From positions 1-64,000 of the forward strand of contig DYJC01000017.1 of the NCBI GenBank assembly GCA_020723305.1: 64,000 nucleotides of DNA, given 5' to 3'. Every line of letters begins with the position of its first letter. Positions within the stretch are counted from its first letter, which is position 1. Position numbers and translations under genes: made by a program. Positions 1 through 64,000 of this stretch are shown here, in pieces. The notes under the pieces are model-generated. The model saw only the letters and a program-made list of their open reading frames with translations, searched no databases and was not told the DNA's origin. The stretch comes from Desulfosudis oleivorans (GTDB lineage Bacteria > Desulfobacterota > Desulfobacteria > Desulfobacterales > SURF-7).

Positions 1-11
1 GATTGACATGT

Positions 12-1706
12 TCATTCCGGAAGGGTTACTGCATTTTTAGGACGGCCATGACATCCATTGTCTGTGTCAAAAACTTTAGACAACGGAACCTTCTTCGCAG
101 TATTCCAAACAAACTTCAAGTGGTCTTCCATTAACAGATATGGACTTCTTTCAAAAGAGAGGTTAATCAATCCTTTTAGCGGATGATCATTTAATGACCT
201 GAACTCCATTAGAGGCATATCTCGACTTAGAATTTCTCGATTCACCATGGTATTTCCGTATTGATACTGTTCTACCAAAATTGTCTCGTCAATCCGAAGA
301 ACAAAAGCAACTGGTGCTGAATTATACTTGCGGACTTCAATAGGGGGACTCCAGTCCTTAGGCTTTACTCTGATAAAGTCTGCTATTACCTTTTTAATGG
401 CTGCTATAGTCTTTTCTGTGTCACTGAAAAGACGCGACATTTTGTGCATCTCTTTTGTGTATTCACCAAGTGGTATGCTGTCATGTGTTAGAAGGTATTC
501 TCTGTATGACCGAAAGCGGGCTTGGTCGGACTCGTAGGCATGATCTAACAGCAAAACCTTTATTTTTACCTTATCATCATCTATCAATTTTCTTATTGGG
601 TGATCAGGTGCGATAATCTTATCTAACTGAAAAAAGGAATTAAGCGTAATTCCTTGAATGTCGACACATTTTTTTGCATTGCGCAAGAGGTGGATAATGC
701 GTTTCCAGGCTTTATCAGGATCTATATAAACGTTTACAGCACCACAACGGTTCATTCTTGTATCAAAACCTACCACGTGGTTTTTTAGAAAATCCTTAAC
801 TGGAATGGATGCCCACTGCCAAACCCAATCGAAATGTTTGAGCATTTCAGCATGCATATCGTAGACCTTAGTTTCTGCAGATTGAGAAATACGGCGATAT
901 CGAAGAATAGGTATAGGAGTTGCGTCATAACGTCGATGCCAGAAATGGTAAGGTTGAACATAGCAAGCATTGTCAGTACGAAGCAGAAATGATTGCGGGG
1001 CGACCCGGTACATTCTGCACTCGAAATTAACCGACGGATTGCTCTCAGCACACTTCATTAAATCATACATTTTGTGTGCCGCCATAGTGACATGGTCATA
1101 CAATCGGTCTGGCGGAGCGTCTCCGTCGACATGCTCGGCCATTGATCGGAGTTCCGCACCAATGCACTCTGGATCAATTATAAGTATTTTAATGTCTATC
1201 ACCTCATTATTCTTCCGAGGGATTTTGATATAATCCTCTATGGCCAGCCAAGCTTTATGTAATGGCTTGTTTCTAGGGCCACGTACAAAATCATTCAACG
1301 AGATGCCTATGAACCTAATATGTCTTACATCAGAGGCTATTAGATCATTGCACATGTCATCCTCAGCACTAGCTCGATCAGCGTAGAGATGGACGATGCC
1401 AGCTTGATTCATGGCTTCAAGCGATTGTGATGCATTCGTGAGGCCTTCGATACGGCTATCAACGCGCTCAGCCATGCGATCAAGTTCCTCTTGTACATCT
1501 GAGAATAGCCATATGCGATCAAGTAGGTGTACAACCGCGATAACTGCAAGGGTTGTTACAGCATGTTCGACGATAGTCGCCCATTCTCCCAAAAGTTCCC
1601 GGAATCTGAGAGCAAGGATGAAAACTACCAATCCAGAAATAAAAAAAATGACAGCTCGAATTAGGCGAGGCTGTTTTTTACCCAGTCCAGTGTGAAGACT
1701 AGTCAT
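12..1706 (-). CDS. Membrane-anchored protein with two degenerate PLD-like modules
   Basis: No known function is recognised. The 564-residue protein begins with two hydrophobic segments (about residues 16-35 and 47-67) and then a charged linker. Two modules of the same design follow (about 105-275 and 330-510). Each has an I-G-I-S-L-N-D-F or I-Q-G-I-T-L-N-S-F strand, then a K-I-L-I-I-D-P or K-V-L-L-L-D-H strand, and ends in a strand with an LR-x-D pair followed by a Q-Y/Q-P-Y-aromatic motif (FLLRTDNACYVQPYHF; VLRIDETILVEQYQYG). This order resembles phospholipase-D-superfamily half-domains, but no HKD catalytic motif is seen, so a sensing or binding role is more likely (inference). The start is supported by AAGGGGATGTC just before ATG. 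It is the second gene of a putative integron-like cassette block, directly after an attC-like site. Confidence 0.7.
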   Translation of the reverse strand: MTSLHTGLGKKQPRLIRAVIFFISGLVVFILALRFRELLGEWATIVEHAVTTLAVIAVVHLLDRIWLFSDVQEELDRMAERVDSRIEGLTNASQSLEAMNQAGIVHLYADRASAEDDMCNDLIASDVRHIRFIGISLNDFVRGPRNKPLHKAWLAIEDYIKIPRKNNEVIDIKILIIDPECIGAELRSMAEHVDGDAPPDRLYDHVTMAAHKMYDLMKCAESNPSVNFECRMYRVAPQSFLLRTDNACYVQPYHFWHRRYDATPIPILRYRRISQSAETKVYDMHAEMLKHFDWVWQWASIPVKDFLKNHVVGFDTRMNRCGAVNVYIDPDKAWKRIIHLLRNAKKCVDIQGITLNSFFQLDKIIAPDHPIRKLIDDDKVKIKVLLLDHAYESDQARFRSYREYLLTHDSIPLGEYTKEMHKMSRLFSDTEKTIAAIKKVIADFIRVKPKDWSPPIEVRKYNSAPVAFVLRIDETILVEQYQYGNTMVNREILSRDMPLMEFRSLNDHPLKGLINLSFERSPYLLMEDHLKFVWNTAKKVPLSKVFDTDNGCHGRPKNAVTLPE

Positions 1707-1734
1707 GACATCCCCTTTAATTGTTTAAGATACA

Positions 1735-1806
1735 GCCCAACACAACACTCACCTGCCCCGATGGCCTCAAGCGTCCCTTCGGATCAGGTGGAGCAACTGG
1801 TTAAAA
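1735..1806 (-). mobile_element. Putative integron attC site between two cassette genes
   Basis: Read on the minus strand, this 72-bp stretch starts with an AAC-ending inverse core (TTTTAAC) 12 bp after the upstream gene's stop and ends with the core GTTGGGC, a perfect GTTRRRY. The flanking arms pair imperfectly (CTCCACCTG against CAGGTGAG) with an unpaired extra C on one side, as attC folds require. The next gene starts 28 bp further on. Length matches the two sites near 30 kb (73 bp each). No integrase gene is in the window. Confidence 0.55.
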
Positions 1807-1817
1807 TTTCGTGATTC

Positions 1818-2711
1818 TCAGAATAAAAGTTTCTGTTCCGGCACCGACAATGGTAGAATATTAAGAATTTCTACAATTTCATAATGAGATTGGATAACTT
1901 CATTATTAAAGCCATATGAAACCTCCTCTCTCACTATTGCACGAACTGAATCACCCGGTAATACTTGGACATCTCTTTTGTGGAACGAACTCAACCATTT
2001 TTCATCTAAAATTTTCGCCTCAATAGATTTGCCCTGATATTTAAAGGCCCACATTGAAAATCCAAGATAGTCAGGTTTTTTTACCTTGAATATTTTCTCA
2101 CCTGTACTAACTATTTTTTCACGCGTTAGATACTCTTGTATTATTTCAGCAGAAATTTTCATTTCCTTATTGAATTTTGAAATTCCTTCTTTGCTTTCAA
2201 ATGTTGCATAGTCATCTGCTTCGAGTATCGCAAGAGAATTGCGCACAGAGTTAATATCAATTAATAGCGATTCAGTGTCTGGTTCAACATAGGCCGGAAT
2301 TTGTTTAATATCTGTTTTTTCAGCAAGTTGTTTTATATCGTTTTGGAGTTGTTTGATCTCTGTTTTATTGGTTATTTCATTTTTATTTGAACACCAATCG
2401 ATGACCATATGTTTTGCTTTTACTAAAAAATGTCCAATTAATGGTCTGAATTCAGCCTGCTTTAAGGCCTCGTCCGGAAGATCTTCAACGATGTTTCTTA
2501 ACTTGGCCTTTAATGAACCCGTCTGTATATCATGCAAAACGACGGTAGTTTTTACGTTCGAGGAAATAGAATATGAAAGGTGTTTATCTAACGATTGAAC
2601 AGCCTCGATAAGACCAGTCATGCTCTTAAAAACTCGGGAAGGGTCGCCAAAGTCTTTTTTGAATCCAACAACAAGCTCAAAAACTCCATAATCTTGTTTT
2701 TCGTTTGTCAT
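1818..2711 (-). CDS. Hypothetical protein, 297 aa
   Basis: Not recognised. The protein is soluble, acidic and lysine-rich, with no signal peptide or membrane segment. A central helical stretch (about residues 110-150, rich in NKTEIKQLQ-type repeats) could be coiled coil. The C-terminal third (about 205-285) looks like a beta-rich domain, with a K-Y-Q-G-K-S-I-E-A-K-I pattern and a V-L-P-G-D-S-V-R-A-I-V pattern typical of a small barrel. It ends 12 bp before an attC-like site and is preceded by a TATCAGG-rich leader that resembles the one before the HNH gene near 31.6 kb. It is probably the first gene of a mobile cassette block. Confidence 0.7.
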   Translation of the reverse strand: MTNEKQDYGVFELVVGFKKDFGDPSRVFKSMTGLIEAVQSLDKHLSYSISSNVKTTVVLHDIQTGSLKAKLRNIVEDLPDEALKQAEFRPLIGHFLVKAKHMVIDWCSNKNEITNKTEIKQLQNDIKQLAEKTDIKQIPAYVEPDTESLLIDINSVRNSLAILEADDYATFESKEGISKFNKEMKISAEIIQEYLTREKIVSTGEKIFKVKKPDYLGFSMWAFKYQGKSIEAKILDEKWLSSFHKRDVQVLPGDSVRAIVREEVSYGFNNEVIQSHYEIVEILNILPLSVPEQKLLF

Positions 2712-2835
2712 GAGGATTCCATCTCGATAACATTGATTATCAAATCACATTTATCCTGATATTGAATATCAGGGTAAATGTTTATTCTTTCCCCCGCCTT
2801 TATACTACCTGATCCTTTATATTTTCATGATATCC
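2712..2835 (-). repeat. TATCAGG-rich leader upstream of cassette block 1
   Basis: The stretch holds the palindrome ATCCTGATATT-g-AATATCAGGGT (2753-2775) and a further ATCAGGT copy (around 2809-2815, minus strand). It aligns with the leader at 31608-31745: both have GGAATCCT just before the ATG, a TCGAGA a few bases upstream, then paired CCTGATATT/TATCAGG elements and an AAAATATnnnGG(T)ATCAGGT-like end. Function unknown; it could be an attI-like boundary, a promoter region or a recombinase-binding site. Confidence 0.45.
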
Positions 2836-3162
2836 CACCGGGTCTGTTTCTTGATACCAAAACGATCCCTATTGGTAATATCGTGTAAAATCTCCTGATG
2901 CTATAAGACATCTCTTTCATTAAGATTGATAAATGTCAATCAAAATTGATAAGTTAATCCAGAGAGGCTTTTGTTGCATGGTTTGAATGGATGAAGTTGA
3001 TGGTTTGCGATATTTTGGGGTTGTTGGTCAGTGGAAAGATGCGCTTTTCGGTTGATGTTTTTTAATTTGTGGGATGGGGGTGGGAGTTACAACACCCCCC
3101 TGGCCCCCCTCGAGGGGGGATTAGTATGAAACTTCGATGGGTTAAATAGAATCTTTTGAAAA
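2836..3162. other. Intergenic region without a gene
   Basis: No convincing ORF is present. The stretch is AT-rich on its left side and carries one copy of the C-rich palindromic repeat (3093-3122) just before the convergent end of the hydrolase operon. Confidence 0.6.
3093..3122. repeat. C-rich palindromic intergenic repeat, copy 1
   Basis: ACACCCCCC, a TGG linker, then the palindrome CCCCCCTCGAGGGGGG followed by ATT. The same module recurs at about 11556-11582, 11632-11661, 16462-16524 and 32136-32166. Confidence 0.75.
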
Positions 3163-4236
3163 TCATTCAACCTTTTTTTTCAGGATCCGTGAAAGCAAAA
3201 AGAGGAATATCAGGATTCCGGCAGCAATGGCAAACCAAATTCCTTTTCCGGAGTCTGTGGTTTTCTCCTGATTCCCGGATATCCATTTGTGCATGTCCTG
3301 TGCGACCTGATCCGGAATTTCGAGTTGCGGCACATGGCCGGTGTTTTCGTATAAAATCGTGTGGATGTTTGGAACATCCTGCTTCCATCGGGTTACATGG
3401 GAAACCGGAATCCAGGTGTCTTTTTTGCCCCAGAGCAGGAGTGTCGGCGTCTGTATTTTGGCGATGGATTGGCTGAACATGGGATCCTGATTCAGTTTTT
3501 TCAGGGAATCCATGATCTGGATAAGTGCGTCCCGGTTGCCGGGGCGGAGATTGAGTTCGTAAAATCGATCCACGAGCTTGTCGGTAACTTTGGATGGATC
3601 TCCAAAGACCTGACGGAGGCTCATCTGAAAAATCCATCGGGGCGTGATAAATCGTGCGATATGCCGGATGCCGGGTGTTTCAGCAAGATTGAGCGGCCAG
3701 GGGACGACTTCCATGGGATATCCGGCCGGATCGATCAGGATCAGTTGGCTTACCTTTTCGGGGTATTGGACGGCAAAATTCCAGGCAATGGCGCCTCCTA
3801 AAGAGTTTCCGGTAAGGATGCATTTTTCAATCTTTAATTCGTTGAGAAACGCATGCAGAAAACCGGTAAACATCTCTTTTGAGTATCCCCCTTCCCTGAC
3901 CGGGCCGGTCAGCCCGAATCCGGGGATGTCCATCCGCACGATCCGGTAATGCGGGGTCATTTTTTTGGCCCATTCATCCCAGGTATGCAGGGAATCGACC
4001 GTGCCGTGCAGGGCAACGATAACGGGTCCTTTTCCCTGGTCCAGATAGTGGACAGGCGTTCCGTTGATCGAAACATACCGGGATTCCGGAGTTTCATATT
4101 TCTGCTGTAATATCAGTAATGGAATTTCCTGTATTCCCAGTTTATCCCAACTGGATATGGTTGTGATGAAAACCAGGGTAATGATGCATAACAACACTAG
4201 CCATTTTGTTTTTATATTTTTCATTGCAGATCTCAT
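3163..4236 (-). CDS. Membrane-anchored alpha/beta hydrolase
   Basis: Alpha/beta-hydrolase fold enzyme, probably an esterase or lipase-like hydrolase. A hydrophobic N-terminal segment just after MKNIKTK acts as signal anchor, and a second hydrophobic segment followed by RILKKK lies at the extreme C-terminus. The catalytic triad is visible: nucleophile Ser in GNSLGG, Asp in WGKKDTW and His in NTGHVPQ. The oxyanion region is the typical ALHGTVDS. The start at 4236 is chosen because its ATG overlaps the stop of the C69 peptidase gene as ATGA, implying translational coupling; the longer reading would run about 100 bp into that gene. It is the last gene of a four-gene operon. The substrate is not predictable. 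Confidence 0.88.
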   Translation of the reverse strand: MRSAMKNIKTKWLVLLCIITLVFITTISSWDKLGIQEIPLLILQQKYETPESRYVSINGTPVHYLDQGKGPVIVALHGTVDSLHTWDEWAKKMTPHYRIVRMDIPGFGLTGPVREGGYSKEMFTGFLHAFLNELKIEKCILTGNSLGGAIAWNFAVQYPEKVSQLILIDPAGYPMEVVPWPLNLAETPGIRHIARFITPRWIFQMSLRQVFGDPSKVTDKLVDRFYELNLRPGNRDALIQIMDSLKKLNQDPMFSQSIAKIQTPTLLLWGKKDTWIPVSHVTRWKQDVPNIHTILYENTGHVPQLEIPDQVAQDMHKWISGNQEKTTDSGKGIWFAIAAGILIFLFLLSRILKKKVE

Positions 4237-5564
4237 GGCATCGGGAACTGCGCCTGCCGGCTGTGTTTTTTCCATGCGGCGGAATATAGCCATCCGCTTT
4301 TTCTTGTCACATCCTGCTTTTGAAGCTGCATGATCCATTTTTTTTCGCTTTCAGCCGAACGGCGATAACAATCCGCGACAAACTGTTTCCGGGAACCCTT
4401 ATCTTTTTCCGTTTCCGGTATGGCGTTCGTGAAAAAATCGTTTTCCAGGCTATCCCGTTCTTTGCTGTAGTTGGAGAGCATGGGTTGAAAATCATTCAGC
4501 AGCGCCCTATGGAGAAGTTCGTGATTCCAGAACAGGACTTCCGCATCAAAATACCGGGTAGGCACCTTGTATTCCAAAGGGAATTCCGTGTCCACCCAGA
4601 TGGGTTTGAAGATGCTGGTGCATGGAGCTGCCGTTCCCGTGACAAAATGCACAGCGTTCTCTTTTGTCAGACGGGAAATCATGGAGCCGGTGGTCTGGCT
4701 GATTCGGATAGGTCCAAAACCTGCGTGGTTGCAGATATGGGATCGAGCCAGCTCCCTGTCCGGTCTCCATTCCGGGCCGGAATCCCCGTGATCGCGCAAA
4801 ATTTCTGCAATGTCTTCAATCGTGATCCGGTTTAACCTGGAACCGAGCAGATGAAGCGCACGGTGCTGACGGTATCTGCTGAAGCTGAACCCGGTAAACA
4901 GGATATCGGAATAACACCTTGCAAAGGAAAAATTTGATTCGGATTTGCACCATTTTTGTTGAACTGCATAGGAAACCAGATCTTTGGATGCGATATCCCA
5001 TTTGTCATGGATGGTCAGCCGGTTTGAAATCGCATAGATACCGGTAATTTTTTTTGCAGCCCAGTGTCTGTCCGCTGTTTCAAGCAGCCAGACCTCTTCC
5101 GGGTCTGCCAGAATAAAACTGTTGTGATAGAACATTTTATTCTGATACCCGCAATTGCCGCCCTGCCCGTGGGTTTCAATGAGTTCCGTGATCAAGGTGA
5201 CTGCCTGCCCGGCGGTTTCACATCTTTCCAGTGCCAGACGGATCAGATCCATGCCGGTAAGGCCGGATGTCTTGTTGCAGGGTATTCGGGTGAAAACCGC
5301 TTCATTTCCAATGGTAAGTCCAAATTCATTGGCCCCCATCTCGGCGCCCCACATCCAGAAGGGCCTGGACAGCAGCACGGCATGGGTTTTCCTTGCCTGG
5401 GGGATGGATAGATACGTGCACTGAACCTGGCTGCCTGCCGGGTATTCCATGGCAGGCATTTGGCAGATATATTGCGCTTCGTTGGGTTCCCGGTCTGAAT
5501 TTTTTCCAAACAGCGTTATCCCGTCTTTTGTGACGCTTTTGGTTGCAACAATGGTATCACACAT
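4233..5564 (-). CDS. C69 family peptidase / secernin-like Ntn hydrolase
   Basis: N-terminal-nucleophile hydrolase of peptidase family C69 (dipeptidase A / secernin group), 443 residues. It starts MCDTIVA; removal of Met would expose Cys2 as the nucleophile, which fixes the start at 5564 rather than 16 codons upstream. A GGGGGGAACC ribosome-binding stretch lies directly before the ATG. Also typical are GKNSDREPNEAQ (about residues 20-31), the MGANEFGLTIGNEAV segment and GNCGYQN. The family usually cleaves dipeptides or amide bonds and acts in the cytosol. The gene follows the kinase-like gene by 13 bp and overlaps the hydrolase by 4 bp. The specificity is unknown. Confidence 0.88.
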   Translation of the reverse strand: MCDTIVATKSVTKDGITLFGKNSDREPNEAQYICQMPAMEYPAGSQVQCTYLSIPQARKTHAVLLSRPFWMWGAEMGANEFGLTIGNEAVFTRIPCNKTSGLTGMDLIRLALERCETAGQAVTLITELIETHGQGGNCGYQNKMFYHNSFILADPEEVWLLETADRHWAAKKITGIYAISNRLTIHDKWDIASKDLVSYAVQQKWCKSESNFSFARCYSDILFTGFSFSRYRQHRALHLLGSRLNRITIEDIAEILRDHGDSGPEWRPDRELARSHICNHAGFGPIRISQTTGSMISRLTKENAVHFVTGTAAPCTSIFKPIWVDTEFPLEYKVPTRYFDAEVLFWNHELLHRALLNDFQPMLSNYSKERDSLENDFFTNAIPETEKDKGSRKQFVADCYRRSAESEKKWIMQLQKQDVTRKSGWLYSAAWKKHSRQAQFPMP

Positions 5565-5577
5565 GGTTCCCCCCTTT

Positions 5578-6501
5578 TTATCTTTTGATCTTTCCGGGCA
5601 GGATAAACTCATATCGTTTCCGGAGGAGCCTGGTGGTCAGAAAACGATCCACTTTCCGGAAGGCCAGAAAAAGTGTCCAGATCATCTTGTCTTCCCTGTA
5701 ATATCCGTCCACCTCTTTTTGGGTAAGAGGCTGATCATTTTTAGATAAAAAGCGGTTCACCAGACCAATGGCCGGTTCGACCAGGTCGGGTTTCTGCTCT
5801 TTATAAAGGTTGGCCACCAGGTCGGTGTATACCAGTCTGGGGTGATAATACCGCGTCATGACATCTTTTAAAAAAAACATCCGGATGATCCATCTCAGGA
5901 AAGAGGGAGCGCTTTGCAGCAACAGTTCAGGGTTTTGCTGCTCGATACCGGCCTTTTGATACAACGGCGTGCTGGTATCAATATACAGCAGTCTGCTGTT
6001 TTGTTCCGGCGGAAGATAGATCCAGTTGGAGAGCTGACCGTCAATGGCCAGTTCGATTTTTTGGTTATTCTGCTGGTTGTACGTCCATACCTTATGGGTA
6101 TCTGTCAGAATCCGTTCTATCAGGGAAAGACTGGAGGATTCGCTGGAAACCTGAACCTGATAGTTGCAGAGCCGGTCTCCTGTGAATTTTTCCTGAATAA
6201 TGTAAAGCGCGGTGGGTCTTCCCTGGATGGAAACGATGCGGGTATCATGTTTTGGCAGGCACAACCCTGCCTGGACCAGCAGTTCGCTGTATTCATGATA
6301 CATTTTTTCGTAGGCTGCGGCTGAGGCCTGGTCCTGAAACAATGGCAGCCGTTTGTATACGCAGGTTTCATTTCCGTTGATCTGGAAAATAGCCGATATC
6401 TCGCCGTACCCGACAATGGTCGCCGGGATGGCTGATTTTTCGATATGCTGAGGGTCCAGGCCGGACTCAAATTCGTATAAGAGCGAATCATCTATTTTCA
6501 T
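5578..6501 (-). CDS. Kinase-like (APH-fold) hypothetical protein
   Basis: The family is not recognised by name, but the sequence has the spacing of an aminoglycoside-phosphotransferase-like kinase. It shows a GYGEISAIF nucleotide-loop-like stretch (about residues 31-39), a candidate ATP-binding Lys in CVYKRLP (about 50), a hinge IIQEKFTG, a catalytic-loop-like IDGQLSNW with Asp154 and Asn159, and a metal-site-like YIDTSTP with Asp175. Small-molecule phosphorylation is therefore plausible (inference). The ATG at 6501 is preferred over the upstream TTG because AGGGGA lies six bases before it. It sits between a class III aminotransferase and a C69 peptidase with gaps of 32 and 13 bp, so it is surely co-transcribed with them. 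Confidence 0.72.
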   Translation of the reverse strand: MKIDDSLLYEFESGLDPQHIEKSAIPATIVGYGEISAIFQINGNETCVYKRLPLFQDQASAAAYEKMYHEYSELLVQAGLCLPKHDTRIVSIQGRPTALYIIQEKFTGDRLCNYQVQVSSESSSLSLIERILTDTHKVWTYNQQNNQKIELAIDGQLSNWIYLPPEQNSRLLYIDTSTPLYQKAGIEQQNPELLLQSAPSFLRWIIRMFFLKDVMTRYYHPRLVYTDLVANLYKEQKPDLVEPAIGLVNRFLSKNDQPLTQKEVDGYYREDKMIWTLFLAFRKVDRFLTTRLLRKRYEFILPGKIKR

Positions 6502-6533
6502 CAGCAATCCCCTGTTCTGAATATTCCGGAAGA

Positions 6534-7790
6534 CTACAGACCCAGAAACTTTTTCGCGTCCGCAAGGCCTTTGTCCACCCGTTCCAAAATTTCCATTGCG
6601 ATGTCCGAATCTATGGTCAGCGGCGGCAGCAACTGGCTCACGCAGGTATTGTTGTTTGCATATACGCTCAGGATACCGTTGTCAAACAAAGTTTTGGACA
6701 GGATGGGTCCGCAGTTTTCATTCTTCATTTCAATTCCCATCATCAGGCCGAGCTGACGAAGGGAAACCAGGATCTCCGGATGTTTTTCTTTCAACCGCTC
6801 AAAACCGGATCGAAAAATGTCAGACATCCGCAGGACATTGTCCAGGAATTCAGGACGGGATGTATACTCCAGAACAACCTGTGCAACCGGGCATCCAATC
6901 TCCGCGCCGCCAAAAGTGGAGACGTGGATAAAAGGATTGTCATGGAAAAAAACCTCCAGCTCTTTCCGGAAACAGGTGGCGGACATGGGATATATCCCGC
7001 CGGAAAGCCCTTTCCCGATCACCATGATATCCGGAACCACATTGAAATGTTCGATGCCCCACATGCGCCCGGTTCGTCCAAGGCCGGTCTGAACTTCATC
7101 GGCAATGAACAGGGCACCATGTTTCCGGCAAAGGTTATGTGCATATTGAAAATAATCCGGTTGGGGAATCGGAATGCCGTAGGTTGCTGGTATGGTTTCG
7201 AAAATCACGGCTGCCGTGTTTTCGTCTATGGCCGAGGACAAGGCATCTTTGTTATCAAAAGGAATTTGAATAAAGCCCGGCGGGTTGGGCCCGAATGGTT
7301 TGCGGTATTTCTCATCTCCGGTTGCCAGGGCCAGACCGGTGTGTCCATGGTATCCGCCATTTACGGATAGGATATTCACACGGTTGGTAAAACCTCTGGC
7401 CAGCTTGATGGCCAGATCAATGGCCTCTCCCCCGCCCACTCCGAAAACCGTGTATGTCAGGTCGCCCGGTGTCAGGTCCGCGAGTTTTTTACCCAATGCA
7501 GCTCGTGCTTCGCTGACCAGATGGTGATTCCCGACATCCAGTTCCTCCATGGCCAGTTTCAGCGCATTCAGGACGATTGGATGGCGGTGCCCAAGGTTGA
7601 AGACGCCTCCATTGCAGTGACAATTGATTACCCTTTTACCGGTATGCGTATCCCAGACATACGGCCCTTCTCTGCGGCCAAATACAAATTCAATTCCAAC
7701 ACTTTTAAAAAAAACCGCTTTGCCGGAAGAAACGTGATTTCGAAAGTTTGTGAAAATATCCTCTTTACTGGATTGACCGATGTGATTCAT
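6534..7790 (-). CDS. Class III PLP-dependent aminotransferase
   Basis: Aspartate-aminotransferase-family class III enzyme (acetylornithine / glutamate-1-semialdehyde / diaminobutyrate aminotransferase group), 418 residues. Visible are the GHRHP motif (about 67-71), a GGGEAIDLAIKLAR cofactor phosphate-binding segment (about 119-132), DEVQTGLGRTG (231-241; the Asp contacts the PLP ring nitrogen) and the Schiff-base Lys260 in VIGKGLSGG. A GGAGAAGAG ribosome-binding site precedes the ATG. It heads the operon with the kinase-like, C69 peptidase and hydrolase genes, which suggests a small amino-containing metabolite being built or broken down; the exact substrate cannot be told from the sequence. 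Confidence 0.9.
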   Translation of the reverse strand: MNHIGQSSKEDIFTNFRNHVSSGKAVFFKSVGIEFVFGRREGPYVWDTHTGKRVINCHCNGGVFNLGHRHPIVLNALKLAMEELDVGNHHLVSEARAALGKKLADLTPGDLTYTVFGVGGGEAIDLAIKLARGFTNRVNILSVNGGYHGHTGLALATGDEKYRKPFGPNPPGFIQIPFDNKDALSSAIDENTAAVIFETIPATYGIPIPQPDYFQYAHNLCRKHGALFIADEVQTGLGRTGRMWGIEHFNVVPDIMVIGKGLSGGIYPMSATCFRKELEVFFHDNPFIHVSTFGGAEIGCPVAQVVLEYTSRPEFLDNVLRMSDIFRSGFERLKEKHPEILVSLRQLGLMMGIEMKNENCGPILSKTLFDNGILSVYANNNTCVSQLLPPLTIDSDIAMEILERVDKGLADAKKFLGL

Positions 7791-7885
7791 CTCTCTTCTC
7801 CATAGGTTGCGGGGGTCGTGCTTTGATCAAACCGGTCTCAATCATCAACATGACAGGATTTTTCTGTTCCGCTGCCAGGTTGTTT

Positions 7886-8257
7886 TTACAGGAAAGACTG
7901 AATAAGGCTGAGCAGTTCCCTGGCCTGAAACGGTTTGTTCAGGAAAGCATCCGCACCCAATTTTCTGACCGGCAATTCATTATCCGGATCTCCGGACATC
8001 ATGATGCAGATCTTGGAGGGATACTTTTGTTTGATCTGAGATAAGAGCTGCAATCCATCCATTCCAGGCATGTTGATATCCGAAAGAATGATATTTGCAC
8101 TGCCATGGCCTTCCACATATTCCCATGCAGCCTTGCTGCTTTGGAAGGAAATCACGTTTTCATCAATGTCATGTGAAACAATCATTCTCGTCATTTCCAG
8201 AAACATATTATCATCATCAACGACTGCAATTTTTACCGGGTGGGTTGCTTTGTTCAT
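7886..8257 (-). CDS. Stand-alone CheY-like response regulator
   Basis: Receiver domain only, 123 residues and no output domain. The acidic pocket is DDD at 14-16, the phospho-acceptor is Asp60 in ILSDINMPGMDG, the switch Ser88 is in MMSGD and the conserved Lys108-Pro109 lie in LNKPF. It would signal by protein-protein contact like CheY or Spo0F. No histidine kinase lies nearby. It ends 95 bp before the aminotransferase operon on the same strand and could be co-transcribed with it. Confidence 0.9.
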   Translation of the reverse strand: MNKATHPVKIAVVDDDNMFLEMTRMIVSHDIDENVISFQSSKAAWEYVEGHGSANIILSDINMPGMDGLQLLSQIKQKYPSKICIMMSGDPDNELPVRKLGADAFLNKPFQARELLSLIQSFL

Positions 8258-8712
8258 TGCTCGTTTACCTGTCTTGCAGAGGAAAATTTTATTGGATGGT
8301 GTTTCTTTAAAAAACGCTGCAAGATTTAATGCATCCCGGTTGGGAAGTCAAGCTGAAAATCCATGGTTTTCCGATAACGAAGTGCCGGTTTATGAACATT
8401 TATTTCTTTTCATTTCTTATTGGAATGATAAAAAAAATTGTCCGTGAAAACCTATAGGTTCCATTTGACATAAATAAAAATATATCGTAAATAAAAAATA
8501 TTATATCAATATGTTATAAAGTTATGAACATCTTATTAACAATTTATCAACATTATCATGAACCGCTCTATTTCTCCAAATTGCTTTGATTTTCATAAAA
8601 TTTATATTTTTTTTCGACCCTGGTTGATATAGTGCTGTCATGTTTTTTATTGTATGGGATAACTACCGGAACGATTGAAGTTTTTAAACGACCCCTTTGA
8701 GAATGATGAACC
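8258..8712. promoter_or_regulatory. AT-rich divergent intergenic region with candidate promoters
   Basis: No gene is visible. The region separates the minus-strand receiver gene from the plus-strand class IV aminotransferase. TTGACA at 8465-8470 is followed after 17 bp by TAAATA, and TTGATA at 8624-8629 is followed after 18 bp by TATTGT; both are sigma70-like candidates for the rightward gene. The stretch from 8450 to 8660 is strikingly AT-rich. Confidence 0.4.
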
Positions 8713-9561
8713 ATGGATATTTATTATGTTGACGGACAATACGTCCCGGCTGATCAAGCCGTGATTCCGGTAAATGATCTTGCACTCTTCCGCGGGTACG
8801 GTGTTTTCGACTTTCTGCGAACACATGACGGATCACCCTTTCTTCTTCAGGAACATCTGTCCCGTTTGAAACGCTCTGCAAAAGAAATCGGTCTGCGTTT
8901 TCCCTGGACCCTGAATGAATTAAAAAAAATTGTAATGAATACGGTTGTAAAAAACAAATATAAGAATGCCAATGTCCGGATTATTGTAACAGGCGGTCCA
9001 AGCAGAGACTTCATCACTCCGGATGGAAAACCCCGTCTTCTGGTGATTGTATCTCCTGTATCCGCCCTTCCGGAGTCATGGTATTCCGAGGGTATCAAAG
9101 CGATCATCATACCGATTGAAAGGAGTATGCCCGGAGCCAAAAGCATCAACTATCTGGATGCAACCATGGCACTAAAAAAAGCAAAACAGCATGGGGCTGT
9201 TGAAGCCGTGTATATGGATTCTTCCAATTACATCAAGGAAGGAACAACCTCAAACCTTTTTGCATTTTATAAAGATTGTCTGGTCACTCCCGGGAAAAAT
9301 ATTCTGAACGGAATCACCCGCAAGGTAATTCTGAAAATCGCCAAGCCTCTTTTTACAGTAAAAATCAATGAAATCAAAAAAAACAAGTTGTATGAAGCTG
9401 ATGAAATTTTTATCACCGGTTCCGGCAAGGGTCTGGTTCCGGTCATTCAGGTGGATGAGGTGATGATCGGCAACGGCAGGCCCGGCGAGCGTACCAAAAT
9501 CCTGATGCAGCAGTTAAAAGAGTACATAAGAGAAACAACATTATCTCCGGGCAGAGGTTAG
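8713..9561 (+). CDS. Class IV PLP-dependent aminotransferase
   Basis: Fold-type IV aminotransferase (branched-chain aminotransferase / D-amino-acid aminotransferase / aminodeoxychorismate lyase superfamily), 282 residues. Characteristic are the FRGYGVFDFLR segment (about 26-36), the PLP Lys143 in AKSINYLDA, the cofactor-contacting EGTTSNLF (about 176-183) and GITRKVIL. Its length and the KSINYL motif fit branched-chain or D-amino-acid aminotransferases best, but the family cannot be split reliably by eye. The gene stands alone on the plus strand with its own long upstream region. Confidence 0.87.
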   Translation: MDIYYVDGQYVPADQAVIPVNDLALFRGYGVFDFLRTHDGSPFLLQEHLSRLKRSAKEIGLRFPWTLNELKKIVMNTVVKNKYKNANVRIIVTGGPSRDFITPDGKPRLLVIVSPVSALPESWYSEGIKAIIIPIERSMPGAKSINYLDATMALKKAKQHGAVEAVYMDSSNYIKEGTTSNLFAFYKDCLVTPGKNILNGITRKVILKIAKPLFTVKINEIKKNKLYEADEIFITGSGKGLVPVIQVDEVMIGNGRPGERTKILMQQLKEYIRETTLSPGRG

Positions 9562-9722
9562 GGAATATTTCATTGAATAATGTTCAAAGTTTTGATAGGG
9601 TCGTGCTTCGATTCAGCAATATCTGATAATTCATTCAACCCAACAGCACACAATTTATATTTCATAAAGCTTTTGGAGATGCAGTTCTATCACTTTTTAA
9701 AAAAACAGAGGAGGAATGCAAT

Positions 9723-10298
9723 ATGGCAAGCTTAAAAGGAACTCAAACGGAAAAAAATCTTCTGACCGCTTTTGCCGGTGAATCCCAGGCCCGAAACCGA
9801 TACACCTACTTTGCAAGTAAGGCCAGGAAAGATGGCTTTGTACAGATAGCCGATATTTTTGAAGAGACTGCAAATCAGGAAAAAGAGCATGCCAAACGGT
9901 TTTTTAGTTTTCTGGAAGGCGGCGATGTTGAAATCAGTGGCTGTTTTCCTGCAGGTGTGATCGGGACAACCCTTGACAATCTAAAAGCGGCCGCTGCCGG
10001 GGAACATTATGAGTGGACGGATATGTATCCGGGGTTTGCCAAAGTTGCCCGTAAAGAAGGATTCGAGGCGGTTGCAATGGCTTTTGAGATGATTTCGGTT
10101 GCCGAGAAACAGCATGAAAAGCGGTATAAAGATCTTGCCGCCAACATTAGCGACAAAAAGGTTTTCAAGAGAGCCGGCAGTGAAAAATGGCGTTGCCGCA
10201 ACTGCGGTTACGTACATGAAGGGAATGAAGCGCCTGGCATGTGTCCGGCATGTGCTCATCCCCAGGCCCATTTTGAACTTCTGGGAGAAAACTGGTAA
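9723..10298 (+). CDS. Rubrerythrin
   Basis: Non-haem di-iron peroxidase of anaerobes that reduces hydrogen peroxide, 191 residues. The N-terminal ferritin-like four-helix domain carries the expected Glu ligands (ESQARNRY near 20, EETANQEKEHAKR near 53-65, and the second EHYEW and EKQHEKRY pair). The C-terminal rubredoxin-like domain has Cys158-x2-Cys161 and Cys174-x2-Cys177 binding one iron. AGAGGAGG nine bases before ATG is a strong ribosome-binding site. It is monocistronic, with a MITE remnant directly after the stop codon and a shared terminator before the convergent GGDEF gene. Confidence 0.96.
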   Translation: MASLKGTQTEKNLLTAFAGESQARNRYTYFASKARKDGFVQIADIFEETANQEKEHAKRFFSFLEGGDVEISGCFPAGVIGTTLDNLKAAAAGEHYEWTDMYPGFAKVARKEGFEAVAMAFEMISVAEKQHEKRYKDLAANISDKKVFKRAGSEKWRCRNCGYVHEGNEAPGMCPACAHPQAHFELLGENW

Positions 10299-10304
10299 TT
10301 AATG

Positions 10305-10330
10305 GAGCCGGTTTTATTTGAAATTGGCTC
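10305..10330. mobile_element. 26-bp remnant of the GAGCCAATTTC MITE
   Basis: The stretch begins GAGCC and ends TTTGAAATTGGCTC, the right terminus of the 122-bp elements found elsewhere in the window. It is bracketed by AATG on both sides, a 4-bp target duplication like those of the full copies. It looks like an element whose interior was lost, leaving two joined ends. Confidence 0.55.
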
Positions 10331-10359
10331 AATGGTTAATTGTTACGTTATCGTTTATA

Positions 10360-10382
10360 GGGCAGGCCCCTCTCGCCTGCCC
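10360..10382. terminator. Bidirectional terminator between rubrerythrin and GGDEF gene
   Basis: GGGCAGGC and GCCTGCCC form an 8-bp GC-rich stem with a 7-base loop, followed by TTTGTT on the plus side. It sits between the ends of two convergent genes. Confidence 0.7.
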
Positions 10383-10386
10383 TTTG

Positions 10387-11421
10387 TTATCCCGCAGCAC
10401 CATATCCATTTTTGGTTGATTTTTTCACGGAATACATGATCTGATCCGCTTTGATCAGGATATCCTTGGGCGTAACCGCATCTTCAGGGTACATGGCGAT
10501 TCCAAAGCTGGCAGTAAGGTGAACCGGAGTTGCTTCTTGGGAAAGATAAGAGGATTCCCGGATTCTTTCCAATATCTTTTCAACGCTTACGATCGCCTGC
10601 TGCCGGTTGACATCCGGAAAAATCAGAACATACTCATCCCCGCCGTATTTAACCAGAATATCCTTTTTCCCGATACAGGAGGACATGGTTTGGCCGACCT
10701 CTCTCAATACCTGTGATCCGCTGATATGACCATAGGTATCCACAATCTCTTTGAAATTATCGATATCCACAAAAATGACGGCGAACTTTTTTTCAAGATC
10801 CGGATCATTTTTAATCCGGTTCTCGAGGTATTGATAGAGAAACCGGGCATTATACAATCCGGTATATTCATCTATAACGCTCAATCTTCGAACCCGGTCG
10901 CAGTGATAGGAATTCTGGATGGCAATAGCTGCATAATCAGACAAGGCCGTAAGAATGGGAAGATATCTGGATTGGAAATCCGATGTATCTTTTACATTGA
11001 TAACCTCCAGTACACCAAGTACTTTTCCCTGTGTCTTCAGCGGAACGCAGATAATGGAACGAGTGCGAAATCCTGTAATCTCGTCCACCCTTCTGAAAAA
11101 ATTCCGATCATCTTCAATATGTTGAAGTATGATTGGCTCACCGGTTTCAACCACACGACCTGCAATTCCTTCTCCTTTCGGCAAACGGATTCCCATGACC
11201 AGCTTTTCTTCAACCCCCACAACAATATCAAAGGAAAGCTCGCCGGTTTCCTCATCCTTCAGCAGCAAAGACCAGTTCTCAGCATGAATCAACTGGCTTA
11301 CCTTCAAGACGATTAATCTTAAAATCTCTTTCAGATCCAGTGTGGATGTCAGCAGTTTTCCAACTTCCATACAGGCTTCAAAAGCCTGGATTCCATGAAC
11401 ACCGATATCCTGATTTTTCAT
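10387..11421 (-). CDS. GAF-GGDEF diguanylate cyclase
   Basis: Cytosolic signalling protein of 344 residues. A GAF domain (about 25-172; typical G-E-G-I-A-G-R-V at 83-90 and CVPLKTQGKVLGVLEV at 125-140) precedes a GGDEF domain (about 180-340). The active-site motif is GGDEY (260-264), an allowed variant, and the metal and substrate residues in DIDNFKEIVDTYGH (219-232) are intact, so c-di-GMP synthesis is likely. No receiver or membrane part is present; the GAF domain should sense a soluble ligand. It converges on the rubrerythrin gene. Confidence 0.92.
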   Translation of the reverse strand: MKNQDIGVHGIQAFEACMEVGKLLTSTLDLKEILRLIVLKVSQLIHAENWSLLLKDEETGELSFDIVVGVEEKLVMGIRLPKGEGIAGRVVETGEPIILQHIEDDRNFFRRVDEITGFRTRSIICVPLKTQGKVLGVLEVINVKDTSDFQSRYLPILTALSDYAAIAIQNSYHCDRVRRLSVIDEYTGLYNARFLYQYLENRIKNDPDLEKKFAVIFVDIDNFKEIVDTYGHISGSQVLREVGQTMSSCIGKKDILVKYGGDEYVLIFPDVNRQQAIVSVEKILERIRESSYLSQEATPVHLTASFGIAMYPEDAVTPKDILIKADQIMYSVKKSTKNGYGAAG

Positions 11422-11992
11422 TGCACCCTCTCTGAGATATGACCCGGGAAAAAGTATATACTTTATTTAGGCTCAAATACCAGAAAATTTCAAGCGCAGG
11501 AAGGAACAATCCAGGGTAATCGCATTTGGTAATAATATCCTTGTCCAACCTATTTCCCCCTTGAGGGGGGATTAAGGGGGGTGTAACAAAACACCAATAT
11601 TTCTAATATATAGTTTTCATCGATAAACCAAAACACCCCCCAGGCCCCCCTCAAGGGGGGAATTTAAAAGGTGATATTTCAAATACGATTATCCTTGGAA
11701 CAAAACTGTATCAATACCCCGCAACTTTTTTTTATTGGCAACCTTTGTCAATTTATCCTAACTATTTGAAAAATTATTCAATTTTAAATAACCATTCCCA
11801 TGGAGGCAACAAAAGTTTCCAGTTGGTGAACTTCTGTTTTTTTTTATCCATGATTTTTTTCCCTGATGCTTCTGGGTGTTATCAACTTGATGAAATACTG
11901 GCACACGGTTTGCTTTTAAATAAGCTAAAAATCACGAAACAAACCAATCATGAGTACCAAAAAAAAATACTAACAGAAAAGGGAGAAACCAA
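11422..11992. other. Intergenic region with paired C-rich repeats
   Basis: No supported gene. It holds two C-rich palindromic repeats in opposite orientation (listed separately) and then an AT-rich leader to the small secreted-protein gene. An 83-codon reading frame at 11745-11996 has no ribosome-binding site and a composition typical of non-coding DNA. Confidence 0.6.
11553..11664. repeat. Inverted pair of C-rich palindromic repeats
   Basis: The left unit is CCCCCTTGAGGGGGG then ATTAAGGGGGGTGT (11556-11584). The right unit is its mirror: ACACCCCCCAGG then CCCCCCTCAAGGGGGG (11632-11660). Together they form a composite inverted repeat with an AT-rich 45-bp centre, as if two copies inserted head to head or one element has these as its ends. 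Confidence 0.7.
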
Positions 11993-12385
11993 ATGAAAAC
12001 CATCAAACGACAAAAGAAAAATTTCAGGGTGATCGCAGCTTGTTGCCTAATTGTAATCTGTTTTGGATTACCTGGTATTTCTCTGGCAGAACTGAAACCA
12101 ATGACCGACACAGAGATGAAAACCACCCGGTTGAATGACTTTATCCGTCCATTGGGCCGTCCGATCATTGTGAGTTCTCAGCTGGTTGACACAAAAGATA
12201 TTGAAAAAGAACTGCGGGAGGTTCAGGCACCCATTGTTGTCACCCAGGAAGTATTTGAACCGGAAGAAATTGTGAAGGATATGCAGGCGCAACTGGATCG
12301 GATCAACAATGGAGAAGCTCCTGTAATCGGACTGTTCCCGTTTATTCAAAATCAGGCAGACAAACAGCATCTGTTAAAACAATAG
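11993..12385 (+). CDS. Small secreted protein, 130 aa
   Basis: Not recognised. A clear signal peptide (KRQKK charged start, hydrophobic core about residues 13-28, cleavage near LAELKP) is followed by about 100 residues with no Cys and no known domain. The mature start ELKPMTDTEMKTT resembles the opening of small secreted proteins with an M-S/T-D-x-E-M motif. AGGGAGAAACC precedes the ATG. The ornithine cyclodeaminase gene follows 81 bp later on the same strand, so they may share a transcript although no functional link is obvious. Confidence 0.72.
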   Translation: MKTIKRQKKNFRVIAACCLIVICFGLPGISLAELKPMTDTEMKTTRLNDFIRPLGRPIIVSSQLVDTKDIEKELREVQAPIVVTQEVFEPEEIVKDMQAQLDRINNGEAPVIGLFPFIQNQADKQHLLKQ

Positions 12386-12466
12386 GAGGTCTTTTCTTTT
12401 CCGGTCAGAGTGTGTATAAAGAGTGAAAAAGACCAGCCTAGATCAACCAATAACAGGAGAATTGCA

Positions 12467-13579
12467 GTGGCCTTTCAACTCCCCAGATATACACCACCTG
12501 ATTTTTCAGCGGATAAGTTCAAAAACGCGCCAAAGATCACAACTCTCCCCGCACCCCGGAATGGCGTAGCTCCAAAACAGTTTCATGCCACATCCAATCA
12601 TCCGGAATATATTCACCTCGGCAAAGGAAAATGGATACTTGCCGGGGAAAACAGGATGGATTGCGTCATGGTCTTGAAAAACAACCGGATCGAAGTGGTT
12701 GAGGCCAGGAGGCTGAAAAAAGGGGATGCGGTTGTCATGGGCAGAACCGAAAACGGAGAAGACGGCATCCTTGTTTACACAACCGGTTTTGATGAAAAAA
12801 CAGAACAAAGCAAAGACAAATTTTCTTTCCGTACACGCGGCACAAGAGAAACCCCTTTTTCCAGAAGTTATGATCAGCTTTACGAGCTGCTAAAACATGA
12901 CAAAAAGAACGGTTTCATCGTATGGGTTCTCGGACCGGCTGTGGCCTTTGACAAAGACAGCCGGGATGCAATGCAGGGGTTGATCGAGGGTGGCTTTTGT
13001 CACGCCTTGCTGGCTGGAAACGCTCTGGCAACTCATGATCTTGAAGCAGCCTATTTTAAAACCGGCCTTGGCCAGGATATCTACACCCAGGAGTTGCAGC
13101 CGCTGGGTCATTATAATCATCTGGATATTTTAAACGCGGTCCGGGATGCAGGTTCCATCAGACAGGCCATTGATACATTGAATCTGAAAGACGGAATCAT
13201 CTATGCCTGTGAAAAAAAGGGTGTGCCCTATGTGCTGGCCGGTTCCATCCGGGATGACGGCCCTCTTCCGGAAGTCCTTCCGGATGTTTATGCCTCACAG
13301 GATATGATGCGGAGATATGCAAAAAAAGCAACGACGGTGATCACACTGGCAACACAGCTTCATTCCATAGCCTTTGGGAACATGACCCCGAGTTATCATG
13401 TAATGGAGGATGAATCCATCCGGCCGGTGTATTTTTATATTGTGGATATGACGGAATTCAGCGCAGACAAGCTTGCCAACAGGGGTTCAGCCCAGGCGGT
13501 TGCCATTTTGACAAATGTTCAGGATTTTATGATCAACCTCTGGAATAACCTTGCCAGAAAAAAGAAGAAATCATTATGA
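12467..13579 (+). CDS. Ornithine cyclodeaminase, archaeal type (TIGR00300, LOR/SDH family)
   Basis: Member of the LOR/SDH-domain family (TIGR00300), which includes the archaeal ornithine cyclodeaminase and the C-terminal domain of cyanobacterial AgrE/ArgZ. The expected reaction is ornithine to proline plus ammonia with bound NAD. About 370 residues; typical stretches are LLAGNALATHDLEAAYFKTGLG, GHYNHLDILNAVRDAGSI, VLAGSIRDDGPLPEV and the GNMTPSYHV segment. A GTG at 12467 preceded by AGGAGA is preferred over a GTG at 12410 that lacks a well-placed site. The stop overlaps the arginase start as ATGA, so the two are coupled: arginine to ornithine to proline. Confidence 0.88.
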   Translation: MAFQLPRYTPPDFSADKFKNAPKITTLPAPRNGVAPKQFHATSNHPEYIHLGKGKWILAGENRMDCVMVLKNNRIEVVEARRLKKGDAVVMGRTENGEDGILVYTTGFDEKTEQSKDKFSFRTRGTRETPFSRSYDQLYELLKHDKKNGFIVWVLGPAVAFDKDSRDAMQGLIEGGFCHALLAGNALATHDLEAAYFKTGLGQDIYTQELQPLGHYNHLDILNAVRDAGSIRQAIDTLNLKDGIIYACEKKGVPYVLAGSIRDDGPLPEVLPDVYASQDMMRRYAKKATTVITLATQLHSIAFGNMTPSYHVMEDESIRPVYFYIVDMTEFSADKLANRGSAQAVAILTNVQDFMINLWNNLARKKKKSL

Positions 13580-14457
13580 AAGGATCTGTCCGAATCATCG
13601 GCATCCCGGTTGACCTGGGGCAATCTCATCGCGGTGTGGATATGGGGCCTAGTGCAATCCGTTATGCCGGTCTTCTTTCCCGCCTTCGTGAATTGGGATA
13701 CACGGTTACGGATGAGGGAAATATTCAAGTGCCTGTACGGGATTCCCTCTCGGAAGATACTCTGGTTAAGGAAATCTGTAAGGTGTGTGAAATCGCTTAT
13801 CAGAAAGCCCGCCTTGCAATCGAGGAAAACTGCAAACCTGTTTTTCTGGGAGGTGACCACTCCATATCCATCGGAACCATCGGCGGCGTATCTCATCATT
13901 CCACGGTCGGGGTAATCTGGATAGATGCGCACGGCGACTTTAATACACCTGCGACATCCAATTCCGGAAATGTTCATGGTATGGCCTTGTCTGTGCTGAC
14001 CGGCCAGGGACTGCCTGAGCTGGTCAATATCGGCAGAGAAGGCGCAAAGGTCAAACCCGGCAATGTCGTTCTCATCGGTGTGCGGGAACTGGATCAGAAT
14101 GAACGGGAAAATCTGAAAAAAAGCGGCATCACTGTTTACACCATGAGAGAGATTGATGAAGAAGGCATGAATGTTATTGCCAGAAAAGCCCTGATGAGGC
14201 TGAATCATCTTTCCCGCATCCATGTGAGCCTGGATATTGACAGCCTGGACCCGATTGCAGTTCCGGGAGTCGGAACCCCGGTATCCGGAGGATTGACCTA
14301 CCGTGAAGCGCATCTGCTGATGGAAGTGATCTCCGATTCCGGACTGGTATGTTCCATGGATATTGTTGAAATCAATCCGATCATCGACCATTGCAACCAG
14401 ACCGCCAAAACAGCGGTTGACCTTGCCGTATCCTTGTTCGGCAAACGTATTCTCTGA
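13576..14457 (+). CDS. rocF: Arginase
   Basis: Hydrolyses arginine to ornithine and urea with a di-manganese centre. The 293-residue protein has all metal ligands of the ureohydrolase family: His95 in GGDHS, Asp117/His119/Asp121 in WIDAHGDFN and Asp220/Asp222 in SLDIDSLDP. The [12 protein letters not shown] segment (128-139) matches the arginase substrate loop rather than agmatinase. It overlaps the preceding ornithine cyclodeaminase gene by ATGA. Formiminoglutamase or agmatinase activity is less likely given this neighbour. Confidence 0.93.
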
Positions 14458-14462
14458 AAAAA

Positions 14463-15098
14463 CTACTTTCTTTGCAACTGGTTTGTACAGATTTTCTGCC
14501 AGATCCGGTGCAAAGCACTTTTCCACTTTTGATTCTCAAAAGCCTGGCCGCGCCATTTACTCCCTTCCCGGACGGAACGCTCCAGTTCCCGCCATCCGTT
14601 TTCATAATCAAACTGATTCCACATGGCTCCGGCCTTATAAATAAACGGAAGATCTTTCAGTTGGATCAAAGCCTTTCCGCCTTTTACCGTGTCAAATGTT
14701 TTCCAGTGGACACCTGCATAGAACAGGAATTCGCTGTTTTGCAGATGAATCAGGGCATCCAATCCTTTTGAAAAGTCAAACTGTTTCCATTCCAGGCCGG
14801 AGTAGTAAATGAATCGGGCGCTTTTCATGGAGATGAGTGTATCAAGTCCTTTCCGGCTGTCAAAGCGATTCCAGAATTTTCCGGCCCGATAGATATATTC
14901 AGGATTATTCCATTCAATCAACGCATCCAGACCTTTGAGATGATTAAACTCCGGCCAGTAGATACCGGAACGATAGATTGTTTCGTAAGCCTTGAGCCGG
15001 ATCAAGGTATCCAGACCGGTTTCGAGATGAAAAGATTTTTCCTTGCAGCCTTTGATAAAAATCTTTTCAGCCTCTTTTGTTGGAGTGTTCTTATCCAT
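14463..15098 (-). CDS. Protein of five 28-residue tandem repeats
   Basis: Not recognised as a named family. The 211-residue protein is built from five consecutive 28-residue units (residues 28-167). In each unit GLD/GGK-x-LI comes first, an IY/LF pair at positions 14-15, Gly at 18, Trp at 21, F-D/N at 24-25 and usually Lys at 28. This suggests a solenoid or HEAT-like stack used for protein binding (inference). It overlaps the end of the VWA gene by 8 bp and so belongs to the MoxR-VWA operon; it may be a partner or substrate adaptor of that chaperone-like pair. It converges on arginase with a 5-bp gap. Confidence 0.78.
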   Translation of the reverse strand: MDKNTPTKEAEKIFIKGCKEKSFHLETGLDTLIRLKAYETIYRSGIYWPEFNHLKGLDALIEWNNPEYIYRAGKFWNRFDSRKGLDTLISMKSARFIYYSGLEWKQFDFSKGLDALIHLQNSEFLFYAGVHWKTFDTVKGGKALIQLKDLPFIYKAGAMWNQFDYENGWRELERSVREGSKWRGQAFENQKWKSALHRIWQKICTNQLQRK

Positions 15099-16542
15099 GA
15101 ATCATTACTACTTTCCCGAATGGGGGCTGAAATGGTTTTTCTCTGCTTCCGGTGAGTACCCAGAGTGTTTTCGGGTAGTATCGCAACTGATCCAGATCGT
15201 AAATTTCGCCGTCTGTGATGATAATCAGGGGTTCACGATGTTTCTTCATGAATATGTCAAAAAGCGGCGAAAAAAAAGTTGTGCCGGAGCTGCCGGTTTG
15301 AATATACCGCCAGTCTCCTTTTTTATAGATAAAGGATGCATTCGGATTTTTGGAATTTTTCAGTATATTATCTTGTTTATACGGGACAAACACCTCTTCA
15401 TCAATGCACAGCAGGTAGACCTTGTGATGCTTCAGAAGGCTTTCAATCACACCAAAGGCCGTTTCGATATCTTCCGGCTTTGCTACCATGGACCCGGAAA
15501 CATCCACTGCAACTGTTACAATTTTTTCTCTGCTGTAGGCTCTTCCAGGGGCGTATAACCCGGAAGCAAAGTACCGACGGTCAAATCTGGCTGTAGAATA
15601 TTTCCATTCCTCAGACATGGCAGCGCTTTCGACAAATGCTTTGATCAACTCCTTCCAGGAAGGTTTTTGGATTGGTTGAATTTTCTGGATCATGGCGGAA
15701 ATATGCTGAAAAAAACGTTCATTCCGGCAGGTTTCATCCTGGATTGAATAGTGGATGATCCTTGTTTTCAAAGCTTCCACAGCGGTTTGATGATCGTTTG
15801 TCCGGAACAGATGGATTCCGGCAGGCAGCATGACGGAAGCTTTATCATGAAAGGATAGTCCCTGATGAATGGATTGCAGGTCATCATTTGGATCATGTCC
15901 GGGTAATAAAAAATTATTCAGTTGAAACTCTTCCGGATGGTTTTGGATATCTTCTGTTTTGTCTGATTGTTTTTGTTTCTGCCTGCTGACCAGCCATTGA
16001 TACAAAACCTCCCAGGTGACATCCTCTTTTTTCATGGAAGCATGTTCATCAAAAAATGCCCTGGGTATTTCCGGCAGGCCGGGAGGCAGGACAAGAGATG
16101 AAATATCGCGTGCTCCTTTATGTTTCCGGGAAAAAAAAGAATCTTTGCTGTCGATCAGGAAACTGTTGACCACCATGTCCTGTGCGAGGTTCTGAAGGAT
16201 CGTGTCCTGGTGTTGAAAAGTTCGATGATGATGGTTGAGTATGATGTGCATCATTTCATGCACAAGCAGACCGATCAGTTCCTCTGTTTGAATGGTTTTG
16301 AAAAAATCATCGTTATACAGCAAGGATACCCGATGGTTGGTCACTTGAAAGGCAAGCGTGGGGATATGCTTCTCTTCGATAAACTGCACAGAGTGGTAAA
16401 AATAGGAAGTAAACCGGCTCCTTTTCCACAACTCCTGAAGGGCTGTTTCCAATCTATCAAATCCCCCCTTGAGAGAGGTTTTTTGATTCGCCAATCCCCC
16501 CTTGAGGGGGGCGAAGGGGGGTGTAATGTGTTTCAGAATCAA
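15091..16542 (-). CDS. DUF2201-type metallopeptidase-like and VWA domain protein
   Basis: Two-domain partner of MoxR-type ATPases. The N-terminal part has an HEMMH zinc-peptidase-like motif (residues 95-99 from the TTG start) within the DUF2201 putative-metallopeptidase region. The C-terminal part is a VWA domain with the MIDAS motif DVSGS (in VTVAVDVSGSMV) and TDGEIYD. No ATG precedes the conserved region: TTG at 16542 overlaps the ATPase stop (TTGA), while a TTG at 16452 lies after GGGGGGA. In the longer reading, residues 7-28 are encoded by C-rich repeat DNA (16462-16524), so the repeat either entered the gene start or supplies the ribosome-binding site. Confidence 0.85.
   Translation of the reverse strand: MILKHITPPFAPLKGGLANQKTSLKGGFDRLETALQELWKRSRFTSYFYHSVQFIEEKHIPTLAFQVTNHRVSLLYNDDFFKTIQTEELIGLLVHEMMHIILNHHHRTFQHQDTILQNLAQDMVVNSFLIDSKDSFFSRKHKGARDISSLVLPPGLPEIPRAFFDEHASMKKEDVTWEVLYQWLVSRQKQKQSDKTEDIQNHPEEFQLNNFLLPGHDPNDDLQSIHQGLSFHDKASVMLPAGIHLFRTNDHQTAVEALKTRIIHYSIQDETCRNERFFQHISAMIQKIQPIQKPSWKELIKAFVESAAMSEEWKYSTARFDRRYFASGLYAPGRAYSREKIVTVAVDVSGSMVAKPEDIETAFGVIESLLKHHKVYLLCIDEEVFVPYKQDNILKNSKNPNASFIYKKGDWRYIQTGSSGTTFFSPLFDIFMKKHREPLIIITDGEIYDLDQLRYYPKTLWVLTGSREKPFQPPFGKVVMIHG
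16462..16524. repeat. C-rich palindromic repeat at the start of the VWA gene
   Basis: Two palindromic halves (CCCCCCTTGAGAGAG and CCCCCCTTGAGGGGGGCGAAGGGGGGTGT) of the C-rich family lie between the two possible TTG starts. In frame they translate to a TPPFAPLKGG / SLKGG type peptide, typical of translated repeat DNA rather than of the protein family. Confidence 0.7.
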
Positions 16543-17714
16543 TTTACCCCACCCTCTTCCGGCCGGATCAACTCCTCAAATCCGGCAAAAAGATAATCCG
16601 AATCCGCTTTATCCTCAATCGTCGCCAAAGCAGACGGAATAGAAGTGAACAAGCCACAGTCTCTCAGCAGCAGGTAGAAGAAAGACATCGAAATATCCGC
16701 CCTGGAATATCCAATAAATTGTAATATTCTTCCCAGCATACTGAGATCGATTGAACGGCCGGATTCCTGTGCATCCGCAGTTTGTTCCCGAAGATATGTG
16801 ATCGCTCCTGAAAGAGCCCATAGTAGATCTTCCGCCGGTATCTGGTTGTTTTTCAATCGTTGAAGTTTTTCAGGACTCCCGTCAAGGATTTCGGAAGTTG
16901 TTAGCTCCCGTGGTGTTGTGATCTGAAGGAGGAAATCCCTTCCAACCTCAAGACCCAGTAGGGAATAAATCACTTTTTTCAGGGATGAATCCGGATGGTC
17001 TGTCAAATACCGGGACAACTCCTCTGCGCTGTTGATTTTATAGGATATCCGAAGTGCCTGTGAAACCTGATGCCATCCCCTTGGATTGGGATTGATATTC
17101 TGTTCATCCCATAATCTGTCCGGGAACAGGGAGATGTAGGAGATTACAGCCGGGTGAACTTTTTCCTGATCTGCCCATTTTATCCAGTCCCGTGCATTGG
17201 GTTTGAGATGAAATATGGCCAGTCTTCCATCCAGAGCTGCGTCATCAAACTCGGTAATGGTTGTCCTGTCTATTTCACCCAGATTTCCGGAAAGGACAAT
17301 GGCGGTTTTCTCCGGCAGATCATGCTCGCCGCAGCGTTTTTCCGTAATAATCTGGAAAAGGGTTTGAATCACGGTCGGATGGGCCCGGTTGGCCTCATCC
17401 AGAAACCACAATATCCCATTGTAACCTTCGGGCACTTCTTTGGGCGGAATAAATTTGGGCCGGTAGTAGATCATTTTCCGGTCTGTGTGATCCGGAACCG
17501 GATAACCGCCCAGATCGATATTTTCTTTAAATGCAAGCCGGGTATCGATAAAAAAATATTTTTTTTTCAGCGCTGTCTGCCGGACGATTTCCGATTTTCC
17601 GATACCGGGATGACCGACAATTTTTATTGCGTAATTAAGACGGGAGTCTGCATCCAGATATTTTTCAAGTATGTCTGCAAGATCCCGGATCGTGACCTCA
17701 ATGGGTTGTTTCAT
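16539..17714 (-). CDS. MoxR-family AAA+ ATPase
   Basis: AAA+ ATPase of the MoxR type, 391 residues, acting as a chaperone or assembly factor with the VWA protein encoded next to it. Walker A is GHPGIGKS (34-41), Walker B is ILWFLDEANR (101-110), sensor 1 is in VLSGN (140-144) and the arginine-finger region follows in EFDDAALDGR. The C-terminal third is helical and specific to this subgroup. First gene of the operon ATPase, VWA, repeat protein. Confidence 0.9.
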   Translation of the reverse strand: MKQPIEVTIRDLADILEKYLDADSRLNYAIKIVGHPGIGKSEIVRQTALKKKYFFIDTRLAFKENIDLGGYPVPDHTDRKMIYYRPKFIPPKEVPEGYNGILWFLDEANRAHPTVIQTLFQIITEKRCGEHDLPEKTAIVLSGNLGEIDRTTITEFDDAALDGRLAIFHLKPNARDWIKWADQEKVHPAVISYISLFPDRLWDEQNINPNPRGWHQVSQALRISYKINSAEELSRYLTDHPDSSLKKVIYSLLGLEVGRDFLLQITTPRELTTSEILDGSPEKLQRLKNNQIPAEDLLWALSGAITYLREQTADAQESGRSIDLSMLGRILQFIGYSRADISMSFFYLLLRDCGLFTSIPSALATIEDKADSDYLFAGFEELIRPEEGGVN

Positions 17715-17760
17715 GGATGGTATCCAAATTAAACTGTATTCCGCTTGATTTCAATAAAGA

Positions 17761-17797
17761 AGGCGGAGCAATGATCGACGCTGCCCCGCCTTTTTTT
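17761..17797. terminator. Terminator downstream of acyl-CoA dehydrogenase
   Basis: AGGCGGAGCA and TGCCCCGCCT form a stem with a ten-base loop. A T7 run follows on the plus strand, and TTCTTTATT on the minus strand, where the acyl-CoA dehydrogenase transcript ends. Confidence 0.6.
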
Positions 17798-17830
17798 ACT
17801 CATTCATATGTTACCTGAATCAATCACCTC

Positions 17831-19537
17831 TCATGGGTTCATATGATAGGTGTCCACCAGTGAATAAACATGCTCCTTCAGCACCTTCTCAAATCTCTCC
17901 ATGTTTTTCACCGGTTTTTTAATCATCTTCAGACAGATCGCCTGCTGTTTTTCCGTTGCGGAATTTTTCGAATAAATATCCAGTGCGTATCTTGAAAAGT
18001 CCCGTACCATGAAATCAAATATCTGATCCAGGAGGTCATCATCGACTTTTTCGATTGCAGCACTTTCTACAATCAATTGACCATAGGCTACCAAGGTGAA
18101 GATCTCTCCTACTGCCAGAAGGAAATCAAAATCCTTGAGCATCTGATCCCCCAATTCCATGCCGGAAGCCATCAGGAACTCTTCGTAAGCCTTGATCTGC
18201 TCTTTGAAAACTTCGAGATTCGGCAGATTTTTTGTAGCAAATGTTTTACGGAAATCATGGAATTGAATTTTGGCATATCCTTTTGTGGGTCCCTGTGCAA
18301 AAAGATAGTCATCATTTTCCGCTCCATTGAGCCGTGGAACCTCATCAAATTTTTTGGGGTTGAAAAAATAGCTTGGAATCAGCTTGGCAATCAATGCCAT
18401 GTTGACATGGCGGGTGCCTTCCAGTTTCGGGAATCCCCGTAATTCAACCACAGCCTGTTCAAAATAGATATCTTTTTCAAAACCGCGGGCTGCAATGATA
18501 TCCCACAACATCTCATGAACCTCTTCCCCCTGGATGGCGACTTTCATTTTCATGATGGGATTGAACAGTAGATACCGTTTGTCATCGGCTGATGCACAGC
18601 GCATATAATCGGTTGCGCGGAGCCCGAACAGCTTCATGGCAGCAAGACGGCAGTAGGAGTCCAGAAATAGTCTTTTGACATGGGGAAATTCCGTAACATA
18701 TTTGCCGTACAGATTCCGATGAGCGGCATGATTCAGTGCTTCATAAAAGGAATGGGTGACAATACCGATTGCCCCGGACCCGATATTGAATTTGCAGATA
18801 TTGATAGTGTTCAGCATGTCATCCCATGCTTTTTTGCCTCGTGAGGTGATCTCTGCATCGGTAATGGGATAATCATGAAGGGCAAATTCCGAAACAAAAT
18901 TCTGGGCATTGATGACATTCTGGATGCACTCATATTTTTCATGCTTTGAATCAACGATAAAAAATACATACTCATCCGTATCCGCTATTTTCCCGAAAAC
19001 CGATACCATGCCGGCCTCATTACCGTTTCCAATATAATATTTGGAACCGTTTGCCAGATAAGTCCCATCCTTCTGTGGGTATAATTTCATATCAGACGAA
19101 TAGATATCTGCGCCATGTTGTTTTTCAGACAGGCCAAACGCACAAAGTGGATTTTTCCTCAATTTCTGCACAGCCTTGTGTTTGAATTCCTCATTATCTC
19201 CCAGAAAAACCGGGTCCAGCCCAAGGGTGGAAACATGATACATGTACCAATAGGCAGTTCCATAAAAACCGCAGATTTCAGAAAACTCAAACATTCTGTA
19301 AGTGCTGTAATACTGATCCTTTTCACCATATCCCTTGGGCAGGAAAAGGGTTTCGAAAATTCTTTCCTTTTTAATGAACTCGGCAAAATCATAGGTGAAT
19401 TCACGGGACCGATAATCTTCTTTCATTTTTTTCATGCCCTTGTTTTCAAACCATGCAATGGTTTTCAGCATAATCTCTTTGGAGCGTTCATCCGGATATT
19501 TTCTATCCTGATATTTTTTGGGATTTAACAGAATCAT
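17831..19537 (-). CDS. Acyl-CoA dehydrogenase family protein
   Basis: FAD-dependent acyl-CoA dehydrogenase of 568 residues, longer than the usual 380-390 because of a C-terminal helical extension (about residues 420-568), as in ACAD9/FadE-like or aryl-alkyl variants. FAD/substrate-binding stretches are CAFGLSEKQHGAD (about 130-145) and YLANGSKYYIGNGNEAG. The catalytic-loop region is near RGFPKLEGTRHVN, with the glutamate in LEGTRH. A GAGGAGAG ribosome-binding site precedes ATG. It feeds electrons to ETF during acyl-CoA oxidation; the chain length is not predictable. Monocistronic. Confidence 0.88.
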   Translation of the reverse strand: MILLNPKKYQDRKYPDERSKEIMLKTIAWFENKGMKKMKEDYRSREFTYDFAEFIKKERIFETLFLPKGYGEKDQYYSTYRMFEFSEICGFYGTAYWYMYHVSTLGLDPVFLGDNEEFKHKAVQKLRKNPLCAFGLSEKQHGADIYSSDMKLYPQKDGTYLANGSKYYIGNGNEAGMVSVFGKIADTDEYVFFIVDSKHEKYECIQNVINAQNFVSEFALHDYPITDAEITSRGKKAWDDMLNTINICKFNIGSGAIGIVTHSFYEALNHAAHRNLYGKYVTEFPHVKRLFLDSYCRLAAMKLFGLRATDYMRCASADDKRYLLFNPIMKMKVAIQGEEVHEMLWDIIAARGFEKDIYFEQAVVELRGFPKLEGTRHVNMALIAKLIPSYFFNPKKFDEVPRLNGAENDDYLFAQGPTKGYAKIQFHDFRKTFATKNLPNLEVFKEQIKAYEEFLMASGMELGDQMLKDFDFLLAVGEIFTLVAYGQLIVESAAIEKVDDDLLDQIFDFMVRDFSRYALDIYSKNSATEKQQAICLKMIKKPVKNMERFEKVLKEHVYSLVDTYHMNP

Positions 19538-19644
19538 TTTCTCTCCTCATCTCATTTTTTTTTGATATTGTCCCATCTTGTTTCAAATTGAGCTTTTTAT
19601 ATATTGCCGCATCCATATTTCTGTCAAGCTGATTCTTCCCATGG

Positions 19645-20472
19645 CTATTTCGGCAACTCTCTTTTAACCTGCAAATATGCAAAGGGAAACTGATAATAAT
19701 TAAAGATTTTTGAACTCTTCCTGAATGACAGATCGGAAAATAGCTTGGACAGATTTATACCGATGCCGACATATAAATTGCGACGTTTCTCTTTTTCATC
19801 ATCTGAATATCCACGGGCATAATATCCAATATGATATTCCAGAAATTGCAGATATTGGTTTTCGATTGCATCAAACCCACTCGTTTTTATGGCCAGAAGA
19901 AATTTCATATTTTCATAATCGGTTGACATGTCTTTTACGGAAAAATGCGGTATGTATTCGACCCGGAAATCGATTTTCCGGCTGTATTCCGGATAGCGGT
20001 ACAAAAAATATCCTGCAAAACATCCAAGGGTATTCATGGAAAAGTCCTCAAAGGACAAGCCATAATGGCTGAAGGAATCTCCGACTTCAATAAAACTCAT
20101 CAGGCCGAATGATGACAGTGCTCCGTATAAAGATGATTTTTCAACCGAATACCCCCAGGACTCACAAAGCGCTGAAATTCCATGAGAGGCCAGATAGCTT
20201 GCATAAAAATGAGCAAACTTGTCCGCACCACCTTCCGGTGCATCCTGTTCAAACCAGCCTTCTGACCGGGTATGGGAGCTTCTTTCGCCATAATCCCAGC
20301 TCATGATCCCCCATGTCGTTAAAATTGCAATACCGCCGGCATTGGTGATCAGCAGTTTTTCCTCTTTGGAAAACCATTCATTCTGGTCAGAGGGTTCACC
20401 AGCCTCAGCCGGGATATGGATCAACAACAAACCTAGTATCAGAATAATTATGAACCATCTGAAATAATTCAT
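19645..20472 (-). CDS. DUF2279-like exported protein
   Basis: Predicted exported protein (275 residues) resembling the DUF2279 / YfiM group. An N-terminal signal peptide (MNYFRWFIIILILGLLLIHIPAEA) supports the start at 20472 over one 20 codons upstream. The central part has the family-like EGGADKFAHFYASYLASHG and SFIEVGDSFSHYGLSFEDFSMNTLGCFAGY stretches, with amphipathic helices that could associate with a membrane. The C-terminal half looks beta-rich. The function of the family is not established. Monocistronic. Confidence 0.7.
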   Translation of the reverse strand: MNYFRWFIIILILGLLLIHIPAEAGEPSDQNEWFSKEEKLLITNAGGIAILTTWGIMSWDYGERSSHTRSEGWFEQDAPEGGADKFAHFYASYLASHGISALCESWGYSVEKSSLYGALSSFGLMSFIEVGDSFSHYGLSFEDFSMNTLGCFAGYFLYRYPEYSRKIDFRVEYIPHFSVKDMSTDYENMKFLLAIKTSGFDAIENQYLQFLEYHIGYYARGYSDDEKEKRRNLYVGIGINLSKLFSDLSFRKSSKIFNYYQFPFAYLQVKRELPK

Positions 20473-20672
20473 GACATCAAACAATAAATTATGGTTTGCA
20501 GCAGGGCGATGATCAAAGCCTGCAGATATCAAAAAGTGAAGTATGACTGGTCAAATGAAAGTCAATAATATCCTTAAAATGATCGGAACCGTCCTTTATT
20601 TGTCAGCAGGAATAAACATCGGCTTAATTTCATTCTCATACCAAATTCGAACCGTTTATGCAAAATAAGTTC

Positions 20673-20756
20673 TGTAGGTTGGGTTGAGCGGAGCGAAACC
20701 CAACAAACAAAAAGAGCAAAAATGTTGGGTTTCATTTCATTCAACCCAACCTACGA
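20673..20756. repeat. GTTGGGTT repeat, long copy
   Basis: TGTAGGTTGGGTT at one end and AACCCAACCTACGA at the other enclose two inner palindromes (GTTGGGTT-gagcggagcg-AAACCCAAC, then TGTTGGGTTTCATTTCATT). Related copies lie at 26621-26662 and 28598-28624. The remaining sequence between 20533 and 20820 shows no gene. Confidence 0.75.
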
Positions 20757-20820
20757 GGTTGATGAACCAATCAGCAGACCGACCATCAGGAAAAAAAATA
20801 TAAATGATTGAACGTTTTTT

Positions 20821-21228
20821 TCATCCAGTTGAAATCCAATTTTCAATACGCAGTGCCTCTACCCTCTCAAATTCCCGTTTGTTATTGGTAACAAGAATAA
20901 GCCCCTCGCTGCGAGCATGCCCGGCAATGTGCAAGTCATTTACACCAAAAGATTTGCCTGACTTTTCAAGATGGGCTCTGATTCCACCATAATGGGCAGC
21001 AGCCTTCATACCGTATTCAAGGATTTCTAGACGGGAGATAAAATCTTCTACCACCATCAAGTTGTGCTCCGGTCTGCTGCTTTTTTCAGCACCATGGAAT
21101 AATTCCGCGAGCGTGATGGAAGATATGGACATCTGACCAGCATGCTGATTGAATGTTTGCAGAAGATCCAATGGCTTCCTTTTTAAAACATAAATCACGA
21201 TATTGGTATCCAGCATGTATTTCAACAT
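20821..21228 (-). CDS. vapC: VapC-type PIN-domain toxin
   Basis: Toxin RNase of a type II toxin-antitoxin pair, about 135 residues. The PIN acidic residues are visible: Asp in YMLDTNIVIY, Glu in TLAELFHGA, Asp in the NDLHIAGHA segment and the following LVTNNKREFERV. ATG at 21228 touches the antitoxin stop (TGATG), indicating coupled translation; a TTG three bases upstream is the alternative. Orientation and overlap are the usual VapBC arrangement. Confidence 0.93.
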   Translation of the reverse strand: MLKYMLDTNIVIYVLKRKPLDLLQTFNQHAGQMSISSITLAELFHGAEKSSRPEHNLMVVEDFISRLEILEYGMKAAAHYGGIRAHLEKSGKSFGVNDLHIAGHARSEGLILVTNNKREFERVEALRIENWISTG

Positions 21229-21461
21229 CAAAACATTTCTCTTTCCGGTTGTGATTGAGATGCCCGATCTGTCATGAAATCATCACTTACGCTTTGATCC
21301 GAAAGGAAAAAACTATCCCAGGTATTTTCAGCAGGTACAATAATCCGTTCTTTGCCGATGGCTCGAACGATTACTTTTTTAACATGATCCGGAAATCGCA
21401 TTTCAGCAGGTAATCGCACCGCCTGCGTACGGTTATTTTTAAATACGGAACCTTGAGCCAT
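21228..21461 (-). CDS. vapB: VapB-type antitoxin
   Basis: 77-residue AbrB/SpoVT-fold antitoxin. It opens with VFKNNRTQAVRLPAEMRFP, the typical DNA-binding swapped-hairpin segment, and has a C-terminal toxin-binding tail ending QSQPEREMF. It binds the adjacent VapC and its own promoter. AT-rich DNA with a TATATGTCAAGTGTATATAG partial dyad lies directly upstream (about 21511-21530) and may be the operator (inference). Confidence 0.9.
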   Translation of the reverse strand: MAQGSVFKNNRTQAVRLPAEMRFPDHVKKVIVRAIGKERIIVPAENTWDSFFLSDQSVSDDFMTDRASQSQPEREMF

Positions 21462-21542
21462 ATCTTGTCTCCTGGTAAATGATGATGTTCATCATATAAA
21501 AAACGAGACGTATATGTCAAGTGTATATAGCTTTCTATACAA

Positions 21543-22577
21543 TCAGTTTCCTGTTTTCAGTTTTTCCCAGAATTTTTCATAGACCAGTATGGCCTCGCCC
21601 ACGTCGATCTGGAATTCGCCGGTTTCAATGTCTTTGGTATCCGGAAAAACGGTTTTGTTGGTTTTCAGTGCTTCATCATAAAGTTTCATAGCCGAAGCGT
21701 TAGCCGGTGCATACCCGACAAATTCACAGATCTGTTTGGCCATGTCCGGACGAAGGATGTAATCGATGAAGCGGTGGGCGTTTTCCTTGTTCGGAGCATT
21801 GACCGGGATGATCATGTTATCCACCCAGAAGATGGCGCCTTCTTTTGGATAGGAGTACGAGATAGCCGGATTTTCTGCAGAAGCCATGTAGATTTCCCCG
21901 TTCCATATCATTCCTGCGATAACCTCCTGATTGAGAAACGCCTGTTTGGGAGAGTCGGACGCGAACAGGCGGATGTTGGGCATCAGGGTCTTGAGCTTAT
22001 TGTAAGCTGCCTCGATATGCGCCGGGTCGGTGTCATTGACCGAATAGCCCAGCACCTTTAATCCTACACCAAACACCTCCCGGATATCATCGTTGAACAC
22101 CAGCTTGCCCTTGAATCGGGGATGGAACAGATCGGCCCAGGAGGAAACTTCTTCCTTTTTTACCTTATCCGCATTGTAGCCGATTGCGGTTGAGCCCCAT
22201 ACATAAGGAATGCTGTATGTGTTTTTGGGGTCATAGGCTTTATCGAGCAGGCGCTTATCCAGATGTTTGAAATTGGGAAGCCGGGTTTTATCCACAGGGC
22301 TCAACAGCCCTTCCTTTCTCATCTTGTGCACAAAATAAGTAGAAGGGAAAACCACATCATACCCCCCGCCCTTGAGAATCTTCAACCGGGCGTACATGGA
22401 TTCGTTGCTTTCGTAAGTGGCATACACCACCTTGATGCCGGTGTCTTTCTGAAAGGAGGCTATTACCTCGTCCGGAAGATACTCAGTCCAGTTGTACACA
22501 TAAACCTCGGATTTGTCTGCGGCATAAACCGGAACAGCCAGCACGATCAGCATGATCAAAAAGATCCATTTTTTCAT
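21543..22577 (-). CDS. potD: Spermidine/putrescine-binding periplasmic protein PotD
   Basis: Solute-binding component of a polyamine ABC importer, 344 residues with an N-terminal signal peptide (MKKWIFLIMLIVLAVPVYAAD). The mature protein starts with EVYVYNWTEYLPDEV, characteristic of PotD/PotF. Also typical are YDVVFPSTYFVHKM, YSIPYVWGSTAIGYN and VDNMIIPVNAPNKENAHRFIDYIL. The start overlaps the potC stop (ATGA). Last gene of potABCD. Confidence 0.94.
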   Translation of the reverse strand: MKKWIFLIMLIVLAVPVYAADKSEVYVYNWTEYLPDEVIASFQKDTGIKVVYATYESNESMYARLKILKGGGYDVVFPSTYFVHKMRKEGLLSPVDKTRLPNFKHLDKRLLDKAYDPKNTYSIPYVWGSTAIGYNADKVKKEEVSSWADLFHPRFKGKLVFNDDIREVFGVGLKVLGYSVNDTDPAHIEAAYNKLKTLMPNIRLFASDSPKQAFLNQEVIAGMIWNGEIYMASAENPAISYSYPKEGAIFWVDNMIIPVNAPNKENAHRFIDYILRPDMAKQICEFVGYAPANASAMKLYDEALKTNKTVFPDTKDIETGEFQIDVGEAILVYEKFWEKLKTGN

Positions 22578-23344
22578 TTTCGTTTCTCCTTCACCAGAAG
22601 ATGGGAACAGAACACACTCACCAGAGTGAATGCGAACAACAGCGTGGACAGGGCGTTCACCTCGGGCTTCACACCCAGGCGAACCATGGAATAGATCTTC
22701 AGGGGCAGAATATCGTAATTCGGCCCGGTCACAAAAAAACTCACAATCACGTCATCCAGAGACAGGGTAAAACTCACCAGCCATCCTGCCATCACCGCAG
22801 GAAGAATCAACGGAAAAATCACATGGGTTAAAATCCGAAGCTCCCCTGCCCCCAGATCGCGGGCCGCATCGATGATGGAATGGTCAAAACCTTGCAGCCT
22901 GGCAAAGACAATGGTCACCACAAAGGGAAAGCTGAAAGTGATATGCGCCAGAAGCAGGGTCAGAAAACCCGGCTGCATGCCGATCAGGATAAAAAAGCTG
23001 AGCAGGGAGATTCCCATCACGATATCCGGGCTCATCATTACGCAGAAAATCAGGGTGTGCAGCACTTTGCGGCCGATAAAACGGTACCAGTAGAATACCA
23101 CGGCGGCCAGGGTTCCCAGCACACAGGACAGCACGCTCGAAATCAGGGCTACGATGATGGAATGCACAAAGGCTTCCATCAGCAGGCTGTTGTTGAAAAG
23201 ATGACTGTACCATTGCAGGGAAAATCCCTTCCACACCGTGGAATAGCGGGAGTCGTTAAAGGAAAAAACAATCAGGATCAGAACCGGCACATACAGAAAC
23301 AGATAAACCAGGGTCAGGTAGGAGGCTTTGAAAAATCGTTTCAT
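22574..23344 (-). CDS. potC: Polyamine ABC transporter permease PotC
   Basis: Inner-membrane permease of 256 residues with six predicted membrane segments. The EAA loop contact motif is IDAARDLGAGELRILTHVIFPLILPAV. ATG at 23344 (MKRFFKAS) overlaps the potB stop as ATGA; the frame is open for 77 further codons upstream inside potB but that part does not look like a permease. Forms the channel with PotB. Confidence 0.93.
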   Translation of the reverse strand: MKRFFKASYLTLVYLFLYVPVLILIVFSFNDSRYSTVWKGFSLQWYSHLFNNSLLMEAFVHSIIVALISSVLSCVLGTLAAVVFYWYRFIGRKVLHTLIFCVMMSPDIVMGISLLSFFILIGMQPGFLTLLLAHITFSFPFVVTIVFARLQGFDHSIIDAARDLGAGELRILTHVIFPLILPAVMAGWLVSFTLSLDDVIVSFFVTGPNYDILPLKIYSMVRLGVKPEVNALSTLLFAFTLVSVFCSHLLVKEKRK

Positions 23345-24204
23345 AGCCCCTTCTCCATTGATGCGTTTTCCATGCGTTTGCGGACTCCAAAATACAGAAG
23401 CAGGAGAGCCAGCATGGAGAGGGTTAGAAATACGCTGGCTGCTGATCCAAAAGGCCAGTTTCCGGCTGTCAGAAACTGATTTTTGATAAAATTGCCGATA
23501 AGCATGGACTTGGCCCCACCTAAGAGGTCGGGAATATAAAACAACCCCATGGCCGGGAGGAAAACCATGATACACCCGGCCACCACACCCGGCAGGGACA
23601 AGGGCCAGATAATTTTATTGAAAATCTGAAAGGAACCGGCGCCCAGATCACGGGCCGCCTCGATCAATCGCCTGTCCATCTTCTCCATGGATGCATAGAG
23701 AGGAAGAATCATGAACGGCAGGAGAGAATATACGAGCCCAGCGTACACAGCCTTGTCCGTGTACATCAGCATGATTGGTTCATGGATAACGCCCAGAGCA
23801 GTCAGAAGCGCGTTGATCACCCCGTTGGTTTTGAACAAAATGACCAGGGCATAGGTCCGGATCAGGGAGCTGGTCCAGAAGGGAATGATCACCAGAATCA
23901 GAAGAACGGAACGGTAGGCTTTTTCAACGCGGCTGATCAGCCAGGCAAAAGGATAACCCATGACCAGGCAGATCAGGGTGGTGAAAAACGAATAGGTTAC
24001 GGATTTGGTAAAAATCTTGAAATACACCGGTTCAAACAGGGAGGTATAGTTCGAAAACGTCATCGGACGGGCAACGAAGCGGGTTTCGTCACGGGAAAGG
24101 AAGCTGATGAATACAACCAGAAGGTTGGGCACCAGGATAAACACCAGAATCCAGGCGACGATAATCAGAATCGCGGTGTATTTGAACGAGATCTTCCTAT
24201 TCAT
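23341..24204 (-). CDS. potB: Polyamine ABC transporter permease PotB
   Basis: Inner-membrane permease of 287 residues with about six membrane segments. The EAA loop is in LIEAARDLGAGSFQIFNKIIWPLSLPGVVAG. It overlaps potA by 8 bp and potC by 4 bp, so subunit synthesis is coupled. It lacks a charged cytoplasmic tail beyond RKRMENASMEKGL. Confidence 0.93.
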   Translation of the reverse strand: MNRKISFKYTAILIIVAWILVFILVPNLLVVFISFLSRDETRFVARPMTFSNYTSLFEPVYFKIFTKSVTYSFFTTLICLVMGYPFAWLISRVEKAYRSVLLILVIIPFWTSSLIRTYALVILFKTNGVINALLTALGVIHEPIMLMYTDKAVYAGLVYSLLPFMILPLYASMEKMDRRLIEAARDLGAGSFQIFNKIIWPLSLPGVVAGCIMVFLPAMGLFYIPDLLGGAKSMLIGNFIKNQFLTAGNWPFGSAASVFLTLSMLALLLLYFGVRKRMENASMEKGL

Positions 24205-25288
24205 CCGGCAGAACCGCCTCCCAGCCGTCTATCCAGCTCAGGCAGACCTCCTCGCCTGGCGCATAGTAGATATCGGCAGCATCCTCGTTGAAAAATTCGG
24301 TAGCGAAAACCATCTGACCGTTCTCAAGCTGAATGATCAGATCCACGGTGGTTCCCTTGTAAATCAGATCCTGCACCTTTCCGGCCAGAAGAGGCGGTTC
24401 ACACGGCTCCTGACCCCGGCGTTCCACTTTCATGTCTTCGGGCCGGAGCAGAATTTTCACCCGCTCGCCTTTTGAAAACCCCCGGCTGTTCGTAAGGTTC
24501 ATGCTCACTCCGGAGATGGTCACATCCATGCGCCCCTGGCCGGTGGCCGTAACCGTTCCATCCAAAATATTACTTTCCCCAACAAAATTGGCCACGAACA
24601 TGTTCATTGGTTTTTCGTAAATATCCTTGGGTGTGCCGTCCTGCTCGATGCGTCCGTGATTCATCACTACCACCCGGTCCGACATAGTCAGGGCTTCTTC
24701 CTGGTCATGGGTCACAAAGATGAAAGTGATACCCAGTTTGCGGTGAAGCTGTTTGAGTTCGATGCGCATATCTTTGCGCAGACGGTAGTCCAGGGCGGAG
24801 AGCGGCTCGTCCAGGAGAAGGATCAGGGGTTCATTCACAATGGCGCGGGCAATGGCCACCCGCTGCTGCTGTCCCCCGGAAAGCTGAAAAATTCTGCGGT
24901 GCTCCAATCCGGAAAGTTTGACCATGGCAAGAGCTTCGGCCACTTTTTCCCGGATCACGGCTTTTCCCATTTTCCGGATGGTCAGGCCAAAGGCAATATT
25001 TTCAAAAACAGTCATGTGCGGGAACAGGGCATAACTCTGGAACACCGTGTTCACATCCCGTTGGCTTGCCGGGACATGGGTGTGATTTACTCCGTTGATC
25101 ATCACCTCCCCGCTGTCGCAGGTTTCGAGGCCGGAAATAAGGCGCAGAATGGTTGTCTTCCCGCATCCGGACGGCCCCAGAATGGTCAGAAACTCACCGG
25201 ACTGGATATCCAGATGGATATCCTTCACAGCCCAGACATCATGGAACTGTTTGCCGACACCTTGTAACTGAATCACCGCCTGTTTCAT
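24197..25288 (-). CDS. potA: Polyamine ABC transporter ATPase PotA
   Basis: ATPase subunit driving polyamine uptake, 363 residues. Walker A is GPSGCGKTT, the Q-loop lies in NTVFQSYALFPHM, the signature is LSGGQQQRVAIARA, Walker B is LLLDEPLSALD and the switch His is in FVTHDQEEA. A C-terminal TOBE-type domain (about 270-363) follows, as in PotA and MalK. First gene of the four-gene operon. Confidence 0.95.
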   Translation of the reverse strand: MKQAVIQLQGVGKQFHDVWAVKDIHLDIQSGEFLTILGPSGCGKTTILRLISGLETCDSGEVMINGVNHTHVPASQRDVNTVFQSYALFPHMTVFENIAFGLTIRKMGKAVIREKVAEALAMVKLSGLEHRRIFQLSGGQQQRVAIARAIVNEPLILLLDEPLSALDYRLRKDMRIELKQLHRKLGITFIFVTHDQEEALTMSDRVVVMNHGRIEQDGTPKDIYEKPMNMFVANFVGESNILDGTVTATGQGRMDVTISGVSMNLTNSRGFSKGERVKILLRPEDMKVERRGQEPCEPPLLAGKVQDLIYKGTTVDLIIQLENGQMVFATEFFNEDAADIYYAPGEEVCLSWIDGWEAVLPDE

Positions 25289-25736
25289 GCACGACCTTTC
25301 TTTAATGAAGTGTGAATTTTGATAATAATTGAACAGAATGTCAACATTTGATTCAATTTTTTAAAAAAATCCGGAAACTGCCTGAATCCTGTCTCATGCC
25401 AAGGGATTATGCTTTATCAGAGATCGCCGACAGATCATGATTTTCGGATGGGTAAAATCAAAACTGTTGGGTTTAGATTACCCAATTGTTTTGATTATAC
25501 CCATTGTGGGAGCAGCATCTTGCCGCGACAGTAATGCCTTGATTGATATTTTGAACAAAGCCATATCGCGGCTGGAAGCCGCTCCCACATAATTCGATTA
25601 TTCAACAGTTTTGATAACATCCTGCTCTGATTTCCATTTTGACAAATTAAAATAGAATACATACAGTTAAACCAAGTAAAATAGCATCCGATCGCAATAC
25701 ATTTTATCATCATTGTTTTAAAGAATTGGGTCACCC
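25289..25736. other. Intergenic region with a REP-like inverted pair
   Basis: No gene is seen. The 448-bp stretch contains the TGGGAGC repeat pair (25504-25592) and otherwise AT-rich DNA leading to the Cys-cluster gene. Confidence 0.6.
25504..25592. repeat. REP-like inverted repeat pair (TGGGAGC...GCTCCCA)
   Basis: ATTGTGGGAGCAGC followed by TTGCCGCGA on the left is mirrored on the right by TCGCGGCTGGAAGCCGCTCCCACA. About 40 bp separate the arms. The right unit matches the widespread GTGGGAGCGGCTTCCAGCCGCG class of REP elements, usually mobilised by RAYT transposases; no RAYT gene is in the window. Confidence 0.7.
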
Positions 25737-26609
25737 ATGAATAACGTAAAAAAAATATCCCCTGATTTAGGGTCTACCACTGAAAATGAAAAACAGGAGG
25801 CCTTTGAATATCTTTGCCAGGTCAGCGAAACTGTTTCCTGCGGGGCGTGCTGCGGGCTGTACAACATTTCGGGACTCTCAAAACAATCGCTTGAAAAACT
25901 CCTGCGCCGGAGAACCGAAGCATTCAAGCAGGTTCCACGGACCATTGACGGTATCGATGAATTCCGGATGCAAAATGAAGGATGGACCCCGCCGGAAAGA
26001 CCGTTTCCCGACTTTCACCATTGTGTCTTTCTGGGCCTGGTCGGTGAATCGGAGCAGCGCGTCGGATGTCTGCTTCATCCGGCAGCTTCCGGAAACAACG
26101 GTATAGACTGGCGGGGACTCAGCTACTACGGCGGCATGGCCTGCCGGACCTATTTCTGCCCCGGCAATAAACAACTGCCACAGCGCTATCTGAAAATCCT
26201 GAAACAGACCGTGAATCACTGGTTTCTTTTTGGCCTGGTGGTTACGGAGTTCCGGCTGTTGACGGCATTTTTCGAGGCGATAGAAAATAAAGCAGGCCGA
26301 CCGGTAACACCGGACGATTTCCGGAAGTCATCTGAAGCGACCAACCGTTTCCGGGATCTTCTGGAAATCAAAACAAACTGGCCTTTTCGATCTGTTTCAT
26401 CTCCCGGACCATGTCATTATATGTTTGAAAACGGACAATATAAAAGGCAGCCGGTTCAAAGGAAGCATCCCGATATCCCGGTATCCGCATATGAAACGAT
26501 TTTTACGGAACTGGATTCTGCGTTTGATTCAGAACAGGATCTCCGGATGGCTGAGGCCGTGTTGGATAAACTGTTTTCAGAAATAGCAGAGGCTGTCAAT
26601 CACTGCTGA
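25737..26609 (+). CDS. Cysteine-cluster (YkgJ-like) protein, 290 aa
   Basis: Hypothetical protein with an N-terminal SCGACCGLY motif (about residues 36-44), followed by conserved-looking CVFLG, GCLLHPAA and ACRTYFCPG segments. This C-x2-CC ... C ... C ... C pattern is that of metal- or Fe-S-binding YkgJ-type proteins, here in a longer form. No signal peptide is present, so it is cytosolic. The remaining C-terminal half is helical with no recognised domain. A GTTGGGTT repeat follows the stop. Confidence 0.75.
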   Translation: MNNVKKISPDLGSTTENEKQEAFEYLCQVSETVSCGACCGLYNISGLSKQSLEKLLRRRTEAFKQVPRTIDGIDEFRMQNEGWTPPERPFPDFHHCVFLGLVGESEQRVGCLLHPAASGNNGIDWRGLSYYGGMACRTYFCPGNKQLPQRYLKILKQTVNHWFLFGLVVTEFRLLTAFFEAIENKAGRPVTPDDFRKSSEATNRFRDLLEIKTNWPFRSVSSPGPCHYMFENGQYKRQPVQRKHPDIPVSAYETIFTELDSAFDSEQDLRMAEAVLDKLFSEIAEAVNHC

Positions 26610-26620
26610 ACAATCCCCGG

Positions 26621-26662
26621 GCTACGTAATGTTGGGTTTCATTTCATTCAACCCAACCTACA
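26621..26662. repeat. GTTGGGTT repeat, short copy
   Basis: GCTACGTAATGTTGGGTTTC and ATTCAACCCAACCTACA form an imperfect inverted repeat, matching the second half of the copy at 20673-20756. Confidence 0.75.
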
Positions 26663-26804
26663 TGGCTTCATCAGAAATTGCTGCTGCCCTTTTCAGGCTA
26701 TTGACACACAAATGCCTTTGCTATATAGCTTTCAATAGCAAGGTGTCGGTTTCTTTTTATCCTTCCTTGTCCTAAAAAAATCCTTCAAACAAAAAGGAGA
26801 TGCA

Positions 26805-27560
26805 ATGAAATATCATATCCCAAAGCCCTTTATGGTCAGAGCTATCATCCTTTTTTTCGCTATGACCCTTTTTATTGGAAGCACTCCTGCTGCATCGGAA
26901 GAGGAATTGTACCTGAAAAAACCGGAAAGAGCGGTATCCGTTCCCAGCCGGGAGTTGATGAAAATAAATCAAATGGATCAGGACATCCAGATTTCATTGA
27001 CCTATCCGGCAGGCGATAGTCCGAAAGTTTTTACAAAGGGATGGGTTTTTGGAGCCCGCTGCCTGGTCGGTCCGATCACCAGGAAACAGACGGACATCTC
27101 CGCAGATGTCCGCTGGAAAGGAACAGGCACCTTCACCCCGGACCGAGGGCCTCTGAGCAGGCCTGTTTTTAACGGACCTGGTACAAATCACATAACACTT
27201 TACGTGGAAAGGGATGGACGAACTGTTTCTGAAAAGACCTTTACCGTGGAGGCTGTTGACCCCAAGGGATATGCAAGCATAGGAAGCATCGCTCACTGCC
27301 CGAATGACACACATGGCTGTCCTGCCTGCCCCCATTCCGTCAAAGGGCCGATCCAGTCAGGAAGCCCGAACGTGCTTATCGATGGGAAGCCGGCTGCGCG
27401 TGTAGGCGACCCCGGAATTCATGCCGCGTGCTGCGGATCAAACACCTTTGTAATCACGACAGGTGACCCGAATGTACTTATCGACGGAAAACCGGCTGCA
27501 AGAATGGGCGACCAGACAAAACATTGCGGCGGTGCAGGAAGTATCATCAGTATGCAGTAG
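26805..27560 (+). CDS. Exported PAAR-domain protein
   Basis: 251-residue protein with a signal peptide (hydrophobic about 10-29, cleavage near AASEEE). A middle part (about 55-150) could be an Ig-like or DUF4150-adjacent beta region. The C-terminal PAAR domain has two repeats of PNVLIDGKPAAR-x-GD and pairs of Cys and His (HCPNDTHGCPACPHS; CCGS; KHCGG). PAAR proteins normally form the metal-binding tip of T6SS or contractile spikes and have no Sec signal, so export by Sec is odd. AAGGAGATGCA lies before the ATG. An OmpA-like protein follows 77 bp downstream. Confidence 0.83.
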   Translation: MKYHIPKPFMVRAIILFFAMTLFIGSTPAASEEELYLKKPERAVSVPSRELMKINQMDQDIQISLTYPAGDSPKVFTKGWVFGARCLVGPITRKQTDISADVRWKGTGTFTPDRGPLSRPVFNGPGTNHITLYVERDGRTVSEKTFTVEAVDPKGYASIGSIAHCPNDTHGCPACPHSVKGPIQSGSPNVLIDGKPAARVGDPGIHAACCGSNTFVITTGDPNVLIDGKPAARMGDQTKHCGGAGSIISMQ

Positions 27561-27637
27561 GTAATAGCGTTCATGAAACCGAAGATAAGCTCTACGTTTT
27601 TGTTCCATAACAACCTGATACCCTGAAAGGAAAGATT

Positions 27638-28489
27638 ATGTTCAAGAAAATGTTTGGATTCTTATTGATCGTTCTGTTGACTGTTCCCATAAGTCAGGCA
27701 CTGGCTGCCGGAGACCCTAAAGACTTCGAAGGCCGGAAGGATCCGGCGTTGTTCAGCCGCATGCCCGGATTCCATATTTTCAACTATGAAGAACTGGACT
27801 TTGATCAGTATAAGTTTCCAGTCGGCCCGGATCAATTCCAAAGTATAGAAGGCCGTCACCTTTATCTGGACTACTATGCCAATGACGAGATCACACTACC
27901 CAGCGCAATGCAGATCGTCCGCAACTACACCAACGCGATCAAAGGCATAGGCGGTGAAACCGTATATCAATTTGAAGACGGCGGCATGGAATATGTTACG
28001 ATGAAAGTAACCAAGGATAAAACCGAAATCTGGGCTGCGCTGTCGGCAGCCGGAAACGGGATGTACAAGCTGCACATCATCGAGAAGCAGCAGATGAACC
28101 AGGATGTGGTCGCAAATGCGGAAAGCCTGGCCGGTACAATCCGCACAACCGGGAAAGCGGCTGTTTACGGAATCTATTTTGATACGGACAAATCCGAAAT
28201 CAAACCGGAATCCGAACCGGCCATCAATGAAATTGCCAAACTGCTCAAGTCCGATACGGATCTCAAGCTCTATGTGGTCGGCCATACCGACAACGCCGGA
28301 ACCTTTGATTACAACATTCGGCTCTCAAAATCACGGGCGGATGCTGTTGTGATCACCTTGACCGGAAAGCATTCGATCAGTGCTTCCCGTCTGATTCCTT
28401 TTGGTGCGGGTCCCACCTCGCCGGTGGCTTCCAATGCGAGCGAGGAAGGACGGGCAAAAAACCGGCGGGTTGAGCTGGTGGCTCAGTAA
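27638..28489 (+). CDS. OmpA-family outer-membrane protein
   Basis: 283 residues with a signal peptide (MFKKMFGFLLIVLLTVPISQALAAG). The N-terminal 150 residues are a non-barrel domain similar to those in other OmpA-like proteins of deltaproteobacteria. The C-terminal OmpA domain (about 170-283) starts GIYFDTDKSEIKPES and contains VVGHTDNAGTFDYNIRLSKSRADAV, the peptidoglycan-binding motif. It is preceded by AAAGGAAAG and lies just after the PAAR gene on the same strand, so co-expression is likely. Confidence 0.9.
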   Translation: MFKKMFGFLLIVLLTVPISQALAAGDPKDFEGRKDPALFSRMPGFHIFNYEELDFDQYKFPVGPDQFQSIEGRHLYLDYYANDEITLPSAMQIVRNYTNAIKGIGGETVYQFEDGGMEYVTMKVTKDKTEIWAALSAAGNGMYKLHIIEKQQMNQDVVANAESLAGTIRTTGKAAVYGIYFDTDKSEIKPESEPAINEIAKLLKSDTDLKLYVVGHTDNAGTFDYNIRLSKSRADAVVITLTGKHSISASRLIPFGAGPTSPVASNASEEGRAKNRRVELVAQ

Positions 28490-28911
28490 AAGGCAAAAAG
28501 CCGTCAACCCATGCTGAACAATACGGGATATCGAAAAAATCGGAGGGCGGATTCACGTCAAGGTCTTCCCTCCTCCCTCTTCCAGTATCGCAGCATTGTT
28601 GGGTAGAGCGAAGCGAAACCCAACAATTAAGAGCAGCAATAATCAAGAACCGCCGCATCCATATAGTTTATTCATTCTTCCATAGATCCACATTTTTATC
28701 TCCGCAAACTTCCATCTGAAGCCCGCCAAAAAAATATCGAATAAGTCAATTCAGATTTCAATATCTTTTATGGCTTTTTGATGTCATATATGATATTAAG
28801 ACGTTAAGCGCTATTTATTGAGATATTCTTCTTACAGCACTGATAATAAAAGATCTGTATTATATGTGAAAAAAAAATAACCATAACACGGATATCAAAG
28901 GGGGTATTTAT
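28490..28911. other. Intergenic region upstream of HTH-PIN pair
   Basis: No gene. It contains a short GTTGGGTT repeat (28598-28624), then an AT-rich 200-bp stretch (28720-28900) that probably carries the toxin-antitoxin promoter. A partial dyad GTCATATATGAT lies at 28783-28794. Confidence 0.5.
28598..28624. repeat. GTTGGGTA...AAACCCAAC repeat, minimal copy
   Basis: GTTGGGTAGAGCG and CGAAACCCAAC form a stem around a small centre; it matches the first half of the 20673-20756 copy. Confidence 0.7.
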
Positions 28912-29406
28912 ATGTCTTTTGGAAAAAACCTTGCAAAGTTTAGAAAAGAGAAAGGGTTAACACAAAACGACCTTGTAAAATTAAGCGGCGTTGGCATTTC
29001 TCAAATCAGACGATATGAAGCGGACAAATCCATGCCATCTCTTGATGCCATTGTTAAATTGGTTAAAGTACTCGGGATTTCAATTGATGAAATGGTTTTT
29101 GACAAAACAACCGCAATTGCATCAAATAAAATTGTCGACCGGGAACTTTTGGAACAGTTCGAGATGGTGTCCGGCATGGATGAAGAAGAAAGGAAATTTA
29201 TTAAAAAATTCCTGGAGGGGGTGATTGTAAAAAATCAGGTGGAAAAACTGGTAAAGCCGAAAAATGAAAAATCATGGTCACAAAGATTTAGAGAAATTAC
29301 AGACCGGCTTGCCGATGGAGTAGAAGAAGATTCTCAAGGTGATATTGACAGTATCATTGATAAAGCGGTGGAGGCGGTAAGGACAAAAAAATATGCCCAT
29401 TCTTAA
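28912..29406 (+). CDS. XRE-family antitoxin/transcriptional regulator
   Basis: 164-residue protein with an N-terminal Cro/CI helix-turn-helix (about residues 5-62: FRKEKGLTQNDLVKLSGVGISQIRRYEAD ... LDAIVKLVKVLGISIDEMVF) and a charged helical C-terminal part. It overlaps the PIN toxin gene by 14 bp, so it should be the antitoxin and autoregulator of the pair. An AAAGGGGG ribosome-binding site precedes the ATG. Confidence 0.86.
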   Translation: MSFGKNLAKFRKEKGLTQNDLVKLSGVGISQIRRYEADKSMPSLDAIVKLVKVLGISIDEMVFDKTTAIASNKIVDRELLEQFEMVSGMDEEERKFIKKFLEGVIVKNQVEKLVKPKNEKSWSQRFREITDRLADGVEEDSQGDIDSIIDKAVEAVRTKKYAHS

Positions 29407-29830
29407 AGCGGTGATCGATACCAACGTGATGATCAGCATGGCTTTTGCCAAGGAAGGTGTGGCAAAAACACTGAAAAATCTGATTGCGGATAACGCGTTC
29501 ACAATGGTTACATCCAAAGCAATTTTAAAGGAATTATACGAAGTCCTTCACTATCCGCATATTCTCAAACGGTTTAAACCGAAAAAATCCGATATCAACG
29601 AGTTCATCGGGGTGATCATTGAAAATGCCTTAATCACAAAAGGCACATACAGCGCACAGGGTATCACGGAAGATCCGAGAGATGATATGTTCATTGCCTG
29701 TGCACTGGAAGGCGATGCCGAATATATCGTATCCAGAGATCCGCATCTCCGGAATATCAAACATTTTCAACGCATCCAGATTATTGATGCAACAACATTC
29801 GTAGAAAAAGTTACCGGCAAAAAGACGTGA
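29393..29830 (+). CDS. PIN-domain toxin
   Basis: 145-residue putative RNase of the COG1569-like PIN group. The acidic active site appears as Asp in AVIDTNVMIS (residues 7-10), Glu in LKELYEVL, Asp in ITEDPRDDMFIACA and Asp in YIVSRDPHL. Coupled to the upstream HTH gene by overlap. The pair faces the minus-strand cassette block, whose distal attC-like site starts 14 bp after this stop. Confidence 0.88.
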   Translation: MPILKAVIDTNVMISMAFAKEGVAKTLKNLIADNAFTMVTSKAILKELYEVLHYPHILKRFKPKKSDINEFIGVIIENALITKGTYSAQGITEDPRDDMFIACALEGDAEYIVSRDPHLRNIKHFQRIQIIDATTFVEKVTGKKT

Positions 29831-29843
29831 TAAATCACACTTA

Positions 29844-29946
29844 TTTCAACATCCACCTTGTTTTCAGGATGTAGTTATATATTCTGTCCCCGGAATTCCG
29901 AAATAACTGCGTTGCTCCCGGCGTCCGCACAAGTCGATGGTTATCC
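29844..29946 (-). mobile_element. Possible degenerate attC site
   Basis: Minus-strand arms AACCATCGAC-TTGT and ACAAGGTGGATGTT pair with two bulged bases. They are bounded by GGATAAC (inverse-core-like) and GTTGAAA (core-like). The position just after the last cassette gene is right, but the centre is long and the core fits GTTRRRY imperfectly. Much weaker than the two sites to the right. Confidence 0.35.
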
Positions 29947-29957
29947 TTCACTTACTT

Positions 29958-30239
29958 TTAAACGAAACACAATAGAACTATCGTAACAATTGTGAATATG
30001 CCACATGCAAAAAGGTATTGCCTTCCTTCCTTATGTCCATTCCAATTTTCAATTACTCGATAAATCATGGTGAAGAAAGAATTGAAAAGTAATCCATCGG
30101 CTAATTCCGCTATAGAGATTTTCTTTCTTTCGGAAAGGTCGCATTTTTGAAAAGCCATTACACCCCCAATGAGTAAAGAGAGTGCAATTGAACCTGTCAA
30201 AACAGATATGACCAAACATATGATATTGTTAACGTTCAT
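29958..30239 (-). CDS. Small membrane protein, cassette gene
   Basis: 93 residues, unrecognised. Two hydrophobic segments (about residues 5-28 and 75-93) flank a hydrophilic loop containing KCDLSERKKISIAELADG. The ATG lies 4 bp after the end of an attC-like core, the usual distance in integron cassettes. No strong ribosome-binding site is seen, also common in cassettes. Confidence 0.6.
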   Translation of the reverse strand: MNVNNIICLVISVLTGSIALSLLIGGVMAFQKCDLSERKKISIAELADGLLFNSFFTMIYRVIENWNGHKEGRQYLFACGIFTIVTIVLLCFV

Positions 30240-30243
30240 TTGA

Positions 30244-30316
30244 GGATAACGGCCATGCTTACCAGCTTGTGTGGAGCGGAGCGTAACATAAATCCGCGTA
30301 AAGCATGTGGTTATGC
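30244..30316 (-). mobile_element. Putative integron attC site 2
   Basis: 73 bp on the minus strand from GCATAAC (inverse core) to GTTATCC (core). The inner arms CATGCTTTAC and GTAAGCATG pair with a single unpaired T, and the outer AACC/GGCCGTT also pair, giving the bulged hairpin of an attC bottom strand. It ends directly before the ATG of the next cassette gene. Confidence 0.65.
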
Positions 30317-30405
30317 GAAAATTTACATTGTAAGAACTAGTCCCATTTCCATATTAAAGATTTATGCAAAATCGGATATCTTCAACTTTGACACCTGTCA
30401 TACAG

Positions 30406-30801
30406 CTACATTTGCCCACCAAGTGGCTCGCCCTTTTTGCTCAGCCATACTAATTCTTTCTTCACAATTTTTTCAAGATCATCATCATCTTGGACCAAAG
30501 CGAGTAACCACGTTCCAAATAAATGAATTCCAATGGATAAGCCAAAATCTTTCTCTTTAACACCTTTTTTGAATTTAACAAATTTTTCGAAATACTCAAA
30601 TTTTTCCTTATATGACCTGCCTCGAAAATCATCTGGCGATGAATATGTTTTTAGGAAAATTGAATTTGCCATATTGACTCCATGACCGATCACCATCTGT
30701 GCATCTTCTCTTCCAGTTTTTGTTTGATTTATAATTGAGTTGAATTCTTCTATGACCCCATCACGCTCATTGCTTTTTTTCTTTTTTAAAAATCCAAACA
30801 T
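30406..30801 (-). CDS. Hypothetical protein, 131 aa, cassette gene
   Basis: Unrecognised soluble protein with a basic, lysine-rich start (FLKKKKSN) and an alpha-helical composition. It holds a short hydrophobic patch (LSIGIHLFGTWLLALVQ, about 87-103) that is too short and central to be a secretion signal. AAAGGGGTATC precedes the ATG. It is flanked on both sides by attC-like sites. Confidence 0.68.
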   Translation of the reverse strand: MFGFLKKKKSNERDGVIEEFNSIINQTKTGREDAQMVIGHGVNMANSIFLKTYSSPDDFRGRSYKEKFEYFEKFVKFKKGVKEKDFGLSIGIHLFGTWLLALVQDDDDLEKIVKKELVWLSKKGEPLGGQM

Positions 30802-30853
30802 AATGATACCCCTTTACCATCTGATGCGCGAGTTAACAGTCAGGCTGTTCAAG

Positions 30854-30926
30854 GTATAACGCGATTTTTAGGGACTTTTGCTTAGCGGCAGCGGAGCAAA
30901 AGTCCCTCTCGAAAAAATTGTTAGGT
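30854..30926 (-). mobile_element. Putative integron attC site 1
   Basis: 73 bp on the minus strand. The inverse core ACCTAAC is a perfect RYYYAAC, and its TAA is the stop codon of the HNH gene, an arrangement typical of cassettes. A 12-bp perfect stem (GGGACTTTTGCT / AGCAAAAGTCCC) with a CCGCTGCCGCTA loop follows, then GCGTTATAC with the core GTTATAC. Best of the attC candidates. Confidence 0.7.
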
Positions 30927-31607
30927 CTTTAATCTATCACATTGCCCACAAGGACAATCAAGCAAGTGGAAAATAACTATAAAAGTGTAGCTATCCCACA
31001 AACTCATAAAAAAACAATGGGCATGGTCTACAACGATATACTTGTAATCGAACACCGCCGGGTAGTCGCCTTTACCCGGCAATTCTCGAATTGCATTTTT
31101 AATTGGATCGGGAAGAATATCATCCTCAGTATAAAATTCAATAACCTTATCAAAAGACTGATTAATATGCAGCCCTGATTCTTTAAAGTAAAGCCCTCGT
31201 GCGATTTTCCATATTACTCTAAAAATTCTATCCTTATTTAGTGGGACGTATGTTACACCTTGACTTGGATCTCGGATAGCATCTTCGAACTGACCTAAAA
31301 CTTTTGCTATGAGTAGCTTTTGTTCACCCTTCTTCGCCCTTTCTTCAACGTCGAATGAGACATATTCTCCAGTCTTTTTGCATCTTGCTGCTGGTACCAA
31401 AGAATATACAAAATAATCCTCATCAAATTGGTACTCACGGTTACACTTTGCATGTGTGGGTAGACAGAATAAATTTGGATTGGATATTTTCCTAAACTCT
31501 TTTCCATACAGTTGTTTCATAGGGACGTGATCTCTGTCAATTTCACCAGAGAGTGTATTGCCGCATAAGTAACATAGAGAGATTTCTTTTTTCTGATCTT
31601 GTACCAT
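30921..31607 (-). CDS. HNH-type nuclease-like protein
   Basis: 228-residue protein with an HNH-like zinc/metal site at the N-terminus: CYLCGNTL (Cys12/Cys15), then IDRDHVPMKQL with the DH pair and LPTHAKCNREY providing the H-x2-C-N. This pattern matches HNH endonucleases; the rest (about 90-228) is unrecognised and ends in a short hydrophobic Cys-containing tail. DNA cleavage, perhaps in phage defence, is a fair guess only. The stop codon lies inside an attC-like site, and a TATCAGG-rich leader precedes the ATG. Confidence 0.75.
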   Translation of the reverse strand: MVQDQKKEISLCYLCGNTLSGEIDRDHVPMKQLYGKEFRKISNPNLFCLPTHAKCNREYQFDEDYFVYSLVPAARCKKTGEYVSFDVEERAKKGEQKLLIAKVLGQFEDAIRDPSQGVTYVPLNKDRIFRVIWKIARGLYFKESGLHINQSFDKVIEFYTEDDILPDPIKNAIRELPGKGDYPAVFDYKYIVVDHAHCFFMSLWDSYTFIVIFHLLDCPCGQCDRLKT

Positions 31608-31745
31608 AGGATTCCGATTCTCGACCTATATTATTATCAGGTCAAATATTTCCCTGATATTAAAATTATTATTTCCCTGATAAATCCCAAATCAAGGGGT
31701 TTTCAGGCATATTTTCCCTGATAATTGTACCTGATATTTTCGCAT
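31608..31745 (-). repeat. TATCAGG-rich leader upstream of cassette block 2
   Basis: On the minus strand the motif ATCAGG(G/T) occurs four times in direct order (at about 31733, 31720, 31682 and 31659) and CCTGATA once inverted (31636), mostly as TATCAGGGAAA. Sequence next to the ATG (GGAATCCT, TCGAGA) and overall order match the leader at 2712-2835. Confidence 0.55.
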
Positions 31746-32371
31746 CAAATCGTCTGGAAAAACAGGTGCTGTTCAATATAAACAACGCCCGGTCGCCTGA
31801 ACCCAAATCTTTCCGATGGTAACATTTTTTTCCACAGAACCATTTTATTGAATCGATGTCAACACAAAACAGTCTGATCATGATGAATGAACTCATTGAA
31901 ATCATGCTGTTTCGCCATTATCCAGCTCAGCCGGAATAATTCCGCAGGCAGATGGATTTGATGACTTATCCGTTCCAGAAATTAATTTCCGAAATGACCT
32001 GCTGTAACGCGAGCCGGAATCCGGACCGAGTAAAATGCATCCGGCTGTCAATAACGATTTCGCGCCTATGTAGCAGCACTAAAGAAGAGTCGCGACAACA
32101 ACCCGATTGTGGAAAAGAAACACTATGAAAAAAAGCACATCCCCCTGCCCCCTTCAAAGGGGGAATTTTTCAGGGCCTTTTCGAAGCTGAAATTATGCAG
32201 GGCTCCATCTGCGCGAATTCCGGGGGCATCCATGCCTATCCTTTGCCATGCACTCCGTCCCTGGTTTTCGGGGATTGAATCTCTGACTTTAAAACATCAT
32301 AAAATTGCGGAATGATAAGATATGAACCTTTCGAATGGTCATCCATATGGTCGGCAATGAGATAACCAGAT
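31746..32371. other. Intergenic region without a recognised gene
   Basis: No convincing gene over about 630 bp. A 78-codon minus-strand frame (31669-31905) runs into the repeat leader and is not credible on its own. A C-rich repeat lies at 32136-32166. Confidence 0.55.
32136..32166. repeat. C-rich palindromic repeat, divergent copy
   Basis: CACATCCCCCTG then CCCCCTTCAAAGGGGGAATT; same design as the copies at 3093 and 11553, with a shorter G run and a TTCAAA centre. Confidence 0.65.
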
Positions 32372-33487
32372 TCAAACCCGTTCGCGGTTGATGGATGCCA
32401 GGATAATCGAAGAATCGGACGGCAAATCCAGAATTTCAATTTTTTTCACTTCCATCTCCTGCAGCCAGGAAACAACAAGAGAGGAGTCGTGGCAGACACC
32501 TTCACAGGTATTCAGCATCATGTTGATATCATAAAACAGTCCCTTATGCGGGAACAATCCAGGCCGATCCGGGAAATAGTCGTGGATCAATATCTGCCCT
32601 TCTTTATGAAGATGATCGACCGACTTCTGTATGATGAATTTTGCATCCTTCTGATCATAAATGTGCAGGAAATTGCTGATGAGGATGGTGCCGAACCGTT
32701 CACCGGGCTGAAATTCATGAGTCAGAAAATTTCCTTCAACTGTTTGGATTCCAGTCCAGTACTCCGGGTTTGGATACAGGATTTTGGCAGCACGGATGAC
32801 TTCAGGTAATTCCAGGAGAACAGCCTTTCCTGGAATGGTATGCTGAAGCAGTCTTCTGCAAAGAGCTCCGGCACCTCCACCGATATCCAGTATCGGCGAA
32901 TTCCTGACCTTTGTATTACATAGTCTGACGATCTCTTCTGCCTTTTGACGGGCCAATTCATCCATGGCCCGGACATAGTTAAAATTACGGGTCTCGTAGT
33001 CGTCCGGGGTAGATGATGGAATCGTGCTTTTCCTGCCTGTATCGCCGGAAAGCTTTTTGGTGATGTTCTGCCAGTTATTTTGGATGTACTTCCGGTACAG
33101 CAGAAAATTTCCCATATACTGCGGGCTATCCGGTAGCAGATGCCGGCGGGCTGCCGGAAGATTTTTCCAGCAGCCCTTCTCCTGTTCAATCAGCCCGATG
33201 CCTGAAAGCGCTTTCATGATGCGATGAAGATGATCTTCCTTGCAGCCTGTTGCAGATGCAAGAGATTTTGGATTATGATTCCTTTGTTCGATCAGACTGA
33301 AAAGATTCAGCTCCAGAGCTGCAAACAATATTTCGGAATACCAGTAAGCTGTGGAAAGATCTTCCAGGAACTGGAATCCGATATCGCTGGGGTCTCTTTT
33401 TTTTATAAGATCCTGGACTCCGGTTTTCACCGGAGTGACGGAATCCAGGTTCTTCTTTAATTTTTTACAGCACTCATTATGCTTCAT
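32372..33487 (-). CDS. bzaC: O-methyltransferase, probable BzaC (5-hydroxybenzimidazole methyltransferase)
   Basis: SAM-dependent O-methyltransferase of the acetylserotonin/plant-OMT class, 371 residues. The N-terminal winged-helix dimerisation domain (about 40-140) includes LASATGCKEDHLHRIMKALSGIGLIEQ. The SAM motif is ILDIGGGAGALCRRLL and the catalytic-His-like region is SNFLHIYDQ. The start is 10 bp after the ThiC-like gene's stop, so both share the cobalamin riboswitch. BzaC of the anaerobic bza pathway belongs to this class and converts 5-hydroxy- to 5-methoxybenzimidazole; the name rests on this context. Residues about 15-28 are encoded by a dispersed palindromic repeat (33412-33449), an unusual in-frame insertion. 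Confidence 0.75.
   Translation of the reverse strand: MKHNECCKKLKKNLDSVTPVKTGVQDLIKKRDPSDIGFQFLEDLSTAYWYSEILFAALELNLFSLIEQRNHNPKSLASATGCKEDHLHRIMKALSGIGLIEQEKGCWKNLPAARRHLLPDSPQYMGNFLLYRKYIQNNWQNITKKLSGDTGRKSTIPSSTPDDYETRNFNYVRAMDELARQKAEEIVRLCNTKVRNSPILDIGGGAGALCRRLLQHTIPGKAVLLELPEVIRAAKILYPNPEYWTGIQTVEGNFLTHEFQPGERFGTILISNFLHIYDQKDAKFIIQKSVDHLHKEGQILIHDYFPDRPGLFPHKGLFYDINMMLNTCEGVCHDSSLVVSWLQEMEVKKIEILDLPSDSSIILASINRERV
33412..33449. repeat. CCTGGA...TCCAGG palindromic repeat inside the O-methyltransferase gene
   Basis: CCTGGACTCCGGT and ACCGGAGTgacggAATCCAGG form a near-perfect inverted repeat of the widespread TCACTCCGGTGAAAACCGG class. It lies in frame and encodes the peptide DSVTPVKTGVQD. 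Confidence 0.75.
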
Positions 33488-33497
33488 CGTCCATCCA

Positions 33498-34814
33498 TTA
33501 TGCCTTTACGCTTCCGGCAAGTGTTCCTTCAAATATCGCATTGGAAGCCCGGTTAGCACAGAATTCACCGCACATGGTGCAGACCTTGTCGTCACAGGAT
33601 GGTGAACGGTCGTTCCGGATTTTCAGGGCATCTGCCGGAAACAGGGCATTTTTAAACTGGCCTTCCCAGTCCAGGTCCCGTCTGGCTTTGCTCATGGCAA
33701 TATCCCTTGGTTTTGTCCGCTCCGGATATTTTCCAAGATCCCCGATATGAGCCGCTAGCTTGGCCACCTTGACGCCTTCAATCACATCCGCCTTATTGGG
33801 CAAGGCCAGATGCTCGGCCGGTGTGATGTAGCAGACCAGATCCGCTCCATACCGGGCGGACTGGGCCGCTCCGATAGCAGCCACCACATGATCATATGCC
33901 GCTCCGATATCCGTGGGCAGAGGCCCCAGCATGTAATACGGGGCATAATTGCTCATCCGTTTTTGCAAAATAATATTGGCCTCGATTTCATCCATGGGCA
34001 CATGCCCTGGCCCTTCCACCATCATCTGACAGCCCATTTTCCGGCCTTCTTCGGCCAGTTCGCAGTTGATCAGCAGTTCCTGGATCATGGCCCGGTCAAA
34101 GGAATCGGCGATCGATCCCGCACGCAGGCCGTTTCCGAGCGACAAAACCACATCGTATTTTTTCAGGATGGAAACCACCCGGTCAAATTTTTCATACAGG
34201 GGATTCTCTTTCCGGTTTTTCTTCATCCAGGCAACCATGGATGCGCCGCCTTTGCTCACAAGGCCGCCGTAACGATAGCCCTGCTTTTCCAGACGCTCGA
34301 TGGTATATAGATTGATGCCGCAGTGAATGGCCATGAAGCTCATGCCGTCCTCGCACTGGCGTTCGATCAGATCAAACAGCATCTCTTCATCAAGCTTGTT
34401 CGGGTCACCATATTTCCGTCCGGCCTCACTGAATGCCTGATACAGCGGAACATTGCCTACCGGAAGCGATACCGCAGCCAGCACCTCTTTCCGGATTTTA
34501 TCCAGATCGCCTCCTACCGACAGTTCCATCAAAGTGTCTGCGCCCGCCTCTTCCGCAGCAATCGCTTTTTCCACTTCCGCATCAATATCTGCAATATCGG
34601 TCGAGGTTCCGATAGAGGCATTGATCTTTGTAGTCAGGCCCATGCCAATTCCAACCGCGGAACAAGTCCGATTGATATTCAAAGGCACAACGATCCGGCC
34701 TTCGGAGATACGTTTCTGCACTAATTGGGGATCAATGCCCTCTTTTTCCCCGATTTCGATCATCTGCCGGGTTACGATTCCTTCCATTGCATATTCTACC
34801 TGTGTTTTTGCCAT
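33498..34814 (-). CDS. bzaF: ThiC paralogue, probable 5-hydroxybenzimidazole synthase BzaF
   Basis: Radical-SAM enzyme of the ThiC superfamily, 438 residues (short form). The C-terminal cluster motif is C-T-M-C-G-E-F-C (Cys412, 415, 419). It retains TTKIN, SIHCGI-like (AIHCGINL), MVEGPGHVPMDEIEANI, LGPLPTDIGAAYDH and CYITPAEHLALP. It departs from ordinary ThiC at positions usually invariant: NASIGTS for NANIGTS, MELSVGG (96-102) for MDLSTGG and SLGNGLRAG for SLGDGLRPG. Upstream is a cobalamin, not a TPP, riboswitch, and an O-methyltransferase follows. BzaF makes 5-hydroxybenzimidazole from aminoimidazole ribotide in anaerobes. Start at 34814 because AAGGAG lies upstream. ThiC proper is the alternative. 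Confidence 0.82.
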   Translation of the reverse strand: MAKTQVEYAMEGIVTRQMIEIGEKEGIDPQLVQKRISEGRIVVPLNINRTCSAVGIGMGLTTKINASIGTSTDIADIDAEVEKAIAAEEAGADTLMELSVGGDLDKIRKEVLAAVSLPVGNVPLYQAFSEAGRKYGDPNKLDEEMLFDLIERQCEDGMSFMAIHCGINLYTIERLEKQGYRYGGLVSKGGASMVAWMKKNRKENPLYEKFDRVVSILKKYDVVLSLGNGLRAGSIADSFDRAMIQELLINCELAEEGRKMGCQMMVEGPGHVPMDEIEANIILQKRMSNYAPYYMLGPLPTDIGAAYDHVVAAIGAAQSARYGADLVCYITPAEHLALPNKADVIEGVKVAKLAAHIGDLGKYPERTKPRDIAMSKARRDLDWEGQFKNALFPADALKIRNDRSPSCDDKVCTMCGEFCANRASNAIFEGTLAGSVKA

Positions 34815-34837
34815 TTTTCCATTCTCCTTGAAAAGCC

Positions 34838-34877
34838 AAAAAAAAATCCCCAAGCCGATATATATCAGCCTGGGGAT
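34838..34877 (-). terminator. Rho-independent terminator of the cobalamin riboswitch
   Basis: On the minus strand ATCCCCAGGCTGATA pairs with CGGCTTGGGGAT and is followed by a run of T residues, ending 24 bp before the bzaF start. It is the probable expression platform: cobamide bound means termination. Confidence 0.8.
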
Positions 34878-34904
34878 TTACCATTTCCGCCAAGTGTTCT
34901 TTCA

Positions 34905-35082
34905 ACTGTCCGGCAGGTCTTCTGACTCGTGAATCAATCTATTCCCTGCGCCTTCCCGTATTGCTTCGAATCGTTCCGGTCAATACAGTGGCTATTGCAG
35001 GTTTCGTCCTCACTTACAGCGGCGGGTCCGCGCCGGGTTTTCACCGGCTTCCCTTTTCAGCTCCAAAGGAGCAACCATACAG
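34905..35082 (-). promoter_or_regulatory. Cobalamin riboswitch
   Basis: On the minus strand the order of elements is diagnostic: AAAAGGGAAGCCGGTGAAAA, then GCGGACCCGCCGCTGTAA, the B12 box AATAGCCACTG (34985-34995), GGAAGGCGC and finally GAGTCAGAAGACCTGCC (34911-34930). The intrinsic terminator and the bzaF start follow directly. No TPP-riboswitch signature is seen, as would be expected for a thiC gene. Confidence 0.92.
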
Positions 35083-35119
35083 TTTTCTTTTTTCTGAGGG
35101 TGGATAGCACACGACAATT

Positions 35120-35818
35120 TTACTTGTCAAGAAAAGATTCGAGCGACCATTTCCCTATTAATGTGGATTTTTTAAGAGAATTTCCAATTTCCTTTAAAAA
35201 CCGTTTCCGGGGAATTTCCCGTGCACCGGAACGAAGCAGATGATCTGTTGTGACCTGGCAATCGATCAGATCAAACGATCTTTGCCGTAAATATTCGACC
35301 AGAAAAACAAACGTGACTTTGGATGCATTGCTTTGATTGGAAAACATCGATTCACCAAAAAAACATCTTCCCAGGGACACGCCATAGAGTCCTCCGACAA
35401 GCTTGTCATCCTGCCATGCCTCAAAGGAATGGGCATATCCGGTTTTATGCAGATGACAATAAGCTGTGATCATATCCTCCACAATCCAGGTGCCATCCTG
35501 TTTTTTCCTCTGCGCATGAGCGCAGCTAAGAACAACCTGATCAAAAGCCGTATCGATTCTGATGGAAAAAATATTTTTACGGATTATTTTTTGCAGGCTT
35601 CCGGATATTTTCAGTTCATGAGGATACAGCACAAGGCGGGGATCCGGCGTCCACCACATGATGGGCTCATCCTTTGAGTACCAGGGAAATATTCCCATCT
35701 GGTAGGCAAGCAGCAGCCGCTTTTCGGACAGGTCGCCGCCAATGGCGATAAGTCCCTCTTTTTCGGCAAGATGCGGTGGCGGGAAGGCAATTTTATCGGA
35801 AAGCAGAAAAATAGTCAT
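35120..35818 (-). CDS. aat: Leucyl/phenylalanyl-tRNA-protein transferase
   Basis: Attaches Leu or Phe to N-terminal Arg/Lys of proteins so that ClpS can deliver them to ClpAP, about 232 residues. Typical are FPPPHLAEKEGLIAIGGDLS, YQMGIFPWYSKDEPIMWWTPDPRLVL, SFEAWQDDKLVGGLYGVSLGRCFFGESMFS and DCQVTTDHLLRSGA. The start MTIFLLSDKIAFPPP (35818) is chosen because the 29 codons upstream are repeat DNA. clpA and clpS lie just upstream on the same strand, completing the N-end-rule pathway. Confidence 0.95.
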   Translation of the reverse strand: MTIFLLSDKIAFPPPHLAEKEGLIAIGGDLSEKRLLLAYQMGIFPWYSKDEPIMWWTPDPRLVLYPHELKISGSLQKIIRKNIFSIRIDTAFDQVVLSCAHAQRKKQDGTWIVEDMITAYCHLHKTGYAHSFEAWQDDKLVGGLYGVSLGRCFFGESMFSNQSNASKVTFVFLVEYLRQRSFDLIDCQVTTDHLLRSGAREIPRKRFLKEIGNSLKKSTLIGKWSLESFLDK

Positions 35819-35845
35819 GAAAAAACAACAAAAAGTTTCAATTTC

Positions 35846-35907
35846 GTCACTCCAGTGTAACCCGGATGATATGAAGAAAACTGGATGCCGGATCAAGTCC
35901 GGCATGA
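35846..35907. repeat. Composite repeat between clpA and aat
   Basis: GTCACTCCAGTGTAACCCGG is followed by CTGGATGCCGGATCAAG and TCCGGCATGAC, the widespread palindromic GATGCCGGATCAAGTCCGGCATGAC element. Read in frame it yields MPDLIRHPVF, a peptide often seen in over-extended annotations. Confidence 0.8.
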
Positions 35908-35929
35908 CAAAAAAAGAATTCTGCCGGTT

Positions 35930-38200
35930 TCAGGAGCATCCGGAATAGAAAAATGCCAGCTTTTCCTGTTCAAGATCAATGGTAACCTGTCCGCCTTTTT
36001 CAAGCTTTCCAAACAGGATTTCATCCGACAGCTTGTCCTTGATTTCAACCTGGATCAGCCTTGCAAGAGGTCTTGCTCCATAATCGGGATTATATCCCTT
36101 GTTTGCAAGCCATATCCTTGCAGCTTCAGAGAGATTCAGTTCGATTTTTTTAACGGATAACTGTTCTTTCAGCTCGGCGATGAACTTATCCACAACCTTC
36201 TCCATGATAGTTTGTGTCAATGGATTGAAATTAATGATCGCATCCAGTCGGTTCCGGAACTCCGGGCTGAAAAATTTCTCGATCGCTTTCTTTCCCTTGC
36301 TTTCCGAATCCCCGCGGAGATCGCCAAAGCCGATGGCATTTGCACTCATCTCCCGGCTGCCGGCATTGGAGGTCATGATCAGAATGACATTCCGGAAATC
36401 CGCCTTTTTGCCGTTGTTGTCGGTAAGGGTGGCATGATCCATGATCTGAAGAAGAATATTGTAGAGATCCGGGTGGGCTTTTTCGATTTCATCCAGCAGA
36501 AGAACGCTGTATGGATGTTTCCGGATGCCGTCGGTAAGCAGCCCTGCCTGATCAAATCCGATATAACCTGGCGGCGCACCGATCAGTCTGGCAACCGCAT
36601 GCTTTTCCATATACTCGCTCATGTCAAAGCGAAGAAACTGAACGCCCAACACCTGCGCAATCTGTTTGGAAACCTCTGTTTTTCCGACACCTGTCGGGCC
36701 GGTAAACAAAAATGACCCGATGGGCTTTTCCGGGATTCCAAGGCCGGCTCTTGACCGTTTTATAGACATGACCAAGGATGAAATCGCAGAGTCCTGGCCA
36801 TACACTTTTTCACGCACTTTTTCATCTAGGAATTCAAGTTTGGACCGGTCATTGGTGGATACACTCTGTGTGGGAATACGGGCCATCTTTGCGACAATTT
36901 TTTCAATATCCGAAGCATGGATTTTACTTCTCTGGGTTGAACCTTTTAATCTCACAAATGCTCCGGCCTCATCAATCACATCGATTGCCTTGTCCGGCAG
37001 AAAACGGTCGTTGAGATATTTGGCAGACAGTTCTGCAGCTGCTTTCAATGCTTTTTCCGTATACAGGATATTATGATGCTCCTCGTACCTGGATTTCAGG
37101 CCTTTGAGTATCTTGATGGTTTCCGGGATGTCCGGCTCCATGATTTCAATCTTTTCAAATCTTCTGGACAGTGCCCTGTCTTTTTCAAAGTGGGAACTGT
37201 ATTCTTCATAAGTGCTTGAACCAATACAGCGGAGCTCACCGGATGTAAGGACCGGTTTCAGGATATTGGAAGCGTCCATGGAGCCGCTGCTGGTTGCTCC
37301 GGCACCGACAATGGTATGGATCTCATCGATGAACAGAATGGCATCTTCCTTTTTTTTCAACGCAGAGATGATTTTTTTCAATCTCTGTTCAAAATCCCCC
37401 CGGAATTTTGTTCCCGCCAGAATGCCGCCCAGATCCAGCGCAAAAATATGGGTGTTTTTCAGCAGATCCGGAATATCCCCCTGAACAATCCGGAGGGCCA
37501 GGCCTTCTGCCATGGCGGTTTTTCCGACCCCCGGCTCTCCGACAAATACCGGATTGTGTTTTCTTCTGCGGCAAAGCACCTGAATGGTACGTTCCAGTTC
37601 ATTTTCCCGTCCGATCAAAGGGTCCAGTTTACCCAATCTGGCCTGTTCCACCAGATCGGTTGTAAACAGTTCCAGGATATCTGACTTTTTCTTTTTATCC
37701 TCTTTTGAATCCTCTTTATCCAGTGAATCTTCTTTGTCCGGTTTTTCCAGATTACTTCGCGTATCCGTTATATTGGTGTTCTGGTGGGAGATATATCGGA
37801 GCACATCCAGCCGGGTGAGTCCTTCGGATTGAAGGAAATAGGCTGCATGGGAATCTTTTTCCTGGAAAATAGATGCAATAATATCTCCTAAGGAAACGGT
37901 TTGCTTTTCAGCAGAACGGGCATGGTTTACCGCACGTTGGATAACCCTTTGGAATCCAATGGTCTGCTGCAAGACATATTCACCATCTTCCGGAACACTC
38001 TCAATCTGTTCATTCAAAAATTTGTCCAGATTAATTTTTAAATTTTCAGGGCTGCCACCACAATTTTCAATTATTTCTACGCCACGGCTGTCATGGATTA
38101 CAGCAAAAAGAACATGTTCCAGGCATACATATTCATGTCTTCTTTTTTTGGCTTCACGGACAGCAAACCCTAATGCAGCACTGAGTTCTTTGCTTATCAT
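35930..38200 (-). CDS. clpA: ATP-dependent Clp protease ATP-binding subunit ClpA
   Basis: AAA+ unfoldase of 756 residues. It has an N-domain (about 1-145), the first AAA module with Walker [10 protein letters not shown] and Walker [11 protein letters not shown], and the second with GPTGVGKTE and [11 protein letters not shown]. The C-terminal D2-small domain ([17 protein letters not shown]) is present. A ClpP-binding IGL-type loop is seen as NAIGFGD, less typical than IGL. It sits 3 bp after clpS, so the adaptor and unfoldase are translated together. Confidence 0.96.
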
Positions 38201-38203
38201 ATC

Positions 38204-38518
38204 TTATTCCTTTTCCATGGTACATTTTAAGGGATATCCATTTTCGGCTGCCAATGCGTGTACGGTTTCAACTTTGGTTTCTGCAACCTCATATGGATAT
38301 ACGCCACAGATACCGACCCCGTTTTTATGAACATTCATCATGATCCGGGTCGCCTCCCCCTCTGGTTTCCGAAAAACCATAACCAGAATATTTACAACAA
38401 AATCCATGGAAGTGTAATCATCATTATGCAGTATAACACGGTATAGGGGAGGTTCAGCAATGATTTTTCGAGTTTCAATGGACACCCCGGTTTGTGAACC
38501 AGGTACTTGCTTACTCAT
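38204..38518 (-). CDS. clpS: ClpS adaptor protein
   Basis: About 104 residues. It delivers N-end-rule substrates to ClpA. Key contacts are VILHNDDYTSMDFVV (Asn and Asp pair that binds the N-terminal residue), the MFRKPEGEATRIMMNVHKNG helix and CGVYPYEVAETK. The MSKQ start (38518) is preferred over one eight codons upstream because GGAGG stands seven bases before it. Immediately upstream of clpA. Confidence 0.95.
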   Translation of the reverse strand: MSKQVPGSQTGVSIETRKIIAEPPLYRVILHNDDYTSMDFVVNILVMVFRKPEGEATRIMMNVHKNGVGICGVYPYEVAETKVETVHALAAENGYPLKCTMEKE

Positions 38519-38905
38519 GTTTCCACCTCCAACAGGTGCCATAATTGAAGGTTTTCACACAGACTTTATGAAGGAAAATCATATGTATCATGTCTTTTTT
38601 ATTGTTTTTTCACTCAAGCCTTTTTCAGTACGAAAAGGCCATAACAATAAAAATCGGGTGCAATATTCAAAATGATCATTCATTTCTTAGCCTAAATAGT
38701 AAGATTTATGACAGGAAAAATCAAGAGCCAGTTTCAAAAGTCTGTTGTTGTAGTTCCGACGAAAACTAGACACGCAGTGCAGTTTTCCAAGCCGCCAGGC
38801 GCAACCGAAGCGCTATCCAGTATTTCCGGCTCTTTTTTGGGCACCGACTTTCGCCGGTGTGACGCTTTTCAATTGTTTTGAAATTGGCTCATATATTTTC
38901 TTTTT
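38519..38905. other. Intergenic region holding MITE copy 1
   Basis: No gene between secA and clpS. Contains the 166-bp MITE-like element (38725-38890), which ends 15 bp before the secA stop, and AT-rich DNA that probably carries the clpS promoter. Confidence 0.6.
38725..38890. mobile_element. MITE-like element copy 1 (166 bp, with a 44-bp insertion)
   Basis: Terminal inverted repeats GAGCCAGTTTCAAAAG and TTTTGAAATTGGCTC; one base differs from the other copies. The interior matches the 122-bp copies but has about 44 extra bases around 38772-38818. No clear 4-bp target duplication remains. Confidence 0.75.
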
Positions 38906-41428
38906 TCAGGCACCGCAGCATTTTTTATATTTTTTCCCGCTTCCGCATGGACAGGGAGAATTCCGACCAACTTTCTCGCTTTCCCGTTTCCGGGGTTCTT
39001 TTTTTTGTGGTTCCTGACCATGAGAAAAAACAAGATTTTCCGCCTTGGTTTCTCTTAGCTCATCAAGCTTTTCTTCTTTGACAATCTGAATCCGGAACAT
39101 GATTTTGAGGGTTTCTTCTTTGACCCTTGCGATCATGTCATTGAACATTTCAAACCCCTCTTTTTTATAAACAAGCAGGGGGTTCTGCTGCGCATAACCT
39201 CTCAGGCCGATTCCTTCTTTCAGGTGATCCATTGCAAGCAGATGCTCTTTCCAGAGATTGTCGACGGTTTGCAGCATAAAAAATCTTTCCATCTGCCTGA
39301 AAGTTCCTTCTCCAATATTGGTCTCTTTTTCATCATATTTCCTCATTGCATTTTCGGAAATCAATTTTGCAAGATCCTCATAAGTCAAGCCTTCCAGATC
39401 AACCTGCTGAAAGTCAATTCGAAAGTTGAACTGGTCATAAATCGCATCATTTATGGATTTATAGTCCCAGTCAGCGGGCGATAACTTACTGTCTACAAAA
39501 CGTCCGGCAATCACTTCGGACAGATCTTCGATAATATCGATAAATTCGGGTTTCAGGTCTTCACCACTCAGGGCTTCCCGTCTCTGACGATAGATGACCT
39601 CTCTCTGCTGATTCATGACATCATCATATTCAATCAGTTGTTTACGGATATCGAAATTGTGCCCTTCCACTTTTCCCTGGGCGTTTTCAATTGCTTTGCT
39701 GATAAGCCTGTGTTCAATCGGTTCTCCATCCTCCATTCCGAGTCGTTCCATGATACTGGATATCCGTTCACCGCCGAAAATCCTTAACAGATCATCTTCA
39801 AGTGAAAGATAAAATCTGGATGAGCCAGGATCACCCTGTCTGCCGGAACGGCCTCGAAGCTGGTTGTCGATTCGGCGGCTTTCATGTCTGCTAGTCCCGA
39901 GAATATGAAGCCCGCCAAGATCAATAACACTCTCGCCTAGTACAATATCCGTACCACGCCCTGCCATATTGGTTGAGATGGTTACCGAGCCTTTCTGACC
40001 TGCCAGCGAAACGATCTCCGCTTCCTGGCTGTGGTGTTTGGCATTTAAGACAGAGTGCTTGATTCCCCGTTTCTTCAGTTTTTCACTCAGGCTTTCGGAA
40101 ATATCAATGGATATGGTGCCGACCAGTACCGGCTGGCCTTTTTCATGAAGCTCAACAATTTCATCCAGAACCGCTTCATATTTTTCTTTTTTGGTTTTAT
40201 AGATTACATCTGGGAAGTCCACACGTATCATGGGTTGATTGGTCGGGATAACGACAACATCCAGATTGTATATTTTTTTAAATTCCGCTGCTTCCGTATC
40301 CGCCGTTCCCGTCATTCCAGACAATTTGTCATACATCCTGAAGTAATTCTGGAATGTTATTGTCGCAAGCGTTTGATTTTCATTTTCAATCTTCACGTTT
40401 TCTTTGGCTTCAAGCGCCTGATGCAAGCCATCGCTGTATCTTCTTCCCGGCATCAGACGGCCTGTGAATTCATCAACAATGATCACTTCACCGTTTTTTA
40501 CGATATAATCCACATCCCGCTTAAACAGGGTATGCGCTTTTAATGCCTGGTTTGTATGATGAAGAAGCTCGATATGTTTGGGATCGAACAGATTGGTCAC
40601 CTGCAATTTTTTTTCAGCTTTTGCAACCCCCGCTTCCGTCAGCACTGCTGATCTTGCTTTCTCATCAATAGTATAGTCCACGTCTTTTGAAAATGAGGGT
40701 ATGATACTGTTGACCTGATAGTACAGGCTTGTCGATTTTTCCGCTGGACCGGAAATAATCAGCGGAGTCCGGGCTTCGTCAATAAGGATACTGTCAACTT
40801 CATCCACAATCGCAAAGGATAAGTCTCCTTGTACAAGGGACTCTTTGTGGAATTTCATGTTATCACGGAGATAATCAAAACCGAATTCATTGTTGGTGCC
40901 ATATGTGATATCACATCCATATGCAGCCTGACGCTCCTTGTCATTTAAATCATGCACAATGGTGCCGCAGGATAACCCCAGAAAGCGATATATCTGTCCC
41001 ATCCACTCAGAGTCACGCTTTGCCAGATAATCATTCACCGTGATGATGTGAACCCCCTTTCCGTTCAATGAATTCAAATAAGCCGGGAGTGTTGCAACAA
41101 GCGTTTTTCCTTCCCCTGTTTTCATCTCAGCAATCTTGCCCTGATGAAGGATAATGCCACCAATCAGCTGACAATCAAAATGCCTCATATTCAAAACACG
41201 TTTTGAGGCCTCTCTCACGACTGAAAAGGCTTCTGGGAGAATATCATCCAGGGTTTCGCCCTCTTTCAATCGGTTCTTGAACAAGGCAGTCTGATCCTGA
41301 AGCTCTTGATCACTCATTTTTGAAACAACAGGTTCTTTTTGATTGATCAGATCAATCATTGGGGATATGCTTTTAATAACCCGATCATTTTTACTACCAA
41401 ATATTTTTGTCAATATCATCGAGATCAT
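38906..41428 (-). CDS. secA: Protein translocase ATPase SecA
   Basis: Motor of Sec export, 840 residues. DEAD-type ATPase motifs are visible: [36 protein letters not shown] (with DEVDS as Walker B) and the helicase-like [13 protein letters not shown] and [21 protein letters not shown]. The zinc-binding C-terminus is [14 protein letters not shown]. The start MISMILTK is supported by the distance to upstream sequence; ATG at codon 4 is an alternative. Interacts with SecYEG and SecB, membrane-associated. Confidence 0.97.
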
Positions 41429-41824
41429 GGATCATTTTTCCTTTATGGGTTTCGCTATCTGAAAACATACAGATGAGACCATGCAGTTAATATGCTTTTA
41501 TAATTCTGCTAACGCATTCGCAAACTCCAGAGCCAATTTCAAAACTATTAAAAAGCGTCACACCGGCGAAAGTCTGTGCCCAGAAAAGAGCCGAAAATAC
41601 TGGATTCTAGTTTTCACCGGAACTACAACAACAGACTTTTGAAATTGGCTCTCCATTATCATAATTGGCCAAGAGTCAAAAGAGAATTCATCAGATCAAC
41701 AAGAATTAAAAAATTGCGGAGATTGGATTCTATATTGTATGAGGAAAATTTAATCCGTAAAGAGAAATGAACAGATGCGGATGAGTTGAGTATAAATCTG
41801 AATGGTTAACGTGCGGTGTTTGTA
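41429..41824. other. Intergenic region holding MITE copy 2
   Basis: No gene is accepted here. It contains the 122-bp MITE (41530-41651). The 64-codon plus-strand frame at 41576-41770 starts inside the element and continues as a basic tail; it has no ribosome-binding site. Confidence 0.6.
41530..41651. mobile_element. MITE-like element copy 2 (122 bp)
   Basis: GAGCCAATTTCAAAA and TTTTGAAATTGGCTC form a perfect 15-bp terminal inverted repeat. It is flanked by TCCA on both sides, a 4-bp target duplication. It is inverted relative to copies 1 and 3 and has the same length as copy 3. Confidence 0.85.
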
Positions 41825-42775
41825 TTAATTCAGAATGTATGTTTCCGGATTCACGGAAATGCCATTCATCCTGATATCGTAGTGCAAATGAGGTCCTGTG
41901 CTTCTTCCGGTATTTCCAACCTGGGCAATTACATCTCCTCGCTTTACAGCTTCTCCTTGTTTTTTCAGGAACTGATGAAGGTGAGCATACCGGGTAACGA
42001 TTCCATGCCCATGATCGATCGTCATGGCATTTCCCAAAAAGCCATCAATTCCCATGAAGGCCACCACACCATCACCTGTAGCAATCACCGGGGTTCCCGT
42101 CTTGGATGCGATATCCAAACCTTTATGGAACTCTTTCAGGCCGGTGAATGGAGATTTTCGATAGCCAAATCTTGATGTCACCCATCCATAAGTAGGTGTA
42201 ACTGCTGGTGTGGATGCGAGTAAATTCTTCTGATCATCCAGATATTCCAGCAAAGACTCAAAGCCTTTTTTCTGCTTGACGGAGATCTCTTTAAATTGGG
42301 TGACCTGTTCATGCATCTCGCGGAGCAAACTGCTGTGATTTTTTTCAAGGGCAATATTCAGATCAAGATCTTCCGGTGCAGCACCTCCCACACCGAAAAT
42401 ACTGCTCTGCTCCAAGGTGTTTTCAATATTGGCAATAATTCTTATTTTTTGCTCAAAATTATTGAGATCAACCAATTTGGTTTTCAATAAGTTGATTTCA
42501 TTTGCATACATCTGAATCTGCTTTCTCTGATTCTGAATCTCCGTATCTTGGTCGAAAATTTTCTGTTTTATTCCGCCGGTAATGAAAAAAGTTTTTTTAA
42601 ACTGGAAATAATCAAAAAAGAGAACACTGAAAAAAAGAAGCCCAAATGATAGTGCGCCAACTCCCAGCCACAGCGTAATAGTGGAAACCGTTATTCTCTT
42701 AAGGGAGGACCCGGTGTTACTGGCAATGAGAAAGGTGATTGTTTTTGTCATGGCTTTTAAAAAATCCAGTATCAA
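41825..42775 (-). CDS. M23 family metallopeptidase
   Basis: 316-residue cell-wall peptidase of the LytM/M23 type, anchored by an N-terminal membrane segment (about residues 30-55). A coiled-coil region (about 70-160) follows, then the peptidase domain with FHKGLDIASKTGTPV (H-x3-D zinc ligands) and HLHYD plus HGHGIVTRYAHL (H-x-H). The zinc ligands are intact, so it should be active on peptidoglycan cross-links or act as a MepM-type amidase activator. The secA gene lies downstream. Confidence 0.9.
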   Translation of the reverse strand: MILDFLKAMTKTITFLIASNTGSSLKRITVSTITLWLGVGALSFGLLFFSVLFFDYFQFKKTFFITGGIKQKIFDQDTEIQNQRKQIQMYANEINLLKTKLVDLNNFEQKIRIIANIENTLEQSSIFGVGGAAPEDLDLNIALEKNHSSLLREMHEQVTQFKEISVKQKKGFESLLEYLDDQKNLLASTPAVTPTYGWVTSRFGYRKSPFTGLKEFHKGLDIASKTGTPVIATGDGVVAFMGIDGFLGNAMTIDHGHGIVTRYAHLHQFLKKQGEAVKRGDVIAQVGNTGRSTGPHLHYDIRMNGISVNPETYILN

Positions 42776-42904
42776 TCGTTGGTTTTCAGGCTTTTTTGTT
42801 GAGGGGCCGGTATATCTTTTTTATGAAAGTGTTCTGAATGATTTGTTTTTTAGCACGAATTGCCGGAATCTGTCAAGAAAGGAAAGCGCGCCTGGATAAT
42901 AATT

Positions 42905-42932
42905 CAAAGGGGATAGATGGATCTATCCCCTC
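42905..42932 (-). terminator. Terminator after folD
   Basis: GGGGATAGAT and ATCTATCCCC form a ten-base stem around GG, and the minus strand continues TTTGAATTATT. It sits 40 bp downstream of the folD stop. Confidence 0.6.
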
Positions 42933-42970
42933 TTGTTTATCTGCTATACGATTATCCGTTACGATTCCGA

Positions 42971-43879
42971 TCAGTTGATACCCAGTTTGAACTTAAGTGA
43001 TTTCAGGGTGTTCAACATCAGCATGGTAATGGTCATCGGGCCGACACCGCCTGGAACCGGAGTAATGGAACCGGCTATCTCTTTGGCTGCTTCGAAATCC
43101 ACATCACCTTTCAGGATCGCAATTTTTTTACCGGTTTTTTCGCTTATTTTTTCGCCGACACGGTTGACACCGACATCGATAACACAAGCTCCGGGTTTAA
43201 TCCATTCCGGTTTGACAAGGTCCGGAACACCTGCGGCAACAATCAATATGTCGGCACGTTTGCAATGAAATGCAAGATCTTTTGTTCCTGTGTGTACAAT
43301 CGTAACCGTTGCATTTGCGCCTTTTCCTTTTTGAAGCATCATATTTGCAATCGGTTTCCCAACGATATTGGATCGTCCGACAACAACAACCTCTGCCCCG
43401 CTTGTTTTCACGCCGGCCCGGATAATCATTTCCTGGATACCTGCAGGAGTACAGGGTGGAAACTTTACCTCATCTCCACCAATCATCAGGCGTCCGACAT
43501 TTACCGGATGGAATCCATCCACATCCTTGTCCGGATCAATTGCATTCAAAACTTTTTTCTCATCAATATGTTTGGGTAAAGGAAGTTGAACCAGAATACC
43601 ATTAATGGAATCATCTTTATTGTATTTAGCAATCAGGGCAAGCAGGTCTTCTTCCGAGATATCAATCGGTTGTGAATCCTGAACTTCATGAAATCCAACC
43701 CGGTGGGCGGTTTGAATTTTCAGGGTTACATAAGAAATGGATGCGGGATTTTCACCCACAAGAATCGTAACAAGACCAGGCACCTTTCCATACTTTGCTT
43801 TGATTTGAGAAACTTCAGCGGTAATTTCTTCGAGAATTTCCTCTCGAATTTCAGTTCCTAGAATTAGTTTTGCGGACAT
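42971..43879 (-). CDS. folD: Methylenetetrahydrofolate dehydrogenase/cyclohydrolase FolD
   Basis: Bifunctional enzyme (302 residues) interconverting 5,10-methylene- and 10-formyl-THF with NADP, needed for C1 metabolism including the Wood-Ljungdahl route. Visible are the YVTLKIQTA segment with the catalytic Tyr and Lys, GILVQLPLPKHID, the NADP loop GRSNIVGKP and the C-terminal PVPGGVGPMTI. An AAGGAGATTTGC ribosome-binding site precedes ATG. Monocistronic. Confidence 0.96.
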   Translation of the reverse strand: MSAKLILGTEIREEILEEITAEVSQIKAKYGKVPGLVTILVGENPASISYVTLKIQTAHRVGFHEVQDSQPIDISEEDLLALIAKYNKDDSINGILVQLPLPKHIDEKKVLNAIDPDKDVDGFHPVNVGRLMIGGDEVKFPPCTPAGIQEMIIRAGVKTSGAEVVVVGRSNIVGKPIANMMLQKGKGANATVTIVHTGTKDLAFHCKRADILIVAAGVPDLVKPEWIKPGACVIDVGVNRVGEKISEKTGKKIAILKGDVDFEAAKEIAGSITPVPGGVGPMTITMLMLNTLKSLKFKLGIN

Positions 43880-44066
43880 TGCAAATCTCCTTTTGAAAAA
43901 GTTAATGTTGTTATTAAAAATATTTTGTTTCTGTAATATTTATTTTTCAGATTTATATAAGAGCTGATTCCCTCAGGGGAGAGGTATAATCCACAATGAG
44001 TTCATATCTGAAATTAAAGTGAATACAAATCAACATGAAATCTGTCAAGAATTTATTTTTTTTCAT

Positions 44067-44498
44067 TTATTCGCTCATCAACTCTTCCATGGAGATAAGC
44101 GTAATGCTTTCTTCCGACAAAACCCGCACAGCCTTGTCCATATCATCAAAACCGAAAATGAGCACAGCATGGTGCTTGTTGCTCTCTGTAAGCCCATACA
44201 CATATTCAATATTAATACTCTGTTTTTCAAGAGTTTGAAGCAGCCTGCCCAATTCTCCCGGTTTATCCGGTATCTTGACAGCGAGTACTTCTGTCAGGCT
44301 GACGTTAAAACCTCGATCCCGCAAAACTTTTTTTGCCCGTTGCGGATCAGAAACAACCAGTCTCAATATGCCGAATTCCGATGTGTCTGTTAAAGAAATC
44401 GCTTTGATATTGATGTTGATTTCTCCCAGATTGGTTGTAATGTTTGCCAGCCTGCCGGCCTTGTTTTCAATAAAAACAGAAAGCTGTTCGATTTTCAT
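44067..44498 (-). CDS. Tandem ACT-domain protein
   Basis: 143 residues built from two ACT domains (about 1-65 and 70-140), each starting with a beta strand followed by an N-x-L or G-E-L-x-x-L loop (SVFIENKAGRLANITTNL; VKIPDKPGELGRLLQTL). Such free-standing double-ACT proteins bind amino acids and regulate metabolism; in deltaproteobacteria they usually accompany phenylacetate-CoA ligase, not seen here. Located between argC and folD on the same strand. Confidence 0.88.
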   Translation of the reverse strand: MKIEQLSVFIENKAGRLANITTNLGEININIKAISLTDTSEFGILRLVVSDPQRAKKVLRDRGFNVSLTEVLAVKIPDKPGELGRLLQTLEKQSINIEYVYGLTESNKHHAVLIFGFDDMDKAVRVLSEESITLISMEELMSE

Positions 44499-44581
44499 GA
44501 TTCTTCTCCCATTTCAAATATAGCAACAATGCCAAGGATCACTATCATTTTTTATTCAAACCCGAAAGTTGATTACGATAC

Positions 44582-45619
44582 TTATAAAGGAAGCGGAATC
44601 AATTTCAGCCCGGTTTTCTCATCCAATCCCATCATCAGATTCATATTCTGGACAGCCTGTCCTGCAGCACCTTTCATCAGATTATCGATTACAGAAACAA
44701 GGATGATTCTATTGTTCCGGGAATCAACCTTCAGGCCGATGTCACAAAAATTGGTTGTTCTAACATTCGATACATTTGGAAATGTCCCCTCTTTACAGAT
44801 TCGGACAAAATATCGGTTTTGATAATAGGATTCCAGGCAATCCCGAATATCCGCTTCACTAACATTTCGGACGATATCTGCATATATCGTCGTCAGCATC
44901 CCCCTGGTTATGGGAACAAGATGCGGAACAAAAGTGATCTGTACAGGCTCTCCGGCTGCAATACTCAGGTTTTCTTCCATTTCAGGTGTATGTCGATGAC
45001 CCGATACCTTATAGGCTTTAAAGGCCTCGTTCACTTCACAAAAATGGGTATCCAGGGAAACTGAACGGCCGGCGCCGCTCACCCCTGACTTTGCATCTGC
45101 AATGATCGAATGGGTCATCACCATCTTGTTTTTTACCAATGGAATAAGCGGCAACAGCAGACTTGTCGGGTAGCAGCCTGGGTTTCCAATCAAAGAAGAT
45201 TTCCGAATCATCTCTGAGTTTATTTCGGAAAGGCCATAAACAGCCGATTCGGATAACCTTCCGGCAGTGTGCTGCTGATAGTGTTTTTCATACACAGCAA
45301 CATTTCGAAATCGAAAGTCGGCTGAAAGATCGATAACTTTTATGTTGTTCTCGATCAACTCAGGAACAAATGACATCGGGAGTTTGTGGGGCAGTGCGGT
45401 GAACACCACATCTGCATTGTTAATCAAGCGACCAATGTTATACTCTTCGCAGGGTATATCCAAGATACCTCTCAAGGAAGGATAAACCTCACTGAAAGAA
45501 ACACCTGAATACTGTCTGGAAGTTACAACTGTTATTTTTGCGTCCGGATGTCCCAGGAGTATTCTGACCAGCTCTGCGCCGGCATATCCTGTTGAACCCA
45601 GAATTCCAACTCGAATCAT
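44582..45619 (-). CDS. argC: N-acetyl-gamma-glutamyl-phosphate reductase
   Basis: Third step of ornithine/arginine synthesis, NADPH-dependent, 345 residues. The nucleotide loop is GILGSTGYAGAELVRIL (5-21), the catalytic Cys lies in GNPGCYPTSLLL and the catalytic His in SGHRHTPEM. No other arg genes are adjacent. The substrate pool is shared with the arginase/ornithine cyclodeaminase pair at 12-14 kb, which works in the degradative direction. Confidence 0.95.
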   Translation of the reverse strand: MIRVGILGSTGYAGAELVRILLGHPDAKITVVTSRQYSGVSFSEVYPSLRGILDIPCEEYNIGRLINNADVVFTALPHKLPMSFVPELIENNIKVIDLSADFRFRNVAVYEKHYQQHTAGRLSESAVYGLSEINSEMIRKSSLIGNPGCYPTSLLLPLIPLVKNKMVMTHSIIADAKSGVSGAGRSVSLDTHFCEVNEAFKAYKVSGHRHTPEMEENLSIAAGEPVQITFVPHLVPITRGMLTTIYADIVRNVSEADIRDCLESYYQNRYFVRICKEGTFPNVSNVRTTNFCDIGLKVDSRNNRIILVSVIDNLMKGAAGQAVQNMNLMMGLDEKTGLKLIPLPL

Positions 45620-45880
45620 AGTTTTTCCTCACTCAATCTTTTGTTGAATTTCGGCCTGTTTTCAATACTGTGTAAAAGGGAACACGGATTTCTAACCCAT
45701 ATCGATCATCTGCGCCGGCAGTTGAATTTCTTGACATTAGCATAAATTTGGGGTAATGTGAACCAACTCTGCATTAAAACGGATAAACTGCCGATTGTAA
45801 CTGCAGAAGCGCCCCGATGATATAGATAATCCGTTACAATATACACCATATTATCAACCGTTAAAAAAAAGGAACACCTC

Positions 45881-46072
45881 ATGATTGATGCCTTGGATCT
45901 ACTGGCATTAGAGGACAACAGAGACAGAAGATCCGGTCTTGACCGCCGCTTTCTCAGCTATGATATCTATCTTCCGGATAGAAGAAAAGTGAGTGAGCGC
46001 AGAAATGGAATCGACAGGCGTAAAAGAACGCTTACCACCCGAAAACAGACAAGCTCACAGATCTCAACATAA
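45881..46072 (+). CDS. Small RDRR-repeat protein, 63 aa
   Basis: Small, strongly basic protein with R-R-S-G-L-D-R-R-F, PDRRKVSERRNGIDRRKR repeats. AAAAAAAGGAACACCTC before ATG gives a weak ribosome-binding site. Short proteins of the E-R-R-x-G-x-D-R-R type occur in deltaproteobacteria but their role is not known; the name PilZ-associated is not justified. The flanking promoter region is divergent from argC. Could also be a non-coding frame of the 45620-45880 gap. Confidence 0.55.
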   Translation: MIDALDLLALEDNRDRRSGLDRRFLSYDIYLPDRRKVSERRNGIDRRKRTLTTRKQTSSQIST

Positions 46073-46090
46073 TCAGTGAAATCTCTTGGG

Positions 46091-47977
46091 TTACCCTTTC
46101 TTCCACTTCTCTACATCCTCTTTTCCACATGTTTGAAAAAAAGTTTTTGCAATATTGGATGAGTATACAATGATCTGTTTCATTAGATCCATCAGTTCCA
46201 TATGAACCTCATGGGTTGTTACGGATTCTTTTTTTTCATATATAATCCGTTCAAGATGGTGAGCTCGAAACTGTGATTCCAGATCAAGATACTTTCGTTC
46301 TCCGGACATGATTTCAATGGCCTTTTTTGGATTTCTTTCTGCAAAGGCTTCTCGCAACAGCGCTATCTGCCGGCAGACCTTTTCATGATATATCATTAAT
46401 TCTTCCCTGCCTTCTTTTGAAAAATCCTTTTGCAGCGCCTGTTTTTTCTTAATGAGCGGTATCATATTCCGATGGATAATATCGCCGATACTTTCCATAT
46501 CCTTTATAATGGAGATCATGCCATAAACTTCACTTGCCTGAGAGTCTGAAATATCCTGTCTGGCTATTTTAATGAGATACTCCCCTATCTTTTCCTCCAG
46601 AAAATCTATTTTTTCCTCCCGCAAGTCGATCCCTTCCAGCAGTGTAAGCTGAGGGAATATCTCATCCTGTGTTGGAATTTCCCGGACAAGAAGATCCAGT
46701 TCGTCTTTTTCCTCTATTTCCTGAGACAATAACCTCGGATCAGATAAAAACGGAATGATAATCGCCCGAAGCATCCTTCCCAGGAGTTTCGCCATTCGTG
46801 ATATTTCCGTCCTAGCCAGATCGATTGCCAAGGCCGGAGTGGATATACAGTTCTCATCAATATGCCATGTAACCAGTTTCAGATCCTTATCCATCTCCCT
46901 GTCCGGAAGTATCTTCATAATAATATGAACAAAAACCATTGAGAATGGAAGAAAAATGAGGGCTGTTCCCACATTAAAGAGAGAATGCGCATTTGCAATC
47001 TGTCGGGAGATATCAGAATCGAAGCGTTCCGCCATCATCCTGATGATCAAGCTGAATTGGGGTATCCAGAGGATAAACAATAACACCCCGGCAATACGGA
47101 ACAGGACATGGGCCATGGTCACTCTTTTGGCATCTCTGGACGTTCCGATACTGGCAAACACAGCCGTAACGCATGTGCCGATATGCGCACCAAAAAGAAG
47201 CGGTATCCCGGCTTCTAAGTTTAATAACCCCTGTTGCGACATAACGATAACAATACCGATTAAAGCGCTGCTGCTTTGTATAATTGCGGTAACAAACGCT
47301 CCGATCAGAATACCGTAGATCGGCTCTTCCAGTCCCTTCATAAGATTGATAAAAGTCGGATAATCCTTGAGCGGTTTCATGGAATCGCTCATCAGTTTCA
47401 TCCCATAGAAAAGAATTCCAAATCCAAGAAACATACTGCCGATATTCTGAATCAATTCTTTTTTGGAAAACATCTGCATTAAAAACCCGATAATAATCAT
47501 GACCAGCGCATAATCGGTTAATTTAAAAGCAATCAATTGGGCTGTGATCGTAACCCCGATTCCAGCACCAAAAATCACTCCGATTGTCTGGGCAAAAGTC
47601 ATGAGTTCCGCATTTACAAAACTGATCAGCATGACAGTCGTCGCTGAACTAGATTGGATGATCATGGTAAAAACAGCACCGGCGATGAGACCGATAAATG
47701 AATTTTTTGTCAGAGCCGTAAGAATATTTCTGATCTTGTCGGCAGCGCTTTTTTTCATTCCGGCGCTCATTTTTTCCATACCGTATAGGAAAAACGCTAA
47801 TCCACCGAGCAAAGAGATAATCAACATAGACCAGGAAATCGGATTTGTATCATGCTGAGCGGCAATAACCTGAGAAGGAACCATCATAATCAGCAGGGCA
47901 GATACTACAAAAACCATACATTTTGTTGAATCTCTGTTCTGGTTTTGGATGCGGCAAATGGTATCCATGATTGTCAT
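46091..47977 (-). CDS. Na/Pi cotransporter family protein with PhoU-like domain
   Basis: Sodium-phosphate symporter-like protein of about 628 residues. Two Na_Pi_cotrans repeats carry the QSSS signature (IQSSSATTVMLISF and IQSSSALIGIVIV), with nine or so membrane segments in the first 370 residues. A cytoplasmic C-terminal PhoU-like helical domain follows (about 430-620). The start MTIMDTIC (47977) follows AGAGGACAT; an upstream frame to 48043 lacks such a site. Imports phosphate or acts in osmotic/phosphate regulation. Confidence 0.9.
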   Translation of the reverse strand: MTIMDTICRIQNQNRDSTKCMVFVVSALLIMMVPSQVIAAQHDTNPISWSMLIISLLGGLAFFLYGMEKMSAGMKKSAADKIRNILTALTKNSFIGLIAGAVFTMIIQSSSATTVMLISFVNAELMTFAQTIGVIFGAGIGVTITAQLIAFKLTDYALVMIIIGFLMQMFSKKELIQNIGSMFLGFGILFYGMKLMSDSMKPLKDYPTFINLMKGLEEPIYGILIGAFVTAIIQSSSALIGIVIVMSQQGLLNLEAGIPLLFGAHIGTCVTAVFASIGTSRDAKRVTMAHVLFRIAGVLLFILWIPQFSLIIRMMAERFDSDISRQIANAHSLFNVGTALIFLPFSMVFVHIIMKILPDREMDKDLKLVTWHIDENCISTPALAIDLARTEISRMAKLLGRMLRAIIIPFLSDPRLLSQEIEEKDELDLLVREIPTQDEIFPQLTLLEGIDLREEKIDFLEEKIGEYLIKIARQDISDSQASEVYGMISIIKDMESIGDIIHRNMIPLIKKKQALQKDFSKEGREELMIYHEKVCRQIALLREAFAERNPKKAIEIMSGERKYLDLESQFRAHHLERIIYEKKESVTTHEVHMELMDLMKQIIVYSSNIAKTFFQTCGKEDVEKWKKG

Positions 47978-48102
47978 ATGTCCTCTTTTTTTGGATCTAT
48001 ATCGTGTTGAAGGAGAAAAAAGGGGGTTTGCCCTGCGAATCATTCCATCCGGATTGTAAAACAGAAGGAATCAATCGGGAAAGAAAGCAAGGTTCTATTA
48101 CT

Positions 48103-49299
48103 TTACTTGATTTGATAAACTTTTTTTAAATAATTTATGAATTCAGTATCTTTACATAGACTTCGATTTTCCGTATCACAAATTTTTGCAACCGGTTGCC
48201 CATTGCACTCCACCATTTCGATAACAACATTCGGCGGTTCAATACCAACATCATTTGTCAGATAGGTTTTTAAACCAAAAGCGACATTGATTAATTCCCT
48301 GAATGTTTGATGGAGTTCAACTGCTTTTTCAAAATCGATCCCATCTGTGAAAACTGCAGTCTTGGATAAGGGATCAATACCCAGTTTATCATAGTGTTCA
48401 ATCAATTTGACACACCATGAAACACTATCGCCGCTGTCATGCTGACATCCATCAAACAATTTTGCAAAATACAGATCAAAATCTCTTAAAAATGCCTGAA
48501 AGCCGACGACATCGGTGAGCGCGATTCCGAGTTCACCCCGGTATTCCTGAGCCCAGCTTTCAAAGGCCGCTTTTTGACTGTCTGAAATTCGTGTGCCCAA
48601 TTGCTGATGCCCCTGAAGCCATTCATAAGTCATTGTGCCGATTGGTTTCACCTTGAACTGTTTTGCAAGTGCAATATTACTGGTTCCGACAAAAATATGG
48701 GGTCTGAACTTGGCTTTCAGGGTCTCGATAATTTTGGTATGCCAGGCCAGCGAATATCGGTATTTCGTGCCGATATCTGCAAATTTAAATCTGGGAATCT
48801 GGCCGGTTTTTAAAAGTTCCGTCAAATAATTAATTTTTTCAGACAATATCTCCTCACCGACTTTCATCGCCTTTTCCGGATCATGATTACCGGAATCATT
48901 GTTGCATTCATTTTTGGAATAGACTTCACTGACAATGGCCAGAACAGGGGTTTCATACAATATTGTGGATATCCATGGCCCTTCGATATCGATCTGGAGT
49001 CCCCCCTCTTTGTCCAGATAGGCGTTCAGATATCTTCGATTATGTTGAAACAGTCGGAGATACTCTATAAAATCTTTCTTTAAAAAAGGGATCGATGACA
49101 AGTAGCTGATTTCATCCTCTGTAAACCGCAAAGAACAGAGATTATCAATTTCCGACTTAATCTCATCAAGGAACGAAATTTTTTTATTTTGACAAGCAAA
49201 TTTATATTTTACCGTAACCGCCGGGTAGGTATGCAGAACTGCCTGAGCCATGGTAAGCTTGTTAAAATCCGTATCAAGTAAACTCTTGATAATTGCCAT
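48103..49299 (-). CDS. pncB: Nicotinate phosphoribosyltransferase
   Basis: NAD salvage enzyme joining nicotinate and PRPP, 398 residues. Typical stretches are the start MAIIKSLLDTDFNKLTMAQAVLHTYP, VGTSNIALAKQFKVKPIGTMTYEW and the phosphate-binding HDSGDSVSWCVKLIEHY region, with VFTDGIDFEKAVEL after it. The motif set matches the PncB1 class (PncB) rather than NadC. Monocistronic. Confidence 0.93.
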   Translation of the reverse strand: MAIIKSLLDTDFNKLTMAQAVLHTYPAVTVKYKFACQNKKISFLDEIKSEIDNLCSLRFTEDEISYLSSIPFLKKDFIEYLRLFQHNRRYLNAYLDKEGGLQIDIEGPWISTILYETPVLAIVSEVYSKNECNNDSGNHDPEKAMKVGEEILSEKINYLTELLKTGQIPRFKFADIGTKYRYSLAWHTKIIETLKAKFRPHIFVGTSNIALAKQFKVKPIGTMTYEWLQGHQQLGTRISDSQKAAFESWAQEYRGELGIALTDVVGFQAFLRDFDLYFAKLFDGCQHDSGDSVSWCVKLIEHYDKLGIDPLSKTAVFTDGIDFEKAVELHQTFRELINVAFGLKTYLTNDVGIEPPNVVIEMVECNGQPVAKICDTENRSLCKDTEFINYLKKVYQIK

Positions 49300-49519
49300 A
49301 TTGATCTTCTCCAGAGCAAAATTGTAATGATCGTTAACAGTCAGTATTAATTACATTTTATCCCAAAATACAGGACTTCGGTTCAACCCATTTATTAGAA
49401 CAGCATGAACAGGTTGCATTTGCATAAAATTTTTCCTATCAACATTTATCGAAGAAATCAACAGGATAGGGATATTAAAATCACAGTTCCCTTTTCAACA
49501 ATATCCCCTTGCATGAGAA

Positions 49520-50191
49520 TCAGGAATTTTCGCCGGATTGGTTTTCTGTTTTCGATAATAACTCTCGAACAAGAAGATCGATATTGGATTCAAGGTTTAC
49601 CTGGGATATATAGGTCTTCCGCTGGGATGAAATCACTTTCTTTTCTGTAAAATCCAGCATTTTTAAAGATACATCAATATTGCCTTCAAAAATATTGATA
49701 TCCACTTCCATGTATACTGAAGTGTTGTAGTTGGATAAAATCTTTTGAATCTGCTGGTTGTCAAATCCCTCCTCACCGTCGATTTTCATTTTCTGGGTCT
49801 GAATGCCGAGAAATGAATAGATGTCTTCCATGGATACGATGCGGATCTTTTTATATTTGCGCAGTTCTGAGTCGATGCAACCCAGAATCGCACGATATTT
49901 CGGCTTTTCCCGATTGTCTTTTAAAAAGACAACCAGGGTATGCTCCTCCTTCGGGAGTGTATAAGATAAATAAAATTGACTGAAATCCACCTGCTTTAGA
50001 ACTTTGTTTTCATCCGTTGTTTTCTGATATGACTGAATACAGATATTGTTCAGGCATCTCGCACCTGGAGGGCAATCCGTATCGGAAAAACAATCTGAAA
50101 TCGGCTTGACGTAGTTTCTCTGTTGACTGCATCCTGTAAAAAAAACCAGAACATGTAAAAAACAGAACATGAAGAGTATTAGAGGTTTCAT
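49520..50191 (-). CDS. Lipoprotein with Cys-rich loop, 223 aa
   Basis: Unrecognised lipoprotein. The signal peptide ends in FFTGC, a lipobox with Cys21. A short Cys-rich loop follows (SDCFSDTDCPPGARCLNNICIQ, about 32-53), resembling Dickkopf/EGF-like disulfide modules found in surface proteins. The remainder (about 70-210) is beta/alpha with a TEKKVISSQRKTY segment. The start directly abuts the stop of the upstream lipoprotein gene, so both are made from one transcript. Confidence 0.75.
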   Translation of the reverse strand: MKPLILFMFCFLHVLVFFTGCSQQRNYVKPISDCFSDTDCPPGARCLNNICIQSYQKTTDENKVLKQVDFSQFYLSYTLPKEEHTLVVFLKDNREKPKYRAILGCIDSELRKYKKIRIVSMEDIYSFLGIQTQKMKIDGEEGFDNQQIQKILSNYNTSVYMEVDINIFEGNIDVSLKMLDFTEKKVISSQRKTYISQVNLESNIDLLVRELLSKTENQSGENS

Positions 50192-51049
50192 CTATTTTTC
50201 ATCCACCAGGTTTGTCATGATGTTGGTAATAAGCTCCTTGATCTGGACATCCATTGTTTTCAGGGAAACATACTTCTGGATTTGAAAATTTTCTTTTATT
50301 TTTCTGCACGTATCGCTTTCCACAGCAGCCTGATAATCATCGGGCATTACATTCCGTGTAGAAAGGAGGGCGGAACCTTTGGCAAGGATATTTCCGGTTT
50401 CAATATCATTGATTTCCACATCAATAACAAATTCAAGCAGATTCTCTTCATTTAAACAATATGGTATTGAATTCTCATATAAATATTCTTTTTCTTTTTC
50501 CCAGGAGGCCTTGTCGGCCATCTCCTCCCATTTATCATCGTCGATATAATAAATATAGTAAATTACATCCTGTTTTGCTTTCAGCTTGTTAATTTTCAGT
50601 ATCGCATCTGCACCGCTTTCTTTTCCGAATTTTGTCGCCAGTTCACTCTGTGTCAGCACCACGTTTTTCTCAACAATACGCTCACCGGACTGCAGACGGT
50701 AGGGTTCAAGATTCTTGTTTTTAGCCAGAATATCGTCACTGATTACCGTATAGCCTTTTTTCAGAAGAATGGATTCGATATAACTGACATATTCATCTTT
50801 GCCTGATGCAAGAATGGTCTTCTGCGCGCCGGCTGCATTTTCCTTGTTTTTTTCAAATGTAAGATCTTTTTCAGGCTGGATTACCAGGAGGGAACTGATT
50901 TTTGACGGGTCATACCTTCTGGTCCGAACCACTTCCGGTTTCTGGTAATCGATTCGTTTTATGACCAGCGGTGTTGTTGAGGAACAGCCCATCAGCAGTG
51001 TTCCGGCAAAAAACAAGGAATGTACGAGATTCAAAACACGAAATTTCAT
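50192..51049 (-). CDS. Lipoprotein, 285 aa
   Basis: Unrecognised lipoprotein with signal peptide ending LLMGC (Cys22). The protein is rich in Lys and Glu. A central K-K-G-Y-T-V-I-S-D-D-I and AKFGKESGADAILKINKLKAK segment resembles the N-terminal part of GNA1162/CsgG-type or similar envelope lipoproteins, as do the short beta strands after it; this is only a resemblance. Co-transcribed with the following lipoprotein. Envelope location likely. Confidence 0.72.
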   Translation of the reverse strand: MKFRVLNLVHSLFFAGTLLMGCSSTTPLVIKRIDYQKPEVVRTRRYDPSKISSLLVIQPEKDLTFEKNKENAAGAQKTILASGKDEYVSYIESILLKKGYTVISDDILAKNKNLEPYRLQSGERIVEKNVVLTQSELATKFGKESGADAILKINKLKAKQDVIYYIYYIDDDKWEEMADKASWEKEKEYLYENSIPYCLNEENLLEFVIDVEINDIETGNILAKGSALLSTRNVMPDDYQAAVESDTCRKIKENFQIQKYVSLKTMDVQIKELITNIMTNLVDEK

Positions 51050-51159
51050 TTATCACCTCAATATTCCGGGAAATAAGGATTTTTCAATATGGGTCATTTT
51101 GATTGGATGGCACTGATAATAACATAGGGTGCTTGTAAAATCAATTTTTTATTGAGAAT

Positions 51160-52260
51160 TCAGCGTATAGATGAATCAGCCAGGTTTTCGAGAAGTGCAT
51201 CAAAAAAGACAATCTGTTTTTCCCACGCAAAATCCATCATGCTTTCAGAAAGCTGTTTTCTGCTTGCGGAAAAATCTTTTAGATGAAGAACCATGGCCAA
51301 AAGCTTTTCAAAAAAACCATTTTGATCTTTATATAAAAAAGAACCATGGAATGAATCCGGTATGATTTCCGGATACGAAAGGCGGCTGGGGACGAGGGGG
51401 AGGCATCCATGACGAATTGCCTCGATGATGGATATGCCGAAATTTTCCTGATCTGCTGTACTGATCACGATATCTCCTTTTGAGAGCCATTGATAGTAAT
51501 CCGATCTTGAATCCACATATCCATATTGGACAATCCGGTTGCCGAATTTTTCCTTTGCTTTTAAAAACACGGCTGGAATGCGCTGATAACTTTCTCCGAG
51601 AATCGCAACCCTGAAATCAATACCCTTCTCTGCCAAAAATTCAAGCGCGTGAAAAAAAACTTCCGGTCTTTTATCAAATTCCCACCGGTGATTCCATATG
51701 ATCAGCGGTGGTTTGTCATATTTCCGGTCTGAGTAGCCGATAGTAGACGGAAAGTGACATCCAGGATAGATGACCTGGGATTTTTCCCGTATTTGACGAA
51801 TAACCCATTTGGGTCTGAAATCGGGCAGCATATTGATAAATTTGGGAAGATGAGAAAAAAAATCGTGATAATGGGTGTTGGAATTAAATACGATCCGGTC
51901 TGCAGCAAGAGCGCTCGTGATATCCGTAAAGCCGAACTGATAATCCATCTGTTCTCCAGGAGCAAGAGGATAGCTGAATTGATTTTCATGAAAATAAATA
52001 AGTGCGGGCGGCAGGTTTCCCCTGCAAAGGGCTTTCAAATCCGACAGACTCATCAAATCGCTTGTGATCAATCCATCATATTTTTGAAATGAATCGACTT
52101 TTTGAAAAAAATATAATGCAGCCCCTCTCATCCTCCATTTCCAAAACCTGGCCGGCAACGTAACCAGATCGATCGGATAACGGGAGTGAGCAATCAGACC
52201 ATCGGCAAAATCCTGATGAGACCCTCCGTAAAAGGATTCGAGAAACAGAAATTTTGCCAT
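51160..52260 (-). CDS. DUF3524 glycosyltransferase (tRNA-queuosine mannosyltransferase-like)
   Basis: GT-B-type glycosyltransferase of 366 residues. The N-terminal DUF3524-type domain begins FLFLESFYGGSHQDFADGLIAHSRY. The middle holds LPARFWKWRMRGAALYF and SDLMSLSDLKAL, and the C-terminal half is a glycosyltransferase-1 domain with WNHRWEFDKRPEVF, SKGDIVISTADQENFGISIIEAI and LVPSRLSYPEI. Animal homologues mannosylate queuosine in tRNA-Asp; the bacterial substrate is less certain. It lies 66 bp downstream of the Hsp70 pair on the same strand. No queuosine genes are seen in the window. Confidence 0.85.
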   Translation of the reverse strand: MAKFLFLESFYGGSHQDFADGLIAHSRYPIDLVTLPARFWKWRMRGAALYFFQKVDSFQKYDGLITSDLMSLSDLKALCRGNLPPALIYFHENQFSYPLAPGEQMDYQFGFTDITSALAADRIVFNSNTHYHDFFSHLPKFINMLPDFRPKWVIRQIREKSQVIYPGCHFPSTIGYSDRKYDKPPLIIWNHRWEFDKRPEVFFHALEFLAEKGIDFRVAILGESYQRIPAVFLKAKEKFGNRIVQYGYVDSRSDYYQWLSKGDIVISTADQENFGISIIEAIRHGCLPLVPSRLSYPEIIPDSFHGSFLYKDQNGFFEKLLAMVLHLKDFSASRKQLSESMMDFAWEKQIVFFDALLENLADSSIR

Positions 52261-52326
52261 TTCTTCCTTTCAGAAAACGCTATCCCGGAGATATTGTATC
52301 TGTTGTCTCAAGACAAACCCGTATCA

Positions 52327-55101
52327 TCATGATGACAGTACGAGCCCGGTGGGCAAAGACTCCCCGAACATATCTGTTTGTTCTTTTTTCTGAATCGGGA
52401 TAACTTCTTGTAACAAATGCAACCGGGAATGAAACATTTCATATTGTGACAGCCACACAAGCGTTTGATCGAGCATTTCCGATTCAATATCTCTTGCCCG
52501 GTCACCGGTTTTCCGAGCAAGCTGAATCAAGGCCATCCCGACAGGTTTTGGATCCGGCCACTCCTGTTCCAGGATTTTTTTTATCCATATTGTAATTTCT
52601 CCGGAAGGAACAACTCTGTCGGAAGATCCATACAACATTACCCGTGAGCCGATTCGCGATAATGCCCAGAAAAGCTGAGGAGAAGTTGTTTTGGGTGTTA
52701 ATTCAAAAAGAAGCTGCCGGCCCAGTTTGATCTTATCCTTGAATAGAAGCTTTTCCATATTGGCAATCGCCATCCAGATTTCAGCAAGTTGTTGAGGAGA
52801 GACTTTTACACCCGCACCTTTTTTTTGAAAAAGCAAAGGTGTAACATCTTGCAGGAATTGACGTTGCTGACCGGGTTTGAATCCTCCGGCAATTCTTCTC
52901 CATAAAACCCACCACTCTGATCCCACTTGCTGATTATTGGAAAAAATCCGTCCTTTGTTGTAGATCTTCCATATGGATTTGATACGCTGTTCATCGAATC
53001 CATCGCCAAACCCAGGCCGCATGGTAAAGCCGGCCAGATTCAGCCATCTGTGTTCGTGCAGCGGCGACAATTTTCGCAAGGATCTGTGTGCAATCAATTC
53101 ATCTGAAATCCTCCGGATAAAGGAAAGCGGCCACTCCTCTCTGGGCCTGTCGACCAGCAAGGAAATCATTTTCGATAAGCCTTCAAGACCTTTTTTTTCC
53201 TTTTGACTGGAAAAGGCTTTTTTCACCTCCATGCAGACTGTTTCCGTTATCTCTGAATCAAAAACCTCGGTATCGGCAACATCTGCTTCCAATTCCCCGG
53301 ATCGCAGCTGAAATTGAAGCTGCCACCGATGCATGCTGATCTGAGAACTGCACCACAGGGAAAGCGTTCCGATTTCGGTGTAATCCGCTTCAATGTTCAC
53401 CGGAAGTGTGGTTTTGACTCCCTTTTTGCCAAATTGAACTATGGTTTGAATGGGAGGAAGCGTTGAGAATGAATCATCGATCTGAACGATATCCCCTGTT
53501 TTATCACCGGATCGATAACTGGAGCTGTATATATCAAAGGTGACCGGCTGATTGGTAAGTACTTCAAACTGTTTGTCCGGAAGCTGGATATGGGTTCCTT
53601 CATCCAGGCCCCTTTCCACCAGACAGACTGCATGCTTTCCCATGCCCTCTTCCTGCTTTGCCACACCAATATAATATCCGCGGGGACTTCCGCTTCCCAC
53701 ACGCACCCCTTTTCCGGTTTTTACCATCCCATAGTAGGAAGCTCCAAGGGCAACGGCAAGATCCGGTTCCGGATTTTCAAGTATCCTCGGAATCGATTCA
53801 TCTTCCACTCCGAACCAGTATCGAATGGCATGACGGATCCTCTCCTGGATAACCGGGGATTTTAAAGAGCCTCCGTTAAAGAGAATCAAATCCGGAATCG
53901 GTTTTCTGTCAAGTCCGTTCCTTTTCACATCCTCCTGATGGCGTTCAAGGAATTCACCAAGATGACGGGTGACTGCCGGATCATGTTCATAGGGAAGGCC
54001 GAATTCCGTGATTCCTTTTTTGGTTTTTACGGACGTTCCGGTATGATTTTTCACCAGCGGGAAAAACCCGTCTACTATAGTTTTTTCAAGTGTTTCTCGA
54101 TTCAGCTCAGCGGAAAGGGTTCCGGCAATCAAACTGCTCCCCTCCCCCATAACCGTTATTCTTATGGAGTCTGTCAGATTATTCAGTATGTTTTCTTTGG
54201 CTTGACGACATTGATGACAAAGGGTTTTCCACCTGTCCTGGTTCAGGGATAGTTTTTTTTTACCGGAAGCGATCTCGACCTGATGCGCAAGCGCAAGATC
54301 GATATTGTCTCCTCCAAGAATCAGATGATCGCCCACGGCAATCCGCTCAAATCGCGGAGAGCCATCGACTTCTTTCAGAAATATGAGAGTAAAGTCTGTT
54401 GTGCCTCCTCCGACATCGCATATTAATATCAGTTCATTGGGTTTCACAAACTGATCCCAGTTCTTCTCATGTTTAATGAGCCAGTTGTAAAAAGCTGCCA
54501 GCGGTTCTTCGATCAGGGTGATCTGATTCAGTCCGGACAGCCTGGCTGCCTCTACGGTAAGGTCCCTGGCCACTTCATCAAAAGATGCAGGTACTGTCAG
54601 GATGATCAGTTGATTTTCCAGATATCGTTCCTCATCATCGCCACATTTTGAATTCCAGGCCTTTTTAATGTGGGAAAGATACGCGCTGGTTGCTTCAACA
54701 GGAGACACTTTGCGGATTTCCTCTCCGGAACCCCAGGGCAGAATTTTTGCATGACGGTCAACATCTCCATGGCAGAGCCAGCTCTTGGCTGATGCCACCA
54801 GTCTGGCCGGAACCTTTGCTCCATGATCCCGTGCGAACACGCCCGCAAAAGAGGTGACTTCGGACTCCCAGGGAATGGAAACGGCAGAACTGGAAATATC
54901 ATAGGCACCAGGTATATAGAGAAAAGATGGTAAAACAGGATGCCCTTTGAACTCGCCGGGCCCAACCAGCTGGGGAACGTTGAAAAGGCTGATTGCTTTA
55001 CTGCCGTCGCTCTCCTGCATTTCAAGATCAACGTAGGAAACTGCGGAATTGGTTGTGCCAAGATCAATTCCGATAATGTATCTTTTGCCGTCAAACTGCA
55101 A
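52327..55101 (-). CDS. Hsp70-like protein with a long C-terminal extension
   Basis: Large Hsp70-family protein, about 924 residues. The ATPase domain shows IIGIDLGTTNSAVSYVD, ILICDVGGGTTDFTLIF, the VGDHLILGGDNIDLALA connect region and LILFNGGSLKSPVIQERI. A substrate-domain-like beta part (about 500-610) follows. The last roughly 300 residues are a helical extension (DUF3731-like) with no known catalytic role. The ORF extends to 55194, but the first 26-31 codons are MITE DNA; TTG at 55101 after GGGAGAAAGAG is the more natural start. Paired with another Hsp70-like gene and DUF2760. Confidence 0.86.
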   Translation of the reverse strand: MQFDGKRYIIGIDLGTTNSAVSYVDLEMQESDGSKAISLFNVPQLVGPGEFKGHPVLPSFLYIPGAYDISSSAVSIPWESEVTSFAGVFARDHGAKVPARLVASAKSWLCHGDVDRHAKILPWGSGEEIRKVSPVEATSAYLSHIKKAWNSKCGDDEERYLENQLIILTVPASFDEVARDLTVEAARLSGLNQITLIEEPLAAFYNWLIKHEKNWDQFVKPNELILICDVGGGTTDFTLIFLKEVDGSPRFERIAVGDHLILGGDNIDLALAHQVEIASGKKKLSLNQDRWKTLCHQCRQAKENILNNLTDSIRITVMGEGSSLIAGTLSAELNRETLEKTIVDGFFPLVKNHTGTSVKTKKGITEFGLPYEHDPAVTRHLGEFLERHQEDVKRNGLDRKPIPDLILFNGGSLKSPVIQERIRHAIRYWFGVEDESIPRILENPEPDLAVALGASYYGMVKTGKGVRVGSGSPRGYYIGVAKQEEGMGKHAVCLVERGLDEGTHIQLPDKQFEVLTNQPVTFDIYSSSYRSGDKTGDIVQIDDSFSTLPPIQTIVQFGKKGVKTTLPVNIEADYTEIGTLSLWCSSQISMHRWQLQFQLRSGELEADVADTEVFDSEITETVCMEVKKAFSSQKEKKGLEGLSKMISLLVDRPREEWPLSFIRRISDELIAHRSLRKLSPLHEHRWLNLAGFTMRPGFGDGFDEQRIKSIWKIYNKGRIFSNNQQVGSEWWVLWRRIAGGFKPGQQRQFLQDVTPLLFQKKGAGVKVSPQQLAEIWMAIANMEKLLFKDKIKLGRQLLFELTPKTTSPQLFWALSRIGSRVMLYGSSDRVVPSGEITIWIKKILEQEWPDPKPVGMALIQLARKTGDRARDIESEMLDQTLVWLSQYEMFHSRLHLLQEVIPIQKKEQTDMFGESLPTGLVLSS

Positions 55102-55118
55102 TGTTCTCTTTCTCCCTT

Positions 55119-55240
55119 GAGCCAATTTCAAAAGTCTGTTGTTGTAGTTCCGGCGAAAACTTAAATACAGTATTTTCGGCTCTTTTCCGGGCACTGAATT
55201 TCGCCGGTGTGACGCTTTATAATAGTTTTGAAATTGGCTC
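55119..55240. mobile_element. MITE-like element copy 3 (122 bp) between Hsp70 genes
   Basis: Terminal repeats GAGCCAATTTCAAAA and TTTTGAAATTGGCTC are perfect, and the flanks carry CCTT on both sides (4-bp target duplication). It inserted between the two Hsp70-like genes: it covers the 3-prime end of the first gene's tail and supplies the extra ORF upstream of the second. Confidence 0.85.
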
Positions 55241-57052
55241 CCTTACATTGAATTCAAAATTCCATTTCCGGCCGTTTTCCCGTGAGACACACCGAAATGA
55301 CAATATACCTGTTTCTGTTATCTCAATCTCTATGAATACAGGAATGGTTTTTCCATGATTTCCCTCTAGACGGGTCTCAATGGTTGCAACCGGTTCGATC
55401 TCTCCTTCATTCCACTCTTCAATCACCATGCCGGGTTGATCATCTGTTCTCACAGATGATCCCAGAAGATCAAACTGAACCGGTTCTCCTACCCAGACCA
55501 CAAATTCCGGGTCCTCGATTCGGATAAATGACCCTTCCTCCATTCCAAAAGGTGCAACACACAATGCTTTCATTGGTGCCGGCATTCCGGGAATTGCAGG
55601 CATGGAGGCTGCAATTCCAATGTAGTAGGAACGGCCGAGTCCACTTCTGATCCTTATTCCCTCACCTCTTCTGACAAGACCGTAATATGCAGCACCTTTT
55701 GCTACAGAAAGATGCAGATCATCAGATTGAAGTTCCCGTGTGTTTCTTCTGTCATCCGTTTCGGCGTGTTCTGCTGTCTGCCTCCATGCAGAAAGGATAT
55801 CCAGAACCCTTCTCCGGATTGAATCCGCTTTCATGATCCCGCCATTAAACAGCACTGCCGTTGGAAACCGGACTTGATCCGGATCATCGATCATTCGGGA
55901 AAGAAATTTGGCCAGATGCCTGGTTACTCCCGGATCAGCTTCAAAAGAAAGCCCTTGTTCCTGAAGGCCGATCTTTCGACTGCCGGCAGGCTTGTCTGAT
56001 CTGTCACAGAACGGAAAAAATCCATCCACAAGAACGTTTATCACTTCTTCTTTTTCCAATGAAGTTTTAATGGTTCCGCCGATCAGACTGCTTCCCCTAC
56101 CCAATATATTGATGGAACAGGATGCCGGGCCGTTTTCAGTAAGCAGTTTTTCCTTGGCGATCCGGCAACTGTGAGTCAGACTCCGCATCTGCCAGGAATC
56201 GATCTTTGTCCCTTTTTTTGCCAGTTTGTTTGCAATTGTATAGGCGAGGGTCAGATCCATGTTGTCCCCTCCGACAAGAAGATGGTCACCTACGGCAATC
56301 CGTTCAAGAACAAGCTCCCCTTCCTGCTCGGAAACCTTAATCAGGCTGAAGTCACTGGTCCCGCCGCCGATATCACAGACCAGAATCAGATCGCCTCTGG
56401 TTATGGTTTCACGCCACTTGTCTCCATTGCTTTCTATCCATGCATAAAAGGCAGCCTGCGGTTCTTCAAGGAGTGTAATATTAGAAAGACCCGCCATTTG
56501 TGCAGCCTTTACAGTCAGGTCTCTTGCCACTGCATCAAAAGACGCGGGCACAGTAAGGAAAATTTCCTGCTCCTCGATCCCGTGCCTTTGATCGTTTGCG
56601 GCCATGATGTGATTCCATGCATCCCGGATATGGCATAGAATCCGGGAAGAAGCCTCCACAGGAGACATTTTGAGTTGATCTTTTCTGGAATTCCAGGGCA
56701 GAATCGGCTTGTTCCGGTCTACCATTTCATGGCAGAGCCATGATTTTGCCGAAGAGACCAGATAATCCGGCAATTCTTCTCCTCGATCCTGTGCAAACTC
56801 CCCAAGACAGAACAACTCCTCCTTATTCCATGACATGTGTAAGGATTCTTTCGAAACCTGATATTCCCCGGGAATGAGAATAAAGGAGGGTAGATGATCC
56901 CTCTCCTCAATCACGCCGTTGCCAACAATCTGCGGGATGTTAAATATTCGTATTTCAGGCCTATGGCCTTTTTGTACATCTGTTGAGGTATAAGCAACCA
57001 CTGTATTGGTGGTGCCTAGGTCAATTCCGACAATATAAGCAGGGTCAGACAA
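55217..57052 (-). CDS. Hsp70-family protein (DnaK-like)
   Basis: 611-residue Hsp70-like ATPase. Motifs: IVGIDLGTTNTVVAYTS (N-terminus), LVCDIGGGTSDFSLIKV, VGDHLLVGGDNMDLTLAY and the ATP-binding FNGGIMKADSIRRRV. Compared with DnaK (about 640) the beta-substrate domain is divergent and the helical lid is short. The last eight codons (REPISKLL) lie within the MITE, so the original stop may have been altered by the insertion. Preceded by DUF2760 and followed by the longer Hsp70-like gene. Probable specialised chaperone, not the housekeeping DnaK. Confidence 0.88.
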   Translation of the reverse strand: MSDPAYIVGIDLGTTNTVVAYTSTDVQKGHRPEIRIFNIPQIVGNGVIEERDHLPSFILIPGEYQVSKESLHMSWNKEELFCLGEFAQDRGEELPDYLVSSAKSWLCHEMVDRNKPILPWNSRKDQLKMSPVEASSRILCHIRDAWNHIMAANDQRHGIEEQEIFLTVPASFDAVARDLTVKAAQMAGLSNITLLEEPQAAFYAWIESNGDKWRETITRGDLILVCDIGGGTSDFSLIKVSEQEGELVLERIAVGDHLLVGGDNMDLTLAYTIANKLAKKGTKIDSWQMRSLTHSCRIAKEKLLTENGPASCSINILGRGSSLIGGTIKTSLEKEEVINVLVDGFFPFCDRSDKPAGSRKIGLQEQGLSFEADPGVTRHLAKFLSRMIDDPDQVRFPTAVLFNGGIMKADSIRRRVLDILSAWRQTAEHAETDDRRNTRELQSDDLHLSVAKGAAYYGLVRRGEGIRIRSGLGRSYYIGIAASMPAIPGMPAPMKALCVAPFGMEEGSFIRIEDPEFVVWVGEPVQFDLLGSSVRTDDQPGMVIEEWNEGEIEPVATIETRLEGNHGKTIPVFIEIEITETGILSFRCVSRENGRKWNFEFNVREPISKLL

Positions 57053-57075
57053 GCGACAACTCCTTTATCAAAAAA

Positions 57076-57837
57076 TCATTGAATTTCAACTTCTGCCGGA
57101 GATATGGCTTGTAACTTACCGGTATCCGTCAATTTGGGGAGATCCAGTTTTGAAACCCGCCAACCCCGGTGCCGTAATACTCCTTTAAACGGAGGCTCTC
57201 CGGATACGTTACCGGTCAGTTTAATGCTGCCGGGGTCAAATCCAGACTCAATCGTGACATTTTCCCCTTCATTCTGCTCCAGTACCGGTTGCAGGGTTAT
57301 ATATTTGGCCATGGTTTTTTTACAGTTTTCTTGAATGCTTCTCACTGCGGCACCAATTTGGGAATCTTCGTACAGATCCAGATTTTCAGAGAGAAAATCA
57401 ACCAGTCTGCCTTCACGTTGAAACACGGTCAAAAAATGAAGAAACAATCTCTGCTGATTGAGCTCATTTTTTTTTCTTTCCGCAGCTTTTTGTTCTTCAT
57501 CATCCGGTTTTGACCGATTTTTCTGAGGTTGGGTATGGGCTTCGAGTTTTTGGACAAAGGTTTTCAGATACAGCCAGAGGATCAGTCCAAATAGAAGAAA
57601 AATAGCGGTTGAAACCGGTATAAAATAGAATCGTAACAGATTCTCCATATAGACTATTTTTCCCATCAAACCAGGCAGATCGGATTTGGCTGATCCGACT
57701 TTTATGGATATGGTCAATTTTGAAAAAATAATATTCATGCCATAATAAAAGGCTACGTCCACCAATGCCAGAAGAAGCACGATTGCCAGAAAGATACTGA
57801 TGAAGGATGCTCGTGAATATGCCTTGCCGATATTCAT
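57076..57837 (-). CDS. DUF2760 membrane protein
   Basis: 253 residues. Two membrane segments (about residues 15-35 and 63-85) with a periplasmic loop, a charged coiled-coil-like stretch (about 95-125; KNRSKPDDEEQKAAERKKNELNQQR) and a cytoplasmic DUF2760 domain (LLHF... LSENLDLYEDSQIGAAVRSIQENCKKTMAKYI; PPFKGVLRHRGWRVSKLDLP). DUF2760 genes are commonly adjacent to Hsp70-like genes, as here, so it may tether the chaperones to the membrane (inference). First gene of the operon. Confidence 0.85.
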   Translation of the reverse strand: MNIGKAYSRASFISIFLAIVLLLALVDVAFYYGMNIIFSKLTISIKVGSAKSDLPGLMGKIVYMENLLRFYFIPVSTAIFLLFGLILWLYLKTFVQKLEAHTQPQKNRSKPDDEEQKAAERKKNELNQQRLFLHFLTVFQREGRLVDFLSENLDLYEDSQIGAAVRSIQENCKKTMAKYITLQPVLEQNEGENVTIESGFDPGSIKLTGNVSGEPPFKGVLRHRGWRVSKLDLPKLTDTGKLQAISPAEVEIQ

Positions 57838-58217
57838 CTTTTGTTTCTCCTTACCCGGGATACCGGAGCAAAATTTCTAAAATAATTATGTTTTTATTGA
57901 AACATCATCTTGAATCGCACCTGCTGATGTTGTCTGTTTAAAAATTTATTTTTGGATTGAATCAATTGCCGAAATTGGAATCTAAAAGCTACAGTCAAAA
58001 CTGTCAAGTAACAATTGGGTTGCCATTGTTGAAATCGTTTTATAGTCTCATCACATTCAAATCCGCCTTTCGATTTTACCTTGTTTACAATAAAATGATA
58101 TGATAATCTCTCTATCCAAGAAGTGAGATTTGAATACGGTTTGAAACCATTTTGTGATGATCTGCTGCATACGATTGATTATCTTAAAGATATCAATCAT
58201 CCCAAGAGTTGGAAAAG
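57838..58217. other. Intergenic region without a recognised gene
   Basis: AT-rich, about 380 bp. No credible reading frame and no repeat of the families noted elsewhere. It should carry the promoter of the DUF2760-Hsp70 operon on its left side. Confidence 0.5.
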
Positions 58218-58394
58218 ATGATACAAAATCGAGATAAATTTGATTTTGAAATCGGATTGTTGATTCAAAGTCCTTGCAAATATTGTGAACAAAGAGATCA
58301 ATTCCCCAAATGTTTTGATACTTGTCGTGTTCTTGATAATATCCGGGGTATACTGGCAAGCGGTATATCCTGCACCTATTCCGTGGCTGATTAA
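58218..58394 (+). CDS. Small cysteine-containing protein, 58 aa
   Basis: Short frame starting MIQNRDKFDFEIG with a compact Cys motif C-K-Y-C-x8-C-x3-C and a later single Cys (residues about 20-52), and ending in a hydrophilic tail. The arrangement suggests zinc or Fe-S binding. A GGAAAAG sequence is a poor ribosome-binding site. Codon usage looks coding in the Cys region. Not recognised; could be a false frame. Confidence 0.45.
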   Translation: MIQNRDKFDFEIGLLIQSPCKYCEQRDQFPKCFDTCRVLDNIRGILASGISCTYSVAD

Positions 58395-58648
58395 TCCAAA
58401 TTCAACCAATCAAGTCAAGTGCTGATTGAAAATCGGAGGCTCAGTCGCACTTTGGTGGTTTGGCCAAAATTTCATGGATATTGCCCCGTAAATCAAATGG
58501 AAACGGATGATAATTTGTTCGATTTTACGATGCAACCGACTGATTTAGCATCGTAATTGTGGCAAAATAATATTTTGACCATGCAGGCATAACAACGGAA
58601 GAACCTTTTCCAATCAACACATATGATACGTAAAGGTATTCGAAAACC
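58395..58648. promoter_or_regulatory. Intergenic region with a hairpin at 58525-58556
   Basis: The stretch has no gene. TTACGATGC and GCATCGTAA (58525-58533 and 58548-58556) form a perfect 9-bp stem with a 14-base loop, not followed by a T run. It lies about 90 bp before the YkgJ-like gene and may be a regulatory structure. Confidence 0.35.
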
Positions 58649-59023
58649 ATGGAGAACATCATATCCAGTGAAATATGCATGAGATGTGCGGAATGCTGTA
58701 AAAATTACCCTTTTGTTGAATTATCTCAAAATGAAATTTATGAGTTAGAAAAACACACCGGATTGTCTTTTGATATGTTTACAAACCCAAAAGGCGAAGA
58801 AGCGGAAGAATATTTTTTGCAATTTAAAGAAAATGGAAATTGTTTTTTCTTAAATGAGAATAATGGTGACTATTCTTGTGGTGTATATGAAGCCAGATCA
58901 GAAATTTGTAAAAATTATCCATCAAAACCCTGCCAGAATGAAGTCTGTAGTACAAACAGGGAAATGGTTCTGCGTAATCGTTCCAACCGGCGGAATGGCA
59001 ACAATTACCGAGAGGTTATTTAA
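58649..59023 (+). CDS. YkgJ-family cysteine-cluster protein
   Basis: 124-residue Fe-S or zinc-binding protein of the YkgJ/UPF0153 family. Motif: CMRCAECCKNYPFV (C-x2-C-x2-CC) near residue 11, then CFFLNENNGDYSCGVYEARSEICKNYPSKPC with the remaining Cys ligands. Soluble, no signal peptide. The longer Cys-cluster gene at 25.7 kb is a distant relative. Confidence 0.86.
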   Translation: MENIISSEICMRCAECCKNYPFVELSQNEIYELEKHTGLSFDMFTNPKGEEAEEYFLQFKENGNCFFLNENNGDYSCGVYEARSEICKNYPSKPCQNEVCSTNREMVLRNRSNRRNGNNYREVI

Positions 59024-59093
59024 TCCATAAAAAAAAAGAATTTCAGGCTGTTTCATTCTATCCTGATTTTCACCAGCAGGATTCTTAAAAAAC

Positions 59094-59843
59094 ATGAATC
59101 GTTTATTTATGACATTATTCTATCTGCTGCTCTCAGTATCCATCAGTCAGGCCCGGAACATTGATGAACTGTATCTGATGAGCGAAGAATTTCCACCATA
59201 CAATTTCACAGAAAATGGTGAAATAAAAGGAACCTCCATTGACCTTATGGATCTGATCCTCCAGAGGCTGCATTCAAAACAAAATAAAAACAACATCCAT
59301 ATCCTGCCCTGGGCAAGAGCTTACAACTATCTGCTGAAAAGAGAAAATACGGTTTTGTTCGCTATGACAAGAACGCAGAAGCGGGAGAAGTTCTTCAAAT
59401 GGGTCGGCCCAATATCAACTGCTCGAAATGTCCTGATCGCCCGAAAAGCAAGACTAATCAGAATCAGCTCCACTGAAGATATCAAAAGGTATACCGTAGG
59501 TGCGGTGCGCAATGATGCCGGTGCCCAACTCCTTGTCACAGAAGCCGGAATCCCGGAAAAATCGATTCATCTGGTATCGAGTGTCATTCAAAGCATTAAA
59601 ATGCTGAGTCAGGACCGTATCGATCTGTTCGCCTTTGACGAAAATGTAACTGCCTGGTTGATTAAAAAGAACCGGTTGAACCCGAAAGAGTATGAAACTG
59701 TTTTTATTTTACAGGAAGGGTTTCATTATTTTGCCTTTCATCAGAATACCCCGGATCGGATGATCAAAAGCTTTCAAAAAACCCTTGACGAGATCAAAGC
59801 CCAGGGAGACTATGACAAGATTTTAGATCGATATCTGAAATGA
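59094..59843 (+). CDS. Periplasmic amino-acid-type solute-binding protein
   Basis: 249 residues of the bacterial extracellular solute-binding protein family 3 type. A signal peptide (MNRLFMTLFYLLLSVSISQARN) precedes the lobes: LYLMSEEFPPYNFTENGEIKGTSIDLMDLIL and, after the cross-over, YTVGAVRNDAGAQLLVTEAG. No permease or ATPase is nearby, so it may be a receptor-like or orphan binding protein. AAAAACATG gives a weak start context. Confidence 0.88.
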   Translation: MNRLFMTLFYLLLSVSISQARNIDELYLMSEEFPPYNFTENGEIKGTSIDLMDLILQRLHSKQNKNNIHILPWARAYNYLLKRENTVLFAMTRTQKREKFFKWVGPISTARNVLIARKARLIRISSTEDIKRYTVGAVRNDAGAQLLVTEAGIPEKSIHLVSSVIQSIKMLSQDRIDLFAFDENVTAWLIKKNRLNPKEYETVFILQEGFHYFAFHQNTPDRMIKSFQKTLDEIKAQGDYDKILDRYLK

Positions 59844-59874
59844 ACACGGCAAAAAAGCCCCCTCTTTTCTCCAT

Positions 59875-60591
59875 CTATCCCACGTTAAATCTTTCGGATT
59901 CAATATAGATAACGTCCTCTATCTCCAACGCATGAATAATATCTTTATACAACCGGTGCCTCATTTCCTTGATATAGGCACGGTTTTTATTCAGACTTGC
60001 GGCAAAAAGCATGGTTTTCTTCATCAGCTGATCATTCAGGCAGGCTTCCTTGACTATGCGATGTTCAACGCATTGTGCAGCAGTCAGACGGATGCCGGTG
60101 TAAATCATCTCTTCCATAATCTGGCGTGGAATGGCTTTTCGAAGGAGACCGATCATCCCAGGAAGAAAAGGAATATTCAGATTGGCTTCCGGGAAACAAA
60201 AATAGCCGCGATCCGACCGCATGAACCGGAAATCAAACGCACACGACCAGATTGCGCCGCCGGCAAACGTATGGCCGTTCATTGCCGCAATTGTAATGAG
60301 CGGAAAAGTAAGCGTGCGCTTGAACATCCTGTTCAACAGATAAAAAAACGATTTGGACAGATGAACATCCTTTTGTTGAATAATTGGAAGCAGCCAGTCC
60401 AGGTCGATCCCGTTTGAAAAAATTTTTTCATGGCCGGAGGTTACCACCATGGTTACCGCATCGGTTTTGTTTTCAATCTCATCCAGAACATTCAGATAAT
60501 CGTTCAGAAAATCCGGATTAAATCGATTTTCTCCGCCCTGCAATGTAACCACTGCGACGTTACCTTCTAGTTTGTATTCAACCTGTGACAT
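59875..60591 (-). CDS. Enoyl-CoA hydratase/isomerase family protein
   Basis: Crotonase-fold protein of 238 residues, cut back from a 289-residue frame. The start MSQVEYKLEGNV (60591) has GGAGG just upstream, and the preceding 51 codons overlap the thiolase stop. The oxyanion hole is seen at AAMNGHTFAGGA and the second active-site glutamate region at FPEANLNIPFLPG. Hydration or isomerisation of enoyl-CoA; a member of the acyl-CoA cluster here. Confidence 0.9.
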   Translation of the reverse strand: MSQVEYKLEGNVAVVTLQGGENRFNPDFLNDYLNVLDEIENKTDAVTMVVTSGHEKIFSNGIDLDWLLPIIQQKDVHLSKSFFYLLNRMFKRTLTFPLITIAAMNGHTFAGGAIWSCAFDFRFMRSDRGYFCFPEANLNIPFLPGMIGLLRKAIPRQIMEEMIYTGIRLTAAQCVEHRIVKEACLNDQLMKKTMLFAASLNKNRAYIKEMRHRLYKDIIHALEIEDVIYIESERFNVG

Positions 60592-60614
60592 GTCTGCCTC
60601 CATTTTCTGATGTT

Positions 60615-61796
60615 TTAATTCTTTCGATACATGGTAACAACTGCTGCTCCACCCAGCCCGATATTGTGCTGAAGGCCGATCCTGGCGCCTTCCACCTGCC
60701 GGACACCGCATTTCCCTCGCAACTGCCAAACCAGTTCGGCACATTGGGCCAGCCCTGTAGCTCCCAGGGGATGTCCCTTGGAAAGAAGTCCCCCTGAAGG
60801 GTTGGTCACCACTTTTCCGCCATAGGTGTTATTCCCGTCATGGATAAATTGTTCTGCAGTTCCTTCGGGCGTCAGACCAAGTCCTTCATACGTGATCAGC
60901 TCGTTTGCGGTAAAACAATCATGAAGCTCCACCACATCAACCTCTTCCGGACCGATTCCGGCCTGCTCATAAACCGATTTTGCTGCTGCCGCAGTCATGT
61001 CATACCCGACGATTTTCATGGCGCTCCTGTCCTCAAAAGAGCTTGAAAAATCCGATACCATGGATTGACCTGCCATATAAACCGGATTGACGATATTATG
61101 TTTTTTGGCAAAATCATCGGAACAGACAACTGCGGCTGCAGCGCCACAGGTCGGCGGGCAGCACTGAAACCGGGTAAGCGGGCCGAACTGATGGGGAGAC
61201 CCCATAACCTCTTCAAGCGTCAAAAGATTTCGAAAAACGGCCCGCTCGTTATGTTCCGCATGTTTTCTGGCCTTGACGGAAATTTTTCCAAATGTTTCCG
61301 GTTTGGTTCCATATTTTTCCATATATTCCACGCCAGCTCCTCCGAACAGCATGGCTGCGGGCGGTGCATTTTCTTTGGGCTGCTGGAACTCGAAAAGCTT
61401 TACAAAAAACGTTTCCATCGGGTTCGGGCGGTCTGTGAATGTGGCTCCGAGAGCGCCCGGAGTCATTTGCTCAAATCCCAGTGCAAGCGCGCATTCGACC
61501 ACTCCGCCGGCAACCGCCTGTCTGGCAAGATACAGTGCATTTGATCCGGTTGAACAGTTGTTGTTGACATTGAATATCGGTATCCCTGTCATGCCGATAC
61601 TGTACAAAACTTTTTCTCCGGCACAACTGTCCGCATATACCCAGCCAGTATATGCCTGTTCGATTTCACTGTATTGGATCCCGGCATCTTGAATGGCAGC
61701 CCTTGCTGCTTCTCCACCCATGGTTGTGTAAGGAATCATGGCTTTGGGAGTGGTGAATTTTGTCATTCCTACACCGATCACGTTTACGTTACGCAT
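60615..61796 (-). CDS. Thiolase (SCP-x/lipid-transfer type)
   Basis: 393-residue thiolase-fold enzyme. The nucleophile Cys is in NNCSTGSNALY, with HDCFTANELITYEGLGL (the second active-site His/Cys region) and GGLLSKGHPLGATGLAQ (His). The usual C-terminal CxGGG is replaced by NIGLGGAAVV, as in SCP-x-like thiolases and lipid-transfer proteins. Cleaves 3-ketoacyl-CoA. Its neighbours are the enoyl-CoA hydratase 23 bp downstream and TetR upstream. Confidence 0.92.
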   Translation of the reverse strand: MRNVNVIGVGMTKFTTPKAMIPYTTMGGEAARAAIQDAGIQYSEIEQAYTGWVYADSCAGEKVLYSIGMTGIPIFNVNNNCSTGSNALYLARQAVAGGVVECALALGFEQMTPGALGATFTDRPNPMETFFVKLFEFQQPKENAPPAAMLFGGAGVEYMEKYGTKPETFGKISVKARKHAEHNERAVFRNLLTLEEVMGSPHQFGPLTRFQCCPPTCGAAAAVVCSDDFAKKHNIVNPVYMAGQSMVSDFSSSFEDRSAMKIVGYDMTAAAAKSVYEQAGIGPEEVDVVELHDCFTANELITYEGLGLTPEGTAEQFIHDGNNTYGGKVVTNPSGGLLSKGHPLGATGLAQCAELVWQLRGKCGVRQVEGARIGLQHNIGLGGAAVVTMYRKN

Positions 61797-61902
61797 GAAT
61801 TTTTTCTCCTTTGTTGGGGTCTTCTGTTTTTCTCGACCATCATGATTGATCTTGACATTTTTCTTGCAAATCTTCTGAATATCGTTAAAAATTTATCCTT
61901 CT

Positions 61903-62556
61903 TTACCTGTGTTCTTCTTTCACATTCAGGCTGTTTAAAATAAAATCCGTGGTCAATTCCACAATTCGCTCAAATGAATATTGATCCCTGAAATTCCAGC
62001 CGCGAAGAGGATAAAACGGTATCATGTAGGAGATAATATTCGCTGCCATAAACGAGTCTTGTACCTGGAAATAACCCAAATCAATACCCTTGCGGATCAG
62101 GGCTTCAATAAGCTGAACCGTCTTGCTTTCTTCTGCCAGGACGATACGCAGTGAGTCTTTTTCCAGATGTCTGCATTCCGTATACATGGTAAGGGCTTCC
62201 CCCTTGATGCTCCGGATGCCTTCGAACACCCCTCGGATAAAAGACTTCAATTCCTCCACCGGATTTTCAAATTCCGGATCATCCGGTTTATGAAAAAAAC
62301 TGGTAAGTTTTTTAGAAATATACTGATAAAAAAGATAGAGGATATCATCTTTTTTAGAAATGTATTTATAGATATAAGAAAGATTTATGCCGGATTCCCG
62401 TGAAATGTCCCGCAGGCTTGTCTTGTGATATCCTTTTTCAGAGAACAGCCTGCAGGCCGCTTGTACGATCTGCTGATGTTTCTGCTCAACCAGGTCTGTG
62501 TTTTTTACCTGGGTGATAATTTTCTTGGTATCGTAGCTTTTTCCTTTTCTGACCAC
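61903..62556 (-). CDS. TetR-family transcriptional regulator
   Basis: 217 residues. The N-terminal HTH (about 25-72) is IVQAACRLFSEKGYHKTSLRDISRESGINLSYIYKYISKKDDILY, matching TetR. The ligand domain is alpha-helical. It sits between the dehydratase and thiolase genes and probably represses the acyl-CoA cluster in response to a CoA thioester (inference). Confidence 0.92.
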   Translation of the reverse strand: MVRKGKSYDTKKIITQVKNTDLVEQKHQQIVQAACRLFSEKGYHKTSLRDISRESGINLSYIYKYISKKDDILYLFYQYISKKLTSFFHKPDDPEFENPVEELKSFIRGVFEGIRSIKGEALTMYTECRHLEKDSLRIVLAEESKTVQLIEALIRKGIDLGYFQVQDSFMAANIISYMIPFYPLRGWNFRDQYSFERIVELTTDFILNSLNVKEEHR

Positions 62557-62671
62557 GGATTCTCTTTCTTGTAAAATAAGAATAAACGTTTGTTCTCTAT
62601 TTATTGCAGATCCGATTTTTTGTCAAACATAATTTTTCATTTTATCTCAAAAGGCTCACCTAGGACAGATC

Positions 62672-63913
62672 TCATGCCGCCCTTTTGGCATCGATTGCCT
62701 CCAGAAGCGCTTCAATGCGGAGAAAGCTGTTTTCCTCGTTGTATTTCCGGGCATCTGCGTGATCCACTTCAATCATCACGGTCGGGATACCTTCCTGATT
62801 GAAAAAATGTTTCTGCTGATCCATTTGAGTGATGGAATAGGGTTTACAGCTTCGATTGCAGGCAAAGATAATGCCGTCAATCTTCAATTTTCGGACAACG
62901 CCTGCCATTGCCTGTTTTCTGAGTTCCAGCCCATGAGGACAGATGTAGGCATTCTGTGTTCTGGCAAGGAAATGCATGGGATCTGTGCCATCAAATGGGA
63001 ACAGATCAAAGCTGCCCTCCTTTGTACCGATACAGGAAGTGTACGTGGCGCCCACGATGTTTGCATTCAGCTCTGCCAGGCGTGAAGACATTTTCCGAAG
63101 CTGATGCCATGGTGCAATGTTGTCCCAGAACAGCCGGTATTTTTCCTCTGGAACCGGAAAAACGCAATCCGCTATCCGCTGTTCCGTCTCCTCGACAAGA
63201 AGCCTGTAGTGCTCCTCAAATGCCGGAACCCCTCTGAGAATCAGAAACGGAGCCATATGGACAAAGGAATCAAAGGCAGTGATGCCGGATGGCTTGTGAT
63301 CGGCAAATTCCAGAAATTTTTTCCAAAGGGCAACCCCTTGAATGGAATAATCCACTGCCTGGCAGAACCGATCCATATGGAATTTCTGTCCGGACATCTC
63401 TTCAATGACCCGGATCAGATCCTTGAATTGACGGACAATATATTCACGATCTTTTTCCTTCTGAGGCTGGTAACAGAACGGAACATCGATCAGAAAATGG
63501 GGAACCCCCATCTGCCGATGATGAACATCAAACCACTTGGTCAGCAAAGAACAGTTGTTGTTGTTGGATACAATCAGATCCGGCTTTGGAAGCCCGAAAC
63601 TGGGTGAATCCTTTCCATGGTCTGAAACACACCCGATATCAATCCGGGCATAGGAACAAAGATCCATGGAATATCCAAGCTGTTCCGCCTTAACGCACTG
63701 GGTTACACCAACACCTTTTGCCGCATTCATTGCAGCATGGCTTTCCGGTACGCCATAGACGACATTTTCAAATCCCAAAAAAATTTCCGCAGGAACATTG
63801 ATGGCGATCCATACCACAAAGGCGCCATTAGCAGCTCTTTCATGTAGATCCATATATGCTTTGGTGATGATTCTGGTCAGATGCTTGCCTGCTCCGATCT
63901 TTCCGGTTTCCAT
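62672..63913 (-). CDS. 2-hydroxyacyl-CoA dehydratase subunit (HgdB/BcrB-like)
   Basis: 413-residue subunit of the 2-hydroxyacyl-CoA dehydratase / benzoyl-CoA reductase superfamily, an oxygen-sensitive [4Fe-4S] enzyme. Cys ligands are in CVKAEQLGYSMDLCSYARIDIGC, NNNNCSLLTKWFDVHH and IIFACNRSCKPYS. The FxGTDPMHFLARTQNAYIC pattern is near the dimer interface. GGGAGG precedes ATG. It follows a sister gene cut by the window edge by 2 bp. Which substrate (2-hydroxyacyl-CoA or an aromatic CoA) cannot be told. Confidence 0.9.
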   Translation of the reverse strand: METGKIGAGKHLTRIITKAYMDLHERAANGAFVVWIAINVPAEIFLGFENVVYGVPESHAAMNAAKGVGVTQCVKAEQLGYSMDLCSYARIDIGCVSDHGKDSPSFGLPKPDLIVSNNNNCSLLTKWFDVHHRQMGVPHFLIDVPFCYQPQKEKDREYIVRQFKDLIRVIEEMSGQKFHMDRFCQAVDYSIQGVALWKKFLEFADHKPSGITAFDSFVHMAPFLILRGVPAFEEHYRLLVEETEQRIADCVFPVPEEKYRLFWDNIAPWHQLRKMSSRLAELNANIVGATYTSCIGTKEGSFDLFPFDGTDPMHFLARTQNAYICPHGLELRKQAMAGVVRKLKIDGIIFACNRSCKPYSITQMDQQKHFFNQEGIPTVMIEVDHADARKYNEENSFLRIEALLEAIDAKRAA

Positions 63914-63915
63914 TA

Positions 63916-64000
63916 TTACCTCCCTTCATTCTGCCCGACTGCTTCCGCAAACGCATCAATACGATTTTTCATGGCTGCGATATTATCCTCATCATCCACA
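63916..64000 (-). CDS. 2-hydroxyacyl-CoA dehydratase companion gene, C-terminal end (partial)
   Basis: Only the last 27 codons lie in the window: the frame reads ...DDEDNIAAMKNRIDAFAEAVGQNEGR and stops TAA 2 bp before the next ATG. This C-terminus of a helical tail and its position fit the partner subunit of a heterodimeric dehydratase, but the sequence is too short to prove it. Confidence 0.6.
   Translation of the reverse strand, partial: VDDEDNIAAMKNRIDAFAEAVGQNEGR

Follow-up and report, generated by a model that had tools for sequence, protein, structure and literature searches.

A probable cobalamin riboswitch-linked bzaF-bzaC gene pair in Desulfosudis oleivorans, predicted to equip salvaged corrinoids with a self-made lower ligand

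In a 64 kb stretch of Desulfosudis oleivorans DNA (64,000 nucleotides, hereafter the window) we identified what is probably a two-gene operon for anaerobic benzimidazole synthesis, bzaF-bzaC, under a cobalamin riboswitch. The operon would serve to make [5-OMeBza]cobamide by remodelling of an imported ring, with substrates, products, direction of riboswitch control and remodelling all predicted. This kind of pathway is already known; here it most likely occurs in a host that is seemingly unable to build the corrin ring. The whole feature, consisting of riboswitch, terminator and both genes, occupies 32372-35094 on the minus strand and is composed as follows, in the direction of transcription:

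34895-35094, minus strand: cobalamin riboswitch aptamer, full length (RF00174, 122.5 bits, E 2.9e-30)
34886-34894, minus strand: candidate antiterminator strand directly 3' of the aptamer (MFE prediction from one sequence only)
34844-34879, minus strand: intrinsic terminator with 16 pairs, a loop of 4 and a T tract (by folding)
33498-34814, minus strand: bzaF-type gene for a ThiC-family radical SAM enzyme of 438 aa, a predicted 5-hydroxybenzimidazole synthase
32372-33487, minus strand: bzaC-type gene for an O-methyltransferase (OMT) of 371 aa with dimerisation and Methyltransf_2 domains, a predicted 5-hydroxybenzimidazole O-methyltransferase

The first-pass annotation had claimed a full cobalamin riboswitch followed by a terminator, and our analysis recovered both. 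The RF00174 match covers the whole model (1-189) at a score far over the gathering score of 31.5, it is the only match above gathering score in the window by Rfam scan, and the B12 box and terminal motif that had been quoted are both found; the feature had been ended at 35082, which falls short of the outer edge of the aptamer at 35094. When the MFE structure was computed on this single sequence with the 3' arm of the terminator forced unpaired, the candidate antiterminator was predicted to be able to pair with 34869-34876, the 5' arm of the terminator. The 295-nt leader is more stable than shuffled versions of itself (z -4.5; 0 of 200 shuffles equal). Using a simple terminator finder, we detected a hairpin with a T tract within 140 bases 5' of bzaF at 8 of 21 loci, and found none over that stretch in a sister species (L105), so termination is not established as the conserved mode. 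Both open reading frames and the 10 bp between them are as first described. We count the 438 residues of the ThiC-family protein from an ATG preceded by AAGGAG; a 451-aa frame from a TTG is unlikely, as its start would fall within the terminator.

In the pathway that we propose, BzaF would convert aminoimidazole ribotide (AIR) to 5-hydroxybenzimidazole by ThiC-like radical SAM chemistry, and BzaC would O-methylate this product with SAM to give 5-methoxybenzimidazole. CobT would activate 5-methoxybenzimidazole and the late cob enzymes would join the base to a corrinoid, the ring of which would most likely be imported by a TonB receptor and BtuF-, BtuC- and BtuD-like proteins and then stripped by CbiZ, yielding [5-OMeBza]cobamide by remodelling. 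Abundant cobamide would make the riboswitch favour the terminator, turning the operon off.

Several host genes bear on the end of this pathway. A search for cobT, which the first-pass annotation had advised, located the gene in the host on a contig other than that of the window. No bluB match over the cut-off was found in the host (nine weak matches, the best 43.9 bits vs 150), nor was a BzaD-grade gene (best 194.5 bits vs a cut-off of 450). The TIGR04385 search gave low-score matches in 59 of 59 relatives, reflecting how common B12-binding radical SAM proteins are, and only scores close to the cut-off were taken as BzaD. Without a bluB or BzaD-grade hit in the host, we predict 5-methoxybenzimidazole as the ligand. 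Corrin-ring genes were probed via CbiD and the TP-methylase family: CbiD was not found in the host genome, and neither of its two TP-methylases is apparently corrin-specific, one being a CobA-HemD fusion and the other a 296-aa frame that we tentatively take for RsmI. The late genes form a cobQ/cbiP-cobU-cobS-cobD-cbiB run without ring genes, on the same contig as the receptor/CbiZ cluster, and the uptake set comprises a TonB receptor with BtuF-, BtuC- and BtuD-like proteins. Two late proteins score below their NCBIfam cut-offs (CobS, 100.8 vs 110; CobD, 268.2 vs 290.55), while CobS exceeds its Pfam cut-off (154.5 vs 23.2). With nucleotide-loop genes present and the probed corrin-ring genes absent, the host is a predicted cobinamide salvager in the sense of PMC6461909.

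The host probably imports corrinoids and remodels them, as it has genes for uptake, CbiZ and the late cob steps and no ring genes were found. It is unlikely that it makes cobamide de novo in the ordinary way, with corrin genes absent from the draft assembly. The assembly, at 97.87% completeness in 47 contigs, could be missing a corrin cluster, and the bzaF context of D. alkenivorans (79% BzaF identity), where we read the ORFs behind bzaF as CbiK-, BtuC/D/F- and CbiA-like, suggests de novo synthesis in that organism; however, the count of just two TP-methylases, the absence of CbiD and the ring-less late run, with the receptor/CbiZ cluster on the same contig, speak against a missing corrin cluster. 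Of the earlier statement that the host makes 5-methoxybenzimidazolyl-cobamide, the part concerning the lower ligand is kept, as a most likely product of predicted chemistry, and the corrin ring is most likely salvaged, no ring pathway having been found in the host.

By its operon context and clade, the OMT is best read as BzaC. Both PF00891 and PF08100 match it over cut-off, and its NCBIfam matches do not include a BzaC model. The predicted fold is that of the family-2 O-methyltransferases (Z 27.1 to 5i2h, 3.7 A over 302 residues), a fold family that spans many substrates. At 11 further loci an OMT of its clade (95% support) comes after bzaF or bzaF-cobT; the clade-mates at L106 and L108 stand in the order bzaF-cobT-OMT-BzaD-like-BzaE-like. 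The BzaD-like protein of a further locus, L120, scores 423.2 bits, slightly under the BzaD cut-off. In two genomes (G053 and G021), clade OMTs lie away from bzaF and adjoin BzaD-like genes that look damaged (one in-frame stop, one 293-aa frame). We consider it improbable that BzaF is correctly assigned and the OMT acts on another substrate, which would leave a cobamide carrying 5-hydroxybenzimidazole (factor III), as in Geobacter sulfurreducens. Such a reading draws on the breadth of the enzyme family, on a relative with 83% BzaF identity whose best OMT is no higher than 26% identical (G007), and on the faster divergence of the OMT (73% identical between two sister species vs 92% for BzaF). 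Against it stand the 10 bp that separate the two genes, the recurrence of same-clade OMTs behind bzaF or bzaF-cobT, their placement next to BzaD-like genes even when apart from bzaF, and the GGGAG (SAM) motif and S-N-x-x-H stretch, which are conserved in 14 of 14 clade rows.

The ThiC-family protein preceding this putative BzaC is, on comparative grounds, best read as BzaF. Its PF01964 match scores 579.8 bits and two NCBIfam ThiC models exceed their cut-offs on it (572.3 vs 410; 536.3 vs 460), in line with the expectation that automated annotation would say thiC; an identity as BzaB (TIGR04386) was discarded at 499.7 bits, below the cut-off of 700. The nearest structure to its predicted fold is ThiC (Z 44.5-51.4). 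In a tree made by a quick method, with SH-aLRT as the only support measure, 64 bzaF rows lie on one side of a branch of length 1.56 (SH-aLRT 100%) and the host's own ThiC lies on the opposite side; the tree loci include G. argillaceus and Geomonas, and G. sulfurreducens is not among them. The window protein thus falls outside ThiC, contrary to one outcome that had been named as fatal to the BzaF reading, namely grouping with ThiC in a genome without another thiC. Such a thiC, for which a check had been advised, does exist: the host genome has two PF01964 genes, the window gene and C12:318299, which lies ~3 kb downstream of the one TPP riboswitch in the genome and is preceded by ORFs that we read as ThiH- and ThiE-like.

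The altered motifs reported at first (MELSVGG, NASIGTS, SLGNGLRAG) are real and common to the whole bzaF clade. C412, C415 and C419 are present in 123 of 123 bzaF clade rows, and the Fe-S cysteines together with the positions of AtThiC E422 and CcThiC C474 are retained in 139 of 139 aligned rows. The AIR-contacting positions N228 and D383 of AtThiC are Asn/Asp in 16 of 16 ThiC rows and Ser/Asn in all 123 bzaF rows, the window protein having Ser67 and Asn228. According to PMC11117688, AtThiC N228D and D383A do not make HMP-P and D383N retains partial activity, so exchange of D383 alone is compatible with HMP-P synthesis. We rejected as highly improbable a second, cobalamin-regulated ThiC making thiamin pyrimidine beside an unrelated passenger methyltransferase, which would fit the model scores, the fold and the retained residues, but not the separate clade, the TPP-linked thiC elsewhere, the two positions exchanged clade-wide, or a clade in which the riboswitches are of the B12 and not the TPP type and cobT is often nearby.

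Those riboswitches were counted with Rfam, which found many that a simple regex missed. Among 27 further bzaF loci (L038-L066 not included), a cobalamin riboswitch is directly upstream in 23, 4.4-4.7 kb upstream in 3 and not seen in 1, whereas 6 ThiC-type loci have TPP riboswitches in 4 cases and cobalamin riboswitches in none. A cobT match occurs at 48 of the 80 named bzaF loci, which are the 80 best among 551 confirmed relatives, and in a sample of 395 genomes from the phylum, 81 show a match at E 1e-140 or better. Closer to the host, 15 of 59 relatives have bzaF, cut by a contig end in one (G002), and 11 of these 15 are without an OMT of at least 45% identity, which counts against the bzaF-bzaC reading.

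Compared with published systems, the window BzaF resembles that of Geobacter sulfurreducens and Geotalea daltonii in its cobamide operon context and cobalamin riboswitch control (PMC8123684, PMC13119186). It shares a clade with named Geobacteraceae and Desulfuromonadales loci at 69-73% identity, a comparison that covered these loci rather than the proteins of those two species. In G. daltonii, bzaF closes a cobU-cobT-cobS-cobC-cbiA-bzaF run (PMC13119186), whereas the window gene has its own riboswitch, is paired with an OMT and has cobT on another contig. Judged by the operon description in PMC8123684, Moorella thermoacetica (bzaA-bzaB-cobT-bzaC, product [5-OMeBza]cobamide) shares the predicted product and the combination of ThiC-like hydroxybenzimidazole synthase and methyltransferase; it differs from the window in having BzaA and BzaB instead of a single BzaF and cobT within the operon, and corrin-ring genes were not found in the window host. 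The bza order given for E. limosum in the same paper is that of the L106 and L108 runs, whereas the window has synthase and methyltransferase only, in a host without a BzaD-grade match. With ThiC itself, BzaF shares Pfam family, predicted fold and cluster cysteines, and differs in clade, two AIR-contact residues and riboswitch.

The window gene, labelled thiC by curated models, most likely encodes a B12 lower-ligand synthase that belongs to a large clade, and automated annotation would accordingly overlook cobamide tailoring in many anaerobes. If the host is indeed a corrinoid salvager with its own lower ligand, an organism can scavenge the ring and still make the ligand itself, a point relevant to how cobamides are exchanged in anoxic communities. 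What steers one radical cascade to pyrimidine or to benzimidazole could be probed directly by mutagenesis at the two active-site positions with fixed exchanges.

As a tentative and rather doubtful extension, DUF2284 on the OMTs of Desulfobacterota bza operons may be a so far overlooked component of anaerobic DMB synthesis that acts with BzaD/BzaE. It might have been lost with those genes in the window lineage and in a Desulfarculaceae MAG, leaving a minimal bzaF-bzaC with which a ring-less host puts its own 5-methoxybenzimidazole on scavenged corrinoids. A remnant of bzaD/bzaE or DUF2284 in the window was considered and dismissed (best tblastn match E 0.14 with BzaD-like, BzaE-like and DUF2284 queries). 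The window OMT is without a DUF2284 domain, and within its 14-member clade all 11 loci that have BzaD/E-like genes carry a fused DUF2284, against 0 of the 3 that lack such genes.

Transcription on the minus strand of the window runs from a cobalamin riboswitch through a terminator into a ThiC-family gene (bzaF, read as a 5-hydroxybenzimidazole synthase) and, 10 bp later, an O-methyltransferase gene (OMT, read as BzaC):

34895-35094, minus strand: full cobalamin riboswitch, 122.5 bits
34886-34894, minus strand: possible antiterminator strand, directly 3' of the aptamer (predicted fold)
34844-34879, minus strand: terminator, 16 pairs and a T tract
33498-34814, minus strand: ThiC-family gene, 438 aa
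32372-33487, minus strand: O-methyltransferase, 371 aa

The segment at 34886-34894 is predicted to be able to pair with the terminator 5' arm if the 3' arm is blocked, and is a possible antiterminator. A simple finder detected a terminator in 8 of 21 related leaders and none in that of the sister species (locus L105). ORFs that we read as an aat-clpA-clpS-secA block lie ahead of bzaF at 35120-41428, with comparable blocks at L105 and at L107, a relative's locus without a methyltransferase. Two ORFs overlap at 28912-29830, one of helix-turn-helix type and one PIN-like (as read here); they may form a toxin-antitoxin pair.

The ThiC-family gene is very probably not a thiamin ThiC. The host genome (47 contigs totalling 5.4 Mb; completeness 97.9%, contamination 3.65%) holds two PF01964 genes, the window's and a thiC at C12:318299, which lies downstream of ThiH- and ThiE-like ORFs (as read here) and ~3 kb downstream of the host's sole detected TPP riboswitch; a second thiC of this kind is what the first-pass annotation had proposed to look for. 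We built a tree from 80 rows, 74 of them distinct, by a quick method with SH-aLRT support and without bootstrap; 64 bzaF rows formed one side of a branch of 1.56 changes per column (100% SH-aLRT) and the host's own ThiC fell on the other, as expected if the earlier reading of the gene as a ThiC paralogue is correct; this tree carries a long-branch warning, one of the long branches being that of a ThiC row (L022) adjoining the bzaF side. The window protein scored 572.3 and 536.3 bits against curated ThiC models (cut-offs 410 and 460) and 499.7 bits against BzaB, below the cut-off of 700; no BzaF model was among its curated-model matches. The separate clade, the TPP-linked thiC and exchanged active-site positions together make a thiamin ThiC very unlikely. 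Elsewhere, a relative's genome (G038:C94:28160-28634) contains two short bzaF-like pieces (64-70% identity), of which one is interrupted by an in-frame stop, as well as a ThiC-type match; its bzaF is apparently decaying.

We placed the window protein on A. thaliana ThiC (AtThiC; entry numbering is construct index + 68). Ser67 and Asn228 of the window protein occupy the positions of AtThiC Asn228 and Asp383, and Glu267 and Cys328 match AtThiC Glu422 and C. crescentus Cys474. Across 139 aligned rows (123 bzaF and 16 ThiC, some being one genome from two collections), the Asn228/Asp383 positions were Ser/Asn in 123/123 bzaF rows and Asn/Asp in 16/16 ThiC rows; the Glu422 and Cys474 positions and three cluster cysteines were conserved in all 139. 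According to the available text of PMC11117688, AtThiC Asp383 touches N3 of AIR and Asn228 the 3'-OH, the N228D and D383A variants consume AIR and make no HMP-P, and D383N partly retains activity. Given this alignment and these residue roles, two catalytic positions are exchanged in the clade; they are among the changes at usually invariant sites noticed at first pass, and are fixed in the sampled clade. We infer that the cascade is turned towards benzimidazole by these two replacements.

The setting of bzaF in relatives points the same way as its sequence. A cobalamin riboswitch (Rfam) lay directly upstream of bzaF at 13/13 loci (L009-L021), at 3/3 (L106, L108, L120) and at 7 of 11 further loci (L110, L114, L116, L119, L125, L131, L173); at L129, L151 and L156 it lay 4.4-4.7 kb upstream, and none was found within the 2.7 kb of upstream sequence of L155. 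ThiC-type loci had a TPP riboswitch in 4/6 cases and a cobalamin riboswitch in 0/6. Of 80 named bzaF loci (the best 80 of 551 confirmed relatives), 48 had a cobT match, many being from Geobacteraceae or other Desulfuromonadales, in agreement with the bzaF settings described in the available parts of reports on Geotalea daltonii (PMC13119186) and G. sulfurreducens (PMC8123684). A match at E 1e-140 or better occurred in 81 of the 395 genomes sampled from the phylum. At L110 (Desulfatibacillum alkenivorans), two cobalamin riboswitches (5697-5892 and 7406-7593) flank bzaF, and ORFs resembling CbiK, BtuC/D/F and CbiA (as read here) follow the second.

The window OMT has dimerisation and Methyltransf_2 domains, and its predicted fold, from a model of moderate quality (pLDDT 77), is that of a family-2 O-methyltransferase, with the highest Z, 27.1, to 5i2h (3.7 A over 302 residues). 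Fourteen non-redundant OMTs form one clade (95% SH-aLRT); 12 adjoin bzaF or stand one or two genes after it (window, L105, L106, L108, L114, L115, L116, L119, L120, L125, L131, L173), and the genomes of the other two (G053, G021) carry bzaF elsewhere. L106 and L108 share the order bzaF-cobT-OMT-BzaD-like-BzaE-like, which the available text of PMC8123684 reports for the E. limosum bza genes. On the NCBI BzaD model, the L120 BzaD-like protein reached 423.2 bits and so narrowly missed the cut-off of 450; "BzaE-like" denotes position plus a B12-binding radical SAM protein whose B12-binding match is below the Pfam cut-off. L131 (bzaF-OMT-cobT, without BzaD/E) has the gene set of Moorella, but with a single synthase and a different gene order. 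Counting against the BzaC reading, 11 of 15 bzaF-bearing relatives among 59 lack an OMT of 45% or more; only 4/59 have one, and all 4 have bzaF. The window system belongs to an already known kind of pathway. The gene identities given at first pass are supported, and 5-methoxybenzimidazolyl-cobamide, the product suggested there, is probably right.

That annotation also held that the host makes this cobamide; a lower ligand of the host's own remains likely, but "by remodelling" probably has to be added, as no ring gene was found by way of CbiD and the TP-methylase family. The host has cobT, as had been proposed for look-up, and CobS, the latter in a run of CobQ/CbiP, CobU, CobS, CobD-like and CbiB (CobS and CobD short of NCBIfam cut-offs). 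At L103 7097-13951 (host C28, about 55.1-62.0 kb), the host's second cobalamin riboswitch precedes a TonB receptor, a 458-aa protein, a periplasmic binding protein with CbiZ fused to it and one further binding protein. ORFs resembling BtuC and BtuD, both below NCBIfam cut-offs, come next; by gene content, we read this as a corrinoid uptake and remodelling cluster. Neither a CbiD match nor a BluB over cut-off was found in the host genome. CbiL and CbiF, TP-methylases that serve as producer markers (available text of PMC6461909), appear absent, since the only two TP-methylases found were a CobA-HemD fusion and a 296-aa frame taken for RsmI. Because late cob and uptake/CbiZ genes are present and ring genes were not found, the host looks like a salvager or remodeller of cobinamide that supplies the lower ligand itself. 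Among the relatives listed, it has a named sister (BzaF 92%), the MAG "Desulfobacteraceae bacterium SURF_7". A third cobalamin riboswitch (L104 10032-10217, host C41; 108.3 bits, minus strand) has a 1103-aa ORF read as a mutase upstream on the same strand.

Outside the window, a fused DUF2284 (PF10050), a predicted metal-binding domain, is a lead that deserves separate study. It is C-terminal in the same open frame in 11/14 clade OMTs:

L106 3476-5029: OMT-DUF2284 frame
L108 8830-10380: OMT-DUF2284 frame
L120 1991-3544: OMT-DUF2284 frame
L114, L115, L116, L119, L125, L173, L069 (G053) and L070 (G021): further OMT-DUF2284 loci

The available literature text returned by our search held no tie of DUF2284 to benzimidazoles. 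All 11 loci hold a BzaD-like or BzaE-like match, and 8 hold both; L173 has BzaE-like alone, and L069 and L070 have BzaD-like alone. Neither was found near the three OMTs without DUF2284 (window, L105, L131), and a genome-wide search gave no BzaD-grade match in the host or the L105 genome (194.5 and 205.6 bits). The co-occurrence gave a Fisher value of 0.0027, which ignores the phylogenetic dependence of the counts. The BzaD-like genes that adjoin the OMT-DUF2284 fusions of G053 (L096 10854-11271) and G021 (L201 9984-10727) look damaged or cut short. A distant OMT (21-24%) with DUF2284 also follows bzaF at L157, L164, L175 and L183, all of Geobacteraceae/Desulfuromonadales type, and three of these four loci have a weaker BzaE-like match (32-35%).
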